A DNA stretch of 47,032 nt from contig VGGK01000018.1 of the NCBI GenBank assembly GCA_016868665.1, positions 1-47,032 of the forward strand. The letters are read 5' to 3'. Each line of letters opens with the position of its first letter. Position 1 is the first letter of the stretch. Source of the DNA: Chlorobiota bacterium (GTDB lineage: Bacteria; Bacteroidota; Chlorobiia; Chlorobiales; Chlorobiaceae). Below are positions 1 through 47,032 of the stretch, in pieces. The notes under the pieces were generated by a model. That model did no database searches, was not told the DNA's origin, and worked only from the letters and a program-made list of their open reading frames with translations. The translations under genes were made by a program, and so were the position numbers.

Positions 1-160
1 TCGCAGTACTTTCAAATAACATAACCTTTTACAGGCCTTCCCCGCCGTTCCGTCTGCCTCATCCATCAGCGGGATCCTAATGTATCACCTTCTCCCTTCT
101 CTTCCAAATCCTTTTTCCCTTTTTTTAAATTCTTTCACGTAACGTGCAAGTTTTCTGCAC

Positions 161-1888
161 TCACTCGCCCTCGGCGGCAGGAACGAACGATGGCATATCG
201 GCTGGTCTGTCAACAGGGCGCTCGACAGGCCGATCAACCGGCAGTTCCATCTGCCGTTTGCCCTGGCTGTACTCCTTGGCCGCGGCAACGAAACCGTGAA
301 AGAGCGGATGCACCTTCTGCACCCTCGATTTCAGTTCGGGATGGAACTGTACGCCCACGAACCAGCGGTGATCTTTAAGCTCCACGATCTCAACAAGCTC
401 GCCGTTGGGCGATGTGCCTGAAAAATTCATGCCGGCATCCTCGAACGGCTTGCGGAAGGCGTTGGTGAACTCGTAACGGTGACGATGCCTTTCGTTGATA
501 AGGAACTTCTGATAGACGTCATGCGCTCGAGACCCCTCCTTGAGAATGCAGGGATAGCTGCCAAGCCGCATGGTCCCGCCTTTCTCCTTGACCTTCTTCT
601 GGTGCTCCATGAGGTCGATAACCGGAAAACGGGTGCGTTTGTTGAATTCGGTGGAATTTGCTTCCGGCATTCCGCAGACGTTCCGGGCGAATTCGATGGT
701 AGCGCACTGCATACCGAGACAGATGCCTAAAAACGGAATGTTCTGCTCTCTGGCATAGCGAATGTACTGTATCTTGCCCTCGATGCCCCTGTCTCCGAAA
801 CCGGGCGCAACGAGAATGCCGTTGACACCTTCAAGTTCTTTAGTAATATCGAATGATTTCCCTTCGGCATCCTCGGCCCTGAGCAGCCGGATGTTCACCC
901 GTACGTTATTGCTCGCCCCGGCATGCACGAATGATTCAAGAATGGATTTGTAGGCATCGGGATATTCGGTGTACTTGCCGCAAATGCCGATGGTAACCTC
1001 TCCGTCCTGCGGATGCTTGACCTTGTTGCAGAAATCCCGCAAGTAGCTGAGATTCGGTTCCCTGAATTTTTTCAGACCGAGCTTCTTCATCACCCTCAGA
1101 TCGAGTTTTTCCTGCAGAAGCATAAGCGGCACCTCGTAGATGGTATCGCAGTCGTTAAGCCCTATAACGTCCAGTTCATTAACGTTGCAGAAATGGCCCA
1201 CCTTGTTCTTGATCTCCCGAGACAGCGGTTTCTCGCTGCGACAGACAAGAATATCCGGCTGGATGCCGGTTTCGAGCAGCATCTTCACGCTGTGCTGCGT
1301 CGGTTTGGTCTTCAGCTCGCTTGCAGCCTTGATATAGGGCACAAAGGTGAGGTGGATGTTGAGCAGATTCCGATCTCCCATTTCGAGCTTCATCTGGCGC
1401 ATGGCCTCAAGGAAGGGCAGCGATTCGATATCGCCGATCGTGCCGCCGATCTCGGTTATGAGTACGTCGAGATTGCCGTTCTTGGCAAGCTCCGCCATGC
1501 GGTCCTTGATTTCGTCGATCACGTGCGGCACAACCTGCACCGTTCCCCCGAGGTACTCGCCGCGGCGCTCCTTGTCGATAACCGATTTGTAAACCCGGCC
1601 CATGGTGAGGTTCGACGCCTGCGAGGTAGATTCATCCAGAAAACGCTCATAGTGACCAAGATCGAGGTCAGTCTCGGCACCGTCATCGGTCACATACACC
1701 TCTCCATGCTGGTAGGGCGACATGGTGCCAGGATCGACGTTGATGTAGGGATCGTACTTCTGGATTGCAACGCGGAGTCCTCTCGATTTCAGGAGAAGAC
1801 CGAGCGAAGCGGACAGAATGCCTTTTCCAAGCGAAGAAATAACCCCCCCGGTTACAAAAATATGCTTGACATTTTTCGGTCGCGCCAT
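161..1888 (-). CDS. pyrG: CTP synthase
   Basis: Converts UTP, ATP and glutamine to CTP in the cytoplasm, the last step of de novo pyrimidine nucleotide synthesis. The 575-residue protein has the amidoligase domain first ([16 protein letters not shown] near residue 8, with the P-loop-like segment) and a class I glutamine amidotransferase domain from about 300. The catalytic triad is visible as Cys390 in GICLGMQ, His516 and Glu518 in FHPELKS. It is about 30 residues longer than the usual ~545, because a proline-rich tail with [13 protein letters not shown] repeats follows residue 545. ATG at 1888 gives the canonical N-terminus. The CDGSH gene lies upstream on the same strand with an 86-base gap. 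Identification is certain. Confidence 0.98.
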
Positions 1889-1974
1889 AAATAGTCAGTC
1901 TAATTCAGTCGTTGTTTGATAAAATATCCACTTCGTCATGCCGGAACCCCGAAACTCAGCGGGCAGAATGTCCG

Positions 1975-2199
1975 TCAGCCGATACTCTTGTGTGCTCCGT
2001 CGCAGAACGGCAGTTTCGCCGAGAGACCGCAATTGCAGATGACAACATTTTTCTCGACGTCGATTTCCACCTTGTATGGCTGCATACCAGTGCCCTTGTG
2101 CGATCCGTCGCACCAGGGTTTGTTCTGCGATTTGCCGCAGGCACAGTAATATTTCGTGCCGGGCTGTTCCCTGACGATTGTCGGTCTGTTCTGTTCCAT
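1975..2199 (-). CDS. Tandem CDGSH iron-sulfur protein
   Basis: A 74-residue cytoplasmic protein with two complete CDGSH motifs of the form C-x-C-x2-S-x3-P-x-C-D-G-x-H: [16 protein letters not shown] near residue 20 and [16 protein letters not shown] near residue 55. Each motif is expected to bind one [2Fe-2S] cluster through three Cys and one His, as in mitoNEET-type proteins. Two motifs in one short chain match the CISD3-like class. The ATG at 2199 is preceded by a GGGAG ribosome-binding site at good spacing. It sits between gyrA (upstream, same strand, separated by a terminator-like hairpin) and pyrG. The family is linked to redox sensing and iron-sulfur cluster transfer; the precise role here is unknown. 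Confidence 0.93.
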
Positions 2200-2230
2200 A
2201 ACACTATACTCCCTGATTCATGTTATATAA

Positions 2231-2251
2231 AGCCTGTCGGAATGACAGGCT
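2231..2251 (-). terminator. Hairpin after gyrA
   Basis: A perfect 8-bp stem (AGCCTGTC / GACAGGCT) with a 5-base loop lies just downstream of the gyrA stop on the minus strand. TTTATAT follows on that strand. The T-run is weak, but position and symmetry fit an intrinsic terminator of gyrA. Confidence 0.6.
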
Positions 2252-2276
2252 CCACATAAAAACCATAACGGAAAGA

Positions 2277-4763
2277 TCACTCAAAAAGATCGATCTGGCC
2301 ATCCGGTTCTTCGATCGGCAATTCGCCGTCGCCCTCCTCATCACTCTTCGGCACGCGGGCAAGTGCGGAAATAGAATCTCCCGCCATGAGCCTGACAAGC
2401 CTCACTCCGGAAGTATTCCGCCCGGTCAGCCTGATATCGGAGACATGCTGCCGGTTCACGATGCCATGACTCGTAATGATGATGAGATCGTCGTCATCAT
2501 TCACGTCGAGAAGGCCGACCAGTTTGCCGATCTTTTCATGGGCTTTAAGCGTTATCACACCGCGCGCACCGCGCCGGGTAAGCCGGTAGTCCTCGACCCG
2601 GCTGCGCTTGCCGAAACCGTTGTCGGTCACTGCCAGCAGAGCCGTATCGGTTCGTTTTGTGGTGACCATGGAAATACATTTTTCGTCGTCGTCAAGCGTG
2701 ATGCCTTTTACACCCATTGCGGTACGGCCCATCGCACGGATCTCGTTTTCAGGGAATCGAACGGCAAACGCCGAACTCTTTGCCAGAATGATCTGATGCT
2801 CGCCGTCGGTCAGACGGGCATCGAGCAGCTCGTCGTCCTCCTCGATGGTTATTGCGGCAATGCCTGTCCGTCGAGGATTGGAGAACTCTTCGAGCGCGGT
2901 CTTCTTGACGATGCCGTTGGTGGTAGCCATCACTATGAAGCCGGGATCGTCGAAATTACGAATATTGATATATGCCTTTATCATCTCGCCCGGACGAAGT
3001 TCCATGATGTTAGCCAGTGAACGCCCGCGGGCAGCCCTGCCTGCTTCGGGAATTTCATAGACCTTGAGCCAGTAGCACCTGCCCGTATTGGTGAAGAACA
3101 GAATATAGTTGTGCGTCGAGGCGATGAACATGTGTTCGATGAAATCGTCGTGCTTTGCCTGGGCCCCGGTCACACCGCGACCTCCACGAGCCTGTCGGCG
3201 ATACCCGGATACCGGGAAACGCTTGATAAACCCCTCGTGGGTGATGGTGATCACAACATCCTCCTGGGCGATCATGTCCTCGATGGAAAAATCGCCCTCC
3301 TGCGGCACAATCTCCGTCCGGCGCTCATCGCCGTAAACATCCTTCACTCTAAGAAGTTCGTCACGGATGATCTGCATCTGCTTTTCCGGGCTTGCGAGAA
3401 TGGATCGAAGCTCTTCGATAAGAGCCAGGGTCTCCTGATACTCGGTATCGATTTTCTTCCTCTCCATGCCGGTCAGTCGCTGCAGGCGCATTTCAAGAAT
3501 GGCTTTCGACTGTATCTCGGATAGTCCGAACCGCTCCATGAGTCGCTCCTGCGCGGCAGAAGTATCCGGAGACTCCCTGATGGTGGTGATCACCTCGTCA
3601 AGGTTATCGAGACAGATTTTCAGTCCTTCGAGAATATGCGCCCGTTTTTCCGCAGCAGTCAGATCGTGCTGCGTCCGGCGCAACACGATTTCGTTGCGGT
3701 GCCTGATATAATAGTGCATCATCTCCTTGAGATTGAGCACCCTCGGCACACCGTCAACAAGAGCGAGCATGATCACGCCGAACGTCTCCTGCATGGGCGT
3801 ATGCTTGTACAGGTTGTTCAGCACCACTTTGGCCACCGCATCGCGCTTCAGCTCTATCACAAGACGCATGCCGTCGCGGTCGGATTCGTCGCGGATATCG
3901 GCAATGCCTTCGAGTTTCTTGTCGTGGACCAGCTCGACGATCTTTTCGATAAGCCTTACCTTGTTGACCTGATAGGGAAGTTCGGTAACGATGATGGACT
4001 CGCGGCCGTTCTTCTGGGTCACCTCCACCAGTGCCCTTGCGCGGATGACCACCTTGCCCCGCCCTGTCAGATAGGCCTGACGAACACCTTCGTAACCGTA
4101 AATGATGCCCCCGGTAGGGAAGTCGGGAGCGATAACATGCTTCATGATCTCCGCGATCTCGATCTCGGGATTCTCGATAACCGCAATGATGCCGTCGACC
4201 ACTTCGCGCAGATTCTGCGGAGGAATATTGGTGGCCATACCGACCGCGATGCCGGATGCGCCGTTTACCAGAAGGTTTGGAATCGCCGAAGGCAGCACGG
4301 TCGGCTCTTCGAGAGAATCGTCGAAGTTCAGCGAGAAATCGACGGTCTCCTTGTCGAGATCCTTGAGCATCTCGCCGGCAATCGGCTTCATGCGCACCTC
4401 GGTATAACGCATAGCCGCAGGGGAGTCGCCGTCGATTGAGCCGAAGTTGCCCTGGCCGTCTATAAGCGGATAGCGAAGGGAAAAATCCTGCACGAGACGC
4501 ACAAGACTGTCATAGACTGCGCTGTCGCCATGAGGATGGAACTTGCCGAGCACTTCGCCGACTATACGGGCCGATTTCTTGTGCGGTTTGCCTGCCTGGA
4601 GTCCAAGCTCGTGCATACCGAAAAGCACTCGGCGATGCACAGGTTTCAGACCGTCACGAACATCCGGAAGCGCGCGGCTGACAATAACCGACATTGAATA
4701 ATCGAGATAAGAATCCCGCATCTCCTCTTCAATACTGATCGGCAATATCCGTTCGCGCTGCAT
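2277..4763 (-). CDS. gyrA: DNA gyrase subunit A
   Basis: Breakage-reunion subunit of DNA gyrase, which introduces negative supercoils together with GyrB. The 828-residue protein starts with the typical N-terminus; the catalytic tyrosine is Tyr120 in AMRYTEVRM. The quinolone-resistance region reads [10 protein letters not shown], so the usual sensitive residues Ser81 and Asp85 (E. coli 83 and 87) are present. The C-terminal DNA-wrapping domain contains a GyrA-box, QARGGRG, which separates gyrase from topoisomerase IV ParC. The tail is acidic and ends in IDLFE. No gyrB neighbour is present. The gene stands alone, with a hairpin downstream and a 113-base gap to rsfS. Confidence 0.98.
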
Positions 4764-4876
4764 AGGTTTTTTCCGTGTAATAATTAATAGTAAGACGCAT
4801 AAGGGCGTAATGTATAAAATCCCGCCAACTTCTTAAAACCGGCGCACATGGCCGAAACCGGCGGAACCACGCCATA

Positions 4877-5272
4877 TCAGGTAATCATGGTTACAGGAGC
4901 ATCCGACCAGAGCGACTCGAGGTCGTAAAAACGACGCTCATCAGGCATGAAAATATGCACGACAACATCAACATAATCAAGAAGTATCCAGTGCATGGTA
5001 TCCATTCCCTCCACATGCAACGGCCTTTCGTCGTCAGCCTTGAGTTCATCGACGACGTGTTCTGCCGCAGCCCTGGCCTTCCGTTCGGAATCAGCCGTAG
5101 CTATCACAAAAAAATCGGTCACGGAGGTCAGTCCGCGCAGATCGAGAATCCTGACCTGTTCGCATTTTTTCTCCAGTACGAGCTCAGCCGCCCGTTTTGC
5201 CAGCAATTCGCTGAACGACACCTCTTCCGGGTTCAGCCCGGCAAGCTTTTCATCCTGTTCGGAAACGCTCAT
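4877..5272 (-). CDS. rsfS: Ribosomal silencing factor RsfS
   Basis: RsfS (Iojap/DUF143) binds ribosomal protein uL14 on the large subunit and blocks subunit joining when nutrients are short. The 131-residue protein carries the family signatures [17 protein letters not shown] and [15 protein letters not shown] chose the ATG at 5272 (MSVSEQDEK) because GGAGG sits 5 bases upstream; the ATG seven codons earlier has no such site. The tsaB-tsaE pair lies upstream on the same strand, after a gap of about 90 bases. The C-terminus ([10 protein letters not shown]) is slightly longer than in minimal homologues. Confidence 0.95.
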
Positions 5273-5361
5273 AAACCTCCAGTAATGTTTCATCGGTTAA
5301 TTAAAAACAGCCTGAAGCTGTTTTTCCTGCAATCAGTATAAAATTATAAAATAAGAATGAT

Positions 5362-6042
5362 TCACTTTTTCAGGCACCCCGACTCGAACTTTTGCCGGTA
5401 ATCTGACACAGCCTCAGAAGGGGCGACAACGCGACCTTCCGCTGCCCGGCGCAACGCTTCGGGAAGAATAGACGCTGCGGAAAAAAAATCCGCAACGAGA
5501 ACATCCGCCTCACCGTTCCCGGAAAGCACCTGAAAATCTTCGCTGCTCCGGCAGACAATAACGGCATCATGCCCGCTGTTTACTGCGGCTGCAACGACGT
5601 CGCCTATCGACCCCCTCAGGCTTTCATCAGAAAAATTGCAGGCCTCAAGATCCTCGCGACGATAACAGGCATAATAATACTCGCCCTTGCGCGAGGGAAT
5701 CGCCGGCACGATCGCCGATGAGGAGGTAAACGCCAGCGCTGCCGCGGCCATAGCCGGAAGGGTAGGAACGGGAACAAGAGGAATACCGAGACCAAACGCC
5801 AGACCTTTTGCTGCCGACATGCCAATCCGCAGCGCGGTAAACGACCCCGGACCCGAAGAGACCGCTACGGCATCGATCCGATCCTTTGGCGTACCGCTCT
5901 CTTCGAGCGCCAGCTGCACGAGCGGCATGATTGTTTCGGCCGTCCGGCTCCACTCGCCGCCGTAAACGACGTTCACCGCTCCATTACGGCTCACCGCAAC
6001 GCTCATCGATGTATGGGTACACTCAATAGCAAGAAGATTCAT
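5362..6042 (-). CDS. tsaB: tRNA threonylcarbamoyladenosine protein TsaB
   Basis: Partner of TsaD in making N6-threonylcarbamoyladenosine at position 37 of ANN-decoding tRNAs; an ASKHA-fold, catalytically inactive TsaD paralogue. The diagnostic stretch is [19 protein letters not shown]. The open frame extends 36 codons further upstream, but the ATG at 6042 ([14 protein letters not shown]) gives the family N-terminus and overlaps the tsaE stop as ATGA. The product is then 226 residues, normal for TsaB. tsaE-tsaB are therefore probably translationally coupled. TsaD and TsaC are not in the window. Confidence 0.95.
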
Positions 6043-6482
6043 ATTCGGCTCTGTCGGGTTATTACGATTCTTCGGTAACTTTCGCCGGCATGATCGAGAA
6101 AAACCGTAGCGGTATAGGACGAACCGTACTCCGCAAAACGATCGCCCCACTCCACAACGGCAATATGCGGCCCGAACAGATACTCATCAAACCCGATCGC
6201 CTCAAGTTCCTCCGGGCGCACTATGCGGTAAAGATCGAAATGGCGCAGTTCCACCGGCTCTCCCCTGTAGGAACCATGGTAGATATTGAAAAGGGAAAAG
6301 GTAGGGCTGGAAAGCTCTTCTGAACAGTTGAAACAGTCGGCGATCCCTTTCATGAACTCGGTTTTCCCCGCGCCGAGCTGACCTTTCAGGCAGATCCGGT
6401 CGCCGGGACGAAGCGTGGATGCAAACCGCCTCGCATATTCGCGAGTCTCTTCGGGAGAACGGGAAAAAAATTCTTCGGTCAT
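6039..6482 (-). CDS. tsaE: tRNA threonylcarbamoyladenosine ATPase TsaE
   Basis: Small P-loop ATPase that works with TsaB and TsaD in t6A tRNA modification. The 147-residue protein has Walker A GQLGAGKT at residues 34-41, the conserved [12 protein letters not shown] segment and HFDLYR (switch-like Asp), all typical of the YjeE family. It overlaps tsaB by four bases and follows the DUF1015 gene with only 8 bases between, so the three genes probably form one transcript. Confidence 0.96.
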
Positions 6483-6490
6483 CTGCGGTA

Positions 6491-7765
6491 TCAGTAGAGG
6501 GGACTGAAAACCAGTCCGGTCATGATTTTCGGATAAAAGAACGTGGACTTCTGCGGCATCACCCCGCCGGACTCCGAAACCGCAAGCACCTGTTCGACCG
6601 TCGCGGGCTTCACTACGAAACCGACCTGCGCCTTGCCGGAAAGAACCGTATCGAACACGGCGGAATCCTCTTTAACGTAGACGATATTCGTCTGCAGGGC
6701 CATCGCCTCATGGCTGATGCCCAGCAGCCTGGTCAGCACCGCTTCGTGCAGCACCACAAGCCCCAGTTTCTGAAGGGCCGGAGCTGTCCCCCTGTCAAGC
6801 AATGCGCCAGGCTCGCCGCGCAGCGTGATGCCGAGCACACCCTCTTCGCTCACGACCCCGTATGAATAACTTGAAACCGACGCATCGAGATAACCCTTCA
6901 GCGCCACCCTGTCATCGAGTTCCGTCACGTCAAAATACTTTTCAAGCTTCGCTCTGAGCCGCTGGGGATCAAAACCCTCTATGCCGTGTACCAGACGATG
7001 GATCGGAAAAACCACAAGTCCTTTATCATAAATATTGTTCAGATAAACAAGAATAAAATTATACGGTTCGCTCCCGGAATGCTCCGGATTCGCTTCCGCC
7101 CGCTCCCGCCGGTAGTTAAGACCGGTCTCGTACCGGTGATGTCCGTCAGCAATATAAACCGTCTTTTCAGCCAGAGCATCCCGAACCGCAGCCACAAGCT
7201 CCGGATCGTCAAGCCGCCACAACCTGTTCCTGATGCCCTGAAACATGGCATCCGCGACCGGCTCCTGCGCTGCTGCATACCCGACAAGAAGCTGGTCGGC
7301 AACGCCTTCGGCATCAGCGTAGAGACCGAAAATGGAGCTGATATTCATGCGGGTTTTCCTGAACAGGTTCAGCCGGTCGGCCTTCGGCCCCGAAAGCGTC
7401 CGCTCGTGCGGCAGCACCTTCCGTTCTCCGAACTCGTGCAGGCGCATTGCCGCAAAAAAACCGCTCCGCGTATGAGTGTTGCCATCATGATCGGTAAAGG
7501 TCTGACTGTACGGGTAAAGCGCGGGAACGTCTTCACGCACCAGCACATCCGCCCGCATCCACTCCTCAAGCCGCTCCGCCGCCGCAGCATAAGGGTCTGA
7601 CTCCATCGGCAGCTCCAGCCGGATTGCGTTATACGGAGAACTTCCGTACAGCTCTTCCTGCATTGAAGGAGGAATGACGTCGTAAGGAGGGCAGATCAAC
7701 CCCGACATATCGCCTGCGGTTTCGGGATTATAGCGTATCGCCCTGAATGGATGGATTTCCGCCAT
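6491..7765 (-). CDS. DUF1015 family protein
   Basis: A 424-residue soluble protein of the DUF1015 family, recognised from its N-terminus ([27 protein letters not shown]) and the central [13 protein letters not shown] motif with clustered His, Arg, Tyr and Glu. The family is widespread in anaerobes and its biochemical activity is not established; the HHRYE motif suggests metal or phosphate chemistry but this is inference. No signal peptide or membrane segment is visible. It is first in a probable three-gene transcript with tsaE and tsaB, although this may simply reflect local gene packing. No clear ribosome-binding site precedes the ATG. Confidence 0.88.
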
Positions 7766-7849
7766 AGTCGTGATATTATAATTTTTGTAATGCCTTACCT
7801 GTTCGCACCATCAAGATACGATTAAAAACCAGACACCTTTCCGACCTGC

Positions 7850-8575
7850 TCATGAGCTCTCCCGTGCCGCCATCCAGAAATCGTCGTATCCGTCCTTGAC
7901 GAGCACCATGATTTTTCGGTTACGGCACAGTTCAAGGACGGCGAGAAATGTCACCACTACCACGATGCTTTCGCTCATGCATTCCGTCACCGAGCGGAAC
8001 GAAACCTGCACCCGTTCGCGCAGACAGGAGAGAATCAGCGCGCTCTGCTCTTCGACGGTTACCGGCGCATCCTCCACATTTCGTGTCATTGGCTTCGGTA
8101 TATTTTCGAGCACCGAACGGTATGCCCTGATAAGATTGTAGAGGGTAGGGCGGTGTATCTCTTCGTCATGCTCGTCAATGACGTAAGGATCGAACGACTC
8201 GTAAAACCCTTTTGGAAAAAGAAGCGCTCGCTCCTCCGCATGCACGGCAAGTTCAGCCGCGGCCTCCTTAACCTGCCTGTATTCGAGAAGCCTCTGCACC
8301 AGTTCGGTACGAGGATCGAATTCGTCGGTTTCCATGCCATCCGCCGAAGGACGGGGAAGCAGCATTTTCGCCTTGATGCTCATCAGCATCGATGCCATAT
8401 AGATGAACTCTGCGGCAACTTCGAGATTCGTGGTTCTCATGCCGCCTATATGTACGATAAAATCGGTCGTGATTTTTGAAATGGGAATATTATAGATATC
8501 AAGCTCATCGCGCCTGATAAAAAACAACAGAAGATCGAGCGGCCCTTCAAATTCATCGAGAGTGATCCTGAACAT
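7850..8575 (-). CDS. scpA: Segregation and condensation protein A
   Basis: Kleisin subunit of the SMC-ScpAB condensin that compacts and segregates the chromosome. The N-terminal signature FEGPLDLLLFFIRRDELDIYNIP binds the SMC neck, and the C-terminal winged helix (LAVLELCRNRKIMVLV) binds the SMC head. I prefer the ATG at 8575 (MFRITLDEFEG), giving 241 residues; an upstream TTG in frame at 8614 would add 13 residues unlike the family. There is no strong ribosome-binding site for either start. scpB and smc are not in the window. It ends 84 bases before the DUF1015 gene on the same strand. Confidence 0.94.
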   Translation of the reverse strand: MFRITLDEFEGPLDLLLFFIRRDELDIYNIPISKITTDFIVHIGGMRTTNLEVAAEFIYMASMLMSIKAKMLLPRPSADGMETDEFDPRTELVQRLLEYRQVKEAAAELAVHAEERALLFPKGFYESFDPYVIDEHDEEIHRPTLYNLIRAYRSVLENIPKPMTRNVEDAPVTVEEQSALILSCLRERVQVSFRSVTECMSESIVVVVTFLAVLELCRNRKIMVLVKDGYDDFWMAARESS

Positions 8576-8683
8576 CAGTGCAGGAGAATAGGGTGTTATC
8601 GAATATTTGTGCAAGATAGAAAAAAACGCCCGGTTACATAAAAACAGCCCGGCTATGTTGCATTTTCAGGCGTTTTTACAGTA

Positions 8684-8698
8684 TCATCAGACTGATGA
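8684..8698. promoter_or_regulatory. Palindrome between scpA and TPR gene
   Basis: TCATCAG-A-CTGATGA is a perfect 7+7 bp inverted repeat around a single central base in the 205-base divergent spacer. A second, looser pair, ATACCC/GGGTAT with 8 bases between, lies at 8729-8748. Either could be an operator for the divergent genes. No known regulator is recognised from these sequences. Confidence 0.35.
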
Positions 8699-8780
8699 CC
8701 GGGAAAAAAGGAAACTTTCAGCAGCAGAATACCCATTGATACGGGTATGGAAAACCCTGTGATCAGGATAAAGTTTTACT

Positions 8781-9377
8781 ATGCATAGCAGACGTTCTCA
8801 CATGAAAACCGCACATAAACAAATCACGGCCATTTTCTGCACGCTGATCCTGCTGACGATGATTGGAGGCACTGCTCTCGGCGGACAGGACAACGATTAT
8901 TTCAACAGGGGATACGAAAAACACCTCCAGGGCGACCTCAAGGCAGCCATCAAAGACTATTCAGCAGCCATAGAAAAGAACCCCACTTTCGCCATGGCCT
9001 ATCAGATGAGAGGCGCCGTGTGGCAGCGCATGAAACAGTTCGACAAAGCAATCAGCGACTTCTCCATGGTGATCGCGTTCGGCGAACCGCACTTTCAGGC
9101 CGTCGGCTACTACAACAGGGGAGTCACGAAAAACATGGCCGGAGATTTTACTGGAGCCATACCTGACTTCAGCGAGGCGCTGAAAATCAATACGAGAATG
9201 GGCGCTGCGTATTTCCACAGGGGGATAGCCAAAAGCAGAACCGGAGATTCGTTCGGAAGAATTCAGGACTTCAGGGAAGCAGCGAGACTTGGCCACGTCA
9301 ATGCCGAACAGTGGCTGAATACCTATTACCCTTCATGGAAGCAGCCTGTAGCTGTGGCGCCCATACCGGTAAACTGA
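8781..9377 (+). CDS. Exported TPR-repeat protein
   Basis: A 198-residue protein with a signal peptide followed by about four tetratricopeptide repeats. The hydrophobic segment ITAIFCTLILLTMIGGTALGG near residues 15-35 should direct export to the periplasm. The repeats begin with DYFNRGYEKHLQGDLKAAIKDY and recur as AYQMRGAVWQRMKQFDKAI, GYYNRGVTKNMAGDFTGAI and AYFHRGIAKSRTGD. TPR domains bind partner proteins; no partner can be named. The ATG at 8802 (MKTAHKQ) is an equally good start and gives a more typical signal peptide. A strong hairpin terminator follows. Confidence 0.85.
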   Translation: MHSRRSHMKTAHKQITAIFCTLILLTMIGGTALGGQDNDYFNRGYEKHLQGDLKAAIKDYSAAIEKNPTFAMAYQMRGAVWQRMKQFDKAISDFSMVIAFGEPHFQAVGYYNRGVTKNMAGDFTGAIPDFSEALKINTRMGAAYFHRGIAKSRTGDSFGRIQDFREAARLGHVNAEQWLNTYYPSWKQPVAVAPIPVN

Positions 9378-9401
9378 TGCCAGCCGGAAAATCCAGGTAA
9401 A

Positions 9402-9439
9402 ACGCAAAGAGGCCGCCATTCAGGGCGGCCTCTTTGCGT
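9402..9439. terminator. Bidirectional terminator, TPR gene / PII gene
   Basis: A perfect 16-bp stem (9402-9417 with 9424-9439, core GAGGCCGCC) and a 6-base loop lie between two convergent genes. Neither side has a long T-run, but stem length and position fit a shared intrinsic terminator. Confidence 0.8.
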
Positions 9440-9457
9440 AGCATCGATCCAATCATG

Positions 9458-9799
9458 TCATATAGCTTTTCCGCCTTTCTCGCGGGTACGGATGCGAATG
9501 CACTCTTCAAGCGGCGTAATGAAAATTTTCCCGTCGCCGACCTCTCCCGTTCCATGCTTTGCCTTCTCAATGATGGTATCCACCGTAATGTTCACAAACT
9601 CGTCGTTTACGGCAATATCGAGCCTTACTTTGGGAATCAGGTTCGGAGCGATTCTCTGGCCCCTGTATATCTCGATATCCTCCTGCCTGCCATGGCCGGT
9701 TACCCGACTCACGGTTATCCTCGTTATATCTGCCTGGATCAGTGCTTCCCTCACATGGTCGAGTCTGTCTGGCTGAATGATTGCTGTTATGAGTTTCAT
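9458..9799 (-). CDS. Nitrogen regulatory protein P-II
   Basis: A 113-residue trimeric signal protein that senses ATP/ADP and 2-oxoglutarate and, in AmtB-linked forms, plugs the ammonium channel when nitrogen is plentiful. The B-loop is VGDGKIF at residues 87-93, and the conserved tail IRIRTREKGGKAI is present. In the T-loop, the residue aligned with the uridylylated Tyr51 of E. coli GlnB is Ile50 (YRGQRIAPNLIPK), so the classic modification site is missing. It lies 10 bases downstream of amtB on the same strand, so the pair is almost certainly co-transcribed. A GlnB/GlnK-like role is likely, but the exact subfamily is unclear. Confidence 0.94.
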   Translation of the reverse strand: MKLITAIIQPDRLDHVREALIQADITRITVSRVTGHGRQEDIEIYRGQRIAPNLIPKVRLDIAVNDEFVNITVDTIIEKAKHGTGEVGDGKIFITPLEECIRIRTREKGGKAI

Positions 9800-9809
9800 C
9801 GCGATACGC

Positions 9810-11141
9810 TCAGTTTAAGTTGATAAGGCCATATCCCTGTTCGCCGTGCATGCTGTGGTCAAGACCCGACATCTCTTCGTCTTCGCTGATGCGCAGACCG
9901 ACAGTCTTTTCGACCAGGAAAAGCAGAATAAGTGAAATAACAGAAGCATAAGCGATGGTGATTCCGACCGCCGTAGCCTGAACACCGAGCTGCTGCCATA
10001 CCGTCCAGCTGCCGCCGGCCAGCGCAGCCGCATCGGCCATCCATGACGGACGAATGAAAAAGGTGAGCGCAAGAGCACCGACGATACCGCCGACGCCGTG
10101 AACTCCGAACGCATCGAGACTGTCATCGTAACCAAGCCTGTTTTTAAGCATGATCGCCAGGTAACAGAATATGGCTGCCAGAGCACCGAGCGCAAGGGCA
10201 CCGACAGGCTGCACGACACCAGCTGCGGGGGTTATTGCCACGAGCCCGGCCAGAATGCCCGAAGCCACACCGAGGCTGGTTGCCTTTCCGTGCTGAAACA
10301 TCTCTATAACCATCCAGGTGAATGCGCCTGCAGCTGCGGCAATCTGGGTGACGGTCAGCGCCCTCGCAGTGTCAAGGTTGCTGGCAATCGAACTGCCTGC
10401 ATTGAAACCGAACCAGCCGACCCACAACAGACCTGCACCCATGAGCGTCATAACGAGGTTGTTTGGATGCATGACGTTTTTCGGGTATCCCCTGCGTGCG
10501 CCGAGGTAGAGCGCCGCCACCAGAGCGGTCACGCCCGAAGAGATATGCACAACCGTGCCGCCGGCAAAATCAATTGCGCCTTTCGGACCAAGATTGAAAA
10601 GGAATCCATCTGAAGCCCAGACCCAGTGACATATAGGACTGTATACAATTATGCTCCAGAGCGCTATAAAAATTGCGTAGCCCTTGAAATTCACCCTCTC
10701 GGCAAACGCGCCGGCGATAAGCGCAGGGGTTATGATGGCGAATTTGCCCTGGAACATGGCAAAAACATATTCGGGAATATGGGTTGACATGATGGTATCA
10801 TCGATACCCTGCAGCAGGAAGTACTTGCTGTCCCATCCCACAAGTCCGCCAAGAATGCCCGGACCGAAACTCAGAGCATAACCCAGAGTCGGCCAGAGTA
10901 CGCCGATGATCACCATTGCGGCAAAGCTGTGCATCATCGTGCCAATCACGTTCTTGGTGCGCACCAGACCCCCGTAGAACATTGCAAGACCCGGCACCAT
11001 TAGCAGCACGAGCGCTGTAGAGGTAAGCATCCAGGACGTCGTGCCGCTGTCGGTGACGACCTCCTCTGCTCCCCATGCCGTACCTCCGGTCAACACTGCG
11101 GCCGCAAGCAGCAGTAACGGAAACGAAAACTTTTTCAACAT
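9810..11141 (-). CDS. amtB: Ammonium transporter
   Basis: Trimeric inner-membrane Amt/Mep/Rh channel for ammonium uptake. From the ATG at 11141 the product has 443 residues, starting with a cleavable signal peptide (MLKKFSFPLLLLAAAVLTGG) as in E. coli AmtB, followed by 11 predicted membrane segments. The channel histidines are in VVHISSGVTALVAAL and GVHGVGGIVGAL. The open frame runs 31 codons further upstream, but that part has no signal-like or family sequence. It is followed by a P-II gene, the usual regulator of this transporter. The long AT-rich upstream region has no sigma-54 consensus that I can find. Confidence 0.96.
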   Translation of the reverse strand: MLKKFSFPLLLLAAAVLTGGTAWGAEEVVTDSGTTSWMLTSTALVLLMVPGLAMFYGGLVRTKNVIGTMMHSFAAMVIIGVLWPTLGYALSFGPGILGGLVGWDSKYFLLQGIDDTIMSTHIPEYVFAMFQGKFAIITPALIAGAFAERVNFKGYAIFIALWSIIVYSPICHWVWASDGFLFNLGPKGAIDFAGGTVVHISSGVTALVAALYLGARRGYPKNVMHPNNLVMTLMGAGLLWVGWFGFNAGSSIASNLDTARALTVTQIAAAAGAFTWMVIEMFQHGKATSLGVASGILAGLVAITPAAGVVQPVGALALGALAAIFCYLAIMLKNRLGYDDSLDAFGVHGVGGIVGALALTFFIRPSWMADAAALAGGSWTVWQQLGVQATAVGITIAYASVISLILLFLVEKTVGLRISEDEEMSGLDHSMHGEQGYGLINLN

Positions 11142-11597
11142 AATTCCGATGGTTAATTGATTTATAAGCCTTAATTTTTTAATAATAACACACAATTGTA
11201 ATGATTTTTTTAGTCTCAAACAAGGGCTTGTCATTTTTTATTACAATAAAGTAGAAACAGCCGAAGCTTCTCGTACTCGCAGAGCATCAGCATTTCCGTG
11301 AAGAAATATTAAGTTGAGTAAAAAAAAAGAGCGGGACATGGAGAGATCAGTGTTACAGAAAGGGTAACTTGCGATGTCGGTAGAGTTGAGGGGTGGTCAA
11401 TAAACGGTTTTTTGCTGAATATTGAGCGTATTTATGGGTGGCCGTGTTTTTTTATTTTTGAAAACCATTGCTAATTGCGGTAAATTGTACCATTAATTAG
11501 CCAATGGTTGGCTGATCGTGTTCAAATAATTTGTGCCTTGGTTATTTGTATGCGCCTCTTTTTTCTATCAAAGCACATGTTTACTGAGACTAAAAAA
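11142..11597. other. Long intergenic region with 5' leader of RRM gene
   Basis: 456 bases separate divergent amtB and the RRM gene, with no credible ORF of its own. The half next to amtB is AT-rich with A and T tracts. The half next to the RRM gene contains two overlapping inverted repeats. One is CCATTGCTAATT (11465-11476) with AATTAGCCAATGG (11495-11507), 12 pairs and one bulge. The other is TTAGCCAA (11497-11504) with TTGGCTGA (11508-11515). The two hairpins share bases, so they cannot form together. I see no clear promoter box. Confidence 0.5.
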
Positions 11598-11870
11598 ATG
11601 AACATTTACATCGGCAATTTACCCTACTCTGTTACCGAGGACGATCTTCGTGGTGTATTTTCCCAGTTCGGACAGGTCGACAGCGCTAACATCATCACCG
11701 ACAAGTTTTCAGGCCGCTCGAAAGGGTTCGGGTTTGTTGACATGCCGAATGACAGCGAAGCCCGCGAAGCCATCGAATCCATGAACGACAAGGATCTCAA
11801 AGGCCGCACCATAAAGGTTAACGAAGCCAGACCTCGCGAAGAGCGCCCGGTAAGAAGAGATCGCTACTGA
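11598..11870 (+). CDS. RRM-domain RNA-binding protein
   Basis: A 90-residue protein consisting of a single RNA-recognition motif plus a short arginine-rich tail (RPREERPVRRDRY). RNP2 is IYIGNL at the N-terminus and RNP1 is SKGFGFVDM in the middle; the usual aromatic residues are present. Such small Rbp proteins in cyanobacteria and relatives are often cold-induced and bind single-stranded RNA. The ATG at 11598 gives the standard N-terminus; the frame is open 30 codons further up, but those codons lack RRM sequence. A long structured leader lies upstream and a strong hairpin follows the stop. Confidence 0.93.
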   Translation: MNIYIGNLPYSVTEDDLRGVFSQFGQVDSANIITDKFSGRSKGFGFVDMPNDSEAREAIESMNDKDLKGRTIKVNEARPREERPVRRDRY

Positions 11871-11891
11871 TAGCTGGTCGAAAAAAAATTT

Positions 11892-11934
11892 ACGCAAACG
11901 CCGGACAGCTCATACTATCCGGCGTTTGCGTTTT
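11892..11934. terminator. Bidirectional terminator, RRM gene / ferritin-like gene
   Basis: A 14-bp perfect stem (ACGCAAACGCCGGA with TCCGGCGTTTGCGT, 11892-11905 and 11918-11931) is followed by TTTT on the plus strand. An A-tract precedes it (a T-tract on the minus strand). It can end both convergent transcripts. Confidence 0.85.
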
Positions 11935-11968
11935 CTCACGATCCTTCAGCCCACGATCCTTAAGCCAA

Positions 11969-12463
11969 CTACCTGTTCAGAATAACGCCAAGATCCTCAA
12001 GCAATGACTGAAGATCCTCTTCATGCTCCACCTCGTCCTGTAGAATCTGAACCGCAAGATTATAGGTAACGGGATCCTTCATCCCGATCTCCTCGATGAT
12101 GCTGTTATAGACATTGATGGCACACTGTTCCCCTGAAATATTCTGTTCGAGAATTGTTTTGACGAACGGATCGTCGGGTGCGTCGTAGCCGCAATTCGTC
12201 CAGGTAAACCAATCTTTCGGATTGGTCACAGGGGTGCCTCCAAGCTGGATGATCCTCGTTGTCACCATATCGGCATGCCGCAGCTCGTCCGCAGCATGCT
12301 GCAGCAGTTCGGCAATGACTGCATCCTTCATCGGCCCCTGAACCACCTTCGAACCCAGCCAGTACTGGTAGTACGCCAGCCATTCGTCGGCGAAAGCCTT
12401 GTTGAGCAGTTCAAGCACACGTGGAAGATGATCCCCGACAATTGCACGTCCTCTGGTTCCCAT
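11969..12463 (-). CDS. Ferritin-like (bacterioferritin/Dps-type) protein
   Basis: A four-helix diiron protein of 164 residues. Metal-ligand patterns are visible: ADEWLAYYQYW in helix A, ADELRHADM (ExxH) in helix B, SGEQCAINVYNSI in helix C and DEVEHEEDL (ExxH) in helix D. It should oxidise and store Fe(II) or detoxify peroxide in the cytoplasm. The extra loop WTNCGYDAPDD between helices B and C resembles DPS-like proteins of anaerobes and archaea rather than classical bacterioferritin; no haem-binding Met is obvious. The ATG at 12463 has a GGAGAG site at good spacing; the longer frame upstream is ignored. The gene is upstream of a shared terminator. Confidence 0.85.
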   Translation of the reverse strand: MGTRGRAIVGDHLPRVLELLNKAFADEWLAYYQYWLGSKVVQGPMKDAVIAELLQHAADELRHADMVTTRIIQLGGTPVTNPKDWFTWTNCGYDAPDDPFVKTILEQNISGEQCAINVYNSIIEEIGMKDPVTYNLAVQILQDEVEHEEDLQSLLEDLGVILNR

Positions 12464-12494
12464 GTATCTCTCCTTTTTTCTGTTGCGTTGTGAT

Positions 12495-13436
12495 TTACTT
12501 GTTCCTGGAAACAAGATCCTTCAATGCTGCGCCAAGATCGGGATAGCGAAACACGAAACCGTTCTGCTTCAATGCGCGGGGAACGACCCGCTGACCCTTG
12601 ACGGCATAGTCAGCGCCCTCCCCGAGCATTACCTGGACGACGAGTTTCGGTACCGGCAACAGCGAAGGACGTCCCATCACATGCCCGAGTTCATGCGCAA
12701 AATCGCTCATTGTCGAAGGAACAGGAGCCACCGCATTCACAGCGCCCTGATAGCGGGAATCGTCGAGAACGGCAAGGATACAGTCAATTTCATCATCGAT
12801 ATGTATCCACGAAAGGCACTGCTTTCCGGAACCCACCGGCCCGCCGAGAAAAAAGCTGAACGGCGTTATCATTTTCTGCAGCATCCCGCCCCTGGTAGAG
12901 AGTACGATTCCGGTCCGAAGCAGCACGAGGCGAACGCCGTACTGTGTGACCGGTTGCGCCGCTTTTTCCCAGTCGATACAGATTCGGGCAAGAAAATCGC
13001 CTCCTTCCGATCCTGATTCGTCCAGTTCGGCCGTATCGCCGCACTCGTCGAACGAACCGTAATAACCTATTGCGGATGCGGAAATAAAAACTTCCGGCTT
13101 CCGTTCCGCCCGGGATATGGCGGAAACCATATGCCGGGTGCTGTCTATTCGCGAATCGTAGCACTCTTTCTTGTGCTCTTCCGTCCACCGCGCATCGAGC
13201 AGCGGCTTGCCAGCCAGATGGATTACGGCCTTCGCTCCGTCAACGGAGGAGACCCACTCTCCGGAATCCATGTCGGCATCCCAGCGAAGATACCCTGCCG
13301 CCCCGGGAATTTTATCTTTTGCCGATCCGGCAGACCTGGCGAGCACTACCACTTTTTCCCCACGGGCTATGAGCCTTCGCGAAAGCTCGATACCGATTAC
13401 CCCGGTTGCTCCCGTAATGACAATATGTCCTTCCAT
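12495..13436 (-). CDS. TIGR01777-family NAD-dependent epimerase
   Basis: A 313-residue extended short-chain dehydrogenase/epimerase of the YfcH/TIGR01777 type. The Rossmann motif is ITGATGVIG at residues 7-15; the family marker SASAIGYYG contains the active-site-region tyrosine pair, and a DUF1731 C-terminal segment (PRALKQNGFVFRYPDLGAAL) is present. The substrate is unknown; homologues are associated with cell division or sugar nucleotide changes without firm proof. It stands upstream of the ferritin-like gene with ~30 bases between stop and start, so the two may share a transcript. A palindrome ATTACCGGTAAT lies 69 bases upstream of the start. Confidence 0.9.
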   Translation of the reverse strand: MEGHIVITGATGVIGIELSRRLIARGEKVVVLARSAGSAKDKIPGAAGYLRWDADMDSGEWVSSVDGAKAVIHLAGKPLLDARWTEEHKKECYDSRIDSTRHMVSAISRAERKPEVFISASAIGYYGSFDECGDTAELDESGSEGGDFLARICIDWEKAAQPVTQYGVRLVLLRTGIVLSTRGGMLQKMITPFSFFLGGPVGSGKQCLSWIHIDDEIDCILAVLDDSRYQGAVNAVAPVPSTMSDFAHELGHVMGRPSLLPVPKLVVQVMLGEGADYAVKGQRVVPRALKQNGFVFRYPDLGAALKDLVSRNK

Positions 13437-13504
13437 AGAACCCTGTTTAAACTGAAAACGCCGACGCCAAGTAAAACGAACCGTAAAACCTTACTGAACA
13501 GGCA

Positions 13505-13516
13505 ATTACCGGTAAT
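13505..13516. promoter_or_regulatory. Palindrome upstream of epimerase gene
   Basis: ATTACCGGTAAT is a perfect 12-base palindrome in the 166-base spacer upstream of the minus-strand epimerase gene. It could be an operator, but no regulator is assigned. Confidence 0.3.
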
Positions 13517-13602
13517 AATTCCCGACAGGAACAGGAATCGCCGGCAGAAAGAGGAAAAAGATTCGGGAACTTCGGAGGAGATACCGGAAAGAGTGCGGAG
13601 TA

Positions 13603-13950
13603 TCAGTACTCTTCGCCGTTGATCAGCAGAATCACGGGCCTGTCGTCTCCCAGCAGATCGGTCACTTCCTGCGACCAGTTACGGGAAGCAGCCTCAAGGC
13701 GGCTGATAACATAATCCTCGAAATCGTCCAGAAGACGTTCCTCTCCGTCGAACCCTTCAGAAGACGTGATGTTGATGAGAATGCTCGGTTCGGCTTTCTT
13801 GCCCTCACCGTACATGGCGAATTCGATGACAACGCCGCTCTCGCCGGTTCCGGCTATCGGAACCAGCCTGCCCGTATCGACCAGATCGCGGGCAATTCGC
13901 TCCAGGTCGGAAAGGACTCCTGTAAAGCGGTCGTCCTGATGAAGATCCAT
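13603..13950 (-). CDS. Hypothetical acidic protein downstream of glmS
   Basis: A 115-residue acidic protein that I do not recognise. It has no signal peptide, membrane segment or cysteine. Alternating hydrophobic and polar stretches (VVIEFAMYGEG, SILINIT, RPVILLINGEEY) suggest a small alpha/beta fold. The coding call rests on a well-placed AGGAG site before the ATG, an in-frame length that fits the gap, and an 18-base spacing from glmS on the same strand, which suggests co-transcription. Function cannot be stated. Confidence 0.75.
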   Translation of the reverse strand: MDLHQDDRFTGVLSDLERIARDLVDTGRLVPIAGTGESGVVIEFAMYGEGKKAEPSILINITSSEGFDGEERLLDDFEDYVISRLEAASRNWSQEVTDLLGDDRPVILLINGEEY

Positions 13951-13968
13951 AATTCTGCTCCTTTCAGA

Positions 13969-15813
13969 TTATTCCACGGTAACGGATTTTGCGAGATTAC
14001 GGGGACGATCGACATTGCAGCCCCGAAGCGTAGCTATGTGATAGGAGAGCAGCTGCAGCGGAATGACCGTCAGCAGAGGAGTCACCGGTCCGGCCGCTGA
14101 GGGAATGAAGATGACATGGTCGGCAAGCGAACGGATCTCTTCGTCACCTTCGCTGGCGATGGCGATAACCCTCCCCTTCCGGCTGCGGACCTCTTCGATG
14201 TTGCTGAGAATCTTGGTATAGGTATTGTCATGTGTCGCAATGAAAATAACAGGCATATCCTCGTCGATCAGCGCAATGGGCCCGTGTTTCATCTCGGCTG
14301 CGGGATACCCCTCCGCATGAATGTATGAAATCTCCTTGAGCTTGAGCGCGCCTTCCAGCGCCACAGGAAAATTGTAACCCCGGCCAAGATAGAGAAAATT
14401 CCGGGCGTCGCGATAACTCTCGGCAATAGACTGAATTGCCTCGTTTCCCCTGAGAATCTGCGCTACTTTCGCAGGAACCTCCGACAGTTCCTGCAGATAG
14501 CCGGCGATCTCATCGTCGCCGAGCGTTCGGCCCTGGCTGAGGGCGAGCGCGACCATATAGAGCACGATAACCTGTGCAGTAAAAGCTTTGGTCGATGCGA
14601 CGCCGATTTCGGGGCCCGCATGCGTATACATGCCGCAATGGGTTTCGCGGGCGATTGTCGAACCTACCACGTTACAGATGCCCATGACGAGCGCGCCCTT
14701 ATCCTTAGCCTCCCGCAGGGCGGCAAGGGTATCGGCTGTTTCGCCGGACTGGGAAATAACGATCACCACATCTTCGGGAGTGATAACCGGATTGCGGTAC
14801 CGGAACTCGGACGCATAATCGACCTCTACGGGAATACGCGCGAACTCCTCGATCAGGTATTCGCCGATCAGACCGGCATGCCAGCTCGTGCCGCATGCGC
14901 AGATGATGATCCGTTTGGCCTTGCGCAGGTGCTCGAGGTTATCCTTGATACCGCCAAGATGCAGCGAACCGCTTTCGAGCCGAACCCTGCCGCGCATGAC
15001 ATCCTCCATGACGGCGGGCTGTTCGAAAATCTCCTTGAGCATGAAATGCTCGTATCCGCTTTTTTCGATCTCCTCGAGATCGAAATCCAGCTCGGTAACA
15101 GCCTTTTCTGTCTCAATGTTCTCGACGGTTTTCACCATATATCCGGCCTCGGTAATCACAGCCATTTCCCCGTCTCCGAGATAGACGACTTTGCGGGTAT
15201 GTTCGACGATAGGCGCAGCATCGGAAGCCACAAAGTACTCCCCCTCTCCAAGACCAAGCACCAGCGGGCTTCCCTTGCGGGCAACAACCAGCGTACCCGG
15301 TTCCCGCGAAGAAATCACGCACAGGCCGTAAGCTCCTTCGACATGCTGCAGAGCCCGGCGCACCGCGTACTCAAGCGAAATCGAGGGCTCCTCTTTCCAC
15401 ATGCGATCGATGAGATGCACAAGCACTTCCGTATCGGTCGCGCTTCGGAAAACATAGCCGTGCGAAGACAACTCCAGACGGAGCGACATGTGGTTTTCTA
15501 TGATCCCGTTGTGGATAACGGCAATATCGCCGACGCCGTTAAGATGCGGATGCGCGTTGCGGTCACTGGGATCGCCATGCGTTGCCCAACGAGTATGGGC
15601 AATGCCAAGGGTGGCCCCATAAAGCCTGTCGCCTTTTTCCTGAAGGGCAAGTTCGAGATTCTCCACGCTCCCTTTCTGTTTTACGACCGAAAGATCTCCA
15701 TTCAGAACGGCAATGCCGGCAGAGTCGTATCCGCGATACTCCAGACGCCTCAGGCCGTTCAACAGAATGGGAGCGGCCTCCCGTTTACCGATATAACCAA
15801 CGATTCCGCACAT
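13969..15813 (-). CDS. glmS: Glutamine-fructose-6-phosphate aminotransferase
   Basis: Makes glucosamine-6-phosphate from fructose-6-phosphate and glutamine, the entry step to peptidoglycan and lipopolysaccharide sugars. The 614-residue protein begins MCGIVGYIG, so Cys2 becomes the N-terminal nucleophile of the Ntn-type glutaminase domain. Two SIS domains follow: IICACGTSWHAGL near residue 300 and FLYLGRGYNFPVALEGALKLKE near 470. The C-terminus ends in RNLAKSVTVE, the usual substrate-closing tail. The upstream 101-base spacer shows no glmS ribozyme-like structure that I can identify. A small unknown gene follows closely. Confidence 0.98.
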   Translation of the reverse strand: MCGIVGYIGKREAAPILLNGLRRLEYRGYDSAGIAVLNGDLSVVKQKGSVENLELALQEKGDRLYGATLGIAHTRWATHGDPSDRNAHPHLNGVGDIAVIHNGIIENHMSLRLELSSHGYVFRSATDTEVLVHLIDRMWKEEPSISLEYAVRRALQHVEGAYGLCVISSREPGTLVVARKGSPLVLGLGEGEYFVASDAAPIVEHTRKVVYLGDGEMAVITEAGYMVKTVENIETEKAVTELDFDLEEIEKSGYEHFMLKEIFEQPAVMEDVMRGRVRLESGSLHLGGIKDNLEHLRKAKRIIICACGTSWHAGLIGEYLIEEFARIPVEVDYASEFRYRNPVITPEDVVIVISQSGETADTLAALREAKDKGALVMGICNVVGSTIARETHCGMYTHAGPEIGVASTKAFTAQVIVLYMVALALSQGRTLGDDEIAGYLQELSEVPAKVAQILRGNEAIQSIAESYRDARNFLYLGRGYNFPVALEGALKLKEISYIHAEGYPAAEMKHGPIALIDEDMPVIFIATHDNTYTKILSNIEEVRSRKGRVIAIASEGDEEIRSLADHVIFIPSAAGPVTPLLTVIPLQLLSYHIATLRGCNVDRPRNLAKSVTVE

Positions 15814-15914
15814 GGCAAGCAGTTTAAGCTGAGGGCATCCTGCCGATTACAGAACGGACAGGGTGCCGGTTGGGGGAGATACAAACAAAAAAACAAGTAT
15901 AAGTATAATAAACC

Positions 15915-16739
15915 TCACAAAACCAGCCGCATGGCATTGTGTATTTTTTCAGCTTCCGCGGAAACGGCAGCCTCATACTCTTCGACGTACCTGAACGAAC
16001 CGGAAGGATAGATAATGCTCCTGCTGACGTTTATAAGAGCGCTCTCGCCTTTCGGATCGGCTCCTTCCCGAACGGCATCTTCAAGAGATCCTCCCTGGGC
16101 ACCGACTCCGGGAATGAGAAAAAACAACTCCGGAGCCTTACGCCGCAGTTCGCCAAGCTGACCACTTTTTGTGGCGCCGACAACGACCCCGGCATTGCCG
16201 GACCGCTGCCATCCTGCAACATGTTCAAGCACGACCTCATACAACGGTCGGCCGTCGAGCATCCGCTGCTCCTCGAAATCCTGCGATCCGGCATTCGAGG
16301 TCAGACAGAGCACGAAAACAAGCTTGTCTGTGTAAGCAAAAAAAGGCTCAACAGAATCGAATCCCATATACGGGGCCACAGTGACGGCATCAAAGGGCCA
16401 GTGCTCGAAAAACGCCTGCGCATACTTTCTGCTGGTGTTGCCGATATCGGCCCTTTTAGCATCGGCTATCGACAGGCATTCCTGCGGTATTTCGACAAGC
16501 GTTTTCTCCATATCGAGAAGCCCCTGCACGCCCGACGCCTCATAAAAAGCGGTATTGACTTTATATGCGGCAGTATAATCCTTTGTCGCCCTGATGACCG
16601 AACGATTGAATGCGGGTACCGGATCGGGACAGCCGCGAAAAACCTCCGGTATTTTTTCCGGATCGCTGTCCAGACCGACGCACAGCAGCGATTTTATGGA
16701 CGATATCCTGTGGTTGGCTTTCTCGCGTGCGGTACTCAA
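15915..16739 (-). CDS. pyrF: Orotidine 5'-phosphate decarboxylase, type 2
   Basis: Converts OMP to UMP in pyrimidine synthesis. The 274-residue length and LLCVGLDSDPEKIP followed by LSIADAKRADIGNTSRKYA (catalytic Asp-x-Lys-x-x-Asp) place it in the longer PyrF subfamily 2 rather than the E. coli type. GVGAQGGSL near the C-terminus binds phosphate. The start is TTG at 16739; a GGAGAG ribosome-binding site 6 bases upstream decides it. It is divergent from ftsH, across a 276-base spacer that contains two hairpins. Confidence 0.96.
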   Translation of the reverse strand: MSTAREKANHRISSIKSLLCVGLDSDPEKIPEVFRGCPDPVPAFNRSVIRATKDYTAAYKVNTAFYEASGVQGLLDMEKTLVEIPQECLSIADAKRADIGNTSRKYAQAFFEHWPFDAVTVAPYMGFDSVEPFFAYTDKLVFVLCLTSNAGSQDFEEQRMLDGRPLYEVVLEHVAGWQRSGNAGVVVGATKSGQLGELRRKAPELFFLIPGVGAQGGSLEDAVREGADPKGESALINVSRSIIYPSGSFRYVEEYEAAVSAEAEKIHNAMRLVL

Positions 16740-16804
16740 TGCTTCTCTCCGTTTGCTTCGAATTAAAAAAATCGGCTTTTTACATACCTCCAGTCACGAC
16801 ATGG

Positions 16805-16824
16805 GCGTTGCCTCAAGGCAACGC
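16805..16824. promoter_or_regulatory. Hairpin in pyrF-ftsH spacer (1)
   Basis: GCGTTGCC-TCAA-GGCAACGC is a perfect 8-bp stem with a 4-base loop, 65 bases upstream of the pyrF start. There is no T-run on either strand. It could be an operator or an RNA structure in the pyrF leader. Confidence 0.4.
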
Positions 16825-16879
16825 GCAACAGCCACATGTAACGGAAGCTGCAACTTATTACCTGCAGTGAACATTCTTT

Positions 16880-16915
16880 CATCCCGTAATATATAAATAT
16901 GTTTATTTCGGGATG
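16880..16915. promoter_or_regulatory. Hairpin in pyrF-ftsH spacer (2)
   Basis: CATCCCGTAATA (16880-16891) pairs with TATTTCGGGATG (16904-16915) with one mismatch, around an AT-rich 12-base loop. It lies about 100 bases upstream of ftsH. Role unknown. Confidence 0.4.
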
Positions 16916-17015
16916 CTTCATTAAATTCAGGATTCCCTTAAATTACATGACTTGTGCTCCGATACGGATGTCTCATGACCGAAACGCTCACCAATAAACA
17001 ATGACTGACTGATTA

Positions 17016-19103
17016 ATGGCAAAAAACCTGTTCAAACCAACAAATCCATACAGCAACGAACCGGAAGGCAGCGAAAAACGTCCGAAATTCTCGATCATGT
17101 ACTATCTGATGGTTATTCTGCTGCTGATAGGCATACAGCTCGCATTTTTCTGGTCCGGGTCGTCGGTTGAAATCCCCTACAGCACGTTCCGCAAATACAT
17201 TGAAGAAAACAGGATCGAATCGGTGCGCATCTCCCCCGAACGCATCTATGTGGAACTGAAAAGCCAGCCTGAAAAGAAATCTGCGGCCCCGGAACCGGCT
17301 GAAAAAGAGCCGGGGCTTATCATTCCCCGTTCTTCCACCCCCGAAAACGAGGTATTCGTCACGCCGGTTCGCGACGACGAACTCATAGGCCTGCTCGAAA
17401 GCAAAGGAATAAAATATCAGGGACTGCCGAGCAATACCTGGCTTGGCGAGCTGCTGCAGTGGATTCTGCCATTCGCGCTTCTTATCGGCATCTACTTTTT
17501 CTTTTTCCGCCGAATGGGAGGACCGGGCTCGCAGTTCATGAATATCGGCAAGAACAAGGCCGCGCTGTACGAAAATCTCGATGAGCACACCCGCATCACC
17601 TTCAAGGATGTCGCAGGACTTGACGAAGCGAAAGCCGAGGTCATGGAAGTGGTAGACTTCCTGAAAGACCCGAAAAAGTATACGAAACTGGGCGGAAAAC
17701 TCCCCAAGGGGGTACTGCTCGTCGGCCCTCCGGGAACCGGAAAGACCCTGCTGGCAAAAGCCGTAGCCGGCGAAGCCGACGTTCCGTTCTTCAGCATCAG
17801 CGGTTCCGACTTCGTTGAAATGTTCGTCGGCGTTGGCGCTGCGAGGGTACGCGATCTTTTCCGTCAGGCCAAGGAGAAAGCGCCCTGCATCATATTCATC
17901 GACGAGATAGACGCCGTCGGCAGAAGCCGCGGCAAAGGCGCCATGATGGGAGCTAACGACGAACGGGAAAACACGCTGAACCAGCTTCTCGTCGAAATGG
18001 ACGGCTTCGCCACAGACAAGGGCGTCATCCTCATGGCGGCGACGAACCGGCCGGACGTGCTCGATTCCGCCCTGCTTCGACCGGGCCGCTTCGACCGTCA
18101 GATCATGGTCGACAAGCCCGACCTGAAAGGCCGCATCGATATTTTCAAGGTTCATACCAAAAACATGTCGCTCTCGCCGGACGTAAACATCAAAGCACTC
18201 GCATCCCAGACTCCGGGGTTCGCCGGAGCGGAAATAGCGAACGCCGCCAACGAAGCCGCACTGCTCGCATCGCGCAGAAACAAGCAGAGCATCGAAATGA
18301 AGGATTTCGAGGACGCAATCGAGAGGGTCGTGGCCGGACTTGAAAAGAAAAACAAAGTCATCAATCCTCGCGAAAGGGAGATCGTCGCCTACCATGAGGC
18401 CGGCCATGCCATCGTAAGCTGGATGATGCCGGAAAACGATCCTGTGCAGAAAATCTCGATCGTTCCCCGCGGCATGAGCGCATTGGGCTACACCATGAAC
18501 ATTCCGCTCGAAGACCGCTACCTCATGACGAAAAACGAGCTGTCAGCACGCATCTGCGGCCTGCTTGGCGGAAGAATCGCCGAGCAGATCGTTTTCGGCG
18601 AAATATCCACCGGAGCACAGAACGACCTCGAAAAAGTGACCGGGATCGCATACAACATGGTCATGGTCTACGGCATGAGCGAAAAGCTTGGCAATCTCTC
18701 ATATTACGAGAGCAACAATCCGTATTCCGGAGGCCCCGGAATCAACAAGAAATACAGCGAGGAAACCGCTCAGCTGATCGACAGCGAAGTGAAGGCGATC
18801 GTCGAAAAAGCCCGTCAGAAGGTGACCGAACTGCTCACGACAAACCGTGACAGACTCGAAACCCTCGCAAAGGAACTGCTTTCGAAAGAAATGCTGCAGT
18901 ACTGCCAGATCGAGGAGATTCTCGGCAAACGACCTGAAGGGAAATATCCCGTCCATCCGCATACGGAATGCGAAGGGTCCGAAGCAGTCGCCGAAAAACA
19001 GGATGCCACCGGAGACAAAAACGGAATGAGCGAAGAGGAACTGATGGAACTTGAAGCTGCCGTGGCCAGGCTGAAGGAAACCCGCGAAAAGGGGGAACCA
19101 TGA
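17016..19103 (+). CDS. ftsH: ATP-dependent zinc metalloprotease FtsH
   Basis: Membrane-anchored AAA+ protease that degrades unassembled membrane proteins and regulatory proteins. The 695-residue chain has two membrane segments (about 28-46 and 147-164) flanking a periplasmic domain. The AAA+ domain carries Walker A GPPGTGKT at 237-244, Walker [10 protein letters not shown] at about 292-300 and the second region of homology [20 protein letters not shown]. The zinc protease motif is HEAGH at 460-464. The C-terminal tail after ~640 is a charged, Glu/Lys-rich extension longer than in E. coli. It is followed after 13 bases by acylphosphatase, probably in one operon. No obvious ribosome-binding site precedes the ATG. 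Confidence 0.98.
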
Positions 19104-19116
19104 GTACTGACGCCGC

Positions 19117-19395
19117 GTGATCATGAAACGGGCGCGTATTGTCGTTTCCGGGCTCGTGCAGGGCGTGGGGTTCAGAATGTTCGTCGAACGGACAGCAGGA
19201 AAACTCGGCATATCGGGATGGGTCAGGAACCTGCCGGACGGAACGGTTGAAATCGAAGCGCAGGGCCCCGAAACGCTTGTAGAGGAACTTGCCAGACAGG
19301 CGGCAAAAGGGCCCTCGAGATCCGTGGTCAGGGGTATAAAAAAAGAAGAGCTTACGCCGGAAAAGAATACGGAAGGCTTTTCCGTAAGATTCTGA
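19117..19395 (+). CDS. acyP: Acylphosphatase
   Basis: Small enzyme hydrolysing carboxyl-phosphate bonds such as acetyl phosphate. The 92-residue protein has the active-site motif GLVQGVGFRMFVERTA with catalytic Arg, and the second motif GWVRNLPDGTVEIEAQG with catalytic Asn. The frame opens at GTG 19117; the ATG at 19123 two codons later is an equally likely start. It lies 13 bases after ftsH and is closed by a strong hairpin at 19435-19462. Confidence 0.95.
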   Translation: MIMKRARIVVSGLVQGVGFRMFVERTAGKLGISGWVRNLPDGTVEIEAQGPETLVEELARQAAKGPSRSVVRGIKKEELTPEKNTEGFSVRF

Positions 19396-19434
19396 CGCCG
19401 GGGAAATCCGGCTTAAGAAAAAAAGGCAAAACGA

Positions 19435-19462
19435 AAACAGGCAGGATCGCTCCTGCCTGTTT
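19435..19462. terminator. Bidirectional terminator, acyP / tRNA-Val
   Basis: AAACAGGCAGGA-TCGC-TCCTGCCTGTTT is a perfect 12-bp stem with a 4-base loop between two convergent genes. TTTTT follows at 19471-19475 on the plus side, and an A-rich stretch (T-rich for the minus strand) lies on the other side. Confidence 0.85.
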
Positions 19463-19477
19463 ATGTTCTGTTTTTCG

Positions 19478-19551
19478 TGGGTCCCGAGGGATTCGAACCC
19501 CCGACCTACTGGGTGTAAACCAGTCGCTCTAACCAGCTGAGCTAGGAACCC
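19478..19551 (-). tRNA. trnV: tRNA-Val (anticodon UAC)
   Basis: The minus strand folds into a standard cloverleaf of 74 bases including the discriminator A. The acceptor stem is GGGTTCC with GGGACCC (one G-T pair), the anticodon stem ACTGG with CCAGT, the loop TTTACAC giving anticodon UAC, and the T-arm GGGGGTTCGAATCCCTC. The 3' CCA is not encoded, so it must be added by the tRNA nucleotidyltransferase. A good sigma-70-type promoter lies just upstream on the same strand. Confidence 0.96.
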
Positions 19552-19565
19552 GCTTTCGGGCCACT

Positions 19566-19593
19566 ATTATAATATATTTTTGCTGCAACGCAA
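19566..19593 (-). promoter_or_regulatory. Sigma-70-type promoter of tRNA-Val
   Basis: On the minus strand, TTGCGT (19588-19593) and TATAAT (19566-19571) are separated by 16 bases. The -10 box is perfect, and the predicted start is a few bases before the tRNA 5' end at 19551. Confidence 0.75.
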
Positions 19594-19707
19594 AAGAATA
19601 ATTAAACAACTATCCTCAGACCAGACCCGATTTGTAAGCCGTTCTGAAAAAGCATAAATTCATGCCGGCATGCTACACCCGAAACCGGCAATTTTTTTTA
19701 TAAAAAC

Positions 19708-20856
19708 ATGAAATCATTATCAATTCTCGGCAGTACCGGATCGATCGGACTCAGTACCCTCGATGTCGTCAGACAACACCCCGACAAGTTCTCGATTACA
19801 GGCCTGGCTGAAGGCCACGACACAGCGCTGCTTGCCGAACAGATCGATGAATTCAGACCCTCTGTAGTATCGGTTCGGGATGCCGCTTCGGCAGAAAAAC
19901 TTCTTGGTCTCCTTGGCGAACACAAGCCGGAAATTTTCCACGGTCTCGAAGGCGCTGCAGTCGTCGCAGCCGCAGAAGAAGCTGAAATGGTGGTTTCAGC
20001 CATTGTCGGCGCGGCAGGGCTGGTACCTACCGTCACGGCCATCAAGGCAGGAAAGCATATCGCACTGGCAAACAAGGAGACGCTCGTCGTTGCCGGACAA
20101 CTGGTCTCCGATCTGGTCAGGCAGCACAACGTACAGCTGCTGCCGGTAGACAGCGAGCATTCCGCAATCTTCCAGTCTCTTGCCGGACATCGAACCGAAG
20201 ATATCGAACGCATCATCCTGACCGCTTCGGGAGGGCCTTTCCGAAAAACGCCTGCCGAAGAGCTGAAACTGGCCGGCCCGGAACAGGCGCTCAAACATCC
20301 GCAGTGGTCGATGGGAGCAAAAATCACCATCGATTCGGCTACGCTCATGAACAAGGGGCTCGAAGTGATAGAGGCGCACTGGCTCTTCGACATGCCGGCA
20401 GAAAAGATCGGCGTCGTGGTACACCCGCAGAGCATCATCCACTCGATGGTCGAGTATATCGACGGCTGCGTGATGGCCCAGATGGGCGTGCCCGACATGC
20501 GCGCGCCTATCGCCTATGCGCTTGCGTATCCGGAACGATGCGAAACCGGCATCGGCAAACTCGACCTCACGAAAATCGGCACGCTCACCTTCGAGGAACC
20601 CGACATGGAACGATTCCCCTCGCTCCGTCTCGCCTTCGATGCGCTCAAGGCCGGACGCACTTACCCTGCTGTGCTGAACGCGGCCAACGAAATCGCCGTC
20701 GCCGCCTTCCTCGATAAAAAAATCGGATTCACCGAAATAGCCGATACGGTAGACAAAACCATGCAGGCCCATAACGCCTATGCTCCCGTCGAGCTCGACG
20801 AATACCTGCAGGCCGACCGCTGGGCTCGCGAAACAGCAAAAGCCATTATCGGATAA
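19708..20856 (+). CDS. dxr: 1-deoxy-D-xylulose 5-phosphate reductoisomerase
   Basis: Second enzyme of the methylerythritol phosphate pathway, forming MEP with NADPH and a divalent metal; it supplies isoprenoids such as quinones, carotenoids and chlorophyll tails. The 382-residue protein shows the NADPH motif [13 protein letters not shown], then KETLVVAG, the metal and substrate segments [11 protein letters not shown] and TASGGPF, and [21 protein letters not shown]. Length is normal. The downstream rseP gene is separated by an intrinsic-terminator-like hairpin. Confidence 0.98.
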
Positions 20857-20895
20857 CATCAGCTGCCAGCCTGAATATCATAACAATTTCCCGGC

Positions 20896-20926
20896 GCCCC
20901 GTCGATGCGGGGCACCTATTTTTTAT
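20896..20926 (+). terminator. Terminator between dxr and rseP
   Basis: GCCCCG-TCGATG-CGGGGC (20896-20913) is followed by CTATTTTTTATT. A compact GC stem plus a T-run makes a classic intrinsic terminator or attenuator in front of rseP. Confidence 0.75.
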
Positions 20927-20945
20927 TATGAAACGATAGATACCA

Positions 20946-22307
20946 ATGGACATTCTGAACACGACATTTTTCTTCATCGTCGCGATTTTCATTCTTGTCA
21001 CGGCTCATGAGCTGGGGCATTATCTCACCGCCAAGCTGTTCGGCATGCGGGTGGACAAATTCTACATCGGCTTCGATTTCTTCAACATGCGCCTCTGGAA
21101 GAAAAAAATAGGCGAAACGGAGTACGGAATAGGAGTGTTCCCCCTCGGCGGCTACGTCAAAATCGCCGGCATGATCGACGAGAGTCTCGACACCGCACAC
21201 CAGGCTTCAGAGCCGCAGGAATGGGAGTTCCGAGCTAAACCTGTCTGGCAACGCCTTATCGTTCTTGCCGGAGGAGTCGTCATGAACATGTTGCTTGCTG
21301 CAGTTATTTTTGTCGGCGTTACGCTCGCATTCGGCGAATCGCGCACTACCGTCGACAATCCGGCCTACATCGAGCAAGGTTCGGTATTCGGCGTCATGGG
21401 CATGAAAACCGGCGACCGCATCGCTGCCGTCAACGGCAAGGAGGTTTCAAGCTGGGAAGAGGCGCTCGATCCCGCAACTTTCACGGAAACCTCACTGACC
21501 TATACCGTGCTTCGAGACGGCAGACGCATCAAGCTCCGTGCGCCGGACAACCTGATCTCCCTGCTTAACGAAAACCAGGCGCTCGGCATCAGGCCCGCCA
21601 TGATCCCGGTCATCGACGACGTGCTTGCCAGCGAGCCTGCAGCAAAAGCCGGCATCAAACCGGGAGCGCTCATCACAGCCATCGACGGCAAAGCCGTTTC
21701 GGACTGGACCGAAGTCGTATCCATCATCTCAGCCAGTGCGGGAAAACCTCTCGCCATTACGTGGAAATACCTTGAACAGACGCCGGGAAAGCTGACCGAT
21801 CCGGCTGCGATTATAGCCTCGGGAAGCACGACCATCACGGAAGTCGTTCCCTCAGCGACGGGTAAAATCGGCATAGCACTGCGCCAGACGCTGCAGACCG
21901 AGCGCATCAATCTCAACGTTTTCGAGTCCATAGCAAGCGGCACCTCCCAGACCTGGAAAATGAGCGTCATGACCGTCCAGGGATTCGCACGGATATTCAC
22001 CGGACAGGATGACTTCCGCAAGTCGCTCGGCGGACCGGTCAAAATCGCAAAAATTGCAGGACGCAGCGCGGAACAGGGACCGATAAGCTTTCTGTACTTT
22101 CTTGCCGTGCTCTCCATATCGCTTGCCATCATCAATATCCTTCCGATACCGGCACTTGACGGCGGACAGTTCGTCATGAACGCTGTTGAGGGAATTATCG
22201 GCAGGGAACTGCCATTCGAAGTCAAAATGCGCATTCAGCAGATCGGCATGGCACTGCTGCTCACGCTATTCGCCTATATTCTGCTGAACGACATCCTGAA
22301 CCCCTGA
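20946..22307 (+). CDS. rseP: Site-2 intramembrane metalloprotease RseP
   Basis: Inner-membrane zinc protease that cuts transmembrane anti-sigma factors and leftover signal peptides. The 453-residue protein has HELGH at residues 21-25 within the first membrane segment and the second metal site in [12 protein letters not shown] near residue 400. Two PDZ-like domains lie between (one around [12 protein letters not shown], one around [12 protein letters not shown]). Four membrane segments are expected. It is directly followed by prfA with a 10-base gap. The partner anti-sigma factor is not in the window. Confidence 0.96.
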
Positions 22308-22317
22308 GCGTCTGCAG

Positions 22318-23400
22318 ATGACCATGTTCGATAAATTACTGGCAATAAAGGAGCGGCATGTCGATCTCGAGCAGCAGCTCGCCGATCCGGGTGCAGCAAC
22401 AGACCAGAACCGTTTCAGGAAACTCAACAAGGAGTACAGCGACCTTCGCGACATCGTACAGGCATTCGATCGCTATACCCAGGCGAAACGCCAGCTTGAT
22501 GAATCCAGAACGCTCCTGAAAAGCGAGCAGGATCCGGAAATGCGCGAACTGGCCCAGGCTGAAATCGACGACCTGCAGCAGCGGATCCCGGAACTGGAAC
22601 AGCAGCTCAAGGTGCTCCTGCTGCCGAAAGACGAAGCCGACTCCCGGAACGTGATCATCGAAATCCGGGCAGGCACAGGCGGCGAAGAGGCCGCGCTCTT
22701 TGCCGCGGACCTCCTGCGCATGTACCAGCGATATGCGGAACGCCAGGGCTGGAAATGCACGGTGCTCGACTACACTGAAAGCTCAATGCCCGGAGGATTC
22801 CGGGAAGCCGTGCTTGAAATGAGCGGCAACGACGTCTACGCCACCATGAAATACGAGAGCGGGGTTCACCGCGTTCAGCGCGTGCCCGAAACGGAAACCC
22901 AGGGCCGCATCCACACTTCCGCAGCCAGCGTCGCCGTCCTGCCCGAAGCCGAAGAGGTGGATGTGGAAATCCGCCGCGAAGATCTGCAGTTCGACACTTA
23001 CCGCAGCGGAGGCAAGGGCGGTCAGAACGTCAACAAGGTCGAAACCGCCGTCCGCATCACCCATGTTCCCTCGGGCATCGTTGTTGCCTGCCAGGAAGAG
23101 CGTTCCCAGCTGCAGAACAAGGAACGGGCCATGACCATGCTCCGCACTAAACTCTACGACCGGCAGCTCGCCGAACAGCAGCAGGAACGCGCAGATCTTC
23201 GCCGTTCCATGGTGACGACCGGCGACCGGAGCGCAAAGATCCGGACATACAACTACCCGCAGTCGCGCGTAACCGATCACCGCATAGGGTTCACCAGCCA
23301 CGCACTCCCGCAGATCATGCAGGGAGATCTCGTCGACATCATCGAAGCGCTCAAACTGCACGATCAGACCGAACGGCTGCAGGCAGCAGCAGAAATCTGA
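22318..23400 (+). CDS. prfA: Peptide chain release factor 1
   Basis: Recognises UAA and UAG stop codons and triggers peptide release. The 360-residue protein has the GGQ motif at 234-236 ([11 protein letters not shown]), and the anticodon-like tripeptide is P-E-T at 190-192 in [14 protein letters not shown], the PxT form of RF1 rather than the SPF of RF2. The ATG at 22324 (MFDKLL) is an alternative start two codons on. It follows rseP by 10 bases, so the two are likely co-transcribed. The methyltransferase PrmC is not adjacent. Confidence 0.97.
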
Positions 23401-23475
23401 ATGTCCGCGAATTCCCGCAGATGAAATGAACGGCGGCTTTATATTTCTCAGTGATAGTCTGTATATTTATAATCA

Positions 23476-23490
23476 GGGTTGCCTCAACCC
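23476..23490. promoter_or_regulatory. Inverted repeat upstream of DUF1997-like gene
   Basis: GGGTTG-CCT-CAACCC is a perfect 6+6 inverted repeat between prfA and the next gene, 80 bases before its preferred start. It is a candidate operator; the regulator is unknown. Confidence 0.3.
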
Positions 23491-23569
23491 CATGCAAACA
23501 GTTACCCGGCAACAACCACACACAGAAAAGCTGACGACAGCATCGCGGCAGAGGGAGAGCACAGATCAC

Positions 23570-24184
23570 ATGGAAATGGAAGCCACAGGAAAAAGCAGGG
23601 GTGAATGGATTTTTTTCGGAGAGTTCGACAGAACGGTCAGCTATCTTACCGACCACGCAAAAATACTCGGATTCAACCCTTTCTGCCATAAGGTGGAAAA
23701 GACTTCCGAAGAGAATATCTACAGATGGCACTTCAGGGTAACCGACCCTCAGAACAATCCTTTTGACGTTATTTTCTATGTGGAGCAATCAGAAGAACTG
23801 CTCGTCGAACTGCCGGAGACTCTTGAAAACATCGACCCTGACGACCTGACCGACGAAATGATCGAACAGTATACCGTCGGCAAGAAAATCCGCTGGCACC
23901 ACCGCCAGCCGACAAGTCCGGTGGACGACCCGAAAAACTACCTTTTCGAAGGCCGGGCCTATGCCGACATGCACATACACCCCATGCAGGAAACCGGGAG
24001 AACGAGGGTACACTTCGACCTGAAAATCGATGTGCGTTTCGTGCTTTATCCGGCATTCCGCATCGTACCCGAACAGATCATCCGCGCCATGACCAACGCC
24101 GGCATGTCGATGATCATGCAGACAGCAACCAACAGGATGTTTCACAGCATATCGAAGGATTTCGGCCATGTCCAGCACGCATGA
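23570..24184 (+). CDS. DUF1997-like (SRPBCC-fold) protein
   Basis: A soluble protein of 204 residues from the ATG at 23570; GGGAGAG lies about 11 bases upstream. In-frame ATGs exist at 23492 and 23426, but the extra N-terminus looks non-coding. The body ([54 protein letters not shown], ending in a long helix) matches the DUF1997 pattern, which I know mainly from cyanobacteria, plants and green sulfur bacteria and which belongs to the lipid-binding START/SRPBCC type. Function unknown; a link to photosynthetic membranes is only a guess from this distribution. The nitroreductase gene overlaps its 3' end. Confidence 0.7.
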
Positions 24185-24713
24185 ACACAACCTCCCGATG
24201 AATTTCCACGATCTCGTCAGAGACCGCTGCAGCATTCGCAGTTTCGCAAAAGACCGACCGATACCGGAGGATGTCCTGCGGCGCATCCTTGAAGCCGGAA
24301 GGCTCGCTCCATCGGGAAAGAACCTCCAGCCATGGACCTTCATCCTGATAAGCTCCCAGGAAATGCTGGAAAAAATATTTCCCTGCTACTCGCGCGACTG
24401 GATACAGAGCGCGCCGCACCTGCTCGTCGTAAAGGGAAAGCGCAGCGGCGCATGGCACCGGGCAAAGGACGGCTACACCTCGCTCGAAACCGACCTTGCC
24501 ATCACTATGGACCATATGATCCTTGCTGCGGCATATGAAGGCGTAGGCAGCTGCTGGATCGCCGCCTTCGACCGCGATATCCTGTACGGCGCCCTCGGAC
24601 TCACGGACGACGAAGAGATTTTCGCCTTCACCCCGCTCGGTTATCCCGCTCCGGATGCCGTAACGGTACCTAAAACAAGAAAGTCCCTCGAAGATGTGGC
24701 GGTATTTCTCTGA
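24168..24713 (+). CDS. Nitroreductase family protein
   Basis: FMN-dependent oxidoreductase of the nitroreductase superfamily, 181 residues. The FMN phosphate-binding segment is [16 protein letters not shown], then [13 protein letters not shown], and GSCWIAAF near the C-terminus. Natural substrate unknown; members reduce nitroaromatics, quinones or flavins, and some modify cofactors. The ATG at 24168 overlaps the preceding gene by 17 bases; ATG 24198 ([10 protein letters not shown]) is an alternative that removes the overlap and gives the family N-terminus. The overlap suggests translational coupling. Confidence 0.9.
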
Positions 24714-24761
24714 TTGAAGGCTTTCAGATCGTCTGACCGGTGACGCATGCCGATCGTTCTG

Positions 24762-25661
24762 TCAGATTCCATCCTGCCGCTTCTCGAAAGCCGCTATCGC
24801 CTCCATCATATCCCCGAACACCGGATTTGCGGCTTCAAGCAGCTTGCCACCGTTCATGATCGGATCTTTCAGCACCACGCTCGCATGTCTGACTCCGAGA
24901 TATTCCGGAATCCTGAAAAGGGTGAAACGATCCTGAAGAGATACCGCTTTTAACGCTTCTATACCGGCAATGTCCGAAGTTGTGTCACATGCCGAATGAG
25001 CCGCGAACACTTTCCGGGAATAAGGGAACCGTCGGCTGAAACCTCCGATGAGAGAATCGGTTTCCCCTATCAGGCGGGCAAGTTCGGCAGCTCCATCAAT
25101 ATCCACATGAGTGTAGCGATAAGGATTCTCGCCCACCAGAGGCTGGTTTGTATCAAGGAAATCGGCAAAAAATGTCTGCAGCAGATTTTCCCTGATCTCT
25201 CCGATAAGACCATAAGGGCCTCCTGCAAGATCGAGCGCCGCTGAAAACAGGTAGAGACTGCCGTTTACATCGGGATTGACCGTTGCCATGTAAAAACCGA
25301 GAGTCCCGCCGGTAGATAGACCTCCGACCGAGACCTCATCAGCTTTCGAAGCCGCCGCGCCGATTGCATAAGCAGCATTTGCCTTCCACTCGTCAAGATC
25401 GACCGCCTCCATGCCGTTCGGCTCTTTCAGTCCGTGGCCGTGGAGCAGCGGAAGATAGACGTTATAACCCAGATAATTGAAAAAGTACTCCGCTATGGCC
25501 GTCATGAAGTACGGAGAGTCGGACAGCCCATGAACGAGCACTACCGCTTTTCGAGGCGTATTCCGATGCTCCATGATTCTCGGATGACAACCATCACGGA
25601 CGTTCTCTGCAGAGAAGTAGCTGAAGTGATCGTAATAAGCCTTCCATTCATTATCGCGCAT
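24762..25661 (-). CDS. Alpha/beta hydrolase (esterase-like)
   Basis: A 299-residue serine hydrolase from the ATG at 25661 (MRDNEWKAYYDHF); the frame is open 25 codons further up. The oxyanion segment is VVLVHGLSDSP, the nucleophile elbow is GLSTGG with the catalytic Ser, an acid candidate lies in AHSACDTTSDI, and the catalytic His is in VRHASVVL. There is no signal peptide, so it is probably cytoplasmic. Substrate unknown; monoacylglycerol lipase or carboxylesterase-like activity is plausible. It converges with the nitroreductase across a 48-base gap without a clear terminator. Confidence 0.87.
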   Translation of the reverse strand: MRDNEWKAYYDHFSYFSAENVRDGCHPRIMEHRNTPRKAVVLVHGLSDSPYFMTAIAEYFFNYLGYNVYLPLLHGHGLKEPNGMEAVDLDEWKANAAYAIGAAASKADEVSVGGLSTGGTLGFYMATVNPDVNGSLYLFSAALDLAGGPYGLIGEIRENLLQTFFADFLDTNQPLVGENPYRYTHVDIDGAAELARLIGETDSLIGGFSRRFPYSRKVFAAHSACDTTSDIAGIEALKAVSLQDRFTLFRIPEYLGVRHASVVLKDPIMNGGKLLEAANPVFGDMMEAIAAFEKRQDGI

Positions 25662-25846
25662 TGTACCTGACAATTGAATTATTGTAACCCGAACCATTCG
25701 GAACAGCCGCATTTCAACAATCAAGCGGCGAGGCAAACAAAAAAAGACGAAGACTCGGGCTCAGCAACAAAACTGAAACAGACTCCTGTTTCCGATCCTT
25801 ATTATGCCTGAATAAAGCAGCCTGAATAACTTCATCCTGAAAGGAG

Positions 25847-25866
25847 GGCGGGTTTTCCAACCCGCC
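25847..25866 (-). terminator. Hairpin after lipoprotein gene
   Basis: GGCGGGTT-TTCC-AACCCGCC is a perfect 8-bp stem that abuts the stop codon of the minus-strand lipoprotein gene. On that strand it is followed by CTCCTTTC, a weak T-run. A likely intrinsic terminator. Confidence 0.6.
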
Positions 25867-26706
25867 TCACATCGACCCGAACTCCGGCTTCAGAATATCA
25901 GCAACGGCACTGTAGGAAAGCGTGATCTCAGCAGGACCATAAACATAGGCGGCGATTTCATAGATATTGTAGAAAAAGGTCACCCCTTCCGGAGTCAATG
26001 CGACGTTGTCGGTAAAGCGGATAACGTTTTCGAACAGCTGGCCTTTCTCGCCGTCGAGCCGTTCCGTTTCAGACAACCCTTTCATCTGCCGGTAGCGGCT
26101 GTCGATCAGCCTGTTCAGCCGATCCTCGAACCCTGAAATAAAAAGATCCCCGACGGAAAGACGCTTGCCCGACCGGACATCGAATACGAAATAACGGGTA
26201 CCGTAATTGCCGTGGGCCCCTCCGGTATAGGATTGTGTGGAAATGCTCACCGTCAGAACGCCCTTCCTGTTCAGGAGAACCGAACCGTTCAGATCGAACT
26301 GGTAGCCTGCCACGCTTTCACGCAACGCTCGCTCGCGCTGATACTCCCTGAGAAAATTATCGGCAAGATCCCCGATGGATCTCCTGCCGCTGTAGCCCTC
26401 TCCGGGAGCGATCTCAGTGCTGTCAGCTATCCACGACTGCAGTGTCGCGTTAATGTTTTCTGCTGCCGCACGCCCGGAAAACACCGGATACTCGCACTTG
26501 CAGTAAGCGAAATCTTCAGTGGCCGCCGCCTTGTCTCCATCACTTTTTTCAATCAGCAGCATCCTGTACGAAAGCGTATCGGAAACGCCGTTTCCTGCAG
26601 GATCGTCCCGTATCCCCATGTCATTGCCGGTCCCGCATGCGGACGCCATAATCATAAAGCATGCGAGGAACAGAAAAATAAATGCTTTACGTTTGTGATT
26701 TTTCAT
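25867..26706 (-). CDS. DUF3298/DUF4163-type lipoprotein
   Basis: A 279-residue secreted lipoprotein. The N-terminus KAFIFLFLACFMIMASAC ends in a lipobox with the Cys at about residue 24. The body matches the DUF4163-DUF3298 (PdaC/RsiV-like) arrangement: a YPVFSGRAAAENINATLQSWI segment, then SIQSYTGGAHGNYGTRYFVFDVRSG-like strands and FEDRLNRLID. In other bacteria this fold occurs in peptidoglycan deacetylase partners and in lysozyme-binding anti-sigma factors; no membrane or sigma-binding part is seen here, so the role is open. The ATG at 26706 has no strong ribosome-binding site. Confidence 0.8.
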   Translation of the reverse strand: MKNHKRKAFIFLFLACFMIMASACGTGNDMGIRDDPAGNGVSDTLSYRMLLIEKSDGDKAAATEDFAYCKCEYPVFSGRAAAENINATLQSWIADSTEIAPGEGYSGRRSIGDLADNFLREYQRERALRESVAGYQFDLNGSVLLNRKGVLTVSISTQSYTGGAHGNYGTRYFVFDVRSGKRLSVGDLFISGFEDRLNRLIDSRYRQMKGLSETERLDGEKGQLFENVIRFTDNVALTPEGVTFFYNIYEIAAYVYGPAEITLSYSAVADILKPEFGSM

Positions 26707-26910
26707 AACTCGTCAGATTTTGATACTTCAGTCAGTCAGGCCATACAATAGACAGGCAGAAGAATAATGCGTTATTTATTGCGGTTTCCCACGATTATTC
26801 CGAAAGAGGCAGGCTGTATTCGTTCCGAACCGACTTATGAATTAACTGCCGACTGTAACGGTTAAAATACAAAAAGCATCTTTTCGAATCATTGACCACG
26901 GGGAGCGGCC

Positions 26911-28116
26911 ATGAGAAACATCGTCTTCACCGGAAAAGGGGGCGTCGGAAAGACATCCATCGCAGCGGCAACCGCTGTAAAGGCTGCATCGATGGGCTAC
27001 AGGACGCTCGTCATATCCACCGATCCGGCCCACAGTCTCGGCGACTCTTTCGATATCGAACTCGGGCCGTCTCCGGTTCAGATCGCCGAAAATCTCTACG
27101 GGCAGGAAGTAAGCGTCTACGGCGACCTCAACCTGAACTGGGAGATCGTGCGCGAACATTTTGCGCACCTCATGGAGGTACAGGGCATTCAGGGCATCTA
27201 CGTCGAAGAGATGGGCGTGCTGCCCGGCATGGAGGAGCTGTTCTCCCTCTCCTACATCAAGCGATACAACGAATCGAAGGAGTACGACCTTCTCGTGGTG
27301 GACTGCGCCCCGACCGGAGAGACCCTGCGACTGCTCTCGCTGCCCGAAACCTTCGGATGGATGCTCAAGCTGATGCGCAACCTCGAAAAATATGTGGTCA
27401 AACCGGTCATCCGCCCGCTTTCGAAGCGGGTAGGAAAACTGCACGAACTGGTGCCCGACACCGACGTCTACGATCAGGTGGACCACCTTTTTTCATCCAT
27501 CGAAGGAATCATCGAACTGCTCTCCGACTCGTCGAGTACCACCGTGCGCCTCGTGATGAATCCTGAAAAGATGGTGATCAAGGAATCCATGCGGGCGCTC
27601 ACCTACCTGAATCTCTACGGCATCACCGTCGATCAGGTCGTCATCAACCGGGTATTCATGGACGAAGTGGACGGCCAGTACATGAAGGAATGGAAAGAGA
27701 TCCAGCACAAATACATCGACCAGATCGAAACAACCTTCGCGCCGATTCCCATCACCAAAGTGCCGCTCTTCCGGCGAGAGGTGCTCGGTCTCGAGATGCT
27801 GAAAACCGTCGGCGAGGTGGTGTACGGAGAGCGGAACCCTCTCGATATCATGTACCACGAGGAGCATGTCGATATCAGAAAGGTCTCGGACGGCCACTAC
27901 ATCATGAAGCTGCGCCTGCCGTTCGTCTTCGACAACAGGATGGAAGCCAACGTGGTGCAGATCGGCGATTCGCTCACCGTCCGGATCGGCAACTACCAGA
28001 AAGGCGTGGTGCTCCCGGTATTCCTGGCCGGCATGAGGGTGGCCGAAGCCGGTTACGAGGAGAAGTGGCTGAAGATCGACTTCCGCAAAAAAGAATCGGC
28101 TCCCGTCTCATCCTGA
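26911..28116 (+). CDS. ArsA/GET3-family ATPase with HSP20-like tail
   Basis: A 401-residue deviant-Walker ATPase. The signature P-loop GKGGVGKT is at 8-15, followed by [13 protein letters not shown] (switch I) and [18 protein letters not shown] (switch II). The C-terminal ~70 residues ([25 protein letters not shown] onward) look like the HSP20/alpha-crystallin-type domain found in chlorobial and cyanobacterial ArsA homologues. The only Cys I see is the one in switch II, so the arsenite-binding Cys triad of true ArsA and the zinc CxxC of GET3 are both absent. An arsenic pump is unlikely; a membrane-protein or chlorosome-related targeting role is speculation. GGGGAG precedes the ATG. Confidence 0.92.
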
Positions 28117-28145
28117 TCATACCCGGATCAACCGCTTACGGGAAG

Positions 28146-28175
28146 AATCCGGAATATTTCAGTCATAATCCGGAA
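28146..28175 (+). repeat. Direct repeat AATCCGGAA upstream of iorA
   Basis: AATCCGGAA occurs at 28146-28154 and 28167-28175, 21 bases apart, i.e. two helical turns. The spacing suggests two binding sites for one regulator face. It lies in the 171-base gap between the ArsA-type gene and iorA. Confidence 0.4.
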
Positions 28176-28287
28176 CTTCTGTGCCGTCCAGAGCGGAATT
28201 CGATTGCGGAAATGCCCGGTCATCCTGATTTCACTGGATTTGCAGGTAAAAAAATATGATCTTTCGGGAGCAAATTTTTACACCTGT

Positions 28288-29898
28288 ATGAAAAAACATC
28301 TTCTTCTCGGAGCCGAGGCTGTAGCCGCCGGAGCTCTCGATGCCGGAATATCCGGCGTTTACGCATATCCCGGAACCCCCTCGACCGAAATCACCGAATT
28401 CATCCAGAAAAGCCGTGAAACCGCTGAACGCGGCATTCACGCATCATGGTCGGCAAACGAAAAAACCGCCTATGAAGCCGCCCTCGGCATGTCCTATGCC
28501 GGAAAACGCGCGCTTTCGGCAATGAAGCACGTCGGGTTGAACGTCGCCGCCGACGCATTCGTCAACTCAGCCATAACCGGAGTCAACGGAGGACTGGTGC
28601 TTGCCGTGGCCGACGACCCGTCGATGCACTCCTCGCAGAACGAACAGGACAGCCGTTTTTACGGACGGTTCGCCATGGTGCCGGTCATCGAGCCTGCTTC
28701 GCAGCAGGAACTCTATGACGCGACAGTACGGGCATTCGATCTTTCGGAATCGATGCAGCTTCCGGTACTGCTCAGGCTCACCACCCGTATTTCCCACTCC
28801 CGAGCGGGAGTAACACGCGCCGCGGCACGCAGCGAAAACGCCCTGCATGCGGAGTATGCCCCGGAACGTTATGTGCTGATGCCGCACAATGCGCGCAGGC
28901 AGTACGAGAGGCTCCTCGGCAAACAGGAAATGCTGGAACAGCTCTCCGGTTCCTCCCCGCTGAACCGGATGATCCCCGGAACAGGCCCGCTTGGCGTGCT
29001 TGCCTGCTGCATCGCCTTCAACTATGCAATGGAAGCGAAAAAAACCTTCGGCCTCGATATTTCCATACTCAAAATCGGCCAGTATCCGCTTCCCCGGCAT
29101 CTGGTCGAAGATCTCTTCGCCCGATGCGAAACCGTGCTGGTCGCCGAAGAGGGATACCCGATATACGAAGAACTGCTCCGAGGATGGTTCGACGACCGGA
29201 AAATCACCGGACGCATGGACGGCGCGCTGCCCCGTGCCGGCGAACTGACGACAAGCCTGCTGGCCGAAGCGCTCGGGGTAAAACGCCCGGCTCCGGCGGC
29301 GATTCCAGGCATCGTTGCGAACCGCCCGCCCGAGCTCTGCCGGGGATGCGGCCACCGCGATCTCTTCGAAGCGCTGAACCGGGTCATGGAGGGTTTCGAA
29401 AACCGCCACGTCTTTTCCGATATCGGCTGCTACACCCTCGGAGCCCTGCCCCCATACAGCGCAATTCACACCTGCGTCGATATGGGCGCGGCAATCACCA
29501 TGGCAAAAGGCGCCGCGGATGCCGGCCTTCGCCCTGCAGTCTGCGTCATCGGCGACTCCACCTTCACCCATTCCGGCATGACCGGCCTGCTCGACGCCGT
29601 CAACGAACAAACGCCGCTCACGGTCATCATCGCCGACAACGACACCACCGCCATGACCGGAGGTCAGGCCTCGGCGGCTACGGGATCGAAACTCCGCTCC
29701 ATCTGTCGCGGCCTCGGCGTCGAAGAAGCACGCATCAGCACGATCGTTCCCCTGAAACAGAATCTGGAGGAGAACATGGCAACGCTCAGGGAAGAAATTG
29801 CCTTTCCCGGCGTTTCGGTGGTGCTGGCGGTCAGGGAATGCATAGAAACCGCTGCCCGGAAAAAACGAAGATCCGGAAGCAAACCAGCCAACCAGTAA
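28288..29898 (+). CDS. iorA: Indolepyruvate:ferredoxin oxidoreductase alpha subunit
   Basis: Thiamine-diphosphate subunit that interconverts aryl-2-oxoacids and arylacetyl-CoA using ferredoxin. From the ATG at 28288 (MKKHLLLGAEAVAAG) it has 536 residues; the frame is open 28 codons upstream without homologous sequence. The pyrimidine-binding domain has GVYAYPGTPSTEI near 23-35, the TPP domain starts at CRGCGHRD (351-358), and the metal-binding region runs from GDST (422) to ND (451-452). The usual C-terminal domain with two [4Fe-4S] clusters is absent: the chain ends at SKPANQ right after the TPP domain. It is followed by iorB after 5 bases. Confidence 0.93.
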   Translation: MKKHLLLGAEAVAAGALDAGISGVYAYPGTPSTEITEFIQKSRETAERGIHASWSANEKTAYEAALGMSYAGKRALSAMKHVGLNVAADAFVNSAITGVNGGLVLAVADDPSMHSSQNEQDSRFYGRFAMVPVIEPASQQELYDATVRAFDLSESMQLPVLLRLTTRISHSRAGVTRAAARSENALHAEYAPERYVLMPHNARRQYERLLGKQEMLEQLSGSSPLNRMIPGTGPLGVLACCIAFNYAMEAKKTFGLDISILKIGQYPLPRHLVEDLFARCETVLVAEEGYPIYEELLRGWFDDRKITGRMDGALPRAGELTTSLLAEALGVKRPAPAAIPGIVANRPPELCRGCGHRDLFEALNRVMEGFENRHVFSDIGCYTLGALPPYSAIHTCVDMGAAITMAKGAADAGLRPAVCVIGDSTFTHSGMTGLLDAVNEQTPLTVIIADNDTTAMTGGQASAATGSKLRSICRGLGVEEARISTIVPLKQNLEENMATLREEIAFPGVSVVLAVRECIETAARKKRRSGSKPANQ

Positions 29899-29903
29899 CG
29901 ACC

Positions 29904-30500
29904 ATGCAATACGATATTATTGTATCCGGCGTCGGAGGACAGGGCATCCTGAGCATCGCCGCGGTCATCGACCTCGCCGCGCTGCATTGCGGCCTCCATA
30001 TTCACCAGGCCGAAGTACACGGCATGAGCCAGCGCGGGGGCGCCGTACAGTCGCACCTGCGCATTTCGGACGCGGAAATCCACTCCGGCCTTATTACCGA
30101 AGGAACCGCCGACATCATTCTTTCGGTAGAACCGCTCGAAGCACTTCGCTACCTGCACTTCCTCTCCCCTGAAGGACGCATCGTCACGGCAACCGAAACC
30201 GTCGTCAATATGGCCGGTTATCCGCCCTTCGAACTGATCGAAGCCGAACTTCGCCGTACCGGCAGCCCTGTGCTCGTCGATGCCGCCGCTCTGGCCCGCG
30301 AAGCGGGAAGCGCAAAAACCTCGAACATGGTGATGCTCGGCGCCGCAACGCCCTTCATCGCCCTCGATCAGGACATACTGGAAGCCGGCATCATCGAACT
30401 CTTCGAAACAAAGGGAGAGAAAATCGTCGCCATGAACATCGACGCATTCAGAAAAGGGGTCGCATTCTCACAACAGTCAATTCAACAGACAGTCCTATGA
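29904..30500 (+). CDS. iorB: Indolepyruvate:ferredoxin oxidoreductase beta subunit
   Basis: The gamma-type domain subunit of 2-oxoacid:ferredoxin oxidoreductase, 198 residues. It starts [18 protein letters not shown] and contains [21 protein letters not shown], the classic signature of the pyruvate/ketoisovalerate oxidoreductase gamma domain. With IorA it forms the active heterodimer or tetramer in the cytoplasm. It sits 5 bases after iorA and its stop overlaps the ligase start (ATGA at 30497), so coupling is strong. No iron-sulfur motif is visible, so neither subunit supplies clusters. Confidence 0.95.
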
Positions 30501-31798
30501 TCTGGAACGCGCATTACGAATGCATGGAGCGCGAGGAGCTCCGGAAACTGCAGGGCGAACGACTGCAGGCCATGGTAGAAAAAGTCTATTTCAATGTTCC
30601 CTTTTATCGCCTGAAACTGCAGGAAAAGGGCATCGAACCCGGCGACATCCGGAGCATCGACGACCTGCAGAAGCTGCCATTCACCACCAAACAGGATCTG
30701 CGCGACACCTACCCCTTCGGCCTCTTCGCCGTGCCGCTGCAGCATGTCGTCCGGCTGCACGCATCGAGCGGCACCACAGGGAAATCCACGGTCGTCGGCT
30801 ACACCCATAACGACATCCTCATGTGGAGCGAAGTGGTCGCCCGGTCGCTCACCATGGCGGGAGTCACGAAATCCGATATCGTCCAGGTTGCATACGGCTA
30901 CGGCCTCTTCACCGGCGGCCTCGGCCTGCACTACGGAGCCGAAAAAGTGGGAGCTTCGGTCATCCCCATCTCCGGCGGCAACACCAGAAAGCAGCTCCAG
31001 CTCATGGAGGATTTCGGCTCTACGGCAATCGCCTGCACGCCCTCCTACGCGGCCTACCTCGGCGAAGCTCTTGCGGAAGAAAAAATCGATCGGAAAAACA
31101 TAAAACTCAAAGCCGGCATCTTCGGCGCCGAACCGTGGACCGAAGAGATGCGCACCCAGATCGAGCGGCTGCTGGGACTGAAAGCCTACGACATCTACGG
31201 CCTGAGCGAAGTCATAGGACCCGGCGTCTCGATGGAATGTTCCTGCCAGAACGGCATGCACATCTTCGAAGACCACTTCATACCCGAAATCATCGATCCC
31301 GAAACCGGCGATGTACTACCCTACGGAGAGCTCGGAGAGCTGGTCTTCACGACGGTTACCAAAGAGGCCATGCCGCTCGTCCGCTACCGCACGCGCGACC
31401 TGACCCGCCTGCACGCCGAATCCTGCCAGTGCGGCAGGACGCTGGTACGCATGGAAAAATGCGTAGGACGCTCCGACGACATGCTCATCATCAGGGGAGT
31501 CAACGTCTTCCCGTCGCAGATCGAATCGGTGCTGCTTGAAATGAGCGAAACCAAACCGCACTACCTGCTCGTCGTCGACCGCGAAAACAACCTCGACACC
31601 ATCGAAATTCAGGTGGAGGTCGAAGAACAGTTCTTCAGCGACGAAGTCAGGGAACTCGAAAATCTCCGCCGGCGCATTCATGCCAACATCTCAAGCCTGC
31701 TCGGCCTCAGCGCTTCCATCAGGCTTGTCGAGCCCGGCACGATCGAGCGCAGCATGGGCAAGGCCCAGCGGGTAGTCGATAAACGAAAACTCAACTAA
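30497..31798 (+). CDS. Phenylacetate-CoA ligase-like protein
   Basis: A 433-residue AMP-forming acyl-CoA ligase of the PaaK type. Nucleotide-binding [19 protein letters not shown] is near residue 90; [19 protein letters not shown] is the A5-like motif; YRTRDLTR and [20 protein letters not shown] mark the hinge and C-terminal domain. It should activate arylacetates such as phenylacetate or indoleacetate to CoA thioesters. It overlaps iorB by four bases and precedes an ACT protein, an arrangement known from archaeal and clostridial ior clusters. Together they link arylacetates, arylacetyl-CoA and arylpyruvates. Confidence 0.93.
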
Positions 31799-31816
31799 TA
31801 CCGAAAGGAGGATGGC

Positions 31817-32245
31817 ATGATCATCAAACAATTATCGGTGTTTCTCGAAAACAGGACCGGCAGGCTGACCGAACTGACAGGAATCCTTGCCGAAAACGAC
31901 ATCAACATCTCGGCATTCAGCATCGCCGACACGGCGGACTACGGCATCCTGCGCATGATCGTCGGGCGACCCGAAATCGCCGCCGACGTGCTGCGCAAAA
32001 ACGGCTTTACCGTCAGAATCACCGATGTGGTTGGTATGATCGTGCCCCACAGGCCCGGTGGGCTGCACAAAGCACTGCAGATCATTTCCGAAAACGGCAT
32101 CGCCATCGACTACATGTACGCCTTCGCCTCGGGCGACTGCAAAGCCACGGTGGTCATCCGGGCCGACTCGCTGGATCGCATCATCGATGTGCTGCAGGAG
32201 CACAAGCTCGAACTGCTGCAGGCAGGCGATGTTTACCAGCTGTGA
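31817..32245 (+). CDS. Tandem ACT-domain protein
   Basis: A 142-residue protein with two ACT domains (KQLSVFLENRTGRLTELTGILAENDINI at the start, and PGGLHKALQIISENGIAIDYMYAF from about residue 75). ACT domains bind amino acids and regulate enzymes of their metabolism. An AGGAGG ribosome-binding site precedes the ATG, 18 bases after the ligase gene. The same ACT protein commonly accompanies PaaK-type ligases and IorAB, so it probably senses aromatic amino acids or adjusts that pathway. Its target is not known. Confidence 0.9.
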   Translation: MIIKQLSVFLENRTGRLTELTGILAENDINISAFSIADTADYGILRMIVGRPEIAADVLRKNGFTVRITDVVGMIVPHRPGGLHKALQIISENGIAIDYMYAFASGDCKATVVIRADSLDRIIDVLQEHKLELLQAGDVYQL

Positions 32246-32334
32246 AGTTCCCGTTGTGAAGAAAAGGAGAGCAGGAATTACAGGAAGATAAAGGACGCAA
32301 GGGAGCAAAAGGGAAAGGAAGAAAATAACCAGCA

Positions 32335-33534
32335 ATGCCACGATTTTCGCAATCAGTATCAGCGCTTCGCTCCTCGGCAATCAGGGAGCTTATGAGCCTC
32401 GCTTCGAGGCCCGACATCATCTCCTTCGCCGGTGGCATGCCGGGCAACGATCTCTTCCCGGTTGAAGAGGTCGAGGAGCTGTTCCGGAACCTCGATCCGA
32501 AAACCAAGCAGGCGGCATTCCAGTACGGCCCGACCCCCGGCCTGCCATCGCTGCTCGAATCGCTCTCCGGCTACCTCGAACGAAAAGGGCTGCCCGTACA
32601 GAAGAACCGGCTCATGATCACCACAGGCTCCCAGCAGGCGCTCAGCATCCTCGCCCGGGCATTCATCGACCCCGGCGACCGGGTGCTCAGCGAGTACCCC
32701 TGCTTCATCGGAGCAATAGCGGCCTTCAAGGCCTGTGGAGCCGACATCGTCTCCATTCCGGTCGATGAGGAAGGCATCGAAATCGGCATGCTGCAACAGG
32801 AAGTCCTGAAGCCCGATCCCGCAAAATTACTCTACCTCACGCCCTACTTCCACAACCCGGCCGGAATGCTCTATACCACCCGTCGCAAACACCGGCTCAT
32901 CGAGGTCATGCAGGGACGCGACATCCCCATCATCGAAGACGACGCCTACGGCGACCTCTGGTTCAGCGAAGAAGATCGCGAACGGCTGCAGCCCCTCAAA
33001 TCGATCGACCCCGAAGGCATCAACCTCTGCTATACCGGATCGTTCTCCAAAATCCTCGGCCCCGGCCTCCGTCTCGGCTGGCTGCTCGCTCCCGAAGCCA
33101 TCCACGAAAAATGCGAACTGATCAAGCAGTCCGCCGACGCCTGCTCCCCGAGCTTCACCCAGGTCATCGCCGACGCCTTCATCCGCTCGGGCAGAATCGA
33201 CAGCTACATCGCCTCCGTACGCAACGAGTACCGCCGTCGGGCAGCCTGCATGACCGCAGCGCTCCGAAGCCGGCTGCCGGACTATGTGCGATGGAACGAA
33301 CCGAAAGGAGGATTCTACATCTGGCTCACCCTTCCCGAAGGAGCGGACGCCACGGAAATTCTCAAACACGCCATCGAAGGCGGAGCCGTCTTCGTCGCCG
33401 GCAGCACCTTCGACCCCGAAGGCCGACGCAACAACGCCATCAGGCTCTCATACTGCAACAACACTCCGGAAGAGATCGAGCGGGGCATCCCGATAGTGGC
33501 AAGGGCGATCAGGGAAGTGTGCGGGGAAGGATGA
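32335..33534 (+). CDS. PLP-dependent aminotransferase (aromatic or 2-aminoadipate type)
   Basis: A 399-residue fold-type I aminotransferase of the class I/II MocR-LysN-like group. Substrate-binding FAGGMPGNDLFP is near residue 30, YLTPYFHNPAG holds the PLP-interacting Asn, and GSFSKILGPGLRLGWL contains the Schiff-base Lys and phosphate-binding Arg. It ends with the usual helix. Its position at the end of the ior-ligase-ACT cluster suggests that it exchanges arylpyruvates for phenylalanine, tyrosine or tryptophan with 2-oxoglutarate as partner. Substrate is inferred from context only. The upstream 89-base gap has purine-rich sequence but no near-perfect ribosome-binding site. Confidence 0.88.
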   Translation: MPRFSQSVSALRSSAIRELMSLASRPDIISFAGGMPGNDLFPVEEVEELFRNLDPKTKQAAFQYGPTPGLPSLLESLSGYLERKGLPVQKNRLMITTGSQQALSILARAFIDPGDRVLSEYPCFIGAIAAFKACGADIVSIPVDEEGIEIGMLQQEVLKPDPAKLLYLTPYFHNPAGMLYTTRRKHRLIEVMQGRDIPIIEDDAYGDLWFSEEDRERLQPLKSIDPEGINLCYTGSFSKILGPGLRLGWLLAPEAIHEKCELIKQSADACSPSFTQVIADAFIRSGRIDSYIASVRNEYRRRAACMTAALRSRLPDYVRWNEPKGGFYIWLTLPEGADATEILKHAIEGGAVFVAGSTFDPEGRRNNAIRLSYCNNTPEEIERGIPIVARAIREVCGEG

Positions 33535-33547
33535 GGGATGAGTGAAG

Positions 33548-33579
33548 AATGGGACTTATGAGACTAATGGGACTTATGA
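33548..33579 (+). repeat. Two-copy 18-base tandem repeat
   Basis: AATGGGACTTATGA occurs at 33548-33561 and 33566-33579 with an 18-base period. Two copies only, right after the aminotransferase stop. Confidence 0.6.
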
Positions 33580-33633
33580 AAGGCTTCAAGAATTTGTCAC
33601 GGAAGTTCCATATAACCCCCGTTCCAATTTCAG

Positions 33634-33712
33634 TCCTCTTCCATCCCCTGTCTCCTGACTCCCGTTTCCTCTCTCCTGTCTCCTGTCTACTCTCTCCTCT
33701 CTCCCGACTCCT
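33634..33712. repeat. CT-rich degenerate tandem repeat
   Basis: About 80 bases composed of variants of CTCCTGTCTCC (period about 7, e.g. TCTCCTGTCTCCTGTC), reaching the stop codon of the sigma-54 regulator gene on the minus strand. Low-complexity sequence between convergent genes; no coding potential. Confidence 0.7.
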
Positions 33713-35810
33713 AAGAATACCGCTTCCTCATCCCCAGCTTGTCGATCCTTGAATACAGGGTCTTCGGATGCATCTCCAGCAGTTCGGCGGCTCCGCCCTG
33801 GCCGCTTACCCTTCCTCCAGACCGGTCGAGGGCATCGAGAATCAGCTCGCGTTCGAGCATGAGCATCTCCTCCGAAAAATCATGCATGGTTTTTCTTTTT
33901 ACCCCGCATCTGTCGCAACCGGCGGTACCTTCGGGCGAAAGCAGCGAGGTGATATCGAGCGACGGACCATCGGAAACAATCACCGCCTGTTCGACCAGAT
34001 GCGCGAGTTCGCGGATGTTGCCTTTCCAGGCGCGCCCCTGAAGGCGCAGGAGATCGTTTTCGCGGAAAGGGAGCTGCGGCCTGCCGAATTCGCGGGCGAA
34101 TTTCGAGGCGAAGTGCGCCGCAAGCAGGGGAATGTCCTCCCCTCGTTCGCGCAACGGGGGAATGGCAAGAGGAAACACATTGAGCCGGAAATAGAGATCT
34201 TCGCGGAACCGGCCCTCGGCAACCTCACGTTCAAGGTCGCGGTTCGTTGCGGCAATGACACGGACATCGACGGGAATAACCCTGCTCCCGCCGATCCTTT
34301 CAAGTTCCCGCTCCTGAAGCACCCTGAGCAGCTTGGCCTGCAGTTCGATCGGCAGTTCGCCGATCTCGTCAAGAAAGATCGTACCGCCGGCGGCAAGCTC
34401 GAACTTTCCAATCCTGCGCTCCGTCGCACCGGTGAAGCTCCCTTTTTCGTGCCCGAACAGTTCCGACTCGATGAGAGCCGCAGGCAGCGCGGCGCAGTTC
34501 ACCTTCACCATCATCTTCTCCCGGCGTGGCGAGAGGTTGTGAATCGCCCGGGCAAACAGCTCCTTGCCGGTACCGGTCTCCCCCTGAATCAAGACGGTAG
34601 CATCAGTGGGGGCCACCTGGCTTACCCTGCGAAGAACACCGGCAAGCGGCGCGCTCCGCCCGATAATCTCCTCGAAATCGTGCGATCCCTTGATCTCCTC
34701 GATCAGCCATGTCCGCTCGCCCTCAAGCCTGCGGCGCAGGTCGTCGATCTCCTCGTAGGCAAGATAGTTCTGCAATGCAAGCGACAGCTGCGGCACCACG
34801 AGGCTTACGGTCTGCAGGTCGTTCTCGTCAAAGGAACGGGAGGTGCTGGAAATGATCAGACCTGCCCGGCTTCCGGGGGAGTCCCAGAGCGCAACGCTTA
34901 TGACCGAGCAGACGCCGAGTTTTTCGCGAACCAGACTCACAAGACGGTACTGTCGGGCAAGCCTGTCGAAATCATCGCCGGCATAACAGCCCGGATTGGT
35001 GATCAGAGCAAAGCTCTCTTTTGCTATCTCGTGGAAATCAGATACTTCGAGCTGATCGTAGGAGAGCACAGGGGAGAATCCGCCTCCCGGCTCCTTCATA
35101 AAATTATCGAAAACCCTGTAATCCCCGTCGCTCCCCATGACCCTGATACCCAGAAAGCTGCAAGGTACAAGCCGGTCGATCTGCTCGCAGACCGCAAGCA
35201 TCATCCTGCTCCGGTCCCTGATGGTGAGCAGCGCGTTGTTCACGGCAAGCTGCATGGCGGTCTGCGCCTCGCGCTGACGCAACTCCTCATATGCCAGCGC
35301 GTTGCTGACTGCAACGGCAATCGGAGAGGAGAGCGTCGAAAGCAGCTCTTTTTCATCTTCCGACCAGCTTTTTTCATGCTTCGAAACGAAGTTAAGAAAG
35401 CCGATCACCTTGCCTCCCGAACGGAGCGGAGAAAGCACAACCTGCCGCATGCCAAGTTCATAGAGCATTTTCGGAACGGGAAAATCAGCGGGGTAGCGAT
35501 CGACTTCTCCCTCTATGGTCATGACCGATACCGTCGTATCGCCGAGATGGGGTTCTATCCAGGAACCTGCAACCGGGCGCTTTTTGCGCTGAATAGTATC
35601 GGGAAATTCGAAACGCAGCATCTCGAAAAACACGTTGATGTAGCGCCTGTCGCGGTCGAAGGTGATAATGACGGCCGAATCGAACTCGAAGACAAGACGC
35701 AGCTTGTCGGTAACCGTGCGGAACAGCTCCTGCGGATCGCGTATCGAACCGACGGCATCGCTGATATAGCACATCAGCGAACTGGCTTCATGAATGGATT
35801 CGCCCTGCAT
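33711..35810 (-). CDS. Sigma-54-dependent activator with GAF domains
   Basis: A 699-residue FhlA/NtrC-type enhancer-binding protein. Residues ~15-175 and ~190-350 look like two GAF sensor domains. The AAA+ domain has Walker A GETGTGKE at 410-417, the sigma-54-contact loop GSFTGA at 457-462 (the usual form is GAFTGA) and Walker B TIFLDE near 477-482. A Fis-type helix-turn-helix occupies the C-terminal ~40 residues. There is no phosphorylatable receiver domain, so the signal probably binds the GAF domains directly. It is divergent from the tolC-led efflux operon, which has a sigma-54 promoter. It ends at a CT-rich repeat. Confidence 0.94.
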
Positions 35811-35851
35811 GTGGCAAACAATGATTTCCTTAAAATTAAGAACACACTAAA

Positions 35852-35863
35852 CAGAATATTCTG
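35852..35863. promoter_or_regulatory. Candidate activator site (palindrome)
   Basis: CAGAATATTCTG is a perfect 12-base palindrome ~100 bases upstream of the -24 box, a typical distance for a sigma-54 enhancer. A second inverted repeat, GCAAC-TGAAC-GTTGC, lies at 35891-35905. Confidence 0.45.
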
Positions 35864-35961
35864 ATTTTCTCGGAAATACAACAACAGCAGGCAACTGAAC
35901 GTTGCGTCCGAACATGCTTAAAAACAGGCATTACCGGATATCAGGGAGGAACACCTGTCTC

Positions 35962-35976
35962 TGGCACAGTAATTGC
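35962..35976 (+). promoter_or_regulatory. Sigma-54 promoter of efflux operon
   Basis: TGGCAC-AGTAA-TTGC matches the -24/-12 consensus TGGCAC-N5-TTGC exactly, with an A next. The start of transcription is expected near 35987, before the tolC-like gene. A sigma-54 activator gene lies divergent and adjacent. Confidence 0.88.
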
Positions 35977-36034
35977 ATAAATTTAACGACAGACAGTCCG
36001 GAACATGCCGGACATCATTCTCATATCCGAACCG

Positions 36035-37342
36035 ATGAAGAAAACGCTGCTACGAAAAGCCGGAACCGCTGCCGCGCTGCTGCTCGTCACCCTGCCTTTG
36101 CAAGGAACAGCCGCTCCGCTGACGCTGGAGGAAACAATCCGGCTGGTACAGGAAAATAATCCGTCGCTGAAAGCCGCTGCTGAAGAGGTTACGGCTGCCG
36201 ACGCGCGCATCAGGAAAAGCAGAAGCGCATATTACCCGCAGATCACCGCCAGCGCAGGATATACGTATCTCGATCCGGTCTCCGAAATGGGTTTCAGCGG
36301 AAGCGAGCCGATACAGTTCATGCCGAACGACAACTACGAAGCGAAAGTCACCGCCAGAGCGACCCTGCTCGATTTCGGCAAACGGGGCAAAACTGTCGAT
36401 ATCGCACGCTCCGGCAGGAACGCAGCTGCTCATTCGTTCGACATCGCAGAGCGCGATATCTCCTATCAGACTGTAGAGCTTTTCTACGGTATCCTTTTCC
36501 TTCGCGAAAGCATCCGGGTTCAGGATAAAGAGATAACCGCACTTCAGAAAGCTCTCGACCACACATCAAAACGCTATCAGGCCGGAACCGCAACCCGATT
36601 CGACGTGCTTTCGACCGACGTGCGCATTCAGGCCGCCCGGTCGAAAAAGCTCTCGCTGCAGCACCAGCTCCGCCGTCACGAACTCACCCTGCACCGTCTG
36701 ACGGGGCTGGCTGTCAACGACCCGCTCGAGCTGAAAGGATCGTTCGACGTACGTCCTTCGTTCTCCGACGAAGCTTCGCTTGTCGCCGCAGCACTGCAGA
36801 GGCGCTCCGAATCGAAGCTTGCCGCCGAACAGGAACAAACGGCCAGGGCGAACCGCTCCATCGCCATGAAGCAGGGGCTCCCGGTGGTCAGCGCAAGCGC
36901 TTCGTGGGGCATAGCCAACGGCTACCAGCCGGATATCGACGAAATCCGCGAAAACGTCGCCGCCGGCATCCACGTAGAACTGCCGATCTTCACGGGATTC
37001 CGCACCTCCGCCGAACGCCAGGAATCCTCGGCTTTGCTGCGCGCAGCGGCACAGCGCCGGATCGACGCCGAACAGCGGATTAAAACAGACGTCGAAGAGA
37101 CCCTGCACGCATTCGAAACATCTCGCGAGAACATCCTCACCACCCAGTCGCAGCTGCAGCAGGCAAGACTTGCCGCCGAACATGCCCGTGCCCGGTACGA
37201 AAACGGCGTGGCAACGACACTCGACCTGCTCGATACCGAAGCAGCGCTTGCTCAGGCAGAACTGGCAAGACTTCAGGCGGCATACGACTACCTTATGAAC
37301 AATTATGCCCTCAAACGGGCAACCGGGGAGACCTTCTGGTAA
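36035..37342 (+). CDS. TolC-family outer-membrane efflux protein
   Basis: Outer-membrane channel of a tripartite exporter. From the ATG at 36035 it has 435 residues with a signal peptide (MKKTLLRKAGTAAALLLVTL, cut after a TAA-type site) and two OEP repeats. The hairpin helices recur as LTLEETIRLVQENNPSLKAAAEEV and a matching segment near residue 235, and a conserved YEAKVTARATLLDFGKRGK strand is present. The ATG at 36005 gives an alternative 10-residue extension. It is the first gene of the sigma-54 operon, with 5 bases to the usp gene. Confidence 0.92.
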   Translation: MKKTLLRKAGTAAALLLVTLPLQGTAAPLTLEETIRLVQENNPSLKAAAEEVTAADARIRKSRSAYYPQITASAGYTYLDPVSEMGFSGSEPIQFMPNDNYEAKVTARATLLDFGKRGKTVDIARSGRNAAAHSFDIAERDISYQTVELFYGILFLRESIRVQDKEITALQKALDHTSKRYQAGTATRFDVLSTDVRIQAARSKKLSLQHQLRRHELTLHRLTGLAVNDPLELKGSFDVRPSFSDEASLVAAALQRRSESKLAAEQEQTARANRSIAMKQGLPVVSASASWGIANGYQPDIDEIRENVAAGIHVELPIFTGFRTSAERQESSALLRAAAQRRIDAEQRIKTDVEETLHAFETSRENILTTQSQLQQARLAAEHARARYENGVATTLDLLDTEAALAQAELARLQAAYDYLMNNYALKRATGETFW

Positions 37343-37347
37343 ACACA

Positions 37348-37800
37348 ATGGACAATCAACTTAAAAGCATTCTCTGCGCAGTGGACTTTTCCGGGCTCTC
37401 CGACCACGTAGTCGCCTATGCGGCCGATCTGCAGCATGGCGGAGCGGAACTGACGCTCCTGTACGTCGAACCTGAAGAAAGCAACAGCGACTGCCTGCTG
37501 AAAAAGCATCTGCACGCTTTTTCGCGCTACAGCGACATCCTGGCCCGCCGCGGAGGCAGCGCGCTGTTCACGGTCCGGTATGGCGACCCGGCAACCGCGA
37601 TTCTTTCCTATGCCGAGCAGCATCATGCGGACCTGCTCGTGCTCGGATCGCACGGAAGCATGGCATTCACAAGACTGCTCATGGGCAGCACGGCCGAAAC
37701 CGTCATGCGAAGAGCATCCTGCGCGGTCGTCATCTATAAATCGCCCGAACCGGATTCCGACGCACAGTCGCGAATGGAACGGATAACGCAGGTTTCATAG
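37348..37800 (+). CDS. Universal stress protein (UspA-like)
   Basis: A 150-residue cytoplasmic UspA-fold protein. The ATP-binding motif G-x2-G-x9-G-S is visible as GSHGSMAFTRLLMGS, followed by the typical strand SCAVVIYK. The N-terminus ILCAVDFSGLSDHVVAYAADL is standard. It sits between the outer-membrane and inner-membrane efflux genes, 5 bases after the tolC-like gene and 40 bases before the emrA-like gene, so it is transcribed with them. A function in the pump is unproved. Confidence 0.92.
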   Translation: MDNQLKSILCAVDFSGLSDHVVAYAADLQHGGAELTLLYVEPEESNSDCLLKKHLHAFSRYSDILARRGGSALFTVRYGDPATAILSYAEQHHADLLVLGSHGSMAFTRLLMGSTAETVMRRASCAVVIYKSPEPDSDAQSRMERITQVS

Positions 37801-37840
37801 CGGATCAACCTCGAACGACAAGAAGATAACAATCAGCATA

Positions 37841-38833
37841 ATGGCAGAACAAGAAATCGGTAACAGCGCAACTGCGACAGCAAAAGAATCTCCGAAAGCA
37901 TCGAATCCGCTGCGGCTCGTCATAGCTGCGGTCGTCGTCCTCGGCGCGCTGTTCTGGGGCGGCAGGACGCTTTACCACTCATTCCTGTACGAAGAGACCG
38001 ACAACGCCCAGATCGAAGGCGATATCTATCCGGTGATCTCCCGGGTGCCTGGTCGGGTACAACAGGTACTTGTTACCGATAACCAGCAGGCGGCAAAAGG
38101 GGACACCCTTGTTCTTCTGGATCCTGCAGATTACGAAGTAAAAAAAGCCATTGCCGCAGCGGCGCTTGAAAACGCGAAAGCTTCGGTTGCAGCCGCAAGG
38201 GAAGCCGCTCTTGCGGCCGCAGCAAGCGGAAACCGGCTCAATGCCGACCTCCGGCGGAGCGAAAACCTCCGGCGCCAGGATGTCATATCGCCATCCGAAT
38301 TCGATGCGATACGGGCAGCGGCAACATCGGCCTCGGCTCAGTACGCCGCCGCCGAAAGTCAGCGGAAAGCGGCCGAAGCGCAGGTCGGTATCCGGCAGGC
38401 GGAACTTGAAAACGCAGAGTTGCAGCTCTCCTATACCGCAATAACAGCCCCGGCGGCCGGCCATGTATCGAAAAAGAACGTACAGCCCGGCCAGTACGTC
38501 GCCCCCGGCCAGCAGCTCATCGCGCTCGTCGGCAGCAGCGACCTCTGGGTGGTGGCGAATTTCAAGGAGACGCAGCTCGAAAACATCCGGCCCGGCCAGC
38601 CGGTCACCATCAGGGTTGACGCATACCCCGGCAAGGAGTTCGAGGGCAGAATCGAATCCATTTCTGCGGGAACCGGAGCCAGATTCTCGCTGCTGCCTCC
38701 CGATAATGCCAGCGGCAACTTCGTCAAGGTAGCGCAGCGCGTACCGGTCAAAATCGTCTTCAGCGAAAAACCCGGCAGAGAATACAAACTCGCAGCAGGG
38801 ATGAACGTTATCGTCGAAGTCAGGGTAAAATGA
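37841..38833 (+). CDS. HlyD/EmrA-type membrane fusion protein
   Basis: Periplasmic adaptor of a tripartite efflux pump, 330 residues. One N-terminal membrane helix (LVIAAVVVLGALFWGG, near 30) is followed by the lipoyl/barrel halves (YEETDNAQIEGDIYPVISRVPGRV and AGHVSKKNVQPGQYVAPGQQL), a long coiled coil of alanine-rich heptads near 100-190, and the beta-barrel part with GARFSLLPPDNASGNFVKVAQRVPV, the EmrA signature. It should link the DHA2 transporter to the TolC-like channel. The emrB-like gene overlaps its stop by ATGA. Confidence 0.94.
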   Translation: MAEQEIGNSATATAKESPKASNPLRLVIAAVVVLGALFWGGRTLYHSFLYEETDNAQIEGDIYPVISRVPGRVQQVLVTDNQQAAKGDTLVLLDPADYEVKKAIAAAALENAKASVAAAREAALAAAASGNRLNADLRRSENLRRQDVISPSEFDAIRAAATSASAQYAAAESQRKAAEAQVGIRQAELENAELQLSYTAITAPAAGHVSKKNVQPGQYVAPGQQLIALVGSSDLWVVANFKETQLENIRPGQPVTIRVDAYPGKEFEGRIESISAGTGARFSLLPPDNASGNFVKVAQRVPVKIVFSEKPGREYKLAAGMNVIVEVRVK

Positions 38834-40428
38834 GCGGAACGGCAACGGCGGCCTCGCTGCAGGCAGGCGGACACATCTACGAAACCGGAGCAAGGAGGGT
38901 TATCATCACCCTCACGGTTATCGTTTCGGCAATGCTCGAGCTGATCGACACCACCATCGTCAACGTGGCCATCACCCAGATCAGCGGCAACCTCGGCGCA
39001 AGCATCGAAGACGTCGCCTGGGTGGTCACCAGCTACGCCATCGCCAACGTCATCGTCATTCCGCTCTCCGGATTCCTCGGCAACCTGCTTGGACGACGCA
39101 CCTACTACATCGGCTCCATCCTGCTCTTCACCGTGGCGTCCCTCCTATGCGGCCTTGCCACCGACATCTGGGCGCTGGTCTTCTTCCGCTTTCTGCAGGG
39201 CATCGGCGGCGGCGCGCTCCTGCCGACCTCGCAGGCGATTCTCTACGAAACCTATCCCCCCGAAGACCGGGGCAAAGCCACCGGCATCTTCTCCATGGGC
39301 CTCGTGCTCGGACCGACCATCGGCCCGCTGCTCGGAGGCTATCTTGTTGACTATTTAAGCTGGGAATGGTGCTTCTTCGTGAACATCCCCATCGGTCTGC
39401 TTGCCGCATGGTCTTCATTCGCCTTCATCCGCGAACCCAAAACCGTGCACAAGGTCACCAGAATCGACTGGACCGGCATCGGCCTTCTTGCCGTCGGTAT
39501 CGGATCGCTGCAGTTCATCCTCGAACGAGGCGAATCCAGGGACTGGTTCGAAACCTCCTACATCACCTGGTTCACCCTCATCGCCGTCGTCTCGCTGCTG
39601 CTCTTCGTCTGGTGGGAACTGCGGACAGAAGAGCCCGCAGTCGATCTCAGGGTGCTGGCCCGGAGCCACAACCTCGCCATCGCAGCCGTACTCACGTTCA
39701 TCGTCGGCTACGGCCTCTACGGATCGCTCTTTGTCTTTCCGGTCTTCGTGCAGCACCTGCTCGGCTTTACGGCCGTCCTGACAGGACTCGTACTCTTTCC
39801 CAGTGCCATGCTTACCGGGGTCATCTCCATGCCGCTCGGCATAGCGATGCAGCGGGGCGCCTCGCCGAAAATACTCATGGGCATCGGTATGGGCGCATTC
39901 GCGCTCTTCTGCTGGGAACTTGGCCAGCAGACCATGCAGTCGGGGGCTTCCAACTTCTTCTGGGTGCTGCTGCTGCGAGGCCTTGCGCTCGGCTTCATCT
40001 TCATTCCGGTCACCCTGCTTGCTGTCTCGGGCCTTCACGGAAAAGATATCGGCCAGGCAACAGGTCTCAATAACATGGTGCGTCAGCTCGGCGGCTCCTT
40101 CGGCATCGCGCTCACCAACACCTATATAGCCAAACGCGTGGCCGCACACCGCACGGAACTGCTTGGCCACCTGTCGCCTTACGACCCTGCTGCCGTGGAA
40201 CGCCTTGAAGGCATCCGTCAGGCTGCCGGAACGCGAATGCTCTCGCCGGTCGAAGCAGAACAAGCCTCTTTGAGAGCTCTGGAAGGCACCGTTACGGCAC
40301 AGAGCTACCATCTCGCCTATATGGACGCTTTCATGCTGATAGCCGCGCTCTTCGCCCTCTCGATGCCGCTGCTGTTCTTCATCAAGCTGAAAAAAGGAGA
40401 GAAGGCCGACCTCTCGTCGGCTCACTGA
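38830..40428 (+). CDS. DHA2-family (EmrB-type) drug exporter
   Basis: A 532-residue inner-membrane major facilitator with 14 membrane segments, exporting hydrophobic compounds by proton antiport. The DHA2 motif LEL-IDTTIVNVAITQI is near residue 37, motif A-like GNLLGRRTYYIG is at ~80 and motif C-like GLVLGPTIGPLLGGYL at ~155. With the preceding adaptor and outer-membrane protein it makes a full EmrAB-TolC-like pump. The ATG overlaps the adaptor stop by four bases, and the stop overlaps msrB convergently by 7 bases. Confidence 0.94.
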   Translation: MSGTATAASLQAGGHIYETGARRVIITLTVIVSAMLELIDTTIVNVAITQISGNLGASIEDVAWVVTSYAIANVIVIPLSGFLGNLLGRRTYYIGSILLFTVASLLCGLATDIWALVFFRFLQGIGGGALLPTSQAILYETYPPEDRGKATGIFSMGLVLGPTIGPLLGGYLVDYLSWEWCFFVNIPIGLLAAWSSFAFIREPKTVHKVTRIDWTGIGLLAVGIGSLQFILERGESRDWFETSYITWFTLIAVVSLLLFVWWELRTEEPAVDLRVLARSHNLAIAAVLTFIVGYGLYGSLFVFPVFVQHLLGFTAVLTGLVLFPSAMLTGVISMPLGIAMQRGASPKILMGIGMGAFALFCWELGQQTMQSGASNFFWVLLLRGLALGFIFIPVTLLAVSGLHGKDIGQATGLNNMVRQLGGSFGIALTNTYIAKRVAAHRTELLGHLSPYDPAAVERLEGIRQAAGTRMLSPVEAEQASLRALEGTVTAQSYHLAYMDAFMLIAALFALSMPLLFFIKLKKGEKADLSSAH

Positions 40429-40970
40429 CCCGCTGCCGTATCCGGCTCGAAATCGAGCACTATCGAATTCATGCAGAACCGCTTGCCGGTCGGGGGCGAT
40501 CCGTCGTCGAACACGTGTCCGAGATGCGCGCCGCATCGTCCGCAGAGCACTTCGGTACGCGACATACCAAACGCCATATCGGCACGGTACTCAACGCTGG
40601 CCGGACGCACGGTCTCGAAAAAGCTCGGCCAGCCGCAGGTACTGGCGAACTTCGCATCCGAACGGAACAGTGCATTGCCGCATGCTGCGCAGTAATAAGT
40701 GCCGATACCCTCGAAATCCCATAGTTTCCCGGTGAATGCCCGCTCGGTACCTGCCTTGCGCGCCACCTCGTATACCTCCGGAGAGAGTACCTTTTTCCAG
40801 ACGGAATCGGGCAGATCGAGCTTCGTGGTATCGGTCCGGGAGCAGTAGGGATTCGAGACGCTATGCTCGTTCATGGCTTCAGATGATGAGAATTTCGACG
40901 GCGGCTGCCCGGCGCTGCAGGCAAATAGCACCACGGTCGTTATAAACAGGAGAATCGTCGTTCGATGCAT
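40422..40970 (-). CDS. msrB: Peptide methionine-R-sulfoxide reductase, lipoprotein form
   Basis: Reduces methionine-R-sulfoxide in oxidised proteins. From the ATG at 40970 the product has 182 residues and begins with a lipoprotein signal (LLFITTVVLFAC, then SAG), so it should be membrane-anchored outside the cytoplasm. The MsrB domain has two zinc-binding CxxC pairs (CAAC and CGRC), GWPSFFE, and the catalytic Cys in RFCMNS. The frame upstream of 40970 is open but unlike the family. Its end overlaps the emrB-like gene by 7 bases. The reductant must be delivered across the membrane. Confidence 0.94.
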   Translation of the reverse strand: MHRTTILLFITTVVLFACSAGQPPSKFSSSEAMNEHSVSNPYCSRTDTTKLDLPDSVWKKVLSPEVYEVARKAGTERAFTGKLWDFEGIGTYYCAACGNALFRSDAKFASTCGWPSFFETVRPASVEYRADMAFGMSRTEVLCGRCGAHLGHVFDDGSPPTGKRFCMNSIVLDFEPDTAAGQ

Positions 40971-41068
40971 TAGAGTCAATGATATTTTCAACCGTGAACG
41001 CTCCAGACGCTCTCGATGTTCCGTCATTACGCATGCAAAATTTTTCAATTTCCATTACAGGAGGATCT

Positions 41069-41647
41069 ATGCGATTCGAAAAAACCTTTCAGATACCGGC
41101 CGTCATTGCCTTGTCCTGCGCATTGGTCATACCTGCCCCGGCAAAGGCAGCGGACGGCAAAAACACCAGGGCGGTCGCCGCAGCGGTGGCTGCAGCCGCA
41201 ATTATCGGTCTGGCTGTAAGCGCGGCGCACCATCACGGCCACTATGAAAACGGCAGCGAATACGACGATCCTCGGGACAGTGCCGAATTCGATCGCGGTT
41301 ACCGCGACGGCCTGCACGATGCCCGTCGTAACAATTACAACCGCACAGAGGCTTATCGTGACGGATACAGAGCAGGCAAGGACGAACGCGAGTTGCGAAT
41401 CAGCCACAATCAGAGCAACCGCTGGGAGCCGGGGCGACATGTTGCCGATTCGAATATGATGTACAGAGCCACCGAAGAAGCCGAGCGATACTGGAACCTC
41501 CCCCGCGGCAGCGCAACTCCTGTCCGTTCGAGCTATAACGAAGAAAACGGAAACTACAGGGTTCTCGTCGCGGCAGGCTACCTCAGGGGCACGTGCGTCT
41601 TCGACAGATACGGAAGGGTTATCCGGTTCAGCGACAAAACGGACTGA
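41069..41647 (+). CDS. Exported hypothetical protein
   Basis: A 192-residue protein with a signal peptide (MRFEKTFQIPAVIALSCALV, cut near AKA-AD) and a short Ala-rich hydrophobic segment (AVAAAVAAAAIIGLAVSAA) that could be a membrane anchor. The middle carries two copies of a YRDG motif (RGYRDGLHDARRNNY and EAYRDGYRAGKDEREL), a pattern common in periplasmic proteins of unknown function. An AGGAGG ribosome-binding site fixes the start at 41069. It is divergent from msrB with 98 bases between. I do not recognise a function. Confidence 0.75.
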   Translation: MRFEKTFQIPAVIALSCALVIPAPAKAADGKNTRAVAAAVAAAAIIGLAVSAAHHHGHYENGSEYDDPRDSAEFDRGYRDGLHDARRNNYNRTEAYRDGYRAGKDERELRISHNQSNRWEPGRHVADSNMMYRATEEAERYWNLPRGSATPVRSSYNEENGNYRVLVAAGYLRGTCVFDRYGRVIRFSDKTD

Positions 41648-41734
41648 CTCCGGCAAACAAGCCGAAGCGGCTGCCGATCAGCGCAACAAAGGCTTTCCGG
41701 CGCCGCTTCGTTCGTGCCTGCAAGTGCATTGCCG

Positions 41735-43054
41735 CTACTCGCCTCTATCTTCGCGGTACTCATGCCACGCCGACTGAATCTCCTTACGATAGCTGAAAAG
41801 AAGGGCTGTTGCCAGCAGCACGACGATGCTGCCGATGCGAATGGCTATCGCCGTACCGAACTGCTCGGAAAGAAAACCTACCTGCAGGTTGCCCAGCGGC
41901 ATGAACCCCATCAGCACCATAAGGTAAATGCTCATCACCCGGCCGCGATACCGGTCCTCCACGAGGCGCTGCACCGTTGCCGTCATGGTTGCAAAGGCCG
42001 AAAGCATGCCGATGCCGGCGATGAAAAGAAAGCCGAGCGCAAGATGCGCATCCGAAGCAAAGGTGAATGCCGTAAGCGCAAGCGAAAAGGTGAGAATGCC
42101 GCCGATAACCATGGCGCTGCTTCGTATTTTGCCGGAGGACATCGAAACCAGAAACGTACCCGAAAGCGAGCCGAGCCCGAAAGCCGAAAAGAGGTACCCC
42201 ATGCCGTCGGAACTCATCCCGAAAGTCTGCTTGGCCACAACCGGCAGCATCGACATGAACGACCAGCCGAATATCGACACAACCGACACGAAAAGCACGA
42301 TTGTGCGGATCAGCGGATGCTCCCACGTGTAGATGATGCCGTCGCGGATCGACCGAAGCGGCGGCTGATGCGCATCGGCGTTCTTGCGGGGCGCTACGGT
42401 ATGAATCCCGAGCAAGGCGACGATTACCGCCACATAGCTCAGGCCGTTAGCCATGAAGGCCCCCCCGGTGCCGATCCAGGCGATCATGAGGCCGGCAATC
42501 GCCGGACCGATCACCCTCGACGCATTGAAAATGGCAGCATTCAACGCAACAGCCGAGTGAAGCTGATCCCGCTCCACCATTTCACTGAGAAACGCCTGGA
42601 TCGCCGGGGTAGCCACTGCGGCGACACAGCCGAGCAGGAAAGCCAGAGCAATGATGATCGGCACAGTCACGGCACCGGTCAGCGTGAAAATACCCAGAAC
42701 GAACGCAAGCAGCATCGAAGCTCCCTGCGTCCAGAGCAGTATGGTCTTGCGATTATACCGATCGACGATCACGCCGCCGATAAGAGAAAGGAAAAGGGTC
42801 GGCAGCGATGAGGCCGCAGCCGTAACCCCGACCTGAAACGCCGAGCCGGTCATCTCCAGAACCAGCCACCCCTGGGCCACCATCTGCAACCAGGTGCCGA
42901 TCATGGAAACAATCTGCCCGATGAAATACCTGCGGAAATTCCGGCTCCTGAAAGCAGGAAATGCCGAAAGCGCCCTCTCTTTCATGGTAGTCGGGTTCTG
43001 CTCCGCAGCGGAATTGCCTTTACCGTTTATCAATTCGTCAGCTTGCTCGTTCAT
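41735..43054 (-). CDS. MFS transporter (enterobactin-exporter-like)
   Basis: A 439-residue inner-membrane protein with about 12 membrane segments, of the MFS_3/EntS-like group. FRSRNFRRYFIGQIVSMIGTWLQMVAQGWL at residues ~36-65 is the typical first segment, GGVIVDRYNRKTILL is motif A, and ESMLPVVAK/FGMSSDGMG-like loops are present. Substrate unknown; the family exports siderophores, macrolides or other small molecules. A soluble N-terminal ~25 residues precede the first helix. AAGGAC lies before the ATG. Transcribed on its own. Confidence 0.85.
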   Translation of the reverse strand: MNEQADELINGKGNSAAEQNPTTMKERALSAFPAFRSRNFRRYFIGQIVSMIGTWLQMVAQGWLVLEMTGSAFQVGVTAAASSLPTLFLSLIGGVIVDRYNRKTILLWTQGASMLLAFVLGIFTLTGAVTVPIIIALAFLLGCVAAVATPAIQAFLSEMVERDQLHSAVALNAAIFNASRVIGPAIAGLMIAWIGTGGAFMANGLSYVAVIVALLGIHTVAPRKNADAHQPPLRSIRDGIIYTWEHPLIRTIVLFVSVVSIFGWSFMSMLPVVAKQTFGMSSDGMGYLFSAFGLGSLSGTFLVSMSSGKIRSSAMVIGGILTFSLALTAFTFASDAHLALGFLFIAGIGMLSAFATMTATVQRLVEDRYRGRVMSIYLMVLMGFMPLGNLQVGFLSEQFGTAIAIRIGSIVVLLATALLFSYRKEIQSAWHEYREDRGE

Positions 43055-43254
43055 TGATTGTCCTTGTCATTTCCATCTTTCGGATCATACTGCTTACCGT
43101 CGGAAAAGTAGGAAAAGAAATGGTATTGAACGAAGAAGATATAAGCCCATGAAGCAGTCCTCCTCTCAACTTTGTTTTTCAGCATATGAACTTCTATCTT
43201 TTCCATGCAGTTAATATTATTCAACATCCCCGCAACTTTTTAACAGGAAGCGAC

Positions 43255-44193
43255 ATGAAAAGAATCACCATCCCGACACTGCTTGCGATCGTGCTTTTCC
43301 TTTGTCAATCGCTGAGCTACGCGGCCGTCAGCCAGTTTACCGGCACCTGGAAAAACAGCGATCCCAACACCGGAGGCGTCACGAAACTGACCATCTCCGG
43401 AAACGCGAACTCGCTCAAAATGCGCGCCTGGGGCAAATGCCACCCGCAGGACTGCGACTGGGGCGAAGTGAGTGCCTATGCTTACGCCTCCGGCGTATCC
43501 TCCAATCTCGAACAGAACGCCAATACCGTTTCGGCGATCTTTACGACCGGATTCAGCCAGACGCAGGTCATCGTCAAGCCTCTCGGCAGTAACCGCCTCC
43601 GCGCCGACGTCTATACCCGATTCACCGACGGCAGCGGGCGCTCGAACTACAGCGCATCATACACCTTCAACAAGCAGCTGATCGTCGGCCCAATAGCCCC
43701 AATCGGCCCGATAGGGCCAATAGGTACGCTGCCAGCGATCCAGGAGGACTGCATTCCGTTCAACCCGGCAACCGCCACCGTGAAAAACATCGACGGACGC
43801 TGGACGATAGTAGACGGCGATCACCTGATGTTCAATTTCGGCGATAAACGAATGGAAGCCATTAAAGCACTGGGCATCATCAAATACTACCGGATGAACA
43901 GTTCGTGCTTCGTCGGACGCCCCGATGCGAGCTTCCAGTACCTGCTGGTTAACGGCAGGGCGCCGCAGGGTGCGATGCCCGGAGAGGACTGCGTAGCATT
44001 CAACCCGAATACAATCGAAGTCAAAAACATCGGCGGACGCTGGAAGATCGTCGACGGAAGCCACTGGGTCTTCGATTTCGAAGGCAAGGAAGACGAAGCC
44101 AGACAAGCCTTCGCCATCATCAAAAAGTACGGCTTCACCCGATCATGCTTCGTCGGACGCCCCGACCCGAGCTTCCAGTACCTGAGGAAGTAA
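43255..44193 (+). CDS. Exported protein with GPI-rich linker and two C-terminal repeats
   Basis: A 312-residue secreted protein. Signal peptide MKRITIPTLLAIVLFLCQSL is cut near SYA-AV. Residues 24-140 form a beta-rich domain (FTGTWKNSDPNTGGVTKL onward) with one Cys pair. A GPIAPIGPIGPIG linker (145-157) follows. Two copies of a repeat then begin with EDC at 164 and 244, 80 residues apart, each with VKNI-GRW-IVDG and CFVGRPDxSFQYL. The ATG at 43255 is supported by AGGAAG; the upstream frame is ignored. A hairpin terminator follows. Function unknown. Confidence 0.8.
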   Translation: MKRITIPTLLAIVLFLCQSLSYAAVSQFTGTWKNSDPNTGGVTKLTISGNANSLKMRAWGKCHPQDCDWGEVSAYAYASGVSSNLEQNANTVSAIFTTGFSQTQVIVKPLGSNRLRADVYTRFTDGSGRSNYSASYTFNKQLIVGPIAPIGPIGPIGTLPAIQEDCIPFNPATATVKNIDGRWTIVDGDHLMFNFGDKRMEAIKALGIIKYYRMNSSCFVGRPDASFQYLLVNGRAPQGAMPGEDCVAFNPNTIEVKNIGGRWKIVDGSHWVFDFEGKEDEARQAFAIIKKYGFTRSCFVGRPDPSFQYLRK

Positions 44194-44213
44194 TCAGAAA
44201 AAGCAATACAGCA

Positions 44214-44245
44214 GGAACGCCCCGGCCATCAAACCGGGGCGTTCC
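44214..44245 (+). terminator. Hairpin after repeat protein gene
   Basis: GGAACGCCCCGG with CCGGGGCGTTCC is a perfect 12-bp stem with an 8-base loop 21 bases after the stop. The T-run is weak (CGTTATTCGCCTTTATT). Confidence 0.75.
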
Positions 44246-44333
44246 CGTTATTCGCCTTTATTTGCAGACAACGGAAGAGAACGATACCTTATTGAAATAA
44301 ATCACCATACCCGATAACAGGAGTCGTCAACCG

Positions 44334-45059
44334 ATGATCATTGCAAAAGAGGCCGTCACCCTCATCCATACCGACACAAACATCCATGGACTGCCCGAAA
44401 CGGAACTCTACAAAACCCTGTCGGACGACGAAAAAACAAGAGCGGATGGGTACCGCGTGACCGGCGATCGGGAACATTTCATTGCGCGACGGGGAATTCT
44501 CAGAAACCTTCTGGGGGCAAGCCTCGGCATTGAACCTTCGGAGTTGCACTTCTCAAGCACCCCTGTCGGAAAACCGTTCATCGCATCCCCCGAAAACTCC
44601 GGGATCTGGTTCAATCTCTCCTACAGCGGCAATCAGATCGTCTTTGCTTTCTCCGGGCATCCCGAAACAGGGATCGCCATCGAAAAGATACGCACGGTAG
44701 AAGGTATCGAAGAACTTGCCCGGAACCACTTCTGCGCCGAGGAATACGCCGTCATCATGAACCTGCCCAGCTGGGAAAAACACGGCGCATTCATTCGGAT
44801 ATGGAATCTCAAGGAAGCGCTGATCAAAGCCAGCGGCTGGCCTTGCGAACAGGGACTCGTCGCTTTCGATGTGGCGACATACTACCGGATGAACCGTTTC
44901 CGGATGCCATTCGGCGATAACTATACCTTCACCTGCATCACCCCGGTATTCGACTACATCTGCGGCTATGCAACCGCCCTCGCCATCCGCCTCGACCGGA
45001 ACGAACCCCTGAACCTCAGACGCTTCTCGCTGCAGGGCGGAGAGTACATCGAGCTCTGA
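44334..45059 (+). CDS. 4'-phosphopantetheinyl transferase family protein
   Basis: A 241-residue Sfp/Gsp-type enzyme that transfers phosphopantetheine from CoA to a carrier-protein serine. FNLSYSGNQIVFAFSG matches the Sfp FNxSHSG segment, but with Tyr for His, and WNLKEALIKASG matches WxxKEAxxKA. The motif usually read as GIDIE (two metal ligands) is GIAIE, so the Asp is Ala while the Glu remains. The terminal part has a basic segment. Its carrier-protein partner is not in the window. Because of the missing metal ligand the activity may be reduced or different. Confidence 0.82.
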   Translation: MIIAKEAVTLIHTDTNIHGLPETELYKTLSDDEKTRADGYRVTGDREHFIARRGILRNLLGASLGIEPSELHFSSTPVGKPFIASPENSGIWFNLSYSGNQIVFAFSGHPETGIAIEKIRTVEGIEELARNHFCAEEYAVIMNLPSWEKHGAFIRIWNLKEALIKASGWPCEQGLVAFDVATYYRMNRFRMPFGDNYTFTCITPVFDYICGYATALAIRLDRNEPLNLRRFSLQGGEYIEL

Positions 45060-45432
45060 ACCGAACATCCTCAATCGTCCGGCCCCGGAGATCAGCAAAC
45101 CCGCATCTCTACTTCCCTGTGCTGTTTGAAATGCCGCATCGCGCCTGCTTCGACAGGCAAATCCTTCGTCATCACCAGAAACATGGAGGATTTCGGCGTC
45201 ATCCCGCTCACCGGCGATAACAGCATTCAGGCGCTCAAAATCCCCGCCCCGCTGGCATGCTACTGGCTTGGAGAATCGGAAACCACATCGGCGTTGGAAG
45301 TTAGAAAACTGCCCTCTAACCCCATCCTGTCCCAGCGCCCTTGTCAATTACGCAACTTATCTCTATACTTCAACATTACGATCATCCGTTGAACAAAACC
45401 TCCAGCATGCAATCCTACGGCCGCTGACAATT
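45060..45432. other. Non-coding stretch before accessory genes
   Basis: 373 bases between two plus-strand genes. It holds the possible PIN-domain remnant described separately and AT-rich sequence thereafter. I see no convincing promoter, terminator or RNA gene. Confidence 0.5.
45129..45242 (+). pseudogene. Possible C-terminal remnant of a VapC-like PIN toxin
   Basis: In this frame the sequence reads RIAPASTGKSFVITRNMEDF followed by GVIPL. This resembles the last conserved part of VapC toxins, in which an alanine-rich helix is followed by xxxTRNxxDF. The codons upstream in the same frame do not continue the family and contain no catalytic Asp cluster, so at most a decayed end is present. The match is short and could be chance. 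Confidence 0.35.
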
Positions 45433-45813
45433 ATGCAAAAACTCGTAAGATTCAACTACCTCTACCGTGACGGCGGAAATTACAAACGCTGGGGCTCAGT
45501 AGATTTTGAAAACCCGGATGGGTTGAAACTCGACGAAATACAAAAGAGACTGGAAAAGTGTTTTGACATGGGGAGCCTGTTCAACGCCAAACAAGCAGGG
45601 ATCCCTGAAATCTTTCTTTTCGAAGATGAGGATTCGGTCAACACCGATGATCACTGCTTTCATGAGTATCGCTTAGTCGAAGTCCTCGATGCTTCCCGTG
45701 TGGACATTGAGCTGCAGTCACGAACGATCGGAGCATTCGTGGAGGATATCGAAAAGTGTAGTCAAGATGGCTGGAAGACATTTGACCCGCTGGATTCTCT
45801 TTCAGAAATTTAA
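45433..45813 (+). CDS. Hypothetical protein of accessory region
   Basis: A 126-residue soluble protein, MQKLVRFNYLYRDGGNYKRW at its start, with FENPDGLKLDEIQKRL and an acidic ending. I have the impression of a recurring family of this kind in accessory loci but cannot name it, and no catalytic motif is visible. An open frame extends upstream to 45268, but those residues look non-coding; ATG 45433 gives a compact product. It precedes the HNH endonuclease with a 97-base gap, so the two may be functionally linked. Lower GC than the flanking core genes. Confidence 0.7.
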   Translation: MQKLVRFNYLYRDGGNYKRWGSVDFENPDGLKLDEIQKRLEKCFDMGSLFNAKQAGIPEIFLFEDEDSVNTDDHCFHEYRLVEVLDASRVDIELQSRTIGAFVEDIEKCSQDGWKTFDPLDSLSEI

Positions 45814-45910
45814 GCCCGTAAATTATTAAGTGATCATAATACAGGCCAGCACATCAGCATTTCGATATTGATATTATCTCCGACATGAAACGAACGAGAA
45901 ACACCCGGCA

Positions 45911-46684
45911 ATGAAAGCAGGCCAGAAACTGTGGACGCGCGACGAATTGATCCTTGCGATCAATCTTTATTGCAAGTTGCCGTTCGGCCGCCTGCATGCG
46001 AAAAATCCCGAGGTAGTCATGCTTGCGTCACTGATCGGACGGACTCCCGGTTCGATTGCCTACAAGCTCGTCAACTTCGCAAGCCTCGACCCGAGCCTTC
46101 ATGCTCGCGGCATCAAGGGAGCCTCAAACGCCAGCAAGCTCGACAGGGAGATCTGGAACGAATTTTATCAGGATTGGGAGCAGCTTTCATTCGAGAGCGA
46201 AAAACTTAGGGCGTCGATTGAACACTCGAGCATCGAGAAACTCAACCAGATCGATGAAGATGAACTTCCCAAGGAAGGGCGAACGAGGGAGAGGATGGTG
46301 AAAACACGGGTGAATCAAGCGTTCTTCAGAACTATGATTCTTGCTTCCCACAACAATACCTGCTGCATTACCGGGCTCCAGAACAGCGAACTGCTTGTGG
46401 CAGGACACATCAAACCATGGAGCATAGACGAGAAAAATAGGCTCAACCCGAGAAACGGCTTGGCCATGAACGCCCTTCACGACAAAGCCTTCGAATCCGG
46501 CCTATTGACCATCACTCCCGAGTACAGAGTGAAGATTTCCTCCCTGCTCAAGCAACAGAAGAAAAATCCTGCAGTTCACGATTACTTCCTGCTGCACGAC
46601 GGCAAGAAAATCCTCTTACCCTCTCGATTTTTACCCGATACTGAATTCTTGCGATATCACAATCAGGAGAGGTTCAAGAATTGA
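45911..46684 (+). CDS. HNH endonuclease (HNH_2 type)
   Basis: A 257-residue predicted nuclease. The N-terminal ~100 residues (LWTRDELILAINLYCKLPFGRLHAKNP, ASLIGRTPGSIAYKLVNFASLDPSL) form a helical DNA-reading domain often fused to this nuclease type. The HNH_2 domain starts at TCCITGLQNSELLVAGHIKPW and continues NPRNGLAMNALHDKAFESG, supplying the His-Asn-His pattern. Such proteins occur in restriction systems. A cytosine-methyltransferase gene lies 212 bases downstream on the opposite strand, supporting a restriction context. No strong ribosome-binding site. Confidence 0.9.
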   Translation: MKAGQKLWTRDELILAINLYCKLPFGRLHAKNPEVVMLASLIGRTPGSIAYKLVNFASLDPSLHARGIKGASNASKLDREIWNEFYQDWEQLSFESEKLRASIEHSSIEKLNQIDEDELPKEGRTRERMVKTRVNQAFFRTMILASHNNTCCITGLQNSELLVAGHIKPWSIDEKNRLNPRNGLAMNALHDKAFESGLLTITPEYRVKISSLLKQQKKNPAVHDYFLLHDGKKILLPSRFLPDTEFLRYHNQERFKN

Positions 46685-46896
46685 AACAAACGACTTCAGA
46701 ACGCACCTACCAGACGAAAAAAAACAACAATAGAATCGAGTTATGACACCTTCCCAAAAAAAGTGGTCTGTTAAATAGGGAAACGCCCTTCAAACTCCAG
46801 AATAAGGAATAAGAACCTACTCGTTCCCATCGCGGGAACAGCTTCTCAAAACAGCTAAATCTCATGAGAACTGCCGCAAGAAGTAGATTATTTCTT
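46685..46896. other. Spacer between HNH and methyltransferase genes
   Basis: 212 bases of AT-rich sequence between convergent genes. GTTCCC-ATCGC-GGGAAC at 46823-46839 is a small perfect hairpin without a T-run. Nothing else is recognisable. Confidence 0.5.
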
Positions 46897-47032
46897 CTAA
46901 ATATTATCACATAATGCCTCACGAATAGCTTTACCCAAGGCAGCACCGAGTTGAGGCGGAATCGCGTCCGAGACCTGACGGATTTGATCGCTGAGCGTAC
47001 CCAGCAACTCATAATCCTCAGGAAAGCCTTGA
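46897..47032 (-). CDS. DNA cytosine-5 methyltransferase, C-terminal end (partial)
   Basis: Only the last 44 residues lie in the window; the gene runs on past the right edge. They read QGFPEDYELLGTLSDQIRQV followed by SDAIPPQLGAALGKAIREAL and the tail CDNI. This is the C-terminal part of C5 methyltransferases: QGFPxDY before motif IX/X, and QIxxxxPPxLxxAxGxAI as motif X. The frame is intact to a TAG stop at 46897-46899. It is convergent with the HNH endonuclease. It methylates cytosines in DNA, target sequence unknown. The GN of the usual QIGNAVPP is SD here. Confidence 0.85.
   Translation of the reverse strand, partial: QGFPEDYELLGTLSDQIRQVSDAIPPQLGAALGKAIREALCDNI

Follow-up and report, generated by a model that had tools for sequence, protein, structure and literature searches.

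One-component repressors, EmrR and TetR-type proteins among them, usually control efflux operons, and the E. coli pump EmrAB-TolC has the repressor EmrR as its regulator. The locus studied here, in a 47-kb window (the whole stretch of DNA analyzed, contig C18 of the 2.38-Mb genome G000 from the green sulfur bacteria), raises the question of how an EmrAB-TolC-like operon that lies divergent from a gene for a sigma-54 activator is regulated. A preliminary description, made from the window alone, had proposed that a GAF-containing activator controls this operon through sigma-54. According to our analysis, the comparative evidence (promoter, paired sites, and synteny) strongly supports this proposal, and control by the divergent tandem-GAF activator acting via paired palindromes is the best explanation, with a probability of roughly 0.88.

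The pump operon and its divergent activator

The features of the locus are collected in Table 1. The operon has the order tolC-like (OEP), usp, emrA-like, and emrB-like, the genes being separated by 5, 40, and −4 bases. The tripartite operon first described is present, but it has four genes, the one encoding a universal stress protein (Usp) having been missed. For the channel gene, ATG 36035, which begins the signal peptide MKKTLLRKAG..., is deemed the more likely start, since many orthologue alignments start near residue 11 to 12. A gene encoding methionine sulfoxide reductase B (SelR; window 40422 to 41048) is convergent with the operon end and adjoins it in many relatives too.

Table 1. Features of the locus, with their positions in the window and what each assignment rests on
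Feature	Position	Strand	Basis
Sigma-54 enhancer-binding activator gene (699 aa)	33711..35810	-	Domain searches, motif alignment, predicted structure
Predicted activator site 1 (UAS1), TTCCTTAAAATTAAGAA, TTC-N11-GAA, 17 bp	35826..35842		Conserved palindrome
Additional conserved GAA half-site just 5' of UAS2, CAGAATATTCTG context	35854..35856		Profile columns 28-30
Predicted activator site 2 (UAS2), TTCTGATTTTCTCGGAA, TTC-N11-GAA, 17 bp	35859..35875		Centre exactly 33 bp from UAS1
-24/-12 promoter, TGGCACAGTAATTGC (TGGCAC-AGTAA-TTGC)	35962..35976	+	Exact match and conservation
TolC/OEP outer-membrane channel gene	36005..37342	+	ORF and domain search
Universal stress protein (Usp) gene	37348..37800	+	Domain search; most family loci have Usp at the equivalent position
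EmrA-like HlyD-family periplasmic adaptor gene	37841..38833	+	Domain and NCBIfam searches
EmrB-like DHA2-family MFS permease gene	38830..40428	+	Domain and NCBIfam searches; 4-bp start overlap with the adaptor gene

With E. coli EmrAB-TolC the system shares a TolC-type channel, a HlyD-type adaptor, and a DHA2-family MFS permease; it differs from it in that the channel and Usp are encoded inside the operon and in that its adaptor and permease fall short of the NCBI cut-offs specific for EmrA and EmrB. The permease meets the DHA2 MFS model TIGR00711 (419 bits versus a cut-off of 230), whereas the adaptor fails the EmrA subfamily model TIGR00998 (229.8 versus 390.8 bits), although this is still its top match, and the channel, in which the OEP domain is present, fails the TolC subfamily model TIGR01844 (178.9 versus 225 bits). 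The pump is therefore of the EmrAB-TolC-like tripartite type, as first suggested, while the label "multidrug" is to be read as a family name only.

In the activator, Pfam searches detected a GAF domain (residues 25 to 168), a Sigma54_activat domain (residues 382 to 548), and an HTH_8 domain, i.e., a Fis-type HTH (residues 651 to 692). The AAA+ domain matches PF00158 with 247 bits, and in an alignment of 21 members the Walker A (GETGTGKE) and Walker B (GGTIFLDE) motifs are conserved, while the GAFTGA-type loop, here GSFTGA, is invariant (21/21); GSFTGA is among the loop variants expected to keep activity (PMC4641369). A second GAF fold, at about residues 200 to 340, comes from the predicted structure only (residues 1 to 375, mean pLDDT 84.5), and a fold search matched the model to tandem-GAF structures of the phosphodiesterases PDE6 and PDE5 across both GAF domains. 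The two GAF-like domains of the preliminary description are thus borne out, the first by Pfam and the second by structure prediction, together with intact ATPase motifs. Thiol sensing through a CxxC at residues 630 to 633 was considered and rejected, since this motif is not conserved among the 21 aligned members. A crystal structure of one sensor domain already exists: in PDB 3k2n the first GAF domain was solved for an orthologue, a sigma-54 regulator from Chlorobium tepidum; it is 100% identical over 174 residues to the G014 activator and 64% identical to the model of the window activator. It covers a single domain, whereas the window activator is the full tandem-GAF protein. Our literature search found no paper on 3k2n and no published start-site maps or studies of the window activator.

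The top NCBIfam models of the activator are FhlA, NorR, and NifA, but it lies far under their equivalog cut-offs (417 versus 830, 370 versus 476, and 366 versus 529, respectively). Common to these enhancer-binding proteins and the window activator are the GAF, AAA+, and Fis-type HTH domains, a sigma-54 promoter, and upstream palindromic sites; FhlA, NorR, and NifA, however, govern formate, NO, and nitrogen metabolism, while the predicted target here is an efflux operon. A single RpoN was identified in the genome search of G000, along with five strong sigma-54 activators.

Promoter and paired upstream palindromes

A profile search with the N-terminal region of the activator retrieved relatives in Chlorobium, Chlorobaculum, and other Chlorobiaceae. 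We searched 81 Chlorobiaceae genomes for the activator and the adaptor and fetched the loci, 76 of which had enough upstream DNA for comparison. The activator divergent from OEP-Usp-EmrA-EmrB, in this order, is found in most of the fetched family loci; at L091, emrB is split across two frames (a frameshift or an assembly error).

As had been noted before, a perfect TGGCAC-N5-TTGC stands in front of the operon, with the GG of the -24 element and the GC of the -12 element at the fixed spacing, and it is the sole zero-mismatch match in the window. Across the whole genome there are nine perfect matches versus three for the reversed control, so a perfect match alone is modest to weak evidence, and conservation was used instead. 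An exact YGGCAY-N5-TTG was found 5' of the pump operon at 75 of the 76 loci, against 0.11 expected in shuffles, a count somewhat inflated by scoring the best match per region. At L019, the nearest relative, the -12 element reads TTGA, without the final C. Transcription is predicted to start near 35988. Further perfect sites in the genome lie 5' of nifH (L003) and of genes encoding a small heat-shock protein (L002) and a secreted, possibly fimbrial, protein (L007). In a 2025 survey of sigma-54 regulons, the Chlorobiia are named for nitrogen genes only.

The palindromes previously placed some 60 to 110 bases upstream are real, but the conserved pair lies further 5', at 87 to 136 bp from the promoter (35826 to 35875) and 16 to 65 bp 5' of the activator start codon; the footprint then proposed (35840 to 35910) would cut through UAS1. 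The site centres are about 121 and 154 bp 5' of the predicted start, and activator sites 100 to 150 bp upstream are typical (PMC7057263). Two TTC-N11-GAA motifs exactly 33 bp apart are present at 65 of the 76 loci (0.0 expected in shuffles). When similar sequences are down-weighted, information peaks only at the two palindromes, the extra GAA, and the promoter. This GAA half-site sits in a AGAATATTCTGA palindrome (35853 to 35864), which may serve as a third element for binding or belong to the promoter of the activator gene itself.

With up to one mismatch allowed, the pair pattern matches one locus in G000; among the 81 genomes it matches in 70, mostly at activator genes, compared with 1 of the 81 for the reversed control. 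Given this single occurrence, the activator probably serves the pump operon and perhaps itself too. A larger regulon was considered and rejected, since single-site matches across G000 are near background and the paired site occurs once in the genome.

Spacing and relatives of the activator

The distances from the UAS2 centre to the -24 element fall into clusters of 51 to 52, 61 to 63, 73 to 74, 81 to 85, and 92 to 97 bp, with steps close to one helical turn. The outlier is L108 (184 bp), where palindromes and promoter are about 89 bases further apart, out of helical phase with the other loci. On a parsimony tree we counted about eight large changes of distance, of which seven deviate from a multiple of 10.5 by no more than 2.5 bp and one, that of L108, by more. 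The corresponding binomial p is about 0.03, a rough value, and the phasing is less independent than it appears; the whole-turn changes are suggestive of looping, for which they would be expected, and helical phasing of the loops in sigma-54 activation has been described (PMC7408454). The clustered distances make these promoters a natural set in which looping and helical phasing can be tested.

A few Chlorobiaceae have paralogues of the activator, 57 to 65% identical to it, which lie beside a different system. The neighbors of the paralogues at L115, L119, and L120 include a HlyD-type adaptor and a double-ATPase ABC protein, which at L119 passes the RbbA equivalog cut-off (1082.9 versus 1050). 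Usp adjoins the paralogue at L119 to L122, standing alone beside it at L121 and L122 within the stretch fetched, and L115 and L120 have OEP. Sites of the form TTCTGA-N4-TCAGAA, or near it, are found at L120 to L122, at L231, and as one of the two sites at L119, while L115 keeps N5.

The contig search with the N-terminal profile returned Chlorobiales and one weak Bryobacterales match, its seed patterns being derived from the Chlorobiaceae alignment, and whole-genome searches outside the family with the tandem-GAF profile returned few Bacteroidota genomes. Six of these distant loci, five of them the top-scoring ones, are divergent from tripartite pumps: OEP-Usp-EmrA-EmrB at L226, L227, and L233 (one genus), OEP-HlyD-ABC at L224, and OEP-adaptor-RND at L228 and L235. 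Full-length identity to the window activator is 46% for L226, 45% for L224, and 40% for L228. The intergenic regions of L226, L227, and L233 mainly keep a palindrome pair, spaced by about 31 bp, and a TGGCACA with a relaxed -12 element. The other low-scoring matches inspected (L225, L229, L230, L234, and L236) had no pump neighbor.

Since paralogues and distant relatives are divergent from ABC, RND, and MFS tripartite pumps, these loci suggest a lineage of sigma-54 activators dedicated to efflux. We consider it somewhat more probable than not that every tandem-GAF activator of this lineage, in Chlorobiota and other Bacteroidota, has a TolC-type operon as its divergent neighbor, be the pump of the MFS, ABC, or RND class and often with Usp, and acts via paired palindromes whose distance to the promoter varies by whole helical turns. 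The half-site spacing, N5 for MFS and N4 for most of the paralogues linked to ABC pumps, may prevent cross-talk between paralogues of one cell. The conservation in nearly all sampled Chlorobiaceae and the recurrence beside three pump classes would rank the switch as a core stress response of the green sulfur bacteria.

Regulatory model, candidate signals, and alternatives

In the model that we propose, the divergent activator would bind the two palindromes, whose 33-bp separation places them on about one helix face, and would assemble upon a signal received via its GAF domains. A DNA loop would then bring it to the -24/-12 promoter, some 95 bp away, where it would use ATP to open the RNA polymerase-sigma-54 complex, so that tolC-usp-emrA-emrB could be transcribed and the pump could export a metabolite or a toxic compound. 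A pump under a sigma-54 switch should be tightly off until the signal arrives, since such a switch stays silent as long as its activator has not used ATP. The activator may also limit its own synthesis, given the position of the palindromes just 5' of its start codon. The mechanism itself is a known kind of switch, put here to a new and widely conserved role; as far as the literature searched shows, the novelty lies in the efflux-dedicated lineage, in how broadly it is distributed, and in the phased geometry. The earlier remark that efflux under sigma-54 is uncommon holds, with a precedent in EtpR of Aromatoleum aromaticum, a sigma-54 activator encoded beside an efflux cluster that it controls, as we predict for the window activator. 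Unlike the latter, EtpR has a XylR_N/V4R sensor, controls catabolic as well as solvent-efflux clusters, and belongs to another lineage (PMC4630880).

Regarding the signal, the activator may answer general envelope, redox, or energy stress instead of one pump substrate, an option that we regard as a serious candidate at somewhat less than even odds. It is consistent with the presence of Usp in most MFS operons and beside the paralogues of the ABC operons, and with the pairing of activator relatives with MFS, ABC, and RND pumps, whose substrates need not be common. However, GAF domains often bind small molecules, and no conserved cofactor motif was identified in the activator, nor is the CxxC conserved.

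An arylacetate-type module (IorA/IorB, PaaK, an ACT protein, and an aminotransferase; window 28204 to 33534) adjoins the activator. From this neighbor a small aromatic ligand had been guessed, and an arylacetate or related aromatic acid supplied by the iorAB-paaK-aminotransferase module and exported by the pump would be the corresponding signal, which we deem unlikely. A homologue of PaaK (phenylacetate-CoA ligase) lies less than 10 kb from the activator in 37 of the 66 genomes having PaaK, so the arylacetate neighborhood is real, and EtpR is a known aromatic-responsive sigma-54 activator of an efflux cluster (PMC4630880). Against an aromatic signal, EtpR senses by its XylR_N/V4R domains, not by GAF, and nine genomes (G006, G007, G008, G010, G031, G042, G049, G064, and G076) keep activator and operon without PaaK, among them the single-contig G008 and G010; the contig of G064 ends after OEP. 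The guess gained no support from this distribution, and an obligatory tie to the arylacetate module is rejected by it.

As to the control itself, the palindromes could belong to a different DNA-binding protein, or could form hairpins in the RNA of the activator leader, with the activator acting elsewhere. They are near the activator start codon, at a distance of 8 bp in loci of the Chlorobaculum type, and in RNA they could fold into a 6-bp stem with a 5-nt loop, yet this reading is very improbable: the exact 33-bp spacing and the clustering of distances to the promoter of the other gene fit DNA binding and not a leader hairpin, the mostly altered sites of the ABC-pump paralogues argue that the site changes along with the activator, and the pair is essentially confined to activator genes. 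Marginally less probable still is that a housekeeping promoter, for which the AT-rich intergenic region speaks, mainly drives the operon with a minor sigma-54 input, since no further strongly conserved block lies between palindromes and gene and the -24/-12 element is retained in nearly every relative.
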